64,000 nt of DNA, from contig OY783197.1 of assembly GCA_963678675.1 (NCBI GenBank), forward strand, positions 10,846,304 to 10,910,303. The letters run 5' to 3'. The stretch comes from Xiphydria camelus. Taxonomy: Eukaryota; Arthropoda; Insecta; Hymenoptera; Xiphydriidae. The notes below the pieces were generated by a model. It saw only the letters and a list, made by a program, of their open reading frames with translations, was not told the DNA's origin and made no database searches. Below are positions 1-64,000 of the stretch, one piece after another. Every line of letters starts with the position of its first letter. The first letter of the stretch is position 1. The position numbers and the translations under genes were made by a program.

Positions 1-624
1 AGTAGTGAATAATTTGTAGAAGTGATGAGAAATAATCATAAATAATCTTCCGAATTGTGACACCTTAGGTATTGCTCACGCCACTTCGTAAAACTATTTC
101 CTAGACACGCGCGGTGCTAGCGCGGAAATAATTTCTGAAACAAATAGGCACACACACATGAGGCGTGTAATTCGGTTGGACATCGAAAAAACCCGAATGA
201 TTGTTAACTCTCACTTCTGAACATTACTTACCATTTATTCAAAGATTCACGATTTCGAGCTTATACTTCGATCTCCCGAATTGATAGCCATCGGGAGATC
301 AGACGTTTCACACTTTTCGTAAGAACGCAGCGTAAGAGCGAAAAGCGTCGTCTGATTTCCCGATGGCTGTCAATTCGGAAGATTATTTATGATTATTTCT
401 CATCACTTCTACAAATTATTCACTACTAATTCAAAACTTTACGATTTTGAGGTTACACGAAACGCTTCGATCTCCCGAATTGACAGCTATTAGAAGAGCA
501 GTCGACACTTTTCGTTCTTATGCAGTGCACTCGTCTGAAGCCCACTCTAACTGTACCATAAATACTGCCGAAGTCAAGAATTCAGGTCGGAGCTCACCTG
601 CGCGGTTGGCCATAGGACATGCGG
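1..624. mobile_element. Foldback element, ~815 bp class, copy A (left arm cut by window start)
   Basis: Bases 1-426 form an inner palindrome: the first ~60 bases reappear inverted at 367-426. Bases 431-624 match the right arm of copies at 1261-2075 and 41551-42363 and end in GGACATGCGG followed by TA. The reciprocal left arm lies before base 1. It carries the family core (243-285 and 437-485), reading CTTCGATCTCCCGAATTGA. No transposase is encoded. The terminal TA suggests a TA target duplication, but only one end is visible here. Confidence 0.85.
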
Positions 625-1260
625 TATACATTATACAATATATGAAGGGTTTCTTTCAAAAACCCTTTATAATATAATGAAAGAGAAGGCACCACTATAC
701 GGCTAGATACAACGAAAGAGCTGGATACGTTTACAGGGATTGACGTTTTTGACAAGTGCTGTTTTTGAAAGAGATCCTTCATATGTTTTATCTTGACCAA
801 GCCTATGGAAAACTGAAAAAAGAAATGATGTAACTTTTTCTTAATGAAAACTTGGGTATAGGTATATGTAATTAAAGAAAATAATATCACACATAATTAG
901 TTTTATTAAAATTCCTTCAAAAACACTTCACTTTAAAAACTGATTTAAAATAAGAAATGAAAAGTAATAAAAAATTAAATAATCAAAAAATGAATTAAAA
1001 TCACACTCTAGCAGTAATGAAATACTTGTTTCAAAAAATAATAGACTCAGTCCACATCGCAGTCGTCTCTTTATTTTTTCTCCTAATCCGGCCTCCGCTC
1101 CGGTCAGGGGCATTTCTTAGCCACGTCATAATCACTGCGTGTATTTCGTTGTCTTTAGCTTCCTTAGCAACTGGGTTTTTACGTATTGACGCTGAAATAT
1201 ATTATTTCATTATTACTACAAACTTAGTATATGACTTGCATGACTAGAATGTTGTAGATA
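625..1260. other. AT-rich spacer between foldback copies
   Basis: No gene recognised. A short hairpin lies at about 642-672 (AAGGGTTTCTTTC against its complement). The open frames here are short, lack codon structure and match nothing I recognise. Confidence 0.5.
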
Positions 1261-2075
1261 CCGCATGTCCTATGGCCAACCGCGCAGGTGAGCTGCGACC
1301 TGAATTCTTGACTTCGGCAGTATTTATGGTACAGTTAGAGTGGGCTTCAGACGAGTGCGCTGCATAAGAACGAAAAATGTCGACTGCTCTTCTAATAGCT
1401 GTCAATTCGGGAGATCGAAACGTTTCATGTAACCTTAAAATCGTAAAGTTTTGAATTAGTAGTGAATAATTTGTAGAAGTGATGAGAAATAATCACAAAT
1501 AATCTTCCGAATTGTGACACCTTAGGTATCGCTCACGCCACTTCGTAAAACTACTTCCTAGACACGCGCGGTGCTAGCGCGGAAATAGTTTCTGAAACAA
1601 ATAGGCATGAGGCGTGTAATTCGGTTGGACATCGAAAAAACCCGAATGATTGTTAACTCTCACTTCTGAACATTACTTACCATTTATTCAAAGATTCACG
1701 ATTTGGAGCTTAGACTTCGATCTCCCGAATTGATAGCCATCGGGAGATCAGATGTTTCACACTTTTCGTAAGAACGCAGCTTAAGAGCGAAAAGCGTCGT
1801 CTGATTTCCCGATGGCTGACAATTCGGAAGATTATTTATGATTATTTCTCATCACTTTTCTACAAATTATTCACTACTAATTCAAAACTTTACGATTTTG
1901 AGGTTACACGAAACGCTTCGATCTCCCGAATTGACAGCTATTAGAAGAGCAGTCGACACTTTTCGTTCTTATGCAGCGCACTCGTCTGAAGCCCACTCTA
2001 ATTGTACCATAAATACTGCCGAAGTCAAGAATTCAGGTCGCAGCTCACCTGCGCGGTTGGCCATAGGACATGCGG
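1261..2075. mobile_element. Foldback element, ~815 bp class, copy B (complete)
   Basis: The element begins CCGCATGTCC and ends GGACATGCGG, flanked by TA at 1259-1260 and 2076-2077. Arms of roughly 200 bp are followed by a second, inner palindrome (about 1458-1880), so the whole element folds on itself. Each arm carries the family core next to an ATG|GTAAGT splice-donor-like motif. There is no long open frame. The TA flanks would suit a Tc1/mariner-type mobiliser, but this is inference from flanks only. Confidence 0.88.
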
Positions 2076-2280
2076 TATATGTATACCGTATGTCCAATGG
2101 CTAGTCGAGCAGGTGCAGCGACCTGAATTTTTCTGAAATTTGACTTCGGCAGTGTTTTAGTTAGAGTTGGCTTTGGAAGATGGCGCTACGTACGAGCGAA
2201 ATATTTGAAATGGTAAAAGCGGGAGGTAGATAAATGCGGGAGAAGTGAAGTGTAACCTCAAAATTGTGAATGTTGGAATA

Positions 2281-2479
2281 ATGGTGAGTAATTGTTTGAA
2301 ACGATAAGACATAATAATTCGGGTTTCTTTTCGATGTTCAACCAAATAACACGACTGATATTTAATTGCAGAGAGAAACTGGTGCGACTGGCAGTCGTGG
2401 AGGAAGGGGCTACCGTCAACGTGGTCCTCGCCAGAGTGGTCGAGCTCTGCCTCGTCGACGAAAGGTGCAATTGAAATGA
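2281..2479 (+). CDS. Spliced RG-rich small ORF in left arm of giant foldback
   Basis: An ATG (2281-2283) sits exactly on a GTGAGT splice donor. An 88-nt intron (2284-2371) ends TTTAATTGCAG. The next exon (2372-2479) gives a 36-residue peptide with RGGRGYRQRGPRQSGR and a basic end, like an RGG box. It resembles the tail of a nucleic-acid-binding protein, perhaps a captured exon. The same intron position and length recur in the 815 bp class (41946-42034, 89 nt), where the frame stops after five codons. The intron is well supported; translation is inference. Confidence 0.4.
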
Positions 2480-2686
2480 AATTAAAGTCTGAGTCAAGGT
2501 GAAAATTGGAAGACATGGAAAGAAAACGCGGTAGAGTCGCCGACAGAAGGAGTGAGTAAAGTGCGAAAGAAAAGTGCAGTGACGCCGAAAAACCATGTGG
2601 AAGACAGTGACGAACAGCAGCAGCAGCTGGTCGACACTGCTCAACTCCGCACCAGCTCCTGAATGATATCTCGCTGATCGCGATAC

Positions 2687-4924
2687 GCGGCCGTTCCGAT
2701 GAACAACGATTCCAGACATTTGAGTCGTAGTAGCAGCAAGGACAGCAGCAGCAGCAGCAGCGTCAACGGCAGGGGCACTCTTTTAAAGCGAAGGCAGTCC
2801 AAGACCGACTCGAAGAGCTGTAAGAGAAAAACGCATCGGCGGAAACATGAAATATCGAAGCAAGACTTGCAATGAGAGTGTGGTAAAAGGAAGAAAAAAA
2901 ATGACAGAGACGAGGCGACGAGACAGAGGAGGAAGTCGTCACCACGAAGGGTTCCTGAAACGGTACCTGTACTAGCAACGTGTGAAGAGTTCAAGAGAAC
3001 GGGCCATCTACACCCAGTCGCAAATCATGCAGAGTTCCTGTGACACCCGACAGCGGCATCACGTCAGGAGTATGAACAGTGGAGATGAACGGGAGCCTTG
3101 CTGAAAAAGGAAGGAGCAGTGTTGGCGATGGCGGTGACAGCCCGGATCATGAACAAAGGCTGAAGAACCTTGAGCGTTTTGGATAAAAAGTGGACGTGAC
3201 TCGAAGCAGTTATCGTAATCGATTTACGCCGACACTGGTGCCGTAGCCAATCTCGATCACAATGGATTCTTCCAACTAGAGGCGGTTTCTATATCACTCG
3301 TCGCCGTTGATCCTTTCCCTCTTAATCCTTGTACATAATGCATCTGTTAATATGAAGTTTGATCCGAAACCCTTCCATCCTTCCTATTGTAACACTCTCG
3401 TAACAATACGGTCCGATTATTTTATATTCATAAGGTTTTATCAGCTTTACGCGTTATTCCTCGTTATTTTCGTTATTTAACCTTGCATTCATACATTATT
3501 ACTGATGGATTATTAATAAATTAATTCATGAAAGTGACTCTACTGGCTTGTGCTATTTTTCGTCCGGTATTTCCTTCCGCAAGATATTTGGATAAATGTA
3601 CCCCTTCGATCTTGAAGAGTTTGGTTGGAATAAGCAAGACGGATAGTGGACAGAGTTTAGGCATTAGGAGGCATACAAGATGTCACAATCAGCGGGACAG
3701 GATTTCGTGTAATCATGATTTATTAGAATTTTTTCATTCACAAAATTAGCTCCCGCAGGGGAAATTACATTTTGTACTGTAAACTATGAGATAGATGTAT
3801 CTCATTTAGAGCTATTAATGAAGTATAAAATATCAATTGAACACAGATTTGTTGATACAGAAACGATTATTATCCACTTTACTTACTATAAATCATGATT
3901 ACACGAAATCCTGTCCCGCTGATTGTGACATCTTGTATGCCTCCTAATGCCTAAACTCTGTCCACTATCCGTCTTGCTTATTCCAACCAAACTCTTCAAG
4001 ATCGAAGGGGTACATTTATCCAAATATCTTGCGGAAGGAAATACCGGACGAAAAATAGCACAAGCCAGTAGAGTCACTTTCATGAATTAATTTATTAATA
4101 ATCCATCAGTAATAATGTATGAATGCAAGGTTAAATAACGAAAATAACGAGAAATAACGCGTAAAGCTGATAAAACCTTATGAATATAAAATAATCGGAC
4201 CGTATTGTTACGAGAGTGTTACAATAGGAAGGATGGAAGGGTTTCGGATCAAACTTCATATTAACAGATGCATTATGTACAAGGATTAAGAGGGAAAGGA
4301 TCAACGGCGACGAGTGATATAGAAACCGCCTCTAGTTGGAAGAATTCATTGTGATCGAGATTGGCTACGGCACCAGTGTCGGCGTAAATCGATTACGATA
4401 ACTGCTTCGAGTCACGTCCACTTTTTATCCAAAACGCTCAAGGTTTTTCAGCCTTTGCTCATGATCCGGGCTGTCACCGCCATCGCCAACACTGCTCCTT
4501 CCTTTTTCAGCGAGGCTCCCGTTCTTCTCCACCGTTCATACTCCTGACGTGATGCCGCTGTCGGATGTCACAGGTATTCTGCATGATTTGCGACTGGGTG
4601 TAGATGTCCCGTTCTCTTGAACTCTTCACACGTTGCTAGTACTGGTACCGTTTCAGGAACCCTTCGTGGTGACGACTTCCTCCTCTGTCTCGTCGCCTCG
4701 TCTCTGTCATTTTTTTTCTTTCTTTTACCACACTCTCATTGCAAGTCTTGCTTCGATATTTCATGTTTCCGCCGATGCGTCTTTCTCTTACAGCTATTCG
4801 AGTCGGTCTTGGACTGCCTTCGCTTTAAAAGAGTGCCCCTGCCGTTGACGTTGCTGCTGCTGCTGCTGTCCTTGCTGCTACTACGACTCGAATGTCTGGA
4901 ATCGTTGTCCATCGGAGCGGCCGC
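2687..4924. mobile_element. Palindromic element nested in left arm of the giant foldback
   Basis: Arms of ~1.05 kb (2687-3742 and 3890-4924) surround a ~150 bp loop. Both ends carry GCGGCCG. The right arm of the host element (11060-11100) shows the uninterrupted site, so this is an insertion; eight bases of that site are missing here and no clean duplication is seen. On plus, 2700-3080 reads as a Ser/Lys/Arg-rich stretch with CAG-rich runs and stops, probably a decayed captured coding segment. The antisense frames in the same place are Leu/Ser/Phe-rich shadows. Confidence 0.8.
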
Positions 4925-6639
4925 GTCATTGAAGTCCTGAATTAGAAATAATTAAAGAGGATCTGAATTTTTTACAGTAGGTACTGTTTGCACCCTACAG
5001 CAACTTCCTGATATTTTGAAGGATCATCCCCGGTCGGATTGTTTAAAAAAGAGATGTAAACAAAAAAAAAACGATTTTTTGCGAATATCTCTTCAACTTT
5101 CAAGAATAACGAGAAAATCTTCAAATAAAAGTTGTAAACAATCGAATTTATAATAAAAAAGTCTTAGTGAAATTTTTACCTATATGCAATAGGGAAGCGG
5201 CAAAATGCGTTCTAAGTTTGCGCACCACCTAAGGGAGCATGCTGCGCTTAAAAAATTCATAAGAAATCGAAAAATTACTCTTTTTCGATGATTTTTTTTT
5301 AAATCGCATCTACAGGAGTAGACCTACATTTCGAGAGATAAAGAAAAAAAATTAATGCATTATTAATGCGATTATTGATTATTTTAGATTTTAAACCGAT
5401 TCTTTTCACTGAAAACATTGGGGAACAATTTTTTTTCTTTTAACTTGGTATTCGTTAGATTATTATCTAAAAAAAAGTCCTCTATGGCTTCGCACTGAAT
5501 ACCTTCTGTGTGGAGATATAATATAATATAATACAACTGATTTTCTGGTGAGTGGCAGTCCTGAATGAAATCTGTGGCCACACCACTGTACTGGGGACCG
5601 ACAGAGAACGTGCATATATTCCCGACTCTCTCTTAGTCATAAACGCGTTCTGCACTGCGCGAAGCCGTCTGTGCCTCTACCAAGGAGTAGGTGTCCAACT
5701 ACCTGCTCTTTACCTCTGTAGACCTTCGGCACGCTGCCAAAAAGTGCAATGGTAGTATCATGTATGCCCTTTGAGGTTTCGGTAATAATGCATATGCTGA
5801 TAAACGACCAAGCAAAATTGACAGGTCCCCGTGGAACTTGTGTTGGAGAAGTTAATTACTTATTGCAAAAAAATCGCATCTTGCAATGATAGTATCACGT
5901 ATGCCGAGTATGTGAAACGATATTTCATAGAACAAATAATATATATTGAAGAGAGAGAACGATCGGCATACGTGTATCGTAGGGACTAAGGGTCGGTATA
6001 TGCTCTATAAAGTGTTGTAAATTCAGAATTTTTTAAATGATTATATCACACATCATGTCCAACTACCTACTCTTAACCTCTACTGCGCCATGAGGACGAC
6101 AGAGGTGGGAGCTATAAACAGTATTTCTCTCTGTTGAAACACGTAGTGCGTGCTAGCGACGAATAAACGTTGTTGGAGCAATGCGGGCAATTTGTTAGTG
6201 TATAGTAATATCCATTTTATTAAGGAAGAAAAGTCTTTTATTTTGTGGGTGATATTGTAAATTTTTTTTTCTATTTTTACAATACCTTTAATTTAGAATT
6301 ATCTTCTACAGGTGTCATCGAAATACTCCTGAAATGTTGAATTATACAGTTTTTTATTTGGGCACAGAAGTTTTTAACGTTTAATAGAAAATTTCAAAAA
6401 TAATACAAAAATTATAAATACCTATTATTATAACACATATACTTAAACTTGTTAATCCATATCTTCAAATGTGATTATAAATGATTGAATTTTTTTTCAA
6501 TACACCATTTTTAAAAATTTCAAAAAGAATCAAAATCATAAGGTAATATAAGGTAAACTAAGGGCGCGTCAAAAAATTACCATTATGCGATACATAAATA
6601 TTTTGTTTTTAAAAGATACAATTAAACGATTTTAAAGTT

Positions 6640-7034
6640 CTCTAAATAGAACACCATGCAACCCAAAAATTGTATAACGAAACAATATGCGCTCCTAAAG
6701 AATAATTATATACGTGTTCTTTATTTGTTCTATGCCAGAATTCTAAGACAACATTTTAGAACTGCTATAGAATTGTTATGAGATTGCTTTGTATAACTGT
6801 GTTATAAAAATTCTTTAAGAGACTTGTGAGAACATTTATTCAACAATTCTCTAAGTGTTTCCCGCAGACCTTACAGAACAGCTTCAAGAACTAAAAAGTT
6901 CTATAGAACGGTGCTCATTTTTATGGTATAAGTGTTGTAAGAACGCTTTGAAAATGTTCTTAGAAGAAACAGTGCTCTAAAAAATTTGCTCTAGAAACGT
7001 TCTTATAATTTGTATAGAACATAAAATTGTTAGC
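6640..7034. repeat. CCCAG-type terminus with GTTCTATAGAAC-like subterminal repeats
   Basis: Read leftwards from 7034 the sequence starts CCCAGCTAACAATTTTATG and is followed by many copies of GTTCT/AGAAC motifs in both orientations down to about 6640. Clustered short subterminal repeats behind a CCCAG end are typical of EnSpm/CACTA-like elements. The opposite end was not found, so this is a fragment in the loop of the giant foldback. Confidence 0.4.
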
Positions 7035-7218
7035 TGGGCTTTAACCAATTCCAACGAATAGGCCAAATGACATGGAATAACTTTTGCATGTATTATATTT
7101 TTAACGATGTCTTCAAGACAAACTAAATATCAAAAACTGCATTATTAATTTTTGGTCAAAAAAATTCAGAAGTGTACAAAATACGAGTATACAAATTTTT
7201 GTCTTCCATTACTTTCAA

Positions 7219-7432
7219 CCCTTCTGAGGTCGCGCGGTGAGCGTGGCCCCGCATTTTTTTTAAATCGTCATAATTGCTTAACTACTTCCATTTGAATGAT
7301 CACCGGCTACGTATTCCGTCATTGAAGTGTCGCGAATACGATGTGCTTATAATATGATAGCTCTACATTTATTAGAAAAATGGAGAAAATATATTAATGA
7401 AGCGTGGGTGAAAAGGCGTGACCTCAGAAGGG
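7219..7432. mobile_element. piggyBac-like MITE (TTAA target)
   Basis: The TIR CCCTTCTGAGGTC is matched by GACCTCAGAAGGG. TTAA follows at 7433-7436; the left flank reads TCAA, one change from TTAA. The 214 bp size, CCCT start and TTAA target fit the piggyBac superfamily. Non-coding. Confidence 0.65.
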
Positions 7433-8660
7433 TTAAAATAACGAGCAGAAAAATAGAAGAATGAAAAACCAAGCATGCTTGAAATTTATTTAACAGGTTT
7501 TTTTATATTTACCTTCGTGCAAAGTGATAGATTTCGTTTATGAATTCGAAGAAGATGATATAGATAATGATATTGATTTTGATTCTTTTTGAAATTTCTA
7601 AAAATGCTGTATTGAAAAAAATTCAATTATTTATAATCATATTTGAAGATATGGATTAACAAGTTTAAGTATATGTGTTATAATATAATAGGTATTTATA
7701 ATTTTTGTATTATTTTTGAAATTTTCTATTAAACGTTAAAAACTTCTGTGCCCAAATAAAAAACTGTATAATTCAACATTTCAGGAGTATTTTGATGACA
7801 CCTGTAGAAGATAATTCTGAATTAAAGGTATTGTAAAAATAGAAAAAAAAATTTACAATCACCCACAAAATAAAAGAATTTTCTTCCTTAATAAAATGGA
7901 TATTACTATACACTAACAAATTGCCTGCATTGCTCCAACAACGTTTATTCGTCGCTAGCACGCACTACGTGTTTCAACAGAGAGAAATACTGTTTAGCTC
8001 CCACCTCTGTCGTCCTCATGGCGCAGCCCAGGTAGCACACTGACGTTAGAATAACGTCTCAGACGTCATTTTTTGGTCAGTATAGGGTTTCAGACGTCAG
8101 TTGTCGTAATATTAACGTCGCAGGGACGTCATATTTACGACGTACCTTGGACGTCAAAATTCAACGTCTTTTTGACGGAACTTTTCCGTCATTTTTAATG
8201 ACGAACAAAACTTAGAAAAATTTCCGTCTCCTGCATATATAGGGACTTTAAAATTTATTTCTGAATAATGGACAAAAATTGTAATTTGTTCAATTATTAA
8301 ATCAATAAATTATTTCATTTAGTCTCCAGAGCATGTTGAGCAAGTTATAAACTATACTGTTTATTAAAAAGCACAGATTATTAAAGTAAATGAAAGATAA
8401 TCAATTAATGTAGGATGAATAAACATTCATATAATTATTTATTTATTTATTTATTTATTATTTATTTCTTGCATAGACATGCAAGAATATTTATCAAAAG
8501 ATACAATCATAAATTTAGAAAAATGTTGAGAAAAGAATATACAATTATAAAATCTTATTTTTTCAAGTTCTTTCTTATTGAAAAGTAATATACATTTATT
8601 CATCAAACTTCATATGAACACTAATACATAGTAATAATATTCTTAACCACAGGAGCGTGC

Positions 8661-8750
8661 AGCAGATGAGGACTCGAGGACACCGACCGATCAACGAAGT
8701 TAAGCAGCGAAAAGTGCGGACACTAGCTGGATGGGTGACCGCTCACGATG
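8661..8750 (+). pseudogene. 5S rRNA-derived segment inside the MITE
   Basis: CGAAGTTAAGCAGCG matches the 5S rRNA box A region and GGATGGGTGACCGC matches box C, in the right order and near the right spacing, after an upstream CACCGACCGATCA resembling the 5S ACACCGGTTCTCGTCCGATCA region. The 5' and 3' terminal stem of 5S is not recognisable, so this is not a functional 5S gene. It could come from a 5S-headed SINE (SINE3 type) or from direct capture. The same segment is in the second MITE copy. Confidence 0.75.
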
Positions 8751-8758
8751 AAGATATA

Positions 8759-8970
8759 CACTCGGCGCCTCGGATTCTGTCACTGGTGACTTTTTTAAAT
8801 GTTATTTTTAAACGTACTAACCAATGATTAATCAATTCTCATGCTTTTATTAACGAGAGTAAACACTACCGTAGCTAATGAGGGCATGAGAATTAATTGT
8901 TCGTTGGTTAGTACGTTTAAAAATAACATTTTAAAAAAGTCACCAGCGACATAATCCGAGACGCCGGGTG
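8759..8970. mobile_element. Small TIR element nested in ACGTC MITE
   Basis: Ends CACTCGGCGCCTCGGATT and CACCCGGCGTCTCGGATT (inverted), with TA on both sides. Arms continue about 90 bp as GTCACTGGTGACTTTT and beyond. Copy 2 of the MITE (near 36357) lacks it and reads GATATACGTCA, the empty site. The end resembles a partial fragment at 45718-45750. Superfamily unresolved. Confidence 0.7.
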
Positions 8971-9630
8971 TACGTCAGATCTAACCTTTTAGAACCATCA
9001 TTTTTTTCGTCATCACAACGTACGGTAGAACGTCATTATTACGTGATTTGTTTGACGTCGTGTGGATGTGCAATTAAGCCGTCTTTGCGACGTTAAAATG
9101 ACGTCATATTTTTCGTCATCTGACATCAGAACTGACCTTCAAAAAACGTCATTTTGACGTTAGTGTGCTACCTGGGAGTAGAGGTTAAGAGTAGGTAGTT
9201 GGACATGATGTGTGATATAATCTTTTAAAAAATTCTGAATTTACAACACTTTTTAGAGCATATACCGACCCTTAGTCCCTACGATACACGTATGCCGATC
9301 GTTCTCTCTCTTCAATATATATTATTTTTTCTATGAAATATCGTTTCACATGCTCGGCATACGTGATACTATCATTGCAAGATGCGATTTTTTTTTGCAA
9401 TAAGTAATTAACTTCTCCAACACAAGTTCCAAGGGGACCTGTCAATTTTGCTTGGTCATTTATCAGCATATGCATTATTACCGAAACCTCAAAGGGCATA
9501 CATGATACTACCATTGCACTTTTTGGCAGCGTGCCGAAGGTCTACAGAGGTAAAGAGCAGGTAGTTGGACACCTACTCCTTGGTAGAGGCACAGACGGCT
9601 TCGCGCAGTGCAGAACGCGTTTATGACTAA

Positions 9631-10362
9631 AGCTAGGAATCCACTACACTCGACTCGACTCGACTCGACACGACACGACTCGACACGACACGGTGACAAA
9701 AATTTGCGTGGTGTGTCCACTGGAATCGACGCGACACGACTCGACGCTACTCGACACGATGGTAGTGCTTCGTCCTTTTAAATTTTAACGTACAAGGATG
9801 CATCGTGTATGGCTCTATAATTTTTCCAATTATTGCTTCTCTGTAACATCTATACAGATAGAAATTTACTATATACCTATTTATGTTTACTTGGTCTATT
9901 CAAGGCTTTTGAGATTTCTTCTCAAGCTTCGTTGCGTATATTTTGGTCTCTATATTTCAAACTATGTATATTTTACAGCATCTCATATGCTCTAACTTTA
10001 TTAATGAGATCCTCCTCCATTCCTCTGCGAAATTAATGTAAAATCTTCGAACTGTTCTTCTCAACTCTTTCCAAGCAAGACTGCCGCAATTCAACTGTTC
10101 GCTCATCGGTCCATATCTCGATGTGCACGCAAACCGTGTCCACTAGGCTCGACTCGACTCGACTCGACTCGACGCGACAAATTTCTGGCCAGCCAGAAAA
10201 GTGTCGTGTCGAGTCGAGTCGAGTCGAGTCGTGTCGAGCCTAGTGGATTTCTACGCCATTTAAATACATGGAAAATCATGCGATCAGAAACGCGTCGTGT
10301 CGAGTCGCGTCGAGTCGTGTCGTGTCGAGTCGAGTCGAGTCGAGTGTAGTGGATTCCTAGCT
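9631..10362. mobile_element. TIR element with CGACT/CGACA tandem repeats (TAA target)
   Basis: Ends AGCTAGGAATCCACTACACT and inverse, flanked by TAA at 9628-9630 and 10363-10365. The other arm of the host palindrome (5630-5640) has the empty site with a single TAA. TAA duplication fits PIF/Harbinger. Each end holds runs of CGACT and CGACA pentamers, and an internal inverted copy lies at 10145-10250. The small open frames in the middle match nothing I recognise. Confidence 0.8.
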
Positions 10363-11289
10363 TAAGAGAGAGTCGGGAATATATGCGCGTTCTCTGTCGG
10401 TCCCCAGTACAGTGGTGCGGCCACAGATTTCATTCAGGACTGCCACTCACCAGAAAATCAGTTGTATTATATTATATTATATCTCCACACAGAAGGTATT
10501 CAGTGCGAAGCCGTAGAGGACTTTTTTTTAGATAATAATCTAACGAATACCAAGTTAAAAGAAAAAAAATTGTTCCCCAATGTTTTCAGTGAAAAGAATC
10601 GGTTTAAAATCTAAAATAATCAATAATCGCATTAATAATGCATTAATTTTTTTTTCTATATCGCTCAAAATGTAGGTCTACTCCTGTAGATGCGATTTAA
10701 AAAAAAATCATCGAAAAAGAGTAATTTTTCGATTTCTTATAAATTTTTTAAGCGCAGCATGCTCCCTTAGGTGGTGCGCAAACTTTGAACGCATTTTGCC
10801 GCTTCCCTATTGCATATAGGCAAAAATTTCACTAAGACTTTTTTATTATAAATTCGATTGTTTACAACTTCTATTTGAAGATTTTCTCGTTATTCTTGAA
10901 AGTTGAAGAGATATTCGCAAAAAATCGATTTTTTTTTTGTTTACATCTCTTTTTTAAACAATCCGACCGGGGATGATCCTTCAAAATATCAGGAAGTTGT
11001 TGTAGGGTGCAAACAGTACCTACTGTAAAAAATTCAGATCCTCTTTAATTATTTCTAATTCAGGACTTCAATGACTGGACTACGTATCGCGATCGGCGAG
11101 ATATCATTCAGGAGCTGGTGCGGAGTTGAGCAGTGTCGACCAGCTGCTGCTGCTGTTCGTCACTGTCTTCCCATGGTTTTTCGGCGTCACTGCACTTTTC
11201 TTTCGCACTTTACTCACTCCTTCTGTCGGCGACTTTGCCGCGTTTTCTTTCCATGTCTTCCAATTTTCACCTTGACTCAGACTTTAATT

Positions 11290-11488
11290 TCATTTCAATT
11301 GCACCTTTCGTCGACGAGGCAGAGCTCGACCACTCTGGCGAGGACCACGTTGACGGTAGCCCCTTCCTCCACGACTGCCAGTCGCATCAGTTTCTCTCTG
11401 CAATTAAATATCAGTCGTGTTATTTGGTTGAACATCGAAAAGAAACCCGAATTATTATGTCTTATCGTTTCAAACAATTACTCACCAT
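11290..11488 (-). CDS. Mirror copy of the spliced RG-rich ORF in right arm
   Basis: This is the inverted counterpart of 2281-2479. The ATG is at 11488-11486, the intron 11485-11398 (88 nt, GT-AG) and the exon 11397-11290. It encodes the same RG-rich peptide with one visible G-to-D change near its start. Overlapping plus-strand frames of 146-159 codons are antisense shadows of this arm. Confidence 0.38.
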
Positions 11489-12071
11489 TATTCCAACATT
11501 CACAATTTTGAGGTTACACTTCACTTCTCCCACATTTATCTACCTCCCGCTTTTACCATTTCCAATATTTCGCTCGTACGTAGCGCCATCTTCCAAAGCC
11601 AACTCTAACTAAAATACTGCCGAAGTCAAATTTCAGAAAAATTCAGGTCGCTGCACCTGCTCGACTAGCCATTGGACATACGGTATACGTATAACCAAAA
11701 AAACTATATTGTTAAACAGTATAAATAATTATTGGATGTAATTTCCAATCTTTTTCAAGCTAGCGCTAGCAAATTAAATCAATAACAGAAAGAACACTAA
11801 TTTTGTTTTAACAATTAAAAATATTTAATCATTTACGTAACGTACCTCTTATTAAGGACATGATGTTCTCACACACTTGCAATCCTTTTCTGTTATTTTT
11901 CCCAGTAAAATTGATTTGAACTGCCAGTTGATGACCAATTATATTATAGAGGACTCTTCTTGTGGTCTCGGCAAAATCTTTTCCTCCTAGGAGTCCCAGA
12001 TGTGTTTGGCCTAAAAATATTTTTGGAAACATAGTCTTTTTTACAACTTAGTGTCTCTGTTACACGTAATA

Positions 12072-12791
12072 CAAAGAGTGACCCAAAATTTCGCCCCTTT
12101 TGGGGACCTCATGAATTCGATTCAAAAAACTGCTCTAAATGATAACTTATAGTAATACTTTAAAGTAAGCAAAATTGTAAGTTGAGCATTGTTTTTGTTT
12201 TGGGGATATGACGAGTCGAATTTGTTAGTTGACCTGCTCGCGGCAAGATGAATCCAACTATTTTCTTCAGAGAAGTGTCCTCTATCGGCTCAGCAGAATC
12301 CGAATTCGGCAGAGGACTAATTGCTCGCCAATCGATCGACTCCTATAAGTGCTTTGAATACAAATTCAATTCATCGAGATTTGCTATACTTTCAGTGTAA
12401 AAATACCGATTGATCAAAGATGTTTAGCGAAAATGCTATTACTTTCTACAGAAATATTTTGTAACTTCCTTTTATTATATTTCTGATAAAATTTAATGAA
12501 AGATTAGGAAAGAATGGAGAATTTTACGTTAGAAATGGTACTGCTTGTATCTGTTGAGAGTTTTAAGATAACGCAAGAGGTCACCGAGAATGTCGGACTC
12601 GCCTTGGCTTGGATGAATCACACAAATAACGAGTTTAACCCGTCATATCTCAAAAACAAGAACTATACTCAACTTCAAATTTCGTCTACTCTAAAGTATC
12701 ACCATAAACTATAATTTAGACCAATTTTAAATTAAATTCATGAGGTCTCCAAAAGGGGCGAAAAATAGGATCATTTTTGGCTCACTCTTTG
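12072..12791. mobile_element. TIR element in last intron of DUF4806 gene
   Basis: TIRs of about 45 bp with one small indel start CAAAGAGTGACCC / CAAAGAGTGAGCC and include TTCGCCCCTTTTGG and CCTCATGAATT. Its 720 bp contain no recognisable transposase. No clear target duplication. Sequence from 12792 to 13070 is also non-coding. Confidence 0.7.
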
Positions 12792-14012
12792 GGCAAAATC
12801 TGAAATAAATGTGCAAAACTTGTTTTGAACAAAGAATAACAACGAATAATTGCCAAACACGAAATAGTAGTTGGTACGCGACAGTTAATCGCGATGCTTC
12901 GGAATACCATTTCTCGAGATAGGACATCTCTAGGAGATTCTGCCTTCTTTAAAAAACTGAAGGCGAGGTTCGTGTTACTCAAGGGCCTCATATGTGTGAA
13001 CTATGTCATATATCTTTAAAGTATTTTAAAGGAAGAATCTCATAAAGTTGACCTATCCTGTATATACGCTTATTAAAAAAAATAATCGCAAACTGTACTT
13101 ACACATTTTTGGAAATATTCCTGATTCTTCAAGTTTTCATTGAGTTGTAGTAAGTCTTCGTAAGTAGCACATTTAGATACCTCAAATAGTGGCTGCAAAC
13201 TATCAGTGGTTCCTTTTTCATTAATTAATATAAGATGCTTCACATCTTGCTTCAATAGTACTATTTCTTTCAATAAACGGGTCAAAATTTCTAAAAATAA
13301 CAAGTTGTTAATTAAAAAAATGTCTAAACATTCCTTTACAACATAATTTAATAATGTACATTTTTAAGTTATTTATTACTCACGTGAATTCATTTCACAA
13401 CGACATTTATTTTGATTATGATGACCTACATGAAGACCTTTTGCTATCTTTGCTATCTTTGCTATGTGATCCAATATCTGGATTAGCTCTTAGGCTAGCT
13501 ACAGATGCAGGCGGTGCAGGTACAGGTACCAGTGGTGTTAAGGTTTTCTTATATTTTGGTACTTTATCAGAATCAACTTTTATTGCGGGTGGAGTAGGAA
13601 TGAAAGTTTCTCCGTCGTCACTAGATTCCATTGAATATTCAAAATCTGAGTATTTCTTTGTTTTACCATCACGCCTACTAGTTGCAATAATAGGAGCACT
13701 CTGATGCTTGCTTCACTGTGGGACGATTCTTCTTCAAACATCCGTAATTTTAATTGAGCAGAATGATAATCACCTGAAAATATAACAGTATAGCTTTTAA
13801 GAACATCTTACACCCAATACCACTGCAAAACAGTTTTTTTTTAATTTAAGAAAAACTATTTAAAAACGAAATCTTATTCAATATGACACATCTCAGTCTA
13901 TCTTTTCCTTCTCGACATGTACACAGATTGTTTAAAATTCTTCTAGAAAAAAAAAATGTTTTGTGATGAATTCAGGAGTACCTATACACAGTGTCATTGA
14001 ATAAAATATTAA

Positions 14013-14095
14013 CACGTTGACTGCCGGCCACCAACGCTGCCGGGTTAAAGTACATTACCTATTGGTCCCATGGGACCAGCGTGGCAGTCAACGTG
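14013..14095. mobile_element. 83-bp piggyBac-like MITE
   Basis: CACGTTGACTGCC and its inverse, flanked by TTAA at 14009-14012 and 14096-14099. Non-coding hairpin in an intron of the DUF4806 gene. Confidence 0.75.
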
Positions 14096-14809
14096 TTAAT
14101 AATTTAATTAATTAATTTTGTGATTAGGCAACTGCTAGATTATTTACCTGAGATGTATTTTACTCGAATTGGACAGACGGCACATTTTTCTTCTTTTAAA
14201 GCTGAGTGATTTAAAACAGATCTTTCTCTTTGTGTTGATGACTTCAGATATGAGGGCCAGTAACAATACAGATTGGAATCCTGTTCAAAAACCCACGTGC
14301 TGGATATTAATGCCATAGGAATTTCACCATTGTGGATCTCATCAGGAAATTCCACAATAACATAGTCAACAGTTCTAGAAAAAATATACCTTTTTACTTT
14401 AATGTCATTTCTCCCCGAGGTGGTATACATATTTCCCCTGCTTTAGATTGGATATTGTGGGAGGTTGTCTGGATTGAATGTGTGGATAATTCCTTAGATA
14501 ATGATTGCCTATTGTGCAACCTTCATTTTAATTCACAAAAGTATAAGAAATTATCGAAAATAGGTCATTCATTTTTTTCAAAAAGTCCGAGTTAATACCT
14601 TGATGTGATTTAATAAGTTTATATGAAGATTTATTCCGTCATCCATATTAAAGACAATATAATAAAATATAACTATGCAAGTAACGCACAATAAGTTATA
14701 ATATATTACATACATATCAATTAGTTATCAAAGTGCAATAATGGACAAACGATAAAGGAATGAGATGTGTTAAATGGCAAAAATACACACACAAAATACT
14801 ATCAGGATT

Positions 14810-16894
14810 AATTGTATTTGAGAATTATTGTTGGGAGTCACTTCAAAAAGTTCAATAATAGAACTATCAGTAGGATATACTGTAAATGATGTTCGGCTAA
14901 CAAGTCGGGCTTTTATAAAAATATTATCTGACGAAAGAGAGAGAGAGAGAGAAATATTTCGTCAAATAAAACTATTCTGCTGTCTTTTAAAATTACGCAG
15001 TTGTCGCCGGTTTTAATAGAAAATATTGTATCTCTACAAAGCAATTTTTGGTAAAACTTGATATCATTATTTGTTTTTAGTAAGTTCCCAGTTACCTGAA
15101 TAGTATTGGTATTATGGTCTGTTAAAGAAACAGTCATCTCTTTTCCTTCATAGATTCTATGAATAACTTGCTGCAAACATTGATTTGGTTTTCTAAGCAT
15201 GTGTTTTAAAAACCCAAGGTAATTTTCAAAAACAAAGCAACTTATGTCAACCAGAGTGTTAAATTTTGCGGAGTCATCAGGTAAATGAATGAGCGAATGG
15301 ACGTTATAAATGCAAAACTCTTTTCCATAAATCATTGCTGAATGGGAAACAAATAGTTTTAATAAATCTTTAGCGTATGTATTATAATCTGAATTAAACC
15401 TGGGATTAAGAAGTATAGTTATAGCAAATTTCAACAGCATTAAATTAGAAAAGATATGTGTGGGTAAAATATCTTTAAGTAGTTGACTGATGTACAATAG
15501 AAATTGCCTATATTCCGTAGCTTTCCAATGCTCTAATTCCTTTATTGACCGTGGTTTTCTATTGAAATCATTAGGCCAATATTTCTTTATAACAAATCTA
15601 TTCTTTCTTCAAAAATTGTTAGTTTGTCAGGAGAGAACCTAAAGAGCCTACTGCCATCTCGCCATAAAAACAAAAGTTTACGCATAACACCGAGACAAAC
15701 GCAATGCATATAATCTATGGGAAATAATGATATCAAGCCTACCCCTAAATCGCTCAAAGGTGTAGGGCCTCTTGAAAAATCTGGGTATTGCCCTGCAGAA
15801 AATCCTTCATCAGTTCTTAGTGGACTGTTTAAGTTTAAAAAAACCATTCTCCTATTGATGTATTCTCCTGGTGCACAACATCTATCACAGCCATTATATC
15901 CATTATGATTTTTCGTAGATCTTATGAACGCACGCGCAGGAGAATCACAACAAAAGGATCGACATACAATATTAACTTTTGTGCCTTCAAAGACGACACC
16001 ATTAAATAAATAATCTTTTAACTCTTTTACAAACTCATTGAAAAAAACATTTATTAGAGGTTTATTAGTTCCACAGTATATGGCCACTGGAAACGGACAT
16101 TTACGCTTGAAATCATGTACCCTGCATAGAATTGGCCAAAATTATGTCTTTGTGCTTTTATGTAGTGGTAGTCCATCAATGTTAAAATCTAAATGATAAG
16201 TATGTAATGATTTGTGACTATATTTTTTATATAGTTTTTCCAGTCCATAAAATATTCCAAAATAATAAAATTGCCCATCTCCCATTAATGAAACATCCTT
16301 TCTCCGTGGCGTACTTAATAAAGTTCTAGCATTTAATGGTAAATTTGCTATATTCGGGCATGTAGAAAACCAGCCCAACAACTCATTGATGGCTGTATGG
16401 CTTATATTGTTTTTAAGAGCCCATTGTCTGAGAAAAGTTGCGGAGGGTTTTGGTTCGACTGATGGTTCGGTCTGTTTTGGGACGTCGTAGACGACATCGG
16501 AGGGAAGGATATTTTCTTCATCAGCAAAATTATATTCCGAGAGACCATCATGAAATTCTAAACGTGAACTTTCATCGGAATTAAAGCTATCATCAAGGTT
16601 ATTGTTGTTAATTAATGTCGTTAAATTATTGTCTTGATTACGAGTTTCATCTATGAAAACGTCCAAGGGTTTATCCGAACAAGGTTTATCTCTTTGACAT
16701 TTCTGATATTGAGAATAACGGGATTTATCCAGGTACGAACAAGAGGGTACGCCAGTATTAAATTCTGATGATAATTTATCAGAAATATCAGGATTAGTCG
16801 TATTCGTGGAACATTCTTTTAAAATAGTTTCCACAGTTTCATTAAGAACACGCCTTCTATGCCTTGAACTTAGTTTACGGGGCTGGTGGTACAT
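14810..16894 (-). pseudogene. Tnp2-type (EnSpm/CACTA-like) transposase, broken
   Basis: The start is chosen at the ATG at 16894, giving MYHQPRKLSSRHRRRV, the usual basic N-terminus of this insect family; a splice acceptor lies just upstream. Recognisable blocks in order: LPLNARTLLSTPR, NIDGLPLHKS, FWPILCRVHDF, the zinc-type CDRCCAPGEY, IDYMHCVCLGVMRKLL, EHWKATEYRQFLLY, YNVHSLIHL, FVFENYLGFLKHMLRKP. Breaks: an in-frame TAA at 16144-16142, a frameshift near 15600 and another in a GA/CT microsatellite at 14938-14951, after which the frame resumes to about 14810. Length (~690 codons) suits the family. Dead copy. Confidence 0.8.
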
Positions 16895-17459
16895 GCTGAA
16901 TTTCCACTTGGATAAATAAACACACACTACACCCTAAAAATTAATAAAAGAATGTCATAAACTTCCAGTAAACACTATAGACCTTTTATAATAAAATGGA
17001 ACGGACAGGATAGTTGAAGTCTTAGGCCCAACGCCCACGTGCGACTGTTTTTAGACAAAGATTGCAAACATGTTCACTCTACAATCAGTTTGTACTTACT
17101 TCGTGCCGAATTTTTCCATACTTTTCACTGGAAACTACTGTGCAAACTGGCGAAACTGGGCACACATCGACACATAAATGCCATAAACAAATTCAAAACT
17201 GAAAATGGCTAAAAATGCGTCGTCTCAGAGCCGTGTCTGTGGTTTGGAACTCGTTGTGAGGTTATAACACGTGACGCCTGACGCCATACTGGTTGGCAGC
17301 GAGCCGCGCATGCTCAAATACTTGCGTCGGCTGAATGGGGTGTTTCCGTTACTGGCAAGACGGTAAAGTTTACATGACGAGCAGATGATGATATACCAAC
17401 GTAACCCCATTGCTGGGCAACTTATGCTATAAATGCGATGGTTTTGTTACATAGAACCA

Positions 17460-17551
17460 GCGTTGGCCCAGCAATATATATCCAATGCCGCCAATATGCC
17501 GACGTTGCCAGCACTGGTCCGACTATTTGCCGACCTTCTGTGTTTGTTGGG
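17460..17551. repeat. Probable terminus of the EnSpm/CACTA-like element
   Basis: Read inward from 17551: CCCAACAAACACAGAAGG, then motifs such as TTGCTGGGCCAACG related to GTTGGCCCAGCA, as in subterminal repeats of these elements. The CCC-initial end resembles the CCCAGG end of the ACGTC MITE. The partner end near 11.7 kb was not found. Region 16930-17460 is 5' flank of the transposase with no further gene. Confidence 0.45.
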
Positions 17552-17777
17552 TTATGTCAATCTAGGAATGGCTTTTCTGTTTATTATGTATAGGAACTGA
17601 GTGTAATCAATAATTAAATGTACTTACTGTTAAGCTTTTCTTCCCAATTGAAATGAAATTATTATCAAACTGACCCTTCTAGATTCTAAGTTACATGTAA
17701 ATAGACGGTGGGGACAGCGTCTTCGTTCAGGATTGGTCAAAGCTTACGTCTTACGCCGCGTTTGTGTGATGAACCTA
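17552..17777. other. Flank with CTTACGTCTTACG motifs
   Basis: No gene. CTTACGTCTTACGCC followed by TGTGTGATG at 17742-17771 recurs in similar form at 19360-19400, so the next element sits between two like-oriented copies of a MITE end. Confidence 0.35.
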
Positions 17778-19357
17778 AAGGTACGTACAAACCGGGCAAC
17801 AAAGTGTTGGCAACATGTTGGCAACACGTCGATATCGGTGTTGGCAACATGTTGGCAACTCGTCGGTGGATACTCGTCGACAGCGTAGCAGTACAGACCA
17901 GCCAACAAATGTTGGCAACATGTTGGCAACACGTTCATCCCCACGTGTCTCCCGTCGACTAGCAACAGCGGGCGGCATGACATCAAAGAGAATGGTCGCC
18001 TGTTGCTGGTATCCGTGTTTCCCATTTCAAATGGGAAAAGTTGACAACATCCTCGCAACATCCACGCAAAAGGGACGGAATTTCAGAAAGTCGATTCATA
18101 CCTCTTTTAATACTTTTAATAGCACATCGATCACAAATAACTCTCCGACTATAATATAATTTTTATTGGATTCCTTGCCTGCTCAGCTACTCCCGCCGTC
18201 GCCGCCGCTACGCAAATTTCTTGACAGGATCGTCGCCGCGGCGACGGTAAATTTTCCGACCCACGCACGAAAGTGGTTAATCGCGTCATCGGCACGGCAT
18301 GTCAAAATACTGACTGGATCAAATCCTTTCCTTCTCCTTTTTTATTATTATATATTATTATATAAAATAGTTTTTTAATAAATGCGTGGATAAAACCGTG
18401 TCGCCGAAAACCCCGGCGACCTTGGGACCCGATGCGCGGAGCCAGGTACTTACCCCCCGGGGGTTGGGGAGCAAAGCTAGTACATACAAATAAATATACT
18501 ACCGCCCACTTGACACGGCCCGGCAGGGACCACATGTGGCAGGGACCGTCGCGGACCGGGTTCAACGCTTCCGATCCTTTCCGTCAAACGACGGGACAGT
18601 CATAAAGACTAGAGTCTGTTTTCCGTCGCACACCCTTTCCGGAAAAGGTTAATTAACGGACGAATCGAAATAAGCCGTTTCCCGCAATATCTATTCTAAT
18701 AAACAATGTTCCGTCTTTGCGCGACGGACTACGCGCCAAATTAATCTTGCGTGGTGGGTTTAGGATAAATAAAATTATACCAATTGGTAAGGGAAGACAA
18801 ACAAAGCATTAACTTTATTTGCGAGCTGTTCCGGTCGCTCGCAGGTTTTCAAACTAACTGGTCGCTCTTCGACCCTGTGGTAATGAGGAACTCTCCCGGA
18901 TCTAATTTATGGCTTTAACGGCCCGAGGAGTGTCGAATTTCTCCCTCACGCCGGTCTACGGACGAAATGCGAAGAGCATTTGAGCGAATATACGACAGAC
19001 AATTTATTAATAATTTATTAATCCATAGTGGTCACACGGGGTCCAGCGGACCCCATGCTAATAAAATATACATTTTTCTCATGAAAACAGTTTTTTCACT
19101 TTATTTTATACGTTCAAAACCGACCTATTTGATTGTACGAGTTTCATGAAAATTAATATCTTGAAACTGTAAAATAAATATACTTTTGTCAAAGCTCGTT
19201 GTAATACTGTATCCAGATACGAGTTGATGTTGGCAACATCTATGTTGCCAACTTGTTCCGCCTGTTGCCAACCTGTTGCCAACATGTTGCCAACATGTTA
19301 CCAACATATGTTGCCAACATGTTGCCAACACTTTGTTGGCCGGTTTGTACGTACCTT
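17778..19357. mobile_element. TIR element with GTTGGCAACATGTTGGCAAC subterminal repeats
   Basis: Ends AAGGTACGTACAAACCGG and inverse, with TA outside each end. Several copies of GTTGGCAACATGTTGGCAAC lie at 17810-17935 and inverted at 19225-19330. The interior (18070-18960) is unrelated, partly GC-rich and CpG-rich, with an AATAAA near 18766; it encodes nothing I recognise. Part of it (18105-18150) loosely resembles 58845-58880. The structure fits a non-autonomous EnSpm/CACTA-like element with cargo. Confidence 0.65.
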
Positions 19358-19404
19358 TACGTTTTACGTCTTACGTCTTACGGAATTTTCTGTGTGATGG
19401 CCTT

Positions 19405-19728
19405 AAGAAACGTATACCATATGTCCGCGATCAAAGAGCCCATAGCAAAATTGCGAGTTTTGCGTGAGCACCTCTGTGGGTCTCCTCGTCCAATAGAATC
19501 ACCGGAGAAGCGTGAATGCGCATGCGTAGTCATCCGCGAGTGCAGTTCGACTTCGATTTCGATTCTCGCATCTCGAAATCGAAGTCGAACTGCACTCGCG
19601 GATGACTACGCATGCGCATTCACGCTTCTCCGGTGATTCTATTGGACGAGGAGACCCACAGAGGTGCTCATGCAAAACTCGCAATTTTGCTATGGGCTCT
19701 TTGATCGCGGACATATGGTACGTTTCTT
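19405..19728. mobile_element. Hairpin element (near-perfect palindrome)
   Basis: Arms of ~155 bp start AAGAAACGTA then CCATATGTCCGCGATC and meet near 19567. The overlapping open frames on both strands are mirror translations of the palindrome. CCATATGTCC resembles the CCGYATGTCC end of the foldback family. Confidence 0.8.
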
Positions 19729-20261
19729 TTGCGAGTGACTCGAGAAAGGGAGCTACTTCAGTACGCACAGAAGTAGCGCTCTCTGTTCTGCTGTGTCGCG
19801 TACGCAACTAGACTCGATTTGGTATCGATATAGCCTTCGAGAGTTCTAGGATTTATGGCGGTAAAACTCAAATGCCAAACGGTTCCGAATGCTGAGAAAT
19901 AATGTACGGGTGAATTCCCACGGAAAGAAAGGCGTATTGAATATTAGGGTACCGGCAACTGCGAGATTTATAAACTTCCAACCGCCGCGAGTTCGATTTG
20001 CGAGATCCATCAACAGCTAGGTATAAACACCTTCTTCCTTTTCGGTGACTGAGTTTTGGCGACTCGAGAAATCATAAACGATATCGCGTAGCATTTTTGA
20101 TTTGTAAACGAGTCCGCCGAAAATTGGGTGTTTTCACATTTTTCAAGAACTGGCTTAAAATGAAGATTATCGTGTATATATATGATATTAATAAATTAAA
20201 AAATTTTGCTGTCAAGTTCCTATGAGAAAATTGAGTCTAAAAATCAAATGTAGAAATGTCC
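19729..20261. other. No recognisable feature
   Basis: Moderately AT-rich sequence with no gene, TIR or tandem repeat that I can support. Confidence 0.4.
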
Positions 20262-20418
20262 CGCGAAAAACGCGATTTGCCTGTAATGGCGGTTGTGACG
20301 TCACGATCTGTACAAACAAATAGCTGTCAAACGGAGTTGCCTATGTTTTTGCGGTGTTTTTCTGTGATTCGGAAAGTTTGTTGTTTCTACATCGTTTTTT
20401 TTGTGAAAGTGGTTGAAA

Positions 20419-20960
20419 ATGCATGCACCACAAGTCCACAGGAAATCGTGTTTTGTGCCAAAATGCACGAATACTTCTGTGCGAACTCCAGACAGTGTTT
20501 GTGAATGTGCCGAGAGACTGTGACATGAGACGAAAATGGTTTAAAGCGGCCAGAAGAGACATGCCTAAGTCAAAATCGATATTCCATTGCTGTGAAGATC
20601 ATTTCAATGTGTTTCATTATACTATAGGTTCATAGGTTATGTTCAGTGAATGCTTTTGGTTGACAGCTTGAAGAGGACATGGAAAATTATTTGTGGTACA
20701 AGACTATGGGAGGAAATATTTTAATGAAACAAGGAGTTATGCCTCACATCTTCGACTGCCAAAAAGACAGGAAGAGAGCTGCCAGTAAGCCACCGAGACC
20801 ACTTCACGAGAAACGCAAGAGGGAATGGTTGATCGAGGAAGTCATGTCTGCTACCGAGGCTCAACAATAGGCAGTATCTCTTCAAGATGAACCAGACAAT
20901 AGTACTGGTGCCAGTGGACTGGATCAGGAGCAAGAAACTTCTGAAAAAAACGTTCAGTGT
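20419..20960 (+). pseudogene. THAP-domain protein fragment, left arm
   Basis: The frame from ATG 20419 contains CFVPKC (C-x4-C), KWFKAARRD and CCEDHF, the C2CH zinc pattern and tryptophan of THAP DNA-binding domains. An intron with ...GACAG acceptor at 20668 precedes the second exon, with ENYLWYKTMGGNIL and GVMPHIFDCQ. A 2-bp deletion near 20492 relative to the other arm shifts the frame, and CAA-CAA-TAG (20865-20870) replaces CAA-CAA-CAG. Non-functional. Confidence 0.75.
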
Positions 20961-21160
20961 TTAAGTATTTGTATGTAAACTCGAAGTGTCGCAGTGCAAA
21001 TACAAAAAAGATCGTATCACAGCATAGGAATTCAGTGCCATTTTGAGAGTAGTTCAGTCGAAACTACTTGAACTACAATCAAAATGGCACTGAATTCCTA
21101 TGCTGCGATACAATCTTTTTTGTGTTTGCACTGCGACACTTCGAGTCTACATATAAATGC

Positions 21161-21697
21161 TTAAACACTGAACTTTTTTTCTGAAGTTTCTTGCTCGTGA
21201 TCCAGTCCACTGGCACCAGTACTATTGTCTGGTTCATCTTGAAGAGATAGTGCCTGTTGTTGAACCTCGGTAGCAGACATGACTTCCTCAATCAACCATT
21301 CCCTCTTGCGTTTCTCGTGAAGTGGTCTCGGTGACTTACTGGCAGCTCTCTTCCTGTCTTTTTGGCAGTCGAAGATGTGAGGCATAACTCCTTGTTTCAT
21401 TAAAATATTTCCTTCCATAGTCTTGTACCGCAAATAATTTTCCATGTCCTCTTCAAGCTGTCAACCAAAAGCATTCACTGAACATAACCTATGAACCTAT
21501 AGTATAAGGAAACTTACATTGAAATGATCTTCGCAGCAATGGAATATCGATTTTGAATTAGGCATGTCTCTTCTGGCCGCTTTAAACCATTTTCGTTTCA
21601 TATCACAGTCTCTCGGCACATTCACAAACACTTTGTCTGGAGTTCGCACAGAAGTATTCGTGCATTTTGGCACAAAACACGATTTACTGTGTGCTTC
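21161..21697 (-). pseudogene. THAP-domain protein fragment, right arm
   Basis: Exon 1 (about 21697-21518) has an intact THAP zinc pattern and ends at GTAAGT. Exon 2 (about 21456-21161) follows TTGACAG and reads 94 codons to a stop. The ATG of the left arm is replaced by ATG-TAA here. Better preserved than the left arm, but still lacks a start and any catalytic domain. Confidence 0.72.
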
Positions 21698-21868
21698 TGG
21701 TGCTTACATTTTCAGCCACTTTCACTACACACTACACCAAAATGACGTAGAAACAACAAACTTTTAGAATCTCAAAAAAACGCTTCGAAAACATAGGCAA
21801 CTCCGTTTGACAGCTGGTTGTTTGTACAGATCGTGACGTCACGGCCAATCAGAGCGCGTTTTTTATTT

Positions 21869-22205
21869 CGCTTTTCCCCGCATTTTCGAGCAGAGCGCCT
21901 TAGCGCTTCATGGGCGCGGACCTGCCCTCTGCAATCAACGAAGACCGACTTGGGCACGCAACAGCTGACAACAAGTTCTGACCGTGGTCTGCGATACATT
22001 TAGGCGCGTGGCGAGGTGGATTTAAACGATCGACTTGTCGTGTACTGAAATTTGGCTTTGTAAAATCGTTTAGAAACAATAAAGTAATGTATTGAAAAGT
22101 TCACATGAGCTCACGTGTCGCTCGAAAAATGTAATTTAATATTTTATCATGTATTCAAATCCATCAGAGATACTGCTGTCACGTCACGCGAAACAAATAG
22201 GTTAA
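21869..22205. other. Spacer, no gene
   Basis: CpG-containing sequence from 21880 to 22010, then AT-rich. TCACGTGTCGCTCG and GTCACGTCACGCG lie near 22115 and 22177; related CACGTGA words lie at 23150-23175 on the other side of the Harbinger element. Confidence 0.35.
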
Positions 22206-23108
22206 GGGCCGAAACCACCAACTCTGATTAAATTGTTAATTCCCGATTAGCTTAATTTAATCATGCTCTTGCTTTCCACCAATTTTTAAACCACGATTAA
22301 AGTGAGATAATCACCGTTGAACTTAATCAGCCATTTTTGGCCGATTAGGAACCTAACCAGTGATTAACGTGGATCAACATAACCTCAAAGTCGAAGTTTC
22401 ACTGCTGTGCAATACTATATCGGACATGAATTTATTTTACGACGATATTTTATTATCATCTGATGATGAAAATGGTATCGAAATTGATAGAAGGCCACAT
22501 TTAATTAAGGAACGAATTAATTATTTCCAAACTTTGGATGATTTGGATTTCATTACGCGTTTTCGGTTATCGAAAGACAGTGTTGAAGCTTTGCTCCTGG
22601 AAATTGTACATAATTTGCAACACGCTACAGAAAGATAAATTACTTCTTAAATAATATATAATCTATTTTAAAATATCGCAACATTATCATATTACGTTAA
22701 AAATCGCGTGGAATTTTCTGTATCTTTACTAAATAAAGGGAGTGCACATTTCAAAAACCACACTATTGCACCCAGAGTACAACTCCTGCTTGCTCTCCGG
22801 TATTATGCAACTGGTTCCTTTTTAAATTCTGTTGGAGATTTCGGCAGCTCACTGAGCTCGGCTTGCGGCGCGTCAGTTGATCACGTCAGGTTTTCCTCCT
22901 ACTCCATTACAAGTTCCGTTGATGAACCAATCAGAATCACCGTTACAACAAAACCAAAACTTATTGCGAAGAGGGTATATGATTAGATAATCGGGGGTTA
23001 AAAATTCATGGTGGAACGAATTGTGCAGTTAATCATGATTAGAACGCCGATTAAATATAATCGTGATTAGGTAATCAAGCATTTAATCAGAGTTGGTGGA
23101 ATCGGCCC
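22206..23108. mobile_element. PIF/Harbinger element, internally deleted
   Basis: Ends GGGCCGAAACCACCAACTCT and GGGCCGATTCCACCAACTCT (inverted), flanked by TAA at 22203-22205 and 23109-23111. TAA duplication and the internal HARBI1-like fragment identify the superfamily. Subterminal sequence is rich in GATTAA motifs. Confidence 0.85.
22420..22850 (+). pseudogene. HARBI1-like transposase N-terminal fragment
   Basis: The first part (22420-22635) gives FITRFRLSKDSVEALL, the second (22760-22850) VQLLLALRYYATGSFL, the standard start of HARBI1-type nucleases. They are separated by a ~100 bp non-coding stretch, probably an intron. The DDE catalytic part is missing: after NSVGDF the sequence turns to unrelated bases. 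Confidence 0.75.
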
Positions 23109-23221
23109 TAAGATATCGGTGATTTTATTATCCCATGTTACGTGCTATCACGTGAGTTCACGTGACGTGACAATAGTGTGTCCGCGGCCTAATAGTGTTT
23201 GTTATCTAACATTAAGTACGG

Positions 23222-23593
23222 AGCGGTAGACGCTCCTTTTTATCACATTACATTTGTTCAAAGGCCACAAGTCATTTTTAGGGCAGTGTCTCTGGTAAAG
23301 TCGTCGTATTTCCTTTAAATACTTCTATTCTCAGACGTTACGATCGAGTCTTATGAAAGTATAAAAAATCGCAGTATAAAATTTTTGAACTGGTTAAAGC
23401 TACAGTATAAAACAAGTATAAAACGTCTTCTAACATAATAGTAACACTCATAAAAACAATAATAGTATTTCTCATCAACAATAAGTATTGTAATGTAATG
23501 TCGCGGTAGACGTTCCTTTGGATCTTATTGCATTTGCTCAAAGGCCATAAGTAATTTTTAGGGCAGTGTCCCTGGTAAAGTCGTCGCATTTCC
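23222..23593. repeat. Direct repeat pair (~92 bp)
   Basis: 23222-23313 and 23501-23593 share GCGGTAGACG, CAAAGGCCA and TTTTTAGGGCAGTGTC, about 85-90% identical by eye, in the same orientation and 187 bp apart. Could be the ends of a small retro-element or a local duplication. No coding in between. Confidence 0.6.
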
Positions 23594-23639
23594 ATTAACT
23601 CTTTCAGGGGCGGCAGTAGATAGGCTATGAGAGTTCTGG

Positions 23640-24600
23640 TTCACCCACGTGACCAAAAGTGGCGGGAAATTTGAATTTTGCGGAAGTGCGCATGCGCCGT
23701 GGCGGGAGATTTAAATTCGCGCATCACGGAGCTCTGTCATTGGTCGAACCCCCACCATCACCGCCAGGTGGCGCCACTGTTGGTGGAGGTCAACGCCGTG
23801 TCGCCACCGTAGGCAGCGAGCTCCGCCATTGGTCGAACCCCCACTCCCCGACCTCTGCCATTGGTCGAACCCCCACAAGCAGCGCAATCTCGCGGGGCTC
23901 CGCAGTGCCATCTCGAGTGCGGTGACGGTGCGCTACCCCACTCCCGGGGCGCTATCATTGCTAACCTAGCCTTACCCCCACTCCCGGGACGCAGCCATTG
24001 CTTAGGTTAGCAATGCCTAAAGGCCATCACACGTGAAAAAACGTAAGCAGTAACAGTAAGGCAGTAAGCCGTATAGCCGAGTGCTCATTCTTAGTAGCGT
24101 GGTATACGCATGCGCTGTTCGAAAGTCGTATCTGAAATCATAACCTAAATGTTTAGTGTAATGTACTACGCTTGCACTTGAGATGCGTGAGTATATTATT
24201 TAAATGAAATACAATATAGAAAAAAGTATTAGTGCGGTTATCAGAATCGATAATTATTGCAAGTTGTAACTTTGCATTCCGTGTATATACCAATCGCGTG
24301 TCAGCTGCTCTTCTATTGGTTGAGAGTAAGACGTAAGCCGTAAAATTCCAACGTGACGGAAACCCTACTGCTTGCTGTTACTGCTTACTGTTGCTGCACT
24401 TTCACTTAGATTGCTCCATCTAACAATATGTGTTGGAAACTTACTGCCTTACTGTTACTGCTTACGTTTTTTCACGTGTGATGGCCTTTACCTCCACTCC
24501 TGAGGCGCCGCCATTGCTAACTTAACCTTACCCCCACTCCCGGAGCGCCGCCATGGACCCCCCCCCAGCCGGCCAGCGCGAGCGAGCGATGACGTCATAG
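23640..24600. repeat. GC-rich block with repeated CCATTGGTCGAACCCCCAC motifs
   Basis: CATTGGTCGAACCCCCA occurs at about 23739, 23829 and 23862, and a related CCATTGCTAAC...CCCCACTCCCGG unit at about 23955-23995 and 24510-24550. ATTGG is an inverted CCAAT box, so the block looks promoter-like or satellite-like. CpG and poly-C tracts continue to 24700. Split by the MITE at 24019-24489. No gene start supported. Confidence 0.45.
24019..24489. mobile_element. MITE with 50-bp TIRs
   Basis: AAAGGCCATCACACGTGAAA begins each inverted arm, followed by ACGTAAGCAGTAACAGTAAG. About 471 bp, non-coding. Its terminal GGCCATCACAC word recurs at 19392-19402. Confidence 0.75.
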
Positions 24601-25059
24601 CTTCGCTACAGGCGCGCGCACGCGCACATGCTAACTTCACTGGGCCTTCTAGACTACCCCCCCCCCCCGTGTACAGGTTCGGACTTGCTGCACGTTGGTG
24701 CACACTTCGGAGACCTTGGGTCCTCATGACGTAACCCCGAACCCCCATTCTCCGACCCACCGTTCCCCGACCGTGCAGGTTCTGACAGGCGCGTTGTAGG
24801 CTCTTGCTGCGTGGTCGAGGTCAACGCCCGATATCTTGCCCATCAAACTGCGCACTTCCGATTCCTGGAAATGTTGGGGCATGAGATTTCGGGGAATTGA
24901 CCAGCTTTGTTGAGCCGCTGCTGCGCAGTTCGCGGGTCTGCAGGTTCTTGCCGCGCGGAACGCCCGTTGTCCCGTCGCGTCGCTACTGCGCAGTTCCAGC
25001 CGAGCCGATGACGTCAGCGCAAACCTCCGCGCTCCGACCGTGCAGGAATAAGCGAAATA

Positions 25060-25510
25060 TTGGTGCGGGCGGATGAAGTAGGAATTATTGCTCCATTTCA
25101 TAAAGAATTAATATCAAATGAGGTTGATAATCAAAAAATAATATTAATAGCTGTTTATATATCACCCAATACTCCAATGCGTGATATCAAATTATTTCTT
25201 GGAAAATCATTACTGCGATTATCAACTGCAGGTTCTCAGGCCCTTGTCGAAATTCTTGGAGACCTGAAAATTATCTCGAACAGCCAGTAATTCTTGCTGG
25301 AGATTTCAATATTATCTTTTCATTGCCGGAAGCTCAGCCACTGCTCGAATTTTTAAGACAAATTTTATTTTACTCTCATTAATGGTAGAAATGATCCCAC
25401 TACGAAAGGAGGCCTTACCATTGATGCAGTTTTTGCGAGAAACATGATACCATCGAAGTTAAACATTTTATCTCATATTTCAGTTACCATTAATCCAATA
25501 TTATTGCTGT
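25060..25510 (+). pseudogene. APE-like endonuclease fragment from a LINE or Helitron
   Basis: 25105-25290 reads KIILIAVYISPNTP, then after a frameshift VILAGDFNI (GDFN catalytic motif) and, after another shift near 25375, NDPTTKGGLTIDAVFARN. These are blocks of the EEP/APE endonuclease domain found in non-LTR retrotransposons and some insect Helitrons. No reverse transcriptase or helicase is adjacent, so the host element cannot be named. Confidence 0.7.
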
Positions 25511-25608
25511 AGACTCGGCTGGCGATAGAGTAGAAAATGTACAAGACGAACAATAGTTTGATTAAAATGTTTAAAAAACAATTGAAGGAATAAATTTATA
25601 TTTTATAT

Positions 25609-25610
<2 letters not shown>

Positions 25611-25663
<53 letters not shown>

Positions 25664-26094
25664 GAGAGAGAGAGAGAGAGAGGGAGAGGGAGAGGGAGAG
25701 GGAGAGAGGGAGAGAGGGAGAGAGGGAGAGAGGGAGAGAGAGGGAGAGAGGGAGAGAGAGGGAGAGAGAGGGAGAGAGAGGGAGAGAGAGGGAGAGAGGG
25801 AGAGAGGGGAGAGAGAGGAGAGAGAGGGATGAGAGGGAGAGAGAGGGAGAGAGGGAGAGAGAGGGGAGAGGAGGGAGAGAGAGGGAGAGAGAGGNNNNNN
25901 NNNNNNNNNNNNNNNNNNNNNNNNNNNNNNNNNNNNNNNNNNNNNNNNNNNNNNNNNNNNNNNNNNNNNNNNNNNNNNNNNNNNNNNNNNNNNNNNNNNN
26001 NNNNNNNNNNNNNNNNNNNNNNNNNNNNNNNNNNNNNNNNNNNNNNNNNNNNNNNNNNNNNNNNNNNNNNNNNNNNNNNNNNNNNNNNNNNNNN

Positions 26095-26167
<73 letters not shown>
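25611..26167. repeat. GA microsatellite with assembly gap
   Basis: Long GA and GGGAGA tract on both sides of 200 Ns (25895-26094). True length unknown. The three ~200-codon SL-rich and ER-rich frames across it are artefacts of the repeat and the Ns. Confidence 0.97.
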
Positions 26168-26170
<3 letters not shown>

Positions 26171-26509
26171 GAGAATGTACATTCAATTCGGCCTTTTATT
26201 TCCTCGCCTGTTTTCATAATTTCTTTACACTTTTTCCACGCTTATATCCCTTACCGATTACGTTTCCAATAAGTTTCACTTCCACCGAGTGTCATGACAC
26301 TCATTGTTTTTTCTTGTTAACTTGTCATCTTAAAAAAGTATGATTAATATAAACAAAAAATTGCGACAAATTTCATACAAGTAGTTCAAGAGATCGAGAA
26401 TTTATTTGCGTAATCAAAAAAGCAGCAAAAACCAAGGCGTTCGTGGTAGAACCAACAGAAGTTTGTATACAATTCACCCGTACAATGGCTAAAAAGTATT
26501 TGTATACTA

Positions 26510-26773
26510 TCATTTTTTATATAATTTTATGACCTGGACAATAAAAAAATAATAAACAAAACGCTGTTCGTCGTGGACGTCTTTACGTCCGTTTTTGAAC
26601 TCTCTGACCCACTTTCGCACGTTTTTGACATCTATAAACTGTGGTTCATAGACATCACATAACTGACGATGAGGGGTAGTGTTCTTGGCACTCAAAAAAC
26701 GGATCACTGCACGCAACTGGTACCTGGCGGGAGAAGCGAGCGGGAGCTCCATCGCGAACTGCTGCCCAGTCAA
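26510..26773 (-). pseudogene. Mariner transposase N-terminal (HTH_48) fragment
   Basis: Reads MELPLASPARYQLRAVIRFL, then HRQLCDVYEPQ and VRKWVREFKNGR, the first helix-turn-helix of mariner/Mos1-type transposases. After HDEQR the frame runs into AT-rich sequence, so the catalytic domain is missing. No TIR found; 26168-26505 and 26774-26830 hold nothing else. Confidence 0.75.
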
Positions 26774-26830
26774 GGCCGAGCGTCGTAGCGGGCTCGGTTT
26801 GGGATGGTATTTGAGGGGGGGGGGGGGGAG

Positions 26831-27120
26831 AGCCTAGCTAAACGATAGTATTGCCGGATATTGCGTAAAAGCGTTCCTCACGGCTCCGGCGCCTTGGAGA
26901 CCTTATTTTACGGACATGCCTCGTATTGCAGTGTAATATCACTTTAGTGTCGAAGTTCTTCATCTTCGTTATAAAAATGTTTTGTATATACTATGTTCAC
27001 ATGTTATATAAAGAGAGACACTCTCTCTCTCTGAGGTTATGGCGTAATAGTGTAGCTGCAATATTTTTCTTGTTATATAAATTGTAATTTCTGTGTTATA
27101 TAATAGCTACTAAACGTGTC
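26831..27120. other. Unresolved, possible 3' LTR of the gypsy element
   Basis: Lies where the 3' LTR of the minus-strand gypsy should be (left of the integrase end at about 27145). A poly-G tract at 26816-26828 and TATATAA words occur, but I cannot match it to a 5' LTR. Confidence 0.25.
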
Positions 27121-27144
27121 GACTGGGCCGGTATCCCCTAGCGG

Positions 27145-27400
27145 TGCCTATATTGTATGCTCGGTGATAGGTTCGTTTGCTGCTTCCTGCGATGACGAGA
27201 ATTGTTTCTTGATTTGACCGACGTGCCTACGGGCTATTTTGCCATCAATAGACTCAGTGACGTAGGAAACCGGTCTAGTTACTTTAATAACCTTGGCCGG
27301 TAACTATTTCGGGCCATGTGTATAATTCCTAATGTATATTTCCTCTCCCACGCTAAACGTCCTCGACACCTCTGCTTGGTTCTCCAATACTTCCTTTTAC
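27145..27400 (-). pseudogene. Gypsy integrase C-terminal part
   Basis: Minus strand reads FSVGEEIYIRNY, then LPAKVIKVT, VSYVTESIDGKIARRHVGQI, the SH3-like tail of gypsy integrases. One in-frame stop before LPAKV. It joins the core at 29456 if the LTR inserted between is removed. Confidence 0.75.
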
Positions 27401-27465
27401 TTCAAGCTATTCGGGTATGTAACGCGTGGATCGCAGCCGAGTCGGCATGTGCTAGCCTGCCGACG

Positions 27466-28546
27466 CACAGAGGGGTATTTTGCCTATCTAGCCGGACAAC
27501 ATCCCATTTCTTAAAACTATTACAGACAGAATATTAAGTTATGTGTTATGAGCCTGGTAGTTGATAAACAAAGTGTAACCTTTCCCATCGCCCTCTGTTG
27601 CATCCGGTACATGCAGAGCTAGTCGAAATTAAGTCGTCTAAATAGGAAGAGGATATGGATTATCTTATAATTCAGGTAAGAACACATACTTTTATCATAA
27701 TTGTATTTTAATTTCTTGTTGCTTATTGCAAAAAATAGCAGTTTGAATCGTGAAGTATTGTTGAATGATTTTTACTGATGCTTGTGTATATAGAGGACTA
27801 TTAGTTGTGCTTCCGGGTGCTTCCGGGGTGATTTGTTTATTTTGCCATACAGAATAGATCAATTTTAAGAAAGTGTTTTAGAAATCAGGTGCTACTTTTT
27901 GCTATTTTTCAGTATACCGATATTTTAATGGCGACAGTACTAAATGTCAATTTTATCGATAGAATGCAACGTTGATGTCCTTAGGCCCGGTTGCACCAAC
28001 GGAATTTGAAAGTTAAGCTTGGCTTATCTGCAGTCACAGCCAATCAAATACTCGGATTTTGAAGTTAAACGGAGCTTACCTTCTGAGTGTCGCTTAAATC
28101 TCGCTGGTGCAACCAGCCCTTAATTGCCTATTGCTATCCTCTGTGATCCAGTGATGTCGTGTCTCAATCCAAAACCAAAGAAAAAATCACAGCCTTTCTT
28201 AAAAGAGACAATAGAACAGCTGTTGCCCGCCGATTCTTATTCTGAAAGTTGGAACTCCGAAGCATCGGAAGACGACGAAGCGAAGGACTCGCCTAAGTAA
28301 TCTTGGCACTCGTCATCATCTGATTAATGCAGGATATAAAAACAGATCATATATGTAAAATTATTATTGTACTTTATCTGTAATGAATGTTACTATTTTC
28401 TGTACAAAAATTAAAAATAAATATTTTTTATGTTATGAACTGACTCAAACAACTAATTTAGCTAAACAAACCAACAGAATCCCTAGTATACAACAAAAAA
28501 ATAAAAACAATTTTGTTCGGCTAGGAAGGCAAAATACCCCTATGTG
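27466..28546. mobile_element. Transib-like non-autonomous element with RSS-like ends
   Basis: Perfect 5-bp duplication CGACG (27461-27465, 28547-28551). Ends: heptamers CACAGAG and CACATAG, then a 23-bp spacer at each end, then nonamer-like ACAACATCC (27496-27504) and ACAAAATTG (28516-28508). A ~47 aa acidic ORF (28155-28298), starting MSCLNPKPKKKSQPF, may be a transposase start. A Harbinger MITE (27984-28119) is nested inside. It interrupts the LTR 18 bp from its start. Confidence 0.75.
27984..28119. mobile_element. Harbinger-type MITE
   Basis: GGCCCGGTTGCACCAACGG paired with GCTGGTGCAACCAGCCC; TTA duplicated at 27981-27983 and 28120-28122. 136 bp, non-coding. Confidence 0.8.
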
Positions 28547-28686
28547 CGACGGTTCAAGGGTCGGATAGGCCCGGAGTGCGTCACGAAGGACACACTGGCA
28601 GGACGCAGGTAGTTAGGACGGACGCATCACCCGGGATCATGGGTCAAAGGTCATTTATGTTCTATCGGCCAGGTCCGCCAGAGGGG

Positions 28687-28694
28687 TATATAAG
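28687..28694 (+). promoter_or_regulatory. LTR TATA box
   Basis: TATATAAG inside a GC-rich stretch. Transcription would start about 30 bp downstream, ahead of the hairpin array. Confidence 0.55.
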
Positions 28695-28741
28695 ACGGCC
28701 GGCGAGCAATCGCCGGCAGACCGATTTGTGACTAGGTAGGT

Positions 28742-29121
28742 CCGAGGTAGTGAAAGCATCGCTCGGCGGACACCACTACCCCTCGGAGTCTCACTCGAAC
28801 GTCCCCTAGGGAAGTATTCACTCGGCGAACACCCTAGCTGTTGAACGTCCCCCTCGGCGGTGACACGAGCTTCGATAGTGGCAGCATCGTTCGGCGAACA
28901 CCATAATCACTCGCAGGCGATCGAGGAGTTGACCCCGAGCAACGTTAGCGGAAGCATCGCTCGGCAAACACCCTAACGCTCGTGGCCCACCGATCGACTC
29001 GAGCAATCGAGAGGGTAGCATCGCTCGGTAAACACCCTCTCCCTCGCAGTCCGTTAACGGCTCTACGCCACCCCGCCTGGAGGAACGCTAGCGGCAGCAT
29101 CGCTTGGCGAACACCGTAGCG
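28742..29121 (+). repeat. Six-fold hairpin array with conserved loop in LTR leader
   Basis: A loop close to AGCATCGCTCGGCGAACACC occurs six times (about 28755, 28813, 28883, 28952, 29017, 29095). Stems on each side differ between copies and mostly pair: GGTAGTG/CACTACC (28746/28774), CTAGGG/CCCTAG (28806/28832), GATAGTGG/CCATAATC with one mismatch and one G-T (28874/28901), CGTTAG/CTAACG (28943/28973), GAGAGGG/CCCTCTC (29009/29035), CGCTA/TAGCG (29086/29117). Different but paired stems point to selection on RNA or single-strand structure. Confidence 0.75.
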
Positions 29122-29398
29122 TCCTCACAGCTCCTTCGACCGACGTTTTCACGTCGCTTCACCGGCGAACTATTACGTGGACGAGACTCCTTCGCTCACG
29201 GCTCTGCGACGATACCCGAGACGCGAGTAGCACCCGGCACGCCAGGACCGACGCAGCCATTCCTGGGGCGACGTTCCCGCACCGCATTCGAGCAGCCCCA
29301 CCGGCAGCACCTCCAACGCTTCTCTGAGTTCGATCCCTCCTGGGATCTTTTTCCCCACACACACACTCGCACATCACCACCTGTACTCCCATATAATG

Positions 29399-29404
29399 AA
29401 TAAA
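29399..29404 (+). terminator. LTR polyadenylation signal
   Basis: AATAAA about 48 bp before the LTR end, as expected for an R/U5 boundary signal. Confidence 0.5.
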
Positions 29405-29455
29405 CCATAGTTATAGTTCATTCGCGCTCTGTGCGTATTATCCCTCCTACAGGTG

Positions 29456-30220
29456 TAGTTTATCTAGCATTGTGCGTAAATGCCTGCGTATGAGGATCTC
29501 AGTTGGCGTTTCCTTCGTTCCAGTATGCTATGTTATATGCTGGCGAAAAAGGAATCTGGATAATCTGAGCTATTTCCCTGTAATTGTAGCAATACTTACT
29601 TCATGTATTGCACTATTCTTTCCGCTTGTCCATTACTGGCAGGGTGATATGGGGCAACTGTATGGTAAGAAATACCATTGCTCTTGAAAAACGCTCTAAT
29701 CTCTTCGGACACGAATGGTGTATCGTTGCCAGTAATAATGTTATCCAGGATGCAGTGTGTTGCAAAAGGCCCCCTAATCGCCTTGATTACTTCCCCAGAT
29801 GCCATGCTAGGTATGATCTAGACATCAAGCTATTTCGATGTCATATCCACTATATTATAAGGAAAACTTGCCCCATGAACGTCCCTGATAAATCCATGTG
29901 TAAAGTAGATCACGGGTTTCCTGGTTTTTCGATGTTTCTTTGGTGGTTCGACGGTGGGCCATTCCTATGCTGTTGGCATTTACTACACGCACGTACATGC
30001 TCTTCAATGTGTGGGTCCAACATAGGTCACCTCACGTAGCTTCTCAAAAGTGCCTTTGTAACGGTTATACCATGATGGTTTTCATGTAGCATCCTAATCA
30101 CCTTGAACCTGATCTCCCGCGAGATCACCTCCCTGCTACCCCATAGTACGTACCCTTTGTGTAATGACAGCTCACATCGCCGTACTATGAATGGCGTAAA
30201 ATTTTCGTTCGTAGGGATGT
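29456..30220 (-). pseudogene. Gypsy integrase, zinc and catalytic core
   Basis: Reading leftward: IRMLHENHHG...CSKCQQ (HHCC zinc motif, about 30110-29960), then NDTPFVSEEIRAFF and APYHPASNGQAERIVQ (catalytic core end, 29760-29600), then after a frameshift TPTEILIRRHLRTMLDKLH (to 29458). Several stops and shifts. Interrupted at 29452 by the LTR. Confidence 0.8.
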
Positions 30221-30227
30221 GCTTCAG

Positions 30228-31135
30228 CTACCCATATAAAAACCACCTGGATACCACGGACAAAACTGGATACTTCTTCGTGTACCTACTCACATCTTTG
30301 ACCTGTACCAGTGGTTCCTCCAAAACTTCCAACAGCATGACATCTCCCGGTGCATGTGGATCATCTACTATTAAAGGTTGAGGAAGTCGGCTTAAATTGT
30401 CTGCGTTTGCGTCTAATTTCTCGGGCTTATATTCGAAGTCATATTCGTAGCTCACCAGCTGTAGACACTGATGAAAAAGTATCGGGGGTATCACCGTCGG
30501 AATTAGCTTATCCGGTCGCAATATTCATAACAGCGGCTCGTGGTCAGTGATTATTGTTACTTTTCTCCCAGCTACGTACTGGTGGAAATGCTTCACTACA
30601 AAGATAATGGAAAGTAGCATTGTAAAACCGTTCCCACATCATATGAAGATGCATCGCATGACAAAATGAGCTGTTCATCCTGCCTGTAATGTATACACAC
30701 AGTGTCTGTTTGCAGCAACTCCTTCAGTTTCTCAAAAGTTTTAGAGTGCCGTTTCGCCCATTTCCGTTTTGCATTTTTTTTCAACAGTCTGAAAAGCGGC
30801 TCGGCCTCCGTTGCTTTGTTCGGTAAGAAATGATTGTAGAAGTTAATCAGGCCGAGAAAGGACTGCAGTTTTGCTTTGCTTTTTGGCTCCAGTGCCGATT
30901 TAACTTCCTCTGCATTTATTTTGAAACCAATGAACTCTATTTCCGATGCTGTTAAAATGATTTTATCCTTTCGGACAGTGAGTTCGTATCCGCTCAGGCT
31001 CTGCAAGACTTGAGTCAGCCTTTCCCTGTGCTCTTCGTGCGTGCGCCCTATTATGCAGATATCGCCCTGGAAGGATATGACGCCCTTGATGTCTCTTATC
31101 ACGTCCTCCATTAGTCGCTGGAGGATGCTTTCACT
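30228..31135 (-). pseudogene. Gypsy reverse transcriptase C-terminus and RNase H
   Basis: LMEDVIRDIKGVISFQGDICI holds the catalytic box; the usual YxDD reads FQGD, so one catalytic Asp is lost. KSKAKLQSFLGLINFYNHF is the thumb; LSCDASSYDVGTVL is the RNase H start with its first Asp. YEYDFEYKPEKLDANADNLS near 30390 is the RNase H end. A break lies at 30520-30600. Confidence 0.85.
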
Positions 31136-32202
31136 TTAAGGAGTTTGGGGAGTAAAGTCAAAATGATGGAAAACATCTGAAAAAATTATCAAATAATTAT
31201 GGAATTATTCTAATGACTGTAATTTTTTCAGATTTTTCATGTGTACTGTTTTCGAGAAAAAAAAAATAATTTCATTTCTTTTCTAACTTCATCTGAACTT
31301 CATGCTACATAAAATACTTTACCAATGCTAAAGTTATTCAACATTTATTTAAAATATACTAAAATGTATTATTTCATCAAATTTTGATTAATTATTGTTA
31401 AAATAATGACAGTACTTACAGTTCTGCAATGCAGGGTCGATGGAAAGTTCGATATTTTGAAAAGAAATGATGGTAAATTTCTGAAAAAATTAAACGTTAT
31501 AGAATAATTAATCAACTTTAATTTGGTATTATTTTTCAACTCTTCCTGTGTTTCGTTGCCGAGAAATTAAATAAAGTAATAGGGAAAATGTCATTTGTAG
31601 AGGAAACGAATTTCTTGAGAAATGTGGCAACGTTGCAAATACTAGATTTACCTTTCCAACGTTTGGTTCTCTTAGTAGCAGAACGTACGAGCCGCGAACC
31701 GCGGCGGATGGCGGTCGCACGGATGTTAATTTATATAGGAATATAGGTACCTATGGCAGACAACGCACTGGCATCCGCGAAACCGCGCGGATGGGCGGAC
31801 GCCAGCATCGGACGCGGCGAACGCGAAGACCGCGCGGACACTTTCATGGCCGCTACCTAACCTCACAATCCTAACCTCGAAAGTGCCATTGTTTTCCTGT
31901 GCGAACTGTTGTCTATATATCGCCGTAGCTATCCTAATTTATACTTTCTATTCACCCTAGACACTTCCCCGCTTCCCTCACGCACTTACAATCCTTCTTT
32001 TCCACTCTAATCACTTTCCACACATAAATTCTTTCTCGAAAATCGAGGTTAAGATAGGTTATAAACATACATCATAAGCACTAAAATCTAGTGCTCAATG
32101 TAGCCAACTACTGCATTGAAAATTACCTCTGCCACATCGTTGCCAGTTTTCCGACGGATTTTCTATATTTTTATACATTTTCTAAACTATAAAAAAACGA
32201 GT

Positions 32203-32877
32203 CTGCTAGTACTCGAGACACTGATGTGTAAACATCTCGTGAGCGGTAACTATGGAACGGAAATGTGATTGGGATTTGTGAATATTGGTATCTGTAATCG
32301 AAGTAATTTCAAACAATTTTAAATCTTATAACTGTAGAAAAATATTCTTCATTTTCATTTTCATTTAATAATGCCGCGCTTGACACAATCGGCTTATGAT
32401 AGCTAAAATAAATAAGTGAGTCGGAGTAGAGCCGATCGACGAGGAGTTACTCCGACTCACTTACTGTACATGGCGAACACCACTTCCTTACAACATTGTT
32501 CTGCCAGATGTTTACACATCAACTACAAGTTAGAATGACTATTTGATGTGTAAATATCTGGCAGAACAATGTTGTATGGAAGGGGTGTTCGCCATGTACA
32601 GTAAGTGAGTCGGAGTAACTCCTCGTCGATCGGCTCTACTCCAACTCACTTATTTATTTTAGCTAAATATCATAAGCCGATTGTGTCAAGCGCGGCATTA
32701 TTAGATGAAAATGTGAAAATGATAAATATTTTTCTACAGTTATAAGATTTAAAATTGTTTGAAATTACTTCGATTACAGATACCAATATTCACAAATCCC
32801 AATCACATTTCCGTTCCATAGTTACCGCTCACGAGATGTTTACACATCAGTGTCTCGAGTACTAGCAGACTCGTTTT
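32203..32877. repeat. Palindrome with GATGTGTAAACATC motifs
   Basis: Arms 32203-32521 and 32544-32877 are near-perfect inverted copies. The motif GATGTGTAAACATC or inverse lies at 32223, 32508, 32544 and 32835. The arm also contains GAGTCGGAGTAACTCC. Non-coding. Confidence 0.8.
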
Positions 32878-32936
32878 GTTTTGTTTCTCTCGTACCTGGA
32901 TAAGCCATGGATAATATGGATAATAATGGATTTCAA

Positions 32937-33090
32937 GGTTAGATGCTTCGATCTCCCGAATTGACACGAACTCTAACTACCGACTCGACTTCTACCGGTC
33001 AAAATTGCTCGAATACCGACCAAGCCCGGCCGAAGGTGAATTTCAAGGTCCCTGTAACTGTGCGGTTCTGGACGGGATATACCGTATGCG
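32937..33090. repeat. Single arm of a foldback-family element
   Basis: Contains the core GGTTAGATGCTTCGATCTCC and CCGAATTGACACG, then CGACCAAGCCCGGCCGAAGG, similar to the arm of 33096-33477. Confidence 0.65.
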
Positions 33091-33095
33091 GTATA

Positions 33096-33477
33096 CCGTA
33101 TGTCCCACTCTGTATTGGCCAGTTTGAAATTACTTTCGGGCAGGCTTGGTCGGTACTCGAGTCATTTAATATCGGTAGAAGTCGAGTCGGTAGTTAGAGT
33201 TGGTGTCAATTCGAGAGTTCGAAGCGTCTAATCTCGAAATTATGAATTTGTGAATAATGGAAGTTACTCACCATTATTCACAAATTCACAATTTCGAGGT
33301 TAGATGCTTCGATCACCCGAATTGACAACTACTCTAACTACCGACTCGACTTCTACCGGTATTAAATGACTCGAGTACCGACCAAGCCTGCCCGAAGGTA
33401 ATTTCAAACTGGCCAATATGTACAGAGTGGGACATACGGTACAGAGTGGGACATACGGTACAGAGTGGGACATACGG
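33096..33477. mobile_element. Short foldback-family element
   Basis: Starts CCGTATGTCCCACTCTGTA. Its right end repeats the terminal 19-bp unit ACAGAGTGGGACATACGGT three times (to 33477). Arms meet at 33265. Keeps the family core and the ACTCACCAT splice-like word at the centre, but has no room for the intron. Confidence 0.75.
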
Positions 33478-33480
33478 TAT

Positions 33481-33640
33481 CCCGTAAGAAACACAACAAG
33501 CTACATTTACCTTCGGCAGTATTTACCAACGGTGCACATGTAAAAGACTCAAACACCGTCGGCAAATACTGCCGAAGAAAAATGTCGCTTGTTGCGTTTC
33601 TTACGAGACGTGCGGTATACGGTATTACGGTATATGTAGA
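33481..33640. repeat. Small palindrome beside foldback element
   Basis: GTAAGAAACACAACAAGC...CCTTCGGCAGTATTT at 33483-33525 pairs with 33560-33608. Includes the CTTCGGCAGT word common in the foldback family. Confidence 0.65.
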
Positions 33641-34100
33641 TTATTTAGACAGAGGTACAAGTGTTAGCTGTTTACGGAGCGCGTGGGGAAGCTTGGAGAA
33701 AGTGATTAGGCTTGTGTGCATCACCAATGCTAGCTGCGCTATTAGTAGGTTGTACAGCGATTTACTATAGCGATCGACATCATCGACATGAAAATGTAAT
33801 GCCACCTTAAGCCGCAAGCGCTGAAGTAGCTGCGCACGAATCACTGCGCACTAATCACATCCGGTTTCACCTTTCCGTCCCATTTTCCGAGGTTTACCCT
33901 CATACCGCCGTAATAGATGTTTACACATCAAAAAATTAATTGAAAGTGAAATAGACGTGAAAAGCAGTTTTTCCATTCGTACTTATTATTTTTGTAAATA
34001 ATATTTTTCAAGTTTTTCAGTTTCAGGGATTTAAAACTTGCAGGAGAATAATAGATTTCCGGTGCCCTTCACCTCCCCTCAAACGCACTCCACAAACTCC

Positions 34101-34603
34101 TTAAAGGCTAGTCTACCAACCTTAAACAATTCTTTGTGCGTATTCATGGTTAGGATTTTTGTAGATTCGTCGTCCACATTTATTTGCTGATATCTTTGCT
34201 TCGTATCCAGTTTGGAGAAGAATTTCGCGCCAGCAGTGGTTGAAAAAATTTCCTGAATCGTGGGAAGTAGATACATGTGATTCTCTCGATCGCTAGGTTT
34301 ATCGTGCTCCTCTCCACATAATCTAATTGACCCATTCCTTTTTCGCACTGGCACCACTGGCGTTGCTTATTCGAAGTGCTGCACTGGTTCGTAGATCCCC
34401 TACTCTATCAACTGCTCGATCGTTTTCAAAATCACTGGTTTGATAACACAAGGCACCTGCCTCACTTTCAGGAATTTTGGCTTGGAACCTGGTCGCATTT
34501 CGATCATGATTTCAGGGCCTCTGTACTTCATCAATTCCTCTGTGAATACTTCTTTGAAACACTCGCATAATTCCTTGCATCCATTTTGTTTTATGTTGCA
34601 CAC
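34101..34603 (-). pseudogene. Gypsy reverse transcriptase N-terminal part
   Basis: Contains GSKPKFLKVRQVPCVIKP, then (frameshift near 34370) MVPVRKRNGSIRLCG, YLLPTIQEIFSTTAGAKFFS, KLDTKQRYQQINVDDES and FKVGRLAF. These are fingers and palm of a gypsy RT, including the first catalytic Asp in KLD. Stops abruptly at the TTAA insertion. Confidence 0.87.
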
Positions 34604-35289
34604 ATCCGCAACGCTTATACTGACCCAGGTAGCACACTGACGTTAGAATAACGTCTCAGACGTCATTTTTTGGTCAGTATAGGGTTTCAGACGTCAATTG
34701 TCGTAATATTAACGTCACAGAGACGTCATATTTACGACGTACCTTGGACGTCAAAATTCAACGTCTTTTTGACGGAACTTTTCTGTCATTTTTAATGACG
34801 AACAAGACTTAGAAAAATTTCGATCTCCTGCATATAGGTATAGAAACTTGAAAATTTATTTGTGAATAAATGGACAAAAATTGTAATTTGTTCAATTATT
34901 AAATCAATAAATTATTTCATTTCGAGTCTCCAGAGTATGTTGAGCAAGTTATAAACTATACTGTTTATTAAAAAGCACAGATTATTAAAGTAAATGAAAG
35001 ACAATCAATTAATGTAGGATGAATAAATATTCATATAATTATTTATTTATTTATTTATATTTATTTATTATTTATATCTTGCATAAACGCAAATTGATTT
35101 AATATCAATTTGGGTCTATGCAAGAATATTTATCAAAAGACACAATCATAAATTTAGAAAAATGTTGAGAAAAGAATAATACAATTATAAAATCTTATTT
35201 ATTCAAGCTCTTTCTTATTGACAGGAAAAGCAATATACATTTATTCAGCAAACTTCATATGAACACCAATAGTAATAATATTCTTAACC

Positions 35290-36355
35290 ACAAGAGCGTG
35301 CAGCAGATGAGGACTCGAGGACACCGACCGATCAACGAAGTTAAGGGGGTCGAGTCAGCCTGAAAAAAAAAATTTCATATTAAGATTTTATTAGGAAATA
35401 AATTATGTACATTTTTATAAAAAATACTATATACTACTCCCCCAAAATACTTAAAAAATTACCACTAAGAATAAGGCTACCGATGGCTCCAATTGTCAAT
35501 ATAAGCTATTTTAATTTTTGTACGTCTCGTAAGATTCAGAGTGAACCGAAGCACCGACTTGGATGGGCTACAACTTTTTCTCTTCGTAAGAAGATTCTTT
35601 CTCGTTCGAGTGTAGGGATTTCAATTTGTAACTCCACAAACGAAGATATCACTATATTTATTCGTGAAAATTTTATTTATCAAAAAATCGATATGGAAAC
35701 GAGTACCACTACCACAAATTATATTCTATCATAAATTCCTACACTCGAACGAGAAAGCATCTTCTTATGAAGAGAATAAGATGTAGCCCATCCAAATCGG
35801 TGCCTCGGTTCAACCTGAATCCTACGAGAAGTAAAGCAAAGTGTAAGTGTTGGGAAATGAGCGTTAAAGTTTGTCTTATGAATTTACTACTTTTAATTGA
35901 AATCTTTGCTATTCACTTTTCATACATTTCTCTTTTAGTTTCTAAGGTCAAATAATATAATTTTTCCAACTTTTACAATAAAAAAAAATTTTCAGATAAA
36001 AAAATATATTATTGAAAGAGATGAAAAATATGAATATTATACACAATGTTATAAGTATATTTCCCATCACAGTGCATCTTATTTGCATTCTGATGTTCTA
36101 TAAAAGTAATATCACGTATGTAGGAAAGATATGTTATATTCAGTAATCGATCATTTCTGCTCTAATGGCCATAACATCTCAATTTTTATGAATTCGAGTA
36201 TATCGATTTTTTTTCATGTAGATTATATATATATGAGTCAGAAAACGCAAAAAACCAAAAATTGATTTTTTTTTAAAATTTCAACTGACTCGACCGCCTT
36301 AAGCAGCGAAAAGTGCGGACACTAGTTGGATGGGTGACCGCTCACGATGAAAAGA
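35290..36355 (+). pseudogene. 5S rRNA-derived segment split by a TTAA insertion
   Basis: The left half ends CGATCAACGAAGTTAA (35344); the right half starts TTAAGCAGCGAAAAGTGCGG (36299) and continues to GATGGGTGACCGC. Rejoined at the single TTAA, it equals copy 1 at 8661-8750, with the target site in the 5S A box. Confidence 0.75.
35345..36298. mobile_element. TTAA-flanked element in the 5S-like segment
   Basis: Ends GGGGGTCGAGTCAGCCTG and GGCGGTCGAGTCAGTTGA (inverted), TTAA on both sides. An internal palindrome (35522-35830) carries TTCGAGTGTAGGGATTT and inverse. No transposase found. Confidence 0.78.
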
Positions 36356-36780
36356 TATACGTCAAACCCCTAACCTTTTAGAACCGTTATTTTTTACGTC
36401 ATCACAAAATCCGGTAGAACGTCATTATGACGTGATTTTTCTGACGTCGTGTGGATGTGCAATTAAGCCGTCTTTGCGACGTTAAAATGACGTCATATTT
36501 TTCGTCATCTGACGTCAGAACTGACCTTCAAAAAACGTCATTTCGACGTTGATGTGCTACCTGGGGAGCTCGTTCAACCAATTTCATCCTATAAGGCTTC
36601 TTCCGTATCCGTCAACGACTACAATAGGTAAATGGGACACTGTACCTTTGTATTTTACTTTAACTGTCGCCTCTCCGAGAATGTCGAATATTCTCTTGTA
36701 TTATAGTATAATATAAGGTTAATTGTCGACGGTCGTAGTACGTTCTCTGGCCCGTAGATTTTGTTTCATATTTTTTTTTT

Positions 36781-36825
36781 AGAAATTAACGAGAACGCTG
36801 CACCTGAATCTACATCCATTGGGAC
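36781..36825 (-). pseudogene. Gypsy aspartic protease motif
   Basis: Minus strand reads VPMDVDSGAAFSLIS, with the D-S-G catalytic triad of retroviral-type proteases. The domain is cut by the mariner insertion at 36836 and continues at 38993. Confidence 0.65.
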
Positions 36826-36962
36826 TTTTGTATTGTACAGGGTGGGGCATAGGAACCAAGTGTTTTTAGATTGGGTAGTATTCGGCCATGCGAAAAGGGA
36901 GGGGCATGCGGCATATTACAATCCATTCGTTGACTCATAGCATTTCACCTTCAGTTGCCATC

Positions 36963-37245
36963 ATGGAGCCGTGGACGTTAGAAAAACGCGCATTCGCATA
37001 TGATTGTTTTGTTAGGAGTGGCGAGTTGGGACTACGGTAAAGCGTGAATTCCGCCGGAGATTCTATATCAATCGAAATGACTCTGTTCCCGATCTTCAAG
37101 ATTTGTGGTTTCAGCAAGATGGGGCCACGAAACACACCGCCAGAGCATCTATGGCTGCTCTTCACCGCCTGTTTCCCAACCGTCTCATTTCGAGATTCGG
37201 TGATATTCTGTGATCTCCTCGGTCTCCTGACTTGTCCATATGTGA
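36963..37245 (+). pseudogene. Mariner-like transposase, N-terminal part with internal deletion
   Basis: MEPWTLEKRAFAYDCFVRSG is the usual HTH start. After a frameshift it reads ...FYINRNDSVPDLQ and then jumps to DLWFQQDGATKHTARASM, ISRFGDI, PPRSPDLS, part of the DDE domain. About 200 residues between are missing. Ends CDF at the insertion. Confidence 0.75.
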
Positions 37246-38685
37246 TTTTTGATGTGTAAACATCTTTAGGCTCGCTTGGGAGTGATTTCATGGAAGTGGT
37301 GGGGGAAGTGTTAACGACATTAGTGTGTGTCCGTGTGAGCTCGGTGCAGGATCTTGACATTTACCTTCGACCGGGCTTGGTCGGTATTTACCACGAGTCG
37401 GTAATTACCTAGAGTCGGTATCAATTCGAGAGATCGGAGCGTCTAACCTCGAAATCGTAATTTAAGAATAACGGTGAGTGCTTTCCATTCTTCATAAAAT
37501 CACCATTCCAATGTTAGACGCTCGTATCTCCAGAACGTACATCTTTATACTGTTTTCAGTGTATAACAACGGTTTCACTACGATTTCTAATAAAACTAGA
37601 TACCAATTCGTGACTTCTCCATAGTTTAGTGGATATAATTGGTTTATAATAGCTAAAAAAATACGGTACATAAACTCATATCAAGTTCCAACTTATTCTT
37701 CAAAGTATTAATAACTGGTGTATATGCAGGACAATTACACTTTACGTTGAAATCACCAAACGATTGACAGAATAGTCTGTCCATTTGGTTACAAGAACCG
37801 CGCAATTACAACCGCCTCATGTCCTGCTGCATTCTTATGTTCCTCCTCACATTTCTTTTTGTCCATAGTTTCTCATGTATTCTGCCTTACTCTTCTTTTC
37901 AATTCCTGTACATTATTAATCACTATTTCATTTCACCAGTTCAAACTACAAATTAATACATAAATGATTGTCGTGTACACAAATGAAATATGAATATACA
38001 ACAACTACACTTCACCCTGTAGAATCTTTTCACACACTTCGATTTTTGGTTTTCATATTTTCCTTTCACCGATTAAATCCACATCACTTCCACGCTACAT
38101 TTTCGTATACAAACATCGCGGCATTCCAAAATTAAAATTTCATTCCCATTCTTCCCAACTTGCGTCGAAAATTTCCCCTCACAAACTCAAGGTACTTTAC
38201 GCGGAATTCATACCATAGGAATCTCGCGAAAAATACTAGTGGAGGTACGGTAGGTGGGAAAAAACTAAAAACGAGTTAGTCATCCTAATTTGCAATAGAT
38301 GTGTAAACATCTGGCAGAACAATGCTGCGTGGAAGTGATGTGGGTGTATTCGGTTACAGAAAATTATTAAAAAAATGATCGTATTTTTGTTCTAATAACT
38401 TTATTTAACCGAATATACCCACATCACTTCCACGCAACATTGTTCTGCCAGATGTTAACACATCAATTTGATATCTCTTCCTTCCAACCATGTAAAATAG
38501 TATGTGATTGCAAGGAAGACATATCTAAATAATTGATGTGTTAACATCTGGCAGAACAATGTTGCGTGGAAGTGATGTGGGTATATTCGGTTAAATAAAG
38601 TTATTAGAACAAAAAGACGATCATTTTTTAAATAATTGTCTGTAACCGAATACACCCACATCACTTCCACGCAGCATTGTTCTGC
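37246..38685. repeat. Composite insertion inside the mariner, palindromes with GATGTGTAAACATC
   Basis: Starts with GATGTGTAAACATC (37249). It contains a foldback-family arm (37360-37520, core GAGCGTCTAACCTCGAAATC and GGTGAGTGC) and two palindromes (38298-38460, 38537-38686), built from CTGGCAGAACAATGTTGCG arms; the pair is itself inverted. The 37520-38290 interior shows nothing recognisable. Confidence 0.65.
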
Positions 38686-38877
38686 TTTCTACGGGGATAC
38701 CGCAAATCGCGTGTTTACGTATGTACGTTAAATGAGTTGAAAGAAGCGATCCGTCAAGAAATCATTCGAATCAACAGAGACTTTCTGGAAAGAGTGGAGG
38801 CTAGTTTTCGTAAACGACTCCAACAATGCATCGACGAAAACGGACATCACATGCCAGATGTAATTTTCCATACATGA
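38686..38877 (+). pseudogene. Mariner-like transposase, C-terminal part
   Basis: Reads FLRGYRKSRVYVCTLNELKE, then FLERVEASFRKRLQQCID and DVIFHT-stop. Joins in frame with CDF at 37245, giving the CDFFL...GY block common in this family. Confidence 0.8.
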
Positions 38878-39112
38878 ATATTACAAATGCTTTGTTCTTA
38901 CATATGTTGTTCTACGAATACATTTTTCTTACAGCCAAAATTGACAATTTTATTATTATTTTAAATACGCTTAGTTCCAATGCCCCACCCTGTACAACTT
39001 TACCCCAGCTGTTATTCTGCGCGTAGTTGAACAGTTGAATTCAAGCGCATATTGGCTCCGTGCATGAAAAATATACTACTTTTCCTGAGATTATGTGTAA
39101 GAGTATATAATA

Positions 39113-39329
39113 CTCTGTAAAAAAAAGGCGGCATGTTCATTCAGTACCAACAAAATAAATACGTAAAATACTCTCCAAAAAAGATTAGAAATCAATTAAG
39201 ATTGCCATGTTTTGTATATATAAATCTTGAACATGGCGATCTTAATTGATTTCTAATCTTTTTTGGAGAGTATTTTACGTATCAATTTTGTTGGCACTGA
39301 ATGAACATGCCGCCTTTTTTTTTACAGAG
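39113..39329. mobile_element. Hairpin MITE
   Basis: CTCTGTAAAAAAAAGGCGGC and inverse end a near-perfect 217 bp palindrome with its loop near 39222. Lies in the gypsy gag-protease interval. Non-coding. Confidence 0.75.
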
Positions 39330-40565
39330 AATCTGTTTTTGTGACAAGATGTCACTCCTTTTTGGAGTTTATTCATGAGGAGAATATGTATACATGTAGG
39401 AGAATAGCTTTTTATTACCACAAAATTAAAGTCTCACATTTTATACCGATACGAGTCAATTAATTATAACCACGTTACTTTTGATTTATTCTCGTGATAT
39501 TTTGAAATGATTTTATAATTAATGTTTCGATAATATATATATTTTCCCCACAACAATTCGTTCGTGAAAGGATTTCCATAAATAACTGCCGTATGTCCGC
39601 GGGCAAACCGATCAAAGTCATACCTATGGCCGATACCTTGAAATTTGACTTCGGCAGTCGGTAAGGTATAAATAATCCGATAGTTGATAATATAGAGTCA
39701 TGTCATTTCCTTCTTTTTTTTAAGCTATTTTGACAGCTTGATACATTTACTGTCACCATATGAAACGAGCAATTGAACATATATAATCGGCATGAAACCA
39801 TAATATATGTTATTGCATGGAAATATAGCAGTAATGGAAATGCTCGCTATAATTTTCTGAATTCAAGGGAAAAGAAAATAATATTTTAAAAGTAATTAGG
39901 AAAGGAGATACAGGCATTTGAAGTCATACATATATATTCTCTCACATACATTTGATGGCGTATGCGTGTGGTCGCATTTGTGTACGCATTTTCGATCATC
40001 GCCGAACAGTCGACGATGAAAGCCGGAATATATCTCACACATTCAATGGCGCGTGTGTATATTTGATCGCATCTATGTATACACATTTCCGATCATGGCC
40101 GACTATCGCCGAAGATTGCCGGAATTTTTTTGATATTTTGACATATAGATATCGGCCGAGAAATCTAAAATTCTCGAATTTTAGACGGGAGGGGCGTGGC
40201 TTCGCGTTTGTTAAGGATGAATCTCTGTTAATATGTAACTTATAAAATGTATTCTGGTCTCTATCAATAGAGAATAATCAATTTATATGGCATAACTAAA
40301 CATAGTTTTGGTTATAACCATATATTTATTGAAAAAATTCGATGTAAAAATTGAGGGGTGAAGGGGGCAGACATTTTCCCTGTAAATATACACGGGTGCT
40401 GCGACGTTGAACGAACATGCCGCGAGACACTGCCGTGTCTCTTGATGAAGTCTGTCAGTGTCTTTGTGTCGTCCAGCAGAACTTCGTAGCTCTGCATGTA
40501 TATTACCACACATAATCATAAGAAATAGCTTTGCCTCTCCTCTTATTTCTTTTTTAAATATGTCT
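39330..40565. other. Degenerate gypsy interior and small repeats
   Basis: A foldback-family fragment lies at 39590-39675 (GCCGTATGTCCGCGGGCAAA, TTTGACTTCGGCAGT). Two diverged ~85-bp direct repeats (39949-40020, 40039-40125) share GATCGC/GGTCGCATYTRTGTA and CGATCAT. No clear coding. Confidence 0.45.
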
Positions 40566-41300
40566 TTACGAACTACCCTTTTTCTCGCAAAGATTGCATT
40601 GTACCTCCTTGAACTTGCACTTATTGGATCCTCGCTTAGCCACAGCCATACTTACCTGTACATCTGAAATACGGTTTTTATTACCACTGTGCTCTTTGCG
40701 GCTAGGTTTGCTTTTCTTTACGGCGACTGTTAACACTCCGTTACTGCTTGCCACTCGTACGTCCTTAACGATCTTCATCGCTGCTTCAGTCATTGCCAAC
40801 TCGATTGCCCTGCTTAAAGTACATTTAGGCATTGTAAACAATCTTTTTTGAAGCGTTTCATCCGGTACTTCACAAAATATTAGTTCCTTAGCATTTTGTC
40901 TAATTCCACGAAGTTGCAATATTGACTGAGTTTTCGTAACTCGGCTGTGAAATCTGCAACTGATTCCTCCTTCTTTTACACGCATTTATGAAAATAGTAG
41001 CGTCGCATAGTTTCGTTCGGAGTCTGGTTATAATGGCCACTCAATTTCTCCAATATTTCAGCAAATTTTACATCCTTTGGTGCCAATGCCGTAACCAACG
41101 ATCGGGTTACTTCGTACGCCTCATAGCCGATCGTTGTCAAAATCACGGCTCGTTTCGTGTTGTCATTTGTGATGTTATTTACCTCTAAGAGAAATTCTAA
41201 CCTTTCACGATAGCTATCCCATGATATTGACGACTTGTATGGCTCTAAGCATCCAAAAAATTGCCTCGGAGGTTATTGGCGCCGATCACAGCTATTACTG
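40566..41300 (-). pseudogene. Gypsy Gag, broken
   Basis: Reads ISWDSYRERLEFLLEVNNI, KRAVILTTIGYEAYEVTRSL, VKFAEILEKLSGHYN, YYFHKCV-stop; then, after a frameshift, SVADFTAELRKLSQYCNF; and LQKRLFTMPKCTLSRAIELA. Near 40590 CNLCEKKG is the start of a CCHC knuckle that is not completed. Typical gypsy gag order. Confidence 0.75.
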
Positions 41301-41550
41301 TAATTACTTACACTACTGTAAGTCGTATTTTTTTGAGTTTAGCTAGGCAAGGTCGATGCAATCTGCCCATCACCTGTGTCACTGCTTCTTTAAATCCTCA
41401 TCGCCAATTAAGTATCCCTATTGATGCTTCCACTTAACTTTCATTGGGGTATCTAAATTGGATATAATGCCTGTGTTCTCAAGGTGAGCTTTCGACTTTA
41501 CGTGTGTGTGCGTATCGTGAGTGAATGTTTACGTGTATGTGTCCGCGTGT

Positions 41551-42363
41551 GCATGTCCTATGGCCAACCGCGCAGGTGAGCTGCGACCTGAATTCTTGAC
41601 TTCGGCAGTATTTATGGTACAGTTAGAGTGGGCTTCAGACGAGTGCGCTACATAAGAACGAAAAGTGTCGACTGCTCTTCTAATAGCTGTCAATTCGGGA
41701 GATCGAAGCGTTTCGTGTAACCTTAAAATCGTAAAGTTTTGAATTAGTAGTGAATAATTTGTAGAAGTGATGAGAAAAATAATCATAAATAATCTTCCGA
41801 ATTGTGACAGCCATCGGGAAATCAGACGACGCTTTTCGCTCTTACGCTGCGTTCTTACGAAAAGTGTGAAACGTCTGATCTCCCGATGGCTATCAATTCG
41901 GGAGATCGAAGTCTAAGCTCGAAATCGTGAAGCTTTGAATAAATGGTAAGTAATGTTCAGAAGTGAGAGTTAACAATCATTCGGGTTTTTTCGATGTCCA
42001 ACCGAATTACACGCCTCATCCCTATTTGTTTCAGAAATTATTTCCGCGCTAGCACCGCGCGTGTCTAGGAAGTAGTTTTACGAAGTGGCGTGAGCCATAC
42101 CTAAGGTATCAATTCGGAAGATTATTTATGATTATTTCTCATCACTTCTACAAATTATTCACTTCTAATTCAAAATTTTACGATTTTGAGGTTACACGAA
42201 ACGCTTCGATCTCCCGAATTGACAGCTATTAGAAGAGCAGTCGACACTTTTCGTTCTTATGCAGCGCACTCGTCTGAAGCCCACTCTAACTGTACCACAA
42301 ATACTGCCGAAGTCAAGAATTCAGGTCGCAGCTCACCTGCGCGGTTGGCCATAGGACATGCGG
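41551..42363. mobile_element. Foldback element, ~815 bp class, copy C
   Basis: Begins GCATGTCCTATGGCC and ends GGACATGCGG with TA at 42364-42365; left terminal three bases have diverged. An intron-like segment 41946-42034 (ATG|GTAAGT...TTTGTTTCAG) aligns with the 88-nt intron of the giant foldback. Inserted just outside gypsy gag. Confidence 0.85.
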
Positions 42364-42950
42364 TATGTATATATGACACTTACCATTTCGACAAAACCTT
42401 GATTAAATCGGGTCTCTCCTGACGCTCTGGAACGATAGTCTTCCCTCGTACCCTCTTAGTTGGTTGAGAGATGTCCCGATTTAATGCACTGGTCACTAAC
42501 ATTCAGGGAATAGAAATAGAAAGGATCTTAGCGGGCTACTAGAAACTGCTCACCGAGCTTGATAGGGAAAGTCGACGGGCTACCAAGTGGCTACTCGCTG
42601 AATTAGAACTTGGAAGGACTCGGTGGGCTACTAGAAGCTGCTCTTCCAGTTGGAATGGAAAAGTCAGCGGGCTACCAGAAACTTCTTACCGACTTAGAAT
42701 ATGAATGCGTAATGCTACTTAAAATCGCATACCTAAAAAATAATATAGGCAGATGCTTACCATAAGAGATTTATTAACTTGCCTTGAACAGCGATAGTTG
42801 TAGCGAAGCGTGTAGCCAGAAGTCCGCAAGGGAAGTGAGAAGCTCTCTATGGAGCACCCCCTTATACACTAGTTATCAATAAACTCGGTAGAATTTCGCA
42901 TCAAATACTCTTGACAAAAAAATTTACTACAGCAAATAATGAAACATTAA
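42364..42950. repeat. Non-coding stretch with four ~45-bp tandem units
   Basis: GGGCTAC occurs at 42533, 42577, 42625 and 42669 inside related units such as GCGGGCTACTAGAAACTGCT. Position to the right of gag would suit the 5' LTR of the minus-strand gypsy, but no matching 3' copy was seen. Confidence 0.45.
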
Positions 42951-43090
42951 CACGTTCGCTACGTGTTATATAATATAGAGCTTTCTTCTATGCGGAAGGG
43001 GTATTTTGTCAAAGCATTAAAATATTGGGAATATTCGCACATAGTGGGGGAGTACGTTGACGCCATCAGGCGTCATCCGCAGCGAACGTA
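42951..43090. mobile_element. piggyBac-like MITE
   Basis: CACGTTCGCT and TACGTTCGCT (inverted), TTAA at 42947-42950 and 43091-43094. Related in ends to 14013-14095. Confidence 0.7.
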
Positions 43091-43285
43091 TTAATATCTT
43101 CATTCTAAGACGTTATACAAAGTGAACGCACCATGTGCGAGACCAAAGCATCAAGCCGGCCACAGAGACTCGTGATTTTTCATCGGTCATCGGTGATCGT
43201 GATAAGCCATCGTGACAAAACCGAAGTGTGTGGGGCATAAAGTGTCCCGATGGCTATCTGGCGATGCTTGATTTTCTTCGCGACG

Positions 43286-45030
43286 CACAGTGCTTCATCC
43301 AGTGGACAAAAATCAGATTGTTACTTACGCGATATAGAAAAACTAATTCGTTGAAATCATAAAGTAATGTCCCTTATACCCACACCTATCCGTTTTTGAT
43401 CAACTGAACTACCGTTGCCATGCAAATAAATAAAGAAAGACGCGTCACAGCGTAAACATTCTCGTCTCAACAGAATTACGAACTTCTTTTTAGACATTAT
43501 TTAAATGTGTATGTAATCTACAAGATAAGGGGATTTTTATTCACTTTATATAAATAAGAAAAGGGTTGACATATCGAAAAAAATATTCGTAAAACTTATA
43601 TTTCTTGTTTTTACAAAAATGATTGCGGAGACTAATTCTCAAAAAGTTCCAAAAACCTCCTTTTAAGCTTAGCATTTTATTAAAGCTTGTACATTCCTCT
43701 TAATACCTACGTATCGTTTTATTTGCTCAGGGCTGCTCAAACCAAACTATAAATATTTTCGTTATGAGGGAGCGAAACGCCCGAATGACGAATTCTATTT
43801 GTTGTCACTAAGTCTCAAATACGAGGTTGACGGGGTTCGAGGCTGGGTGTTGGGGGGCTCGAGCTCCCAACACTTTGCCTCTCGAACCTCGTCAACCTCG
43901 TATTTGACACTTAGTGACAAAAAATAGAATTCGTCATTCGGGCGTTCATAACGAAAATATCTATAGTTTGGTTTGAGCAGCCCTAAGCAAATAAAACGAT
44001 ATATAGATATTAAGAGGAATGTACAAGCTTTAATAAAATACTAAACTGAAAAGGAGGTTTTTGGAATTTTTTGAGAAATAGCCTCCTCAATCATATGTGT
44101 AAAAACATAAGAAATATATAAGTTTTACAAATATTTTTTTTCGGTATGTCAACCTTTTCCTTATTTATATAAAGTGAGCCCCCAAACACCCCGCCTCGAA
44201 CCCCGTCAACCTCATATTTGAAACTTAGTGACAAAAAATAGAATTCGTCATTCGGGCGTTTCGCGCCCTCATAACGAAATTATCTATAGTTTGTGGTTTG
44301 AGCAGCCCTGAGCAAATAAAACGATATATAGGTATTAAGAGAAATGTACAAGCTTTAATAAAATACTAAACTGAAAAGGAGGTTTTTGGAATTTTTTGAG
44401 AAATAGCCTCCGCAATCATATATGTAAAAACATAAGAAATATAAGTTTTACGAATATTTCTTTCGGTATGTCAACCTTTTTCTTATTTATATAAAGTTAA
44501 TAAAAATACACTTACCTTGTAGATTATATACACATTTAAAGTCCCCCCCCTCCATTACAAAAAAAATCATAAGCATTTTTTAAAGTAAAAAGAAATAAAT
44601 AAACAAACAAACAAAGAACTTTAGAACAAAATTTAAATGTTTATTATTTTGAATTTTGTCAAATATAACTTCATATTCGTAATCAACGACCCAACAAATC
44701 CCCCTATACCAAATTTGGCATCTATCCGTTGATTTTCGAAAATCTCGTCCGCCATATTGGATCCGTCATCTTGAATTTTTGAAATCTGACTTCAGATTCG
44801 TGATCAGCGACCCAAAAAAACCCCCTATACCAAATTTAGCATGAATTCGTCGATTTTCGAAAATCTCGTCCGCCATATTGGATCCGCCATCTTGAATTTT
44901 TGAAATCTGACTTCAGATTCGTGATGAGCGATCCAAAAAACCTCCTTAACAATCATTTATTTACTGTTTCATTAACCGTCAAGAGAAATTTCTATTTTTG
45001 TCCACTCTCCCATATAACTGAAGCACTGTG
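43286..45030. mobile_element. Transib-like non-autonomous element with unequal RSS-like ends (13/22)
   Basis: Perfect CGACG duplication (43281-43285, 45031-45035). Left end: CACAGTG (43286-43292), 13-bp spacer, ACAAAAATC (43306-43314). Right end, minus: CACAGTG (45030-45024), 22-bp spacer, ACAAAAATA (45001-44993). Both spacers begin CTTCA and end GTGG. Interior: one inverted and two tandem copies of a ~340 bp unit (43497-44541) and a ~117 bp satellite (44660-44930). No transposase. Confidence 0.8.
44660..44935. repeat. ~117-bp satellite at Transib-type 3' end
   Basis: About 2.3 copies of a unit with CCGCCATATTGGATCC and GATTCGTGATCAGCGACCC. The same core, diverged, lies next to the 3' ends of the two RAG1-like elements (49690-49790, 50520-50960). 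Confidence 0.8.
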
Positions 45031-45035
45031 CGACG

Positions 45036-45418
45036 GTGCGTCGTGCGTCGTGATGAAACCGAGGTGTGTGGAGATTTCCTTCCAACGTGCCAGTTTAAAA
45101 TTCAAAATAATAGATATAAAAAACCTAGACAAAGAGTTTTTAGTGGAATTTATTGAGGCCTACAGAAGTTTCCCTTACCTCTGGCGCGTTAAGTCCAGTA
45201 AATACAAGGACAGAAATAAAAAAAATAGAGCTTATGAAGAATTGCTAAACAAATACAAAAGAGTAGATAGCACTGCTATCATTCAGATGGTTAAGACAAA
45301 AATAGATTCTCTACGAGGTTCCTTTAGAAAGGAAATAAAAAAAATAAAGCATCTCAACATTCATCCTGTTGTGTCCTGTTCATTGCGAACAGTCTACAAA
45401 ACTACTACTTTGGCATGA
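45036..45418 (+). pseudogene. MADF-domain protein fragment
   Basis: FLVEFIEAYRSFPYLWRVKS, then NKKNRAYEELLNKY and KIDSLRGSFRKEIKKI are the three helices of a MADF (Myb/SANT-like) DNA-binding domain. The upstream 45 codons of the open frame lie inside the inserted element and are not part of the gene. The usual PTLWYY segment after the domain is missing. Confidence 0.7.
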
Positions 45419-45510
45419 GGTCTATGGGCTCATCGGGCGTGAAAATCAATCGCGACGGCTTGTCATGATCACCGATGACCGATGAAAAATCACGAAGTCT
45501 GTGGCCGGCT

Positions 45511-46280
45511 TAATGAGATCTTCATTTCTCAGTAACTAAGACGTTTCCAATTACAACATTAATAATAATAATATACAAATATAACTTCGGACAAGTGCTT
45601 TCAATCGAATCTACTTGGAGTCAAATCGATGAACGGGTATGTTAGATATGTCTCTTCGAAGATGAGTCTTGCTAATCTATAAGAAACGTCATCACAGTCT
45701 CCGTCTCCATATGTACACGCTGCGACACGGATTCTATCGCTGGTAACTTTCTAATATTATCTTATACTACACGGAAATAGTACTTTTTAGAAGAAACAAT
45801 TTATAAAGTTTTCATATTACGTAAATTATGTTCCTAATGGGAGTAGGAATAAATCCCCAAGAAGTTCCCATGTGGCCGATGTCAGCAACATCCCTTATTA
45901 TGCAAAATACCACCCCCGGATGGTACATTGTGCCGGTTTTTCTCAATTTCCTCGTAAACCGTTGTTCAAACGTAAAAAATGTATAGAACTAAAAATGTTC
46001 GCATTAAATTTTACATAAAAACTGTTCTATAAGCATTTTAGATAATCCTCTCTGAATTTCCGCAAATAACGTTCAAAGTTAGGTGTAGTTTTTAGCATGT
46101 CTTGTGTTGTTCCTGTGATACATTTATTTGTACTGAAAGCAGCGCCACCGCGGCATAGTGGTTCAGCTTAAAGAGAAAGCGGCCATAAATTGAATTCTGC
46201 AAAAGTATTAATAGCGGCTGGAATCCTCCTAGGAACCTAAATAACACCTCAGTCTATATTTTCCCAGAATTTCAGGTAGG
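45511..46280. other. No recognisable gene; possible 5' part of first Transib element
   Basis: The left terminus of the plus-strand Transib element should lie here but I did not find a CACTA-CACAGTG junction. A fragment at 45718-45750 resembles the end of the MITE at 8759. Confidence 0.3.
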
Positions 46281-46890
46281 TAAAATGTCCCGTAAGCGTT
46301 CTATGTGCCCGCAAATGCGACTATTCTACAGCAAAGTGTCGATGCGATTGTATCGGAGAGCTTTTATCAAGTTTTAATAAATCAGTGTGGTTACGAAACA
46401 TGTGTTACAAAAACGGAAATTTGCAAGAAAGTTTTTCAAGGTATGTACTTTCAAATTATGTAAACTTTTAAGAGAATTTGAGTGGATTTGTGGCGTAAAA
46501 AAATTACTTGCTAAGTCGAGTTGTATTTAAAATTTTGGTAATTCGTTTAGCTTCATGTTGAGTTATAAAAAAATCCCCCAATATCCCCGCTTTGAAAAAA
46601 TAACCAAAACGTAGCGTTAACATTTCTTTTAAACATATCAAAAAATTATAGGCGATTTCAAGTGAATTTTTGAAAAATTCCAGTTTTTCTGAGGCTATGC
46701 GCAGGTTTTTCCAAAACTTTTAAAATGTGTGTAGAAAATAAGACTTCCCATTGTCTATTTTGTCACCGGAATGCTGAAGTTTCAGATTAAATCTATAATT
46801 AATTGTAATTGTAATTGCTTTTCAGATCAAAATGTTCATGAGAAGGCAGCTTTTCAACATTTTATATGAAAATAAGGGCAATATATATAT

Positions 46891-48995
46891 ATGGCCCGGT
46901 CTGAACGAATGCAATGTCTTATCAATCATTTGGTAAGATACGATGGAATAAAAGATGATGAGAATGCAGTATCTCGTTTGAAGTTAATAACGTCCCGTTT
47001 CTGTTCAAAACTCTTTAACAAGCTTGATGGTTGTTGCAAAAAAGCTGAGTTATTTTTAAAGAAAAATGAGGAATGGCTTAACGCTGTGGAAACAACATTT
47101 AACGAAGTACTACAACCGCACTCAAGTACTCCGAGGGAAGGACGAAAAAGTCGTGGCCGTCCAAGTTTGAAGTTTGCAGAAAGCAGCGAGAGAACAAAAT
47201 GGCGAAAGAGTGAAAAGCTTGCAGAAAAGTATGAAGCGGAAGAACTTACTGCAGCTGCAGCTAGAAGCCTCAAAGAAAAAGGAAAAGAAGTTACGGCAAA
47301 GCTTGTATCAGAAGCACTTTTAACTACTCCATCTCGAGCCTCCAAAATAAGAGAAGCTTATGAAACTTATCAGAAACAAAAAGAAGTTATTCCCCTTACA
47401 CACACACACACCTGATCAAGGTCTTTCGGTGATGATAGAAGCCAAAGATAGTAAGCATTCTTACTTAATCCATAGGCAAGCTGCCAAGGCGCAGAAAATG
47501 CCGATATTTACCCGTCATACCATAAAATTCTGGAAGCAAAGAGCGTTGTGTTACCCGCAAAAAAAAGGTCAGATTGTTACAGAAACTTCGGCTGAAATAC
47601 TGATGCAGGATCCACTAGATCACACAGTTGGGCGTATTTTAGAAACTCAAGAATCTGTTCTTTTTATAATTTCCGCTGATATGCCCAAGAATATGATGTT
47701 ATTAGTAAAGTGAGGTTTTGATGGAAGCTCGGGGCATTCCCAATACAAACAATTGATTACTGAAGCAGGCCTTGGCGAGGGCGATTTATTTTTGTCCTCG
47801 TTAGTCCCAATACAACTTTTTATTGAGAAATCTGGAGTAGAAAAGTTAATTATATGGCAAAACCCCCGCCCATCGTCTACTCGTTTCTGCAGGCCAATAA
47901 TGTTTCAATTCAAAAAAGAAACCAAATAATTGATAAAAGTGGAAATAAAATATATAAACGAGCAAATAAGCAAACTTGGGCCAACAATATATTTATTTGG
48001 AAATGAAGAAATTGTCGTTTCTTATACATGCACAATGTCGATGATAGATGGGGTAAAGTATGCAATGCCATTACAGAAACATCGTCAGCGCAAATCTGCT
48101 ACATATGTCATGCAAGCCCTAAAGAAATTAATGATATTGAAGGCTTTTTAAAGAAAAAAATTAATGTTGGCACTTTGAATTTTGGCTTATCCAGTTTACA
48201 TGCTTGGATACGATTTTTTGAATGCCTATTACATATTTCGTATAGACTAGAATTGAAAACTTGGCAAGTTCATGGAAAAAAGAATAAAATAATTTTTGAG
48301 GAGAAGAATAGGGAAATCCAACGAAACTTCAGGGAAAGAATAGGTTTGCTTGTAGATGTACCAAAGCCTGGGGGAAGTGGTACTACAAACGACGGAAATA
48401 CGGCGAGGAGATTTTCTTCTAATTCGTCATTATCGGCATCTATTACGGGTATAGATGAACAAGTTATTAGAAGATTTGGGGTGGTATTAAATACCATATC
48501 TTGTGGATATGCTGTTAATGTGGATGCATTTAGCGAATATGCCTTAAACATCACTAAATTATTTGTGGAAAAGTATCCGTGGTACTTTATGCCCGCAACC
48601 GTCCACAAAATGTTGATACATGGAGCAGCAATTATTAAAGAGGCCATATTACCAATTGGGCAATTGTCCGAAGAAGCTTAAGAGTCAAGAAATACAGATT
48701 TAAAGAAGTTCCGGAAAAGCAACACAAGAAAAACTTCCCGTGTTTTAGGAAACCAAGACCTACTTAACAGATTATTGATTACCTCTGATCCCTTCACCTC
48801 TTCCCTACGTAAGTTACCCCCAAGAAAAATTCTTTTATCTCTGCTGACGTTCTGGTATTGTTAGAAGAACACCAACAAGTACCACCACAAGAACTTGAGA
48901 TTCCTGAGTCACCGGTTAGTAGTCTAAATGAAGCTAGTGACGATTCTTCATCTGACGACGCAGACAGTGACAGCGACCTAGAGTTTGAAGAATAA
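46891..48995 (+). pseudogene. RAG1-like (Transib) transposase, copy 1, broken
   Basis: Start at MARSERMQ is by alignment with the copy at 53446-51182; upstream exons are unclear. Blocks: GRPSLKFAESSERTKWRK, TTPSRASKIREAYE, GFDGSSGHSQYKQ (first Asp), PRPSSTRFCRP, MIDG (second Asp), CYICHASP (C-x2-C), SSLHAWIRFFECLLH, NDGNTARRF, TVHKMLIH (H-x4-H), LPIGQLSEEA. Acidic C-tail. Breaks: frameshift in a CA repeat (47396-47412), TGA replacing Trp at 47711, TAA near 47926, frameshift near 48045, TAA at 48679 removing the catalytic Glu context, frameshift near 48830. Confidence 0.82.
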
Positions 48996-49689
48996 TTTTG
49001 TATACGTATTGAACATTTTTTGTAATCGTTAATTTAAATAATAATTAGTCTTGAACTGTTATCGTTGCCTCATTATTTCAAACACCTTTTTTTTACACTT
49101 TCATTTCCATTATTACAATTTTAACGCCCCTAACTCACCCCCTGTTGACCTAAGTATGTTTAATTAGTTTGTCAATACATTTCAGATAATATTCTATATG
49201 TTGCCGAAGTTTCAGATTTTTGTTTACTATTTTTTTGTTAATTTCACCTCCTCAACTCACCCTCTGTTGTCCTTAGATTTTTTAAATATTTTTCCAATAA
49301 GTCTCAGATTATTTTCTATAATTTACGAAAATACCAGATTGTTTCAATTTTTGCAAGTTTTCACCCCCTCACCACACCCCCTGTCACCCCAAAATATTTT
49401 TAAGTATTTTTTTCGTAAAAGTATAGAGAATTTGGAATACGAGAGCAGAGTTTTAGATTTTTGACCGTTTTCAACTAATTCCGATAAACGATGCATTGTT
49501 TGTCGGAACAGTAACAAATGAAAATAATTCTTCAGGCGACAAATGGCGACTATATTTTTATTATAATTTTACAGTAGATTATAGTAGACACTCTAGTCTA
49601 CAAAATACAATAACACTGCCTTTGAAACTTCATGAAACTTTTTTTGCAATTTAACAAAAACATATTTAAATACACATGCCATTTTTGAG

Positions 49690-49847
49690 AAACCTTTCCT
49701 CCATATTGGATCCGTCATATTGTTTTTCGAAATTTTAACTTTGGATTCGTAGTCAGCGACCCCAAACATCCCTAAGTACTCAATTTTACCTCGAATAATA
49801 GACGTTTTCGAATTTTGATCAGCTTTTCGGGATTTCGTCCCACTGTG
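49690..49847. mobile_element. 3' end of Transib element copy 1
   Basis: Minus strand from 49847: CACAGTG, 23-bp spacer, CAAAATTCG, aligning base for base with the left end of the other element (50472). Next to it lies one diverged copy of the satellite. Flank CACTA (49848-49852) is the expected 5-bp duplication, but its partner was not found. 48996-49690 is AT-rich 3' sequence with no gene. Confidence 0.7.
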
Positions 49848-50466
49848 CACTATGCGGTACTGATTTCAGGATCAATTGTACTGACGCGGGAAATTCAAAT
49901 AACTTGTAATTAAAAAATAAAACCTTCCTTTATAAAAACATCTATAATTATTCATATAAACAAAAATAAAAATACCTATTCCAATCAGTAAAAATCAATC
50001 AAAAATAGTGATAATCATTACTATGATTGTTAAATTATAATTATTTTCCACCACGTTATTGAACTATGAAGTCTAAATCATATATTTTCTTTTTTATAGT
50101 AGATATATTTACTTCGGAATCAAATTGAAATTACCTTTCCCAGTTCGAACAGATGTAGTAGGTGTAGTGTTATCATCAGAAAGGTCGCATTCTGTGTCAT
50201 TAGTTTTTTTATATTGTAAACTTTAAGTTTACACGTATTGAAAAGTTTATCTGCAGGAGATATTTTATCATTCGAAAGAGAATTGCAGATAATTCCTTCG
50301 CTTTTTCTTCTGTCACAATTATTATTTGTCTCTTACAACGAAGTTTCTGAAAGAACCTTTCACACCCAATACACTGAAAAATATAAATATTTGACAAATT
50401 ATTATATTATATGTAAATAGTGAAGAATCTTAATCGTAAGATCCCGGAATAACTCACCATTGCGAC
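49848..50466. other. AT-rich spacer between two Transib elements
   Basis: No gene or repeat that I can support. The short open frames on both strands have no recognisable motif. Confidence 0.4.
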
Positions 50467-50519
50467 CGATGCACAGTGGGGCCAAAGACCGGTTTACTTG
50501 GCCAAAATTCGAAAAGTGT

Positions 50520-50960
50520 ATTAATCGAGGTGAAATTGAGTACTTAGGGGTTTTTGGGGTCGCTGATTACGAATCCAAAGTCGAAAGTTTGAAAAACAAT
50601 ATGGCGGATCAAATATGGCGGAAAGGTATCTCAAAAATTGATAGAATCTGTGTGAAATTGAGTACTCGGAGGTTTTTGGGGTCGCTGATTACGAATCCAA
50701 AGTCGAAAGTTTGAAAAACAATATGGCGGATCAAATATGGCGGAACGGTAGCTCAAAAATTGATTGAATCTGTGTGAAATTGAGTACTCGGGGGTTTTTA
50801 GGATCGCTGATTACGAATCCAAAGTCGAAAGTTCAAAAAACAATATGGCGGATCAAATATGGCGGAAAGGTATCTCAAAAATGGATCGAATCTGTGTGAA
50901 ATTGAGTACTCGGGGGTTTTTGGGGTCGCTGATTACGAATCCGAAGTCGAAATTTCAATA
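50520..50960. repeat. ~121-bp tandem satellite, four copies
   Basis: Unit with GGTCGCTGATTACGAATCC, AATATGGCGGATC and TGAAATTGAGTACTCGGGGG. Lies directly inside the 3' end of Transib copy 2. The frames of 71-84 codons over it are repeat translations. Confidence 0.88.
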
Positions 50961-51181
50961 TCCGCGTTCCCCTCCTTAACTTATCGTAGATGATAAACAT
51001 AAATATATTTTTAAGAATTGATAGCATGTTAAAATGGTGGTACAGGGTGATAAATTAAATATTACTAATTGTGTTTAGACTTGCTAAAATGTTAAAAAAA
51101 AACACGAGGTTTGAGGTTTTCTGTGGGTGTATTTATGAAACAAAACTTATTTATCAAATAGGTAGGTACTACAAATCGTGA

Positions 51182-53446
51182 CTAATTCTCATCTGAATCT
51201 TCGGAGTCAGATGTGTTGTCACTTTCGGTTTCTGTTTGTTCTTCATCCTCCGTGTATTGTTGCGTTAGATCAGGTTCCTCTAAAAGATCTGTAACTGATT
51301 TGCTTAACGTAGATCTTTTTGGACTAATTTCCGTGAAGATGTTATTAATGGGTCTGACACTAATAAATGATTGAAGACGTCACGCATTGTTTGTTCACGC
51401 GAAAATTTTCTTGAGTGTCCCTCTCTATATTTCCGAATGTCTTTATTGCGAGCTTCCTGCGCTTCTTCGCTAAGTTGACCAATAGGAAGAATAGCTGACT
51501 TAATAACTTCAGGGCCGTGAATCAATATCTTATGCACTGTTGTGGGCATGGGATATCATGGATATAGGTTAACATATAACTGTGGGGTTTCTCGACAGTG
51601 AGCTTTGCATTTGTCAATGTTAATTTTATAACCACTAGCCATAACCTGTACAATCACTTTAGATTTAATTATTAATTGCGCATCAATGCCTGTTATAGTC
51701 GATGACAGTTCAGAATTTTGAAAAAATCTTCGTGCTGTGTTCCCATCATTACTGCTTCCGAATCCAGGTTTTGGCTTGTCCACTACCAATCCCATTTTAT
51801 TTTTAAATTCGGCTTGAATTTTCTTTTTAGTTTCAAGAACTATAGTTTTGTCCTGTTCGCTTCTACTTTGCCATTTCTTTATTGGCAACTTGTATGCCAA
51901 GTGCAATAACACTCAAGAAAGCGGATCCAAACATGGAGCGTAGATAAACCAAATTTGAAATTGGTTTCATCAACGGTTCTTGCATATACCAAATTAAGGT
52001 TGTTAAAGTCTTTGGATGTAGCTTTACACAGATAGCATCTCAAGGTAGATGTTGTTTCAGTAGCTGCATTGCAGACTTTACCATCAGTCATTGTAAAATG
52101 TAGTGAATGCTTGATTTCAAAAGTACCATTATTTAATTCATAGGGAGTGTTCACAAGATTTTCAATTTGTTTTCCTATATATGTCACTTCTGCTTTGGTC
52201 ACTTCTGTTGTCTCGTGAATGAATTGTAACCGTAGAGGACGACAGAATCGAGGTGAAGACGGACGAGGGTTTTTCCAAATGATCTTCCCATTTTCAGTCA
52301 ACAGCTGCAAAGGCACCAATGATGTTAGGAAGACATTACTATCTGATTGCGATTCTTTTGCGAATTTTTGCTTATATTCACTGTGGCCTGCACTGCCATC
52401 ACATCCCCATTTTGATATTAATGTTAATAGTTGTGGTTGTGCGTCTTGTTTACGTAAACTTGAGAGGACTTCTTCTTGCAAAAACATGATTCTTGTTGCG
52501 GTATGGTTTAATAACGCTTGCAATGATACCTCCGCTTTATCTTCTGTTACCATTATGTTTTCTGGGTAACATTCCTTTTTAGCCCTTTGTAATGTTTTGT
52601 ACAGAGGATACTTGTCTTCAGCTAATTCTCTTATTAAATTATATTGATGCCTTGTCAGTTTTGCTTCAATAAAAACAGACAAAGCTTTATTGGACGCCAC
52701 CTTATCATCTGCAGTCTGTTGAAAGAATCTGTAGGCTTTCTTATATTTTGAAGCTCATGTCGGAGTTGTAGTTAATACTTCCTTAATAACTGAAGCTGCA
52801 TCTCTTTTACCTTCCGTCCAAAGCCTCACACCAGCTGCAAATGCTAATTCTTCTGTAGGCACACTTGTTCTTAAAGTTTCTGTCTTTCGGCGTTTTGACC
52901 GTTCACTGCTTCCATGAAATGGAACTTCAGGTCGGCCACGATGTGTTGGTTGAATTTGTCGTACAAGCACTATGGTTTTCTGTAGCCACTCTTGATTGGT
53001 CCGTTGCAGTCTGTCCTTCTTTCGTTGAGCTTTATTCCATCTCGTAATAAATTGGTGTCTGAATATGGAGAAAACAGCACAAACCGACTTCTCTTGTATT
53101 TTTGAACAATGGAATGTTTCCACAAGATGGTCCCTTAAACGGTTGCACTTGTCAGAAATAGATGTATCATCAAATCCCAGTAATATATTAACGAGATCCA
53201 TGTTGGAATATAAAAGGGATTGATCGCCAGATCCTAAAAAGAAAGATATAGGTACCATTGAAATACAATTGTGAATGAAGGGTTTTTTTTATATAAGGTA
53301 CAAATGATAACGAATATTCAAAAAAAATTACACTGTAATTCGGCTTAGAACCTAACTAAAAATGTTAAGAATTATTTTCTAAAACTACATTATTATCAAA
53401 TGTATTATATGACTTAAAACCACTTACTACCAGGTATAGAATCCAT
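51182..53446 (-). pseudogene. RAG1-like (Transib) transposase, copy 2
   Basis: Exon 1 (53446-53428, MDSIPG...) ends at GTAAGT; exon 2 starts 53233 after TTTCTTTTTAG. Key residues by comparison with RAG1: WGCDGSAG (Asp600 equivalent), TMTDGK (Asp708; 16 residues before CYLC versus 19 in RAG1), CYLC (zinc pair), NDGNTARRFF, TVHKILIHGPEVI (the two zinc His, H-x4-H), GQLSEEAQEARNK (Glu962). All are present. Breaks: CGA-to-TGA at about 52755, a one-base deletion near 51905, TGG-to-TGA near 51558 and a frameshift near 51330. Acidic tail ends at 51182. Confidence 0.88.
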
Positions 53447-53449
53447 GTT

Positions 53450-53945
53450 AACCCATTTGCATCCAAGCGCGGAATATTCCACGAGCCGCGACTGCACTGT
53501 TAACCTCTTAGGCACGGCTGAATTTTTCGCGGTGCTGTTTCTCTGTACGGCAGAGTTCAACGCGTTCTGAACTGAGAATGACTACGAGAACGTTTTCTCG
53601 AAGAAAGGACTTTTCGAAAATGTTTATGATTACAAATTCCCAAGAACGGTACAATCAAGGCGGCCGGGCCGGCCGGTTGTTCTCTCCAGATGTGTCCAAA
53701 GCTTTCCTACCCCGAACGCATGCATTCCTGCAGTTTATTGCCACGTCCCTACTCATACTTTTAGGCTGGTCAATGCAAACTCAAAACGTTCGTTGTACAT
53801 TACCAAAATGTTCTTACATTATATTACAACGAAGTGCATAATTTGGTATTTTTACCAAGATTTGAAGAAGCCAGCAAATAAGTAATTCTATTATTATCTA
53901 TACTTATAGTAATATTCCCGTATATGAAGATGTTCAGTGTGTATA
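53450..53945. other. 5' region of Transib copy 2, GC-rich patch
   Basis: Contains TTAACCTCTTAGGCACGGC (53499) and a GGCCGGGCCGGCCGG patch. An 87-codon plus frame has no recognisable motif. May be another insertion. Confidence 0.3.
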
Positions 53946-53949
53946 TTAA

Positions 53950-54247
53950 CCCTTTCGCTCACGGTGTCCACAAATGTGGACATGTAGATTAATGTATATA
54001 TAAGGTCATAAATTAGAATTTTTACCGTTTGTTCACAAGAAGTACATTCGTGGACATTGTAACGAATGTATAAGACATATATAGCCATACAAATTAAAAA
54101 TTAAATTTATAAATAAACAAAAAAAATTAAATTTATGAAAAAAAAATTTTTTTTTTATCAGAAAAATTAAAATTTAAAGCATCGAACAGCTGGAATATAC
54201 ATTATCAATTATATAGCTGTAAAAATAAAAATTCGTGAGTGAAAGGG
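53950..54247. mobile_element. piggyBac-like MITE
   Basis: CCCTTTCGCTCACGG and CCCTTTCACTCACGA (inverted), TTAA at 53946-53949 and 54248-54251. Contains paired GTCCACAAATGTGGAC / GTCCACGAATGTAC words. Non-coding. Confidence 0.8.
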
Positions 54248-54251
54248 TTAA

Positions 54252-55127
54252 GAAGATCAGTGTATTCTAAACAAGTTTTAATTTCTTTGTGAAAATCTTG
54301 AGTAAGTGTTGTCAATCTGTGTTTAAATTTAACAAATCCAGGTTTTAAAAACCATCTAATTTTGTTTTTTAAACTAAAATTTAGTTTAATTTAACATTGA
54401 AAAGTAGTTTGACATGTTATCATTTCAATATTTGTCGAAGGAAGTGTAAAAACAACGCTAATCTCCTCATTTGAACTTAACCAGCGTAAGTCGCATTTGC
54501 TGTCGACAAATTTTTAAATAAATAATTTTTAAATAAATAATAAAATAACTATAAAACTTCGGAATAATTCATTGCAGATGTTTCCTGTAAAAAATGTCCG
54601 AAAACCGCCTTCATTTCTAAGCTATCACACTAGAGTCCCAATTTAATCTTTAATAATTAATATTTTCAATTGGCGCAAATATGCGCAGACTTTTCTTGAA
54701 CATTCTCAAGAACCGTCCCCTTTATTACCAAAATACATTAAAACCTTAGCTTAATAGCGCTTAGAACCTAACTTTCATCCTACATATTTATAACGATATG
54801 TGAAACGTTTACTCAATATTTAACCACTTGTTGCACATGTTCCGATTTTCAAATTTGCCATATGAAATTATAGAAAGTATAGGTAAAGCCTCCATAACAA
54901 AATTAACTACTAATTACCACTACTACTAATTACAATTTTTTTTTACCACCACTTTCTTTGCTTCCTAAATATACTGCGACGAAGAGTCTATAAATTATAC
55001 AACTTTCGATTAATCTGACAAAGAGTGACGCGCTTCCCCCGCCTTTTTCTTAACGGCATATAATGCAGGAGACTCTAAACTACAGTCTCCAAGAAAAGTA
55101 ATTACATTTTTGCAATTTTTAATTTTT
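54252..55127. other. AT-rich 5' untranslated part of Transib copy 2
   Basis: No gene or repeat recognised between the MITE and the right RSS-like end. Confidence 0.4.
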
Positions 55128-55217
55128 GGATTTTGGCCAGCTATTCCTGCATTTGGCCCCACTGTGCGATGGCGGGATTAACTCTAGATTAGTGCTTTAC
55201 TTAAATCGCGATGATAA

Positions 55218-55818
55218 CACAGGTTTACAAAAAAAAAAAGTCCGGACTATTTGACCGGACCATGGTATTCTGAGGTATTTTTGCGTCCTGAATCCGATCC
55301 CGAGGTCATCTGAGCCACATCACGTCAGAAAAATGAGATTTGGAAATAAATAAATAAGGAAATGGGACTGCCCTGAGCAGCACCCAGAGCATGACTCCAA
55401 GGTTCTAAGGCCATTAGGGTCAGTGCTGGGTCCACTGTCAATATGTCACAGTGAACGGATCGCCGGAATTGGATGCCTTGACAGGGAGATCGTAATCCGC
55501 GAGATACAACGATCATGGCAACATTTTATCCACTGGGGTGGTTCTGTAATAGTCCCGGTCGAGATTTAGGACTCCATTCCAATGTTTGGAAGGTATTCAA
55601 GACCTAAACAGCTACCCTCCAACTCAACAGGTCGCTTGAGAAATTGTCCCGGGTCCAGTTCCAAAAAATGGTCATTTTAACCTCTAAATGACCTTGAAAT
55701 CTCGTTTTCCTGACGTGATGGGGCTCAGATGACCTCGGGATCGGATTCAGGACGCAAAAATACCTCGGAATACCATGGTCCGGTCAAATAGTCCGGACTT
55801 TTTTTTTGTAAACCTGTG
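55218..55818. mobile_element. TIR element with TAA target (CACAGGTTTACAA ends)
   Basis: CACAGGTTTACAAAAAAAAA and inverse; TAA at 55215-55217 and 55819-55821. Arms of ~130 bp include AGTCCGGACTATTTGACCGG. 601 bp, non-coding; Harbinger-like by its target only. It starts with CACAG but lacks a 5-bp duplication, so it is not grouped with Transib. Confidence 0.8.
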
Positions 55819-57285
55819 TAATTCATACGTCCGCTTATTGTGCGATGGAAATCATGGATTATCAGGGATAGAAAGTCACTACCTTCACACCGTCTTACTA
55901 TTACTGTTAGATTTATATTATCGACTCGCATTGTATCGACACATGCGAGTGTGCAAACGGCAAAAGAAGGGTCGGTTGTTGTCTTCATATACATTAAATT
56001 ATTTATTATTTGTCATTTACGCGATATGAAACAAATCTGCAGAAACATTAAGCAAACTATTCCACAAAGAAAATATTCAACCCACAATAAATCACGAGTG
56101 ATGAAGATTAAAACAAAGCTTCAATGTCAGTACCTTTAATTTGATTTAATTTCGAATTATATGTACATAATATATTACAAGTAGTAAATTGAGGGCCTTG
56201 GAATAAAAGAGGTACAAGTGACTTTTTTATATACCGACTTAAGTGCAGATTAAGGTTATTTGGATTTTAAAAATTCAGGATCTGTGCATGCGATCTCATG
56301 TGATAGATGGAGCTCAAAGCAGGAAACCTTTTTATACTAAATAAATTGGCACATAATAGTCCATGGAATAGATACATTTTACCTTGTATGAAATGAGGTA
56401 GTTCTGATTTTTTGATATGTTGTATGTGATGAAGTCATAATGACAAATCCGAGTTATCGACCTCGGAAGCCCTCCGGATCATTGTTAAATACTTGAACAA
56501 TCGCTAAATTTGAGGACTTTTTCAGTTTTTGTCAATTTGACCACACAGGACTAATGTTACGGCAAAATCATTATACACAATTTTAAAGCCAATAAAATTT
56601 GCAATAAAATGAGATAAATTTGGTCTTCATAGACCAAATAGTTTATAAGATACAGCAATTCAAAGTTTTGCAAAATTTCCAGAAAAAGGAAAGTTTAGTT
56701 TTTTTTTCAGTTTTTGTCAATATTGACCACTATAAGGACCCATTTAACGGCAAAAGTTATTATATTATATTATTAAGAAGGACTTTCAACAATACGAGAC
56801 TAATTTGGTTTATTTAGACCTAATAGTTCTTGAGATACAGCTGTCCAAAATTGATGAGATTTAGTAAGCAAGTATTAAAAGGATGGTTTGTAAAATGAAG
56901 TACGGCCATTAACGAAATCAGCATTATAGTTTATTTAAAAAGCCATTGTAGTAAATATAAAATTATTACTTCCAATTTTGGTTGTAATATGAAGCACCTC
57001 ATTGTATATAATCAGTACTGCGTGAGAAATTGTTATTTTTTACAACCACGGTCTCCATATACGTTTTCAGCGAGTTTGGTATTACAGAATCCACATCCTG
57101 CAAAAAATCATGTGAGAGAGGGCGGGTATTTTTTTGTGTTGTACACTTGAGAGCGAATATCCTCCCGGATAATATCAGCTGCTGCTTTAACCACCCGGAG
57201 TCGCTCTTCTTGTGGATCTGATTTCTGTTCAGCGTATCAGGCATCTGATATAACTTTGTATCCAGTATTTTTGAAGCAAACAATT

Positions 57286-58110
57286 GAAGAGTATAACTTC
57301 TAAAGGGTCTAAGTGCCATTTTTGCAAAAATATATATTTTGCTTGAAAACGGTCGTAAGTGCAAACCCCAATGCATCTGAAAAGGGTCTATGTAAAAAAA
57401 GCATACGTAGAGGTCTTTGCGATGTGTTGAAAGGTGGAGCCAGGTGTAAATGCCATGGCATGTTTAAGCTAAAAAGGGTCTATGTGTCATTGACGTTTAT
57501 CTGTAGGAATAATGGAAGAACAAGCCGGTGGCAGTTCGAAGCGAAGGAAAAGGGGTACAGAGAGTGTAATTCAAGAAAGAAGACGACTGAGAACTAGTGG
57601 TTCAGAGTACACAACGTATTCTGGAGTTAACGTTCCTGCGAATAGAGGAAAATTCCCCAACTTTAATGCGAGAACTGAATAAGAGACGCAAAACTATACA
57701 ATTTAAGGGATATGGTGAACTATATTTCACTGCAACACTACGGATTCTATTAAAACCTAATTGAAAGGACATCTGTGCAAAGAAGCAGAAGTTGAGCTGA
57801 AAATGGAAATGGAAAGAAGAGAGGTGCAACATCTTTTTGAATTTAATGCCTAATGGTACTTAGACCCATCAGAATGTAACATGTAAAGGCACTTAGATCT
57901 TTTTACCGAATTTCAAAATCTTTTTCTTTTCTGAGGATATATGTATATTTCACTGTATATTCCTATGATGTAGCTTATTCATATGTAGCTGAATTTGAAG
58001 AATAAATACATTTTTTCCTTTGAAAGTTGTTGATACATTACCAGTACTGATTTAACTCAATCTCATTTTGCGATTTTTGGCACTTAGACCCTTTAGAATT
58101 TACACTCTTC
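57286..58110. mobile_element. AATT-flanked TIR element nested in the gene above
   Basis: GAAGAGTATAACTTCTAAAG and GAAGAGTGTAAATTCTAAAG (inverted), then GGGTCTAAGTGCC. AATT at 57282-57285 and 58111-58114. Removing it with one AATT makes the interrupted frame continuous from GDDVILVTT to VCFKNTGYK, which verifies the 4-bp duplication. Confidence 0.82.
57512..57682 (+). CDS. Small basic ORF inside nested element
   Basis: A 56-codon frame starting MEEQAGGSSKRRKRG, after a possible CTGTAG acceptor. The Lys/Arg-rich start followed by RLRTSGSEY resembles the N-terminus of transposon proteins of unknown function. Likely the first exon remnant of the nested element's own gene. Low support. Confidence 0.3.
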   Translation: MEEQAGGSSKRRKRGTESVIQERRRLRTSGSEYTTYSGVNVPANRGKFPNFNARTE

Positions 58111-58744
58111 AATTGTTGTTTTATTTCATGTGGTAACTAGTATTACGTCATCTCCGTACATTTTAATTAGGCGACCTTTAATGGTTCGCACATCAGGTGG
58201 GTTCTCACCCAACAGCTCAGTCAACTCTGTCAGGGAAAACTGGCACTCTTCCGTTTTTTCTTCTAGGAAGTCGAAAATTTTATTCATGGCTTCATCAACA
58301 GTGCCATGAGTATGTTCTCCCCTCTGTAGTCCTTTTCTAACAGGTCTGTACAGCTTCCTCTGGCAAAACCGATAATATCTTGCATCTAGTGCAGGCAAAT
58401 CGGTATCTTTTCTGAGATGCGTTCTATTATTTTCAGTGCCCATTCATCGCCTCTTTTCTCAGCTGCTTTCAATGAGGTTGAAACCAGGTGCAAGTTCTCC
58501 ACGGCAATCATATTATTTCTTTTTTCAGGCTTGTTTTTTCTGAGCTTCAATGAATTCAACAGTTATTTGCTCTCCACATAAAAAATAGTTCTGTCTGAAG
58601 TTGAACTGCTCAGTTGAACTTCTTGTAGGTCTCGCTGATCTCACTTCCTTTTCCCCACATTGCACAGCTGCTTTTATCAATTTGGGATTGGGGTGTATCT
58701 TTTTTGATACGCACGGTGCACTTACATCTTGCGCACTTCCTTCA

Positions 58745-59450
58745 GTGAACGAGTTCGAATGACTGACGAATAGAGGCAGTTAGTTACACATTGTAGTGTT
58801 CCGTCGCACTGAGCGATGGAATTTGGAAGGTTGATTCATAGCATCACTCGCAAATAACTCGTCGACTATAATTAATCGCGTTATCAGCGAAACGACACAT
58901 TTTGGTGAGCGTAGGTCGTTAATACCTCGGTTCCGTACCTTTCCCGGAAAGAATGTATCAGACAGATCACACCATAAGCCATCTCCCGCGGTAACGCTAA
59001 TGTCGAGCCGGCTTATGGGGAAGAATGACGAATGCAGTCAATGACCAATTAGGGAAAACTTAATGACAAGCATATCCAGGAATTCAATTCACTATTGATT
59101 CCCACAGTCGAGAACGAGCATTCGGCTTCCTCGATCGTGAAGTGCGAGACTCGGGAAATCGTAATTAATGGTACCATTGCACTTTGGACTCGGGCAGTGT
59201 ATGATTAATTAAACTAGCCGATAGATTGAAAGACATCTTCCGGTATGTTTGGTTAATTCGCATAGCCGCGTCACGTATAGTGTACTCGGGATTTACGACC
59301 CCGAGGAGATCCGAGAGACTTTGAACGCGCGTCGACCGAACAGTAGCATTGGACTGATTGTGAGTTTGGTTACACTCGGGAGCACTGGCTAGACGTTAGC
59401 ACAGCATACGCTAGTCTAAACGCTGTATAGATTAGGTATATACATACAGG
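58745..59450. other. GC-richer insert, possible solo LTR
   Basis: Sharply different in composition from its AT-rich host element. TGTAGTGTTCC near 58792 and TACATACA near 59446 could be TG...CA limits. 58845-58880 (CAAATAACTCGTCGACTATA) resembles 18124-18155. No coding seen. Confidence 0.3.
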
Positions 59451-60119
59451 TCTAAAATCTGAGAGGTAAATACACGAAATCGATAGGTAACACTTTTACA
59501 AACCGTGTTTCAATGATTTGAATATATACTTATCACATCAACTTTGAACAGCTGTATCTCAGGTGCTATTAGGTCTACATAGACCAAATTTGTCTCATTT
59601 GGTGCAAATTTAGTCTACTTTAATAACTTATATCATAACTTTTCTCATAAAATAAGTCCTTAGTGGTTAAAATTGACGAAAACTAAAAAAAAACTAAACC
59701 ATCCTATTTTTTGGAAACTGCAAAACTTTGAATTGCTGTATCTTATAAACTATTTGGCCTACCAAGACCAAATTCATCTCTTTTTCTTGCAAATTTTATT
59801 TGCTTTAAAATGGTGTATAATGATTTTGCCGTAACATTAGTCCTTGGTGGTCAAAATTGACAAAAACTGCAAAAAGTCTTAAAATTTAGAGATTGTTCAA
59901 ATATTCAACAATGATCCGGAGGGCTTCCGAGGTCGAAAACTCGGATTTGTCACTACCACTTTATCAGATACAACATATCAAAAAATCAGAACTACCTCAT
60001 TTCATGCAAGGCAACACCCCTTTTTTAGTACGATTTCCATGGACTATAAGGTACCTAAATCTGCACTTAAGTCCATATATAAGAAAAGTCACTTGTACCT
60101 CTTTTATTCCAAGGCCCTC

Positions 60120-61167
60120 AATTATATTCTCGTTAGTAATAAATAATTGTAAATAAATATTATTCTTTTTATAAAGTAAAAATTCGAATTAATAGGCGTA
60201 CAACTTTGTTTCCGCCGTTTTCCACTATATATTACGTTAGGAAATCGGCGGAAGCAAAGTTATTTCACTTTCATTAATTTACTCGTATTTTGACTTGTTC
60301 CTACCACACCAATCATCTCGTAAAAATTATATGTCATAGTTTAATCATGCTTGAATCTATATAAAAAAAAACGGCGGTGGTGTTATTTTTAATATGCAAA
60401 ATAAAAATTATTGAATAATTCAAACTTGTTTTACTTTATTTATGGGCGAAACAATTCAATACTTTTTTTATCATATAGCTACATAATGGTGCATAACATA
60501 TATTTTGCTGTACGAAATCGGTAGAGTAGTTCTCGAGATAAAAAATGTTTTTTTGTTTTTTTTTTGTTTTTTGACGATAACTTTTGATTAATTCAATATT
60601 TTGATTTAAAAATTTACTGAGAGCTTACTTGTATACAAACACAAAATATACCTGAATGAGAAAAAAATTCAAGTGGGGGCACTTTTCACATGCTTATCTG
60701 ACCCCTTTAGGAGTTTCATAAAAGGGGTCGAATGTTCAATTGCGATAGCATCAACAAACGGAGCAAATCGATAATTGTTTAAATAATAAAATTTTGCAAA
60801 TATCTCGGAGACAGTGGAAAATACAGCAGAACGAAGAATATTTTGGAAACTGCGGGAAATGCGACGAAATGGAGAAAATTTGAAGGCTATGCATAGACTT
60901 AAAGGGTTGAATGTTCACCGTAACGGTATTATTGAAGAACGCGAGGTAATAATTTATTTAAACAATGAGTTGATGCAATCTTCTCGGAAGTGATGTTAAA
61001 TGGGTCAAAATAGGGGAAATTATGACAATGCAAAAATATATTGAATTGTTAGAAGATGTGAAAATGGAAAAGTCGATCCATACGTTATAAATTAAAAAAA
61101 AAACTAGTGGTATCCTCCAAAATACATCAAAAATATAAAAAAAATATACCAAAGACAAATGTACCAA
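60120..61167. other. AT-rich region with a small hairpin
   Basis: AACTTTGTTTCCGCCG at 60203 pairs with CGGCGGAAGCAAAGTT at 60247, a 60-bp hairpin. No gene recognised. Confidence 0.5.
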
Positions 61168-62064
61168 AATTCGATTTGCACAACCGTAAGTCCGAGATAT
61201 CTAGGGTTGAATTTTCGCCCATTTGCGCCTGTTGCATGTAATCCAACGCACAAATGAGGAGTAGGTTAAGCGTTGCCGTTTACAAAAACATTCTCTTCTG
61301 GAGCGTGTTAAATGTTTGAAGTTAAAACTCAATGTTATGTATGTACACGGTGATCAATACTTGCAGAGGAAAACCATTTATCTGCTCCATAGTTTTTGGC
61401 ATTCAGGTCTTCAGCTCCATAGTTTTCGGCATCCAGGTCTTCCGCTCCATAATTTTCGGTATCCAGGCTTTCCGCTCCATAGTTTTCGGTATCCAGGTTT
61501 CCCGCTCCATAATTTTTGGTATCCAGGCCTCCCGCTCCATAATTTTTGGTATCCAGGTCTTTCGCATCATACATTTCGGTGTTCGGGTCTTCTGCTCTAT
61601 AGTTTTCGGTATCCAGGTTTCCTGCTACGAGGCAAAAGACCTGGATACTGAAAACTATTAAGCGGAAGACCTGAACACCGAAAACTGTAGAGCGGAAGAT
61701 TTAGACACCAAAAAATTATGGAGTGCATATCAAGAACGATGAAAATTTCAGGGCGGAAGACGATGGGGGTAATCCGCGCTTAAATTCTAGAAAACTTAAT
61801 TCCAAAAATGTAAACATCGGTACCTGTCATACGATTATAAATATTTAATAAATATGGTTCTCGTGAAACTAGTGATTACTGTGTACATACACAGAATTGG
61901 ATTTTAATGTGAAACATTTGACGCTCCAGACGAGAATGTTTTTTAGAAAGTGAAACGCTTGAATTACTTCTCATTTGTACGTCGGACTGCATGAAACAGA
62001 TGCAAACGGACGGAAATTCAACTCCGGATATCTCGGACTTTCGGTTATGCAAATCGAATTTTCG
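61168..62064. repeat. Palindrome (170-bp arms) around a 30-bp minisatellite
   Basis: 61168-61335 and 61895-62064 are inverted copies (GTCCGAGATATC, ACATTCTCTTCTGGAGCG). Between them about eight tandem 30-bp units (61389-61640, CCATAGTTTTCGGTATCCAG) are followed by about three inverted units (61640-61725). Confidence 0.82.
61335..61574 (-). other. Decapeptide-repeat open frame over the minisatellite
   Basis: The 30-bp period keeps frame, so the minus strand reads repeats of LDTENYGAED with changes such as Glu/Lys/Gly. The plus strand is also open (FGIQVFRSII type). No gene context, so coding is not claimed. Confidence 0.25.
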
Positions 62065-63230
62065 ATGGCTTGTTGTATTCGTGTTGATAATTACATTACT
62101 TTTGTATTATAATGAATAACTGTTATTAGTCAAAACTGAAAGATGCACGCCGGTTCTTGAGATCAGAAGTAGTCGTTAAAAAATTATTAGGTACGTTTCG
62201 GGCGTCAACTTAAACGGTACAACTTTTGTTAAAGAAGTTTTTCTGAAATCACGCTCGTTTGGGAGGTATGTACCTATATATGCTATTGTCTACGGTGGTT
62301 GGGAGATCTCGTATTTATTCATATCTTATTGGATATGAAATTTGTATATATGTACTTAAGCGGATATGTGGAGATCCGATCATATCTGATTATATTTACT
62401 TACCATATACATGACGTTTTTTCTCGGGTCATTAAGAATTGGTTTTTAATTGAAACTTCCTTTACCTCTAAGATATCTTACAGGGGAACTTTCAGTGCAG
62501 AATATTGTACGAAATATTTAAATTGGCTATTTTATCTGAATTGAACATACTAATCTTATCAAGTATAAGCATTTTTAATTAGAGGTACTTAGCAAATTTT
62601 ATTTCTTGTTATTTAAAGTGGTGGGGTAAATATGATTTTCTTATGGGATAAAATATGTTAGTTTATTGATATACCTTCCTTGACTTATTTTATTCACAAC
62701 AATAATAATATAGACTTTTTTGTTCATAGAAGTAAATCTTTTATTCATTAAGTTATAAGACTTTTTCTATGTCGGGTAATATAAATTATATTCCTTTAAT
62801 ATATATGAGGACCATTGTGTTATAAAATATACTGATATGAATATCTAGTTCATTTGATAACAGAACTCAATAATTTATCAGGAAGCATTATTGGAAAGTG
62901 TGTTAGAGAATTAGTAATAGAAATCTTATTATGAGTCTTAATCATAGTACTAGTTCGAGAAAAATCTTAACACGACTTTTATTATTATTATAATTAACAT
63001 GTTGAATTAAGGAAAGATTTATAAATAATTGAGGTATGGAATGGCTACGTTACAACTAATATTACCACTGTCATGCATTTTGACATATGTTAAAATACCC
63101 CAAGGATTTAAAAATCTTTAAAATTAATCATCTCCCTTGATGTTTAATACTTGAAGAGTCTATGCAGATCCTTTGAATTAGAATTTATTATTTTCGAGTA
63201 ACATTTGACCTGTTCTGATTAGTAGGAGTA
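62065..63230. other. AT-rich region, nothing recognised
   Basis: Very AT-rich, no TIR, tandem repeat or protein motif that I can support. Confidence 0.45.
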
Positions 63231-63234
63231 TTAA

Positions 63235-63958
63235 CCCTTGGTTGGAGGGGCTGTCGCACGGAACAATTCTGGAGAGGCGGCGCACTCAGTGCGCCACGTC
63301 GTTTTTCCACCTTGAACCTCAAAATTTTACCTGCTATTTTTGTTTCCTGGCATTTATACCTTGAGAAACCTGAGATGAAAATCAGGTTTATCTATCATCA
63401 GATTGCTGGATTACTTCACTCACATCCACATTCGAAGCAGTCTCACGAACTACGGTGTCATCCTCATCCTAAAGTTCTTGTAACACCGTTTGATAGTTAT
63501 CAGGATGGATAATTTCTTTTTCACTTTTCTTCGACATTTTTAGAGGAGCGGCGTACCGAGCACGCCAAATAAACTGGACAAATTCGGAGGGGCGGCACGC
63601 GTTCTATATACTTATACCTATGGTTAATATGTAAATAATATATTATATAATCCATATATGATCAAAACCACATATGGATTATATGTTAAATTTATTATAA
63701 TTATTCCGTCTGAGCTTTCTATGACTAATAGCGCTTGCGGAGCTTTCAACCGTACACGCCAAACAACACTTGGCCACGACAAAACCGCTCTAGTCATGGA
63801 CACGAATTAAATTGAACGATGCTTGCGATTGCATCTTGTAGGGGGGAAGTTTGTAGGAGGGTATTGAGGAGAAGAGCCGTACAGGTCAAGCTTCCCACCT
63901 TTTATAACAAAATAAGTGCATTTGGCGCACTTAGAGCGCCAGCCCCTCCAACCAAGGG
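63235..63958. mobile_element. piggyBac-like element
   Basis: CCCTTGGTTGGAGGGGCTG and inverse; TTAA at 63231-63234 and 63959-63962. On minus, 63538-63400 reads MSKKSEKEIIHPDNY followed by an acidic stretch with two stops, like a piggyBac N-terminus. The rest of the transposase is missing. Confidence 0.82.
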
Positions 63959-64000
63959 TTAAACGTACTTTTTTCCAGCGTAATAGTAATTTAGATGACT

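Follow-up and report, generated by a model that had tools for sequence, protein, structure and literature searches.

The element described here lies in a 64,000-nucleotide stretch of the Xiphydria camelus genome (the window). By its ends and its longer relatives it is a non-autonomous member of the Transib superfamily, and its unequal spacers are an inherited trait of the family to which it belongs (family I). As read from the genomic copies, the spacer measures 13 bp at the end on the gene's 5' side and mostly 22–23 bp at the opposite end, and family I is thus an asymmetric Transib in the sense of spacers of 12 and 23 bp, each ±1, across family copies. Asymmetric Transib ends are already known; what is new is a well-populated case, useful mainly as a test system. 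The explanation that we consider best, at a probability of roughly two in three, is that the window element is a recent cut-and-paste copy whose movement was catalysed in trans, its 13/22 ends working together as mates in the manner of 12/23.

Identity of the window element

The first-pass annotation had described a CGACG duplication, CACAGTG at both ends, spacers of 13 and 22 bp and nonamer-like blocks with eight and seven of nine matches to the RSS nonamer, and all of these are present (Table 1). It had further held that the two TIRs align only with a 9-bp gap in the spacer. In our reading, an outer block CACAGTGCTTCA and an inner block GTGGACAAAAAT are identical at both ends, and the stretch between them measures 4 versus 13 bp. 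The short end is the left one, which corresponds to the gene's 5' side in transposase-bearing relatives. According to the ORF list of the window, no ORF of at least 150 aa lies wholly within the element. Compared with a 2,069-bp reference copy (L018), the window copy is short of one internal repeat unit of ~324 bp.

Table 1. Coordinates of the window element, of a second Transib in the window and of five inward 22/22 pairs elsewhere in the genome. Positions are those of the window except for the 22/22 pairs.
Feature	Position	Strand	Basis or remark
Left 5-bp target-site duplication CGACG	43281..43285	.	sequence reading; family target consensus CGNCG
Non-autonomous Transib element, family I, 1,745 bp	43286..45030	+	sequence, family copies
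Left heptamer CACAGTG	43286..43292	+	sequence reading
Left spacer, 13 bp, CTTCATCCAGTGG	43293..43305	+	sequence, family copies
Left nonamer-like block ACAAAAATC	43306..43314	+	8/9 vs RSS nonamer ACAAAAACC
Internal fold-back region	43500..44540	.	four main arm pairs, 113–180 nt, 88–93% complementary
Tandem pair of 121-bp subterminal repeats (88% alike)	44655..44896	+	
Right nonamer-like block ACAAAAATA	44993..45001	-	7/9 vs RSS nonamer ACAAAAACC
Right spacer, 22 bp, CTTCAGTTATATGGGAGAGTGG	45002..45023	-	sequence, family copies
Right heptamer CACAGTG	45024..45030	-	sequence reading
Right 5-bp target-site duplication CGACG	45031..45035	.	sequence, family copies
Second window Transib, symmetric 23/23, TSD CGATG	50472..55166	-	transposase in broken pieces
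Inward 22/22 pairs	C1:20951776-20955007; C1:21832465-21834458; C6:22588507-22590692; C17:18681648-18682699; C17:18766338-18767509		

Ends that begin with CAC and carry an RSS-like heptamer are a Transib trait, as are GC-rich target-site duplications of 5 bp and cut-and-paste transposition through hairpins, and CACAGTG stands on both sides of the window element. The same family-I ends enclose a complete element with an intact 670-aa Transib transposase (L040), the ORF of which matches the HzTransib structure 6pqn with an E value of 5e-109; in two further relatives (L047 and L048) the transposase is present in pieces. The annotation's assignment to the non-autonomous relatives of Transib is thereby supported. 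As regards a convergent RAG2-like gene, the mark of ProtoRAG-type RAGL transposons, the ORF lists of L040 (1700-5100), L047 (1-5800) and L048 (1500-4900) hold nothing longer than 147 aa beyond the transposase. For the Transib ORFs Pfam returned no match above its cut-offs. Both sequence and fold of the transposase resemble those of HzTransib from Helicoverpa zea (PDB 6pqn series), the fold comparison taking in model residues from ~154 on, so that it hardly bears on the N-terminal region and on a possible match there to the nonamer-binding domain of RAG1.

The genome (357 Mb, 38 contigs) was searched with the end pattern CACAGTGCTTCN{4,25}GTGGACAAAAAT, which allows spacers of 12 to 33 bp and requires the exact heptamer as well as the outer and inner blocks. 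It yielded 73 ends, as compared with none for a reversed-pattern control. Within the window, inward CACAGTG pairs 0.3–8 kb apart with identical 5-bp flanks occur twice (the two elements of Table 1), and pairs of this kind with matching flanks occur zero times in 200 first-order Markov windows. A chance resemblance to RSSs, or membership in another superfamily, could appeal to the partial nonamer match; given these control counts, the 5-bp CGNCG duplications and the HzTransib-like transposase found between the same ends, we reject both, and their probability is negligible.

Spacer lengths across family I

Searches with exact blocks take in copies with intact blocks, and the counts that follow refer to these. 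The 73 exact ends comprise 46 short and 27 long ones and resolve into 25 short/long pairs and 23 single ends. All 25 pairs (24 fetched stretches plus the window copy) are bordered by perfect 5-bp TSDs with the consensus CGNCG (C 19, G 19, C 22, G 22; n=25). Their left spacer is invariably 13 bp long and the right one is 22 bp in 24 pairs and 26 bp in one (L016). Among the 16 single ends that were fetched, seven belong to complete elements, again with a left spacer of 13 bp throughout and a right spacer of 22 bp in six and 23 bp in L040; the TSD is perfect in six and agrees in four of five letters in L047. In L034 the left inner block carries one change. A second end was not found in the other nine fetched stretches (L033, 37, 38, 39, 41, 42, 44, 45 and 46). 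Altogether 32 complete copies were read, 30 of them 13/22, one 13/23 and one 13/26. The first-pass annotation had proposed tabulating spacers in further copies and had named equal spacers in them, pointing to a private 9-bp deletion in the window copy, as what would refute its reading. With unequal spacers in 25/25 pairs and 7/7 further copies, we reject such a deletion as hardly credible.

The common form of family I is ~2,069 bp long with a large fold-back as its interior. No transposase was seen in the ORF lists made for six copies, the longest ORF of the reference copy being 141 codons. Among 16 copies of 2,060–2,080 bp, divergence from the consensus is 0–0.34% in 13 and 1.75–1.89% in three, which indicates that the family moved recently. 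Owing to this recent common ancestry, the 32 unequal copies cannot count as that many independent tests; L012 and L014 have their upstream flank in common and are possibly not independent copies at all, and the flanks of L026 and L029 both lie within one and the same repeat. Near-identity through recent descent would likewise be seen if the asymmetry were neutral, that is, if an ancestor had lost or gained ~9–11 bp at one end, the transposase read mainly the outer ~12–16 bp, and the copies simply inherited the difference. We regard this as possible, though clearly less probable than a working mate pair. The 26-bp right spacer of L016 next to a perfect TSD suggests some freedom in length, unless the extra bases were inserted afterwards. 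As a side observation, L010 contains a nested element with a 231-aa ORF that looks mariner-like by eye.

With a broader pattern for the short end, 122 ends were obtained (reversed control 6; 100 listed), and they include several 13-bp variants. A pattern for the long end gave 140 versus none (100 listed). Long-end spacers of 21, 22, 23, 24 and 26 bp are all present among the matches listed, which favours neutral inheritance. Against it speaks a diverged subfamily (L069:101-2281, TSD CGCTG; spacers TTTCCTCCCGTGG of 13 bp and TTCCCCGGTATATGAGAGAGTGG of 23 bp) whose interior is mostly unlike family I and in which the 13-bp length is kept despite changed spacer letters. In L068, a CTTTATCCAGTGG variant, the left end alone is visible. 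Spacers of 11 bp (CACAGTGTAATTCCTGGGCCAAAAA) occur at C6:11110380, C10:17598875, C17:14367879 and C20:9135486 and possibly belong to another family.

Pairing by coordinates of 62 lineage-I short ends with the 100 long ends among the matches listed produced 46 pairs: 21 of 13/22, 18 of 13/23, one of 13/26, five of 22/22 and one of 23/24. Hence 40/46 listed pairs are short/long, 6/46 long/long and 0/46 short/short. This distribution is in line with a stricter proposal, namely that the transposase, without RAG2, would need ends of both kinds, short and long; in a genome holding hundreds of Transib places, like ends of different copies would then be kept from pairing. The six long/long pairs count against it. 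The five inward 22/22 pairs, known by coordinates alone, have CACAGTG and GTGGACAAAAA in common. They are not among the best 40 of 1,085 candidate relatives of the window's right end and may therefore represent another symmetric family; alternatively, they may derive from family I and have two long ends, and would then count against a strict rule. In the 23/24 pair, the 24-bp end (C1:14277226) is of left type in its TCCAGTGG tail and has additional bases.

A second asymmetric lineage among symmetric Transibs

A cleaner 12/23 case than the window element is family H (L055:892-3798; 2,907 bp, TSD CGCCG, intact 635-aa ORF), with spacers ATTCCAAAGCGG (12 bp) and ATTCGGCTCCCATGCTAAAGCGG (23 bp) and an inner block AAAGCGGCCATAAAT that is kept at both ends. 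Genome-wide, the H pattern detected 21 ends (control 0), which form ten short/long pairs plus one single long end. All ten pairs are exactly 12/23 and enclose a transposase match with the 12-bp end at the gene's 5' side; for the TSD, L055 is the one copy read. In both asymmetric families the inner block is thus retained at both ends while the preceding stretch differs, and the asymmetry has the same orientation in two separate lineages. Both points argue against neutral inheritance. Spacings of about one versus two turns in two lineages are, in addition, in favour of the strict rule.

The transposases of families I and H are 36% identical and separated by a branch with 100/100 support, and two spacing changes are needed on the tree with eight symmetric families coded. 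A single I+H clade was rejected (AU p 9e-76, for a group named after the first tree was seen), which leaves a shared origin of the two asymmetric families without support. The pattern may also go back to an older ancestor that was asymmetric, with losses thereafter. The closest neighbour of H is the symmetric family B (support 93/78), and R is the sole other family of this genome within the clade of I. A distinction between GRPR in asymmetric and GRPK in symmetric families fails since the symmetric family K also has GRPR; with a GRP motif in symmetric families too, the motif does not explain the difference in spacing.

A protein search for Transib gave 622 candidate places, 150 of which were scored, and for ten further kinds both ends could be read together with perfect TSDs. 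Nine of these end types are symmetric: 22/22 in B, D, F, G, K and T, and 23/23 in C, W and the second Transib of the window, an ORF of which (51879-52700, minus strand) matches HzTransib at 2e-54. Spacers of the latter element and of D, T and W were assigned by a script rule. For B, C, F, G and K the spacers were set by eye and then counted, the rule having failed on K. The left heptamer varies in T (CACTGTG) and W (CACATAG). Family C and the second window Transib are 86–91% alike at their ends, so that the nine types are not all independent. With an inner A-rich block present in these nine symmetric types, asymmetry is evidently not required by Transibs in general. That most end types read in this genome are symmetric fits neutral inheritance, and the presence of symmetric families in the same genome weakens the case for the strict rule.

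The symmetry count leaves aside E, M, O and R. In the stretches read, no end pair was found for E, O and R, and family M has weak ends only (CACAGTG on both, TSD CGACA). Family J (L059), considered as a separate family, proved to be the same as G. In most families tabulated the spacers end with GG before the A-rich block (GTGG, GCGG, TTGG, CTGG, CCGG), and the inner signal may accordingly exceed the length of a nonamer.

Known asymmetric ends and possible use by the transposase

The list of 12/23-asymmetric Transibs reportedly goes back to Kapitonov and Jurka in 2005. Transib spacers are given as 12 or 23, ±1 bp, and Transib5 of D. melanogaster and Transib2, TransibN1, N2 and N3 of A. gambiae as 12/23-asymmetric (PMC8355894); Subgroup II Transibs have asymmetric as well as symmetric TIRs (PMC9435367). 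The first-pass annotation had taken known Transib ends to be 23-type, which these records contradict. Its view that a short-spacer partner is notable holds in so far as such ends are uncommon, not in the sense of novelty; the likeness of the end pair to 12/23 has proved to be a family trait. Among the publications listed for Transib, judged by titles and abstract openings, none was found that surveys Transib spacers within a genome.

Like the five named elements, families I and H combine a heptamer and nonamer-like blocks with spacers near 12 and 23 bp. Compared by description only, they differ by spacers of 13/22–13/23 in addition to the exact 12/23 of H, and by occurring in many recent copies, with an intact transposase, in a genome that also has symmetric Transibs. 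The ends of HzTransib, in contrast, are described as symmetric and as hardly or not at all similar to the nonamer, and the majority of Transib families are described as symmetric (PMC8289069), both of which are compatible with neutral inheritance. Vertebrate RAG1 with its 12RSS and 23RSS shares the heptamer (CACAGTG equals the consensus), a nonamer matched at 7–8 of 9 positions, one short and one long spacer, a related catalytic fold and a GC-rich 5-bp target (PMC11844651). Differences are that Transib is described as being without RAG2 (same source), that the spacers are 13/22 instead of 12/23, and that a transposon rather than antigen-receptor segments is concerned. Two common blocks with unequal spacers are also depicted for AanRAGL of Aureococcus (PMC9435367) and amphioxus ProtoRAG, and with the blocks drawn as CACAGTGCTTCA and GTGGACAAAAAT the 4/13 bp of AanRAGL are the same numbers as in the window element. 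However, RAGL elements carry RAG2-like genes, and the ProtoRAG spacers are listed as 27/31 (PMC8289069).

Recent movement, GC-rich 5-bp duplications and ends common to an element with intact transposase can be read directly from the DNA; that the enzyme makes use of the spacer asymmetry is what we infer from these data. In the explanation that we prefer, longer relatives that have the same ends, such as L040, would have supplied the RAG1-like transposase in trans, and the window element would have moved by cut-and-paste. A transposase dimer would place its catalytic core on the heptamer and its N-terminal GRP-motif region on the inner block, and would accept unequal distances between these sites, about one helical turn at one end of the element and about two at the other. 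Acceptance of such ends is what would turn the 13/22 pair into a working mate pair.

Whether RAG2-free Transib transposases go further and enforce a 12/23-like mate rule, arisen or kept independently in two lineages (13/22–23 and exact 12/23), appears doubtful to us. ProtoRAG is reported to work better with asymmetric ends (PMC8289069), which speaks for such a rule; RAG1 alone, by contrast, is stated to favour 12/23 no more than 12/12, and in the position taken by the same source asymmetry is recognized only by RAG1 in complex with RAG2 (PMC8355894). If the proposal were true, a 12/23-like rule could have begun without RAG2. Families I and H bear on the question of where the antibody-gene 12/23 rule came from. 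Recently active 13/22–23 and 12/23 Transibs, intact transposases and symmetric relatives as controls constitute a natural test set within one genome.

Further elements were seen in the window. A degenerate Transib transposase, the ends of which were not found, lies at 46891-48681 on the plus strand, with 48028-48681 matching HzTransib at 1e-60. Of three ORFs of one element at 14913-16927 (minus strand), one matches DUF4218 weakly, short of the cut-off, and a retroelement fragment with reverse transcriptase and RNase H is located at 30596-31111 (minus strand).
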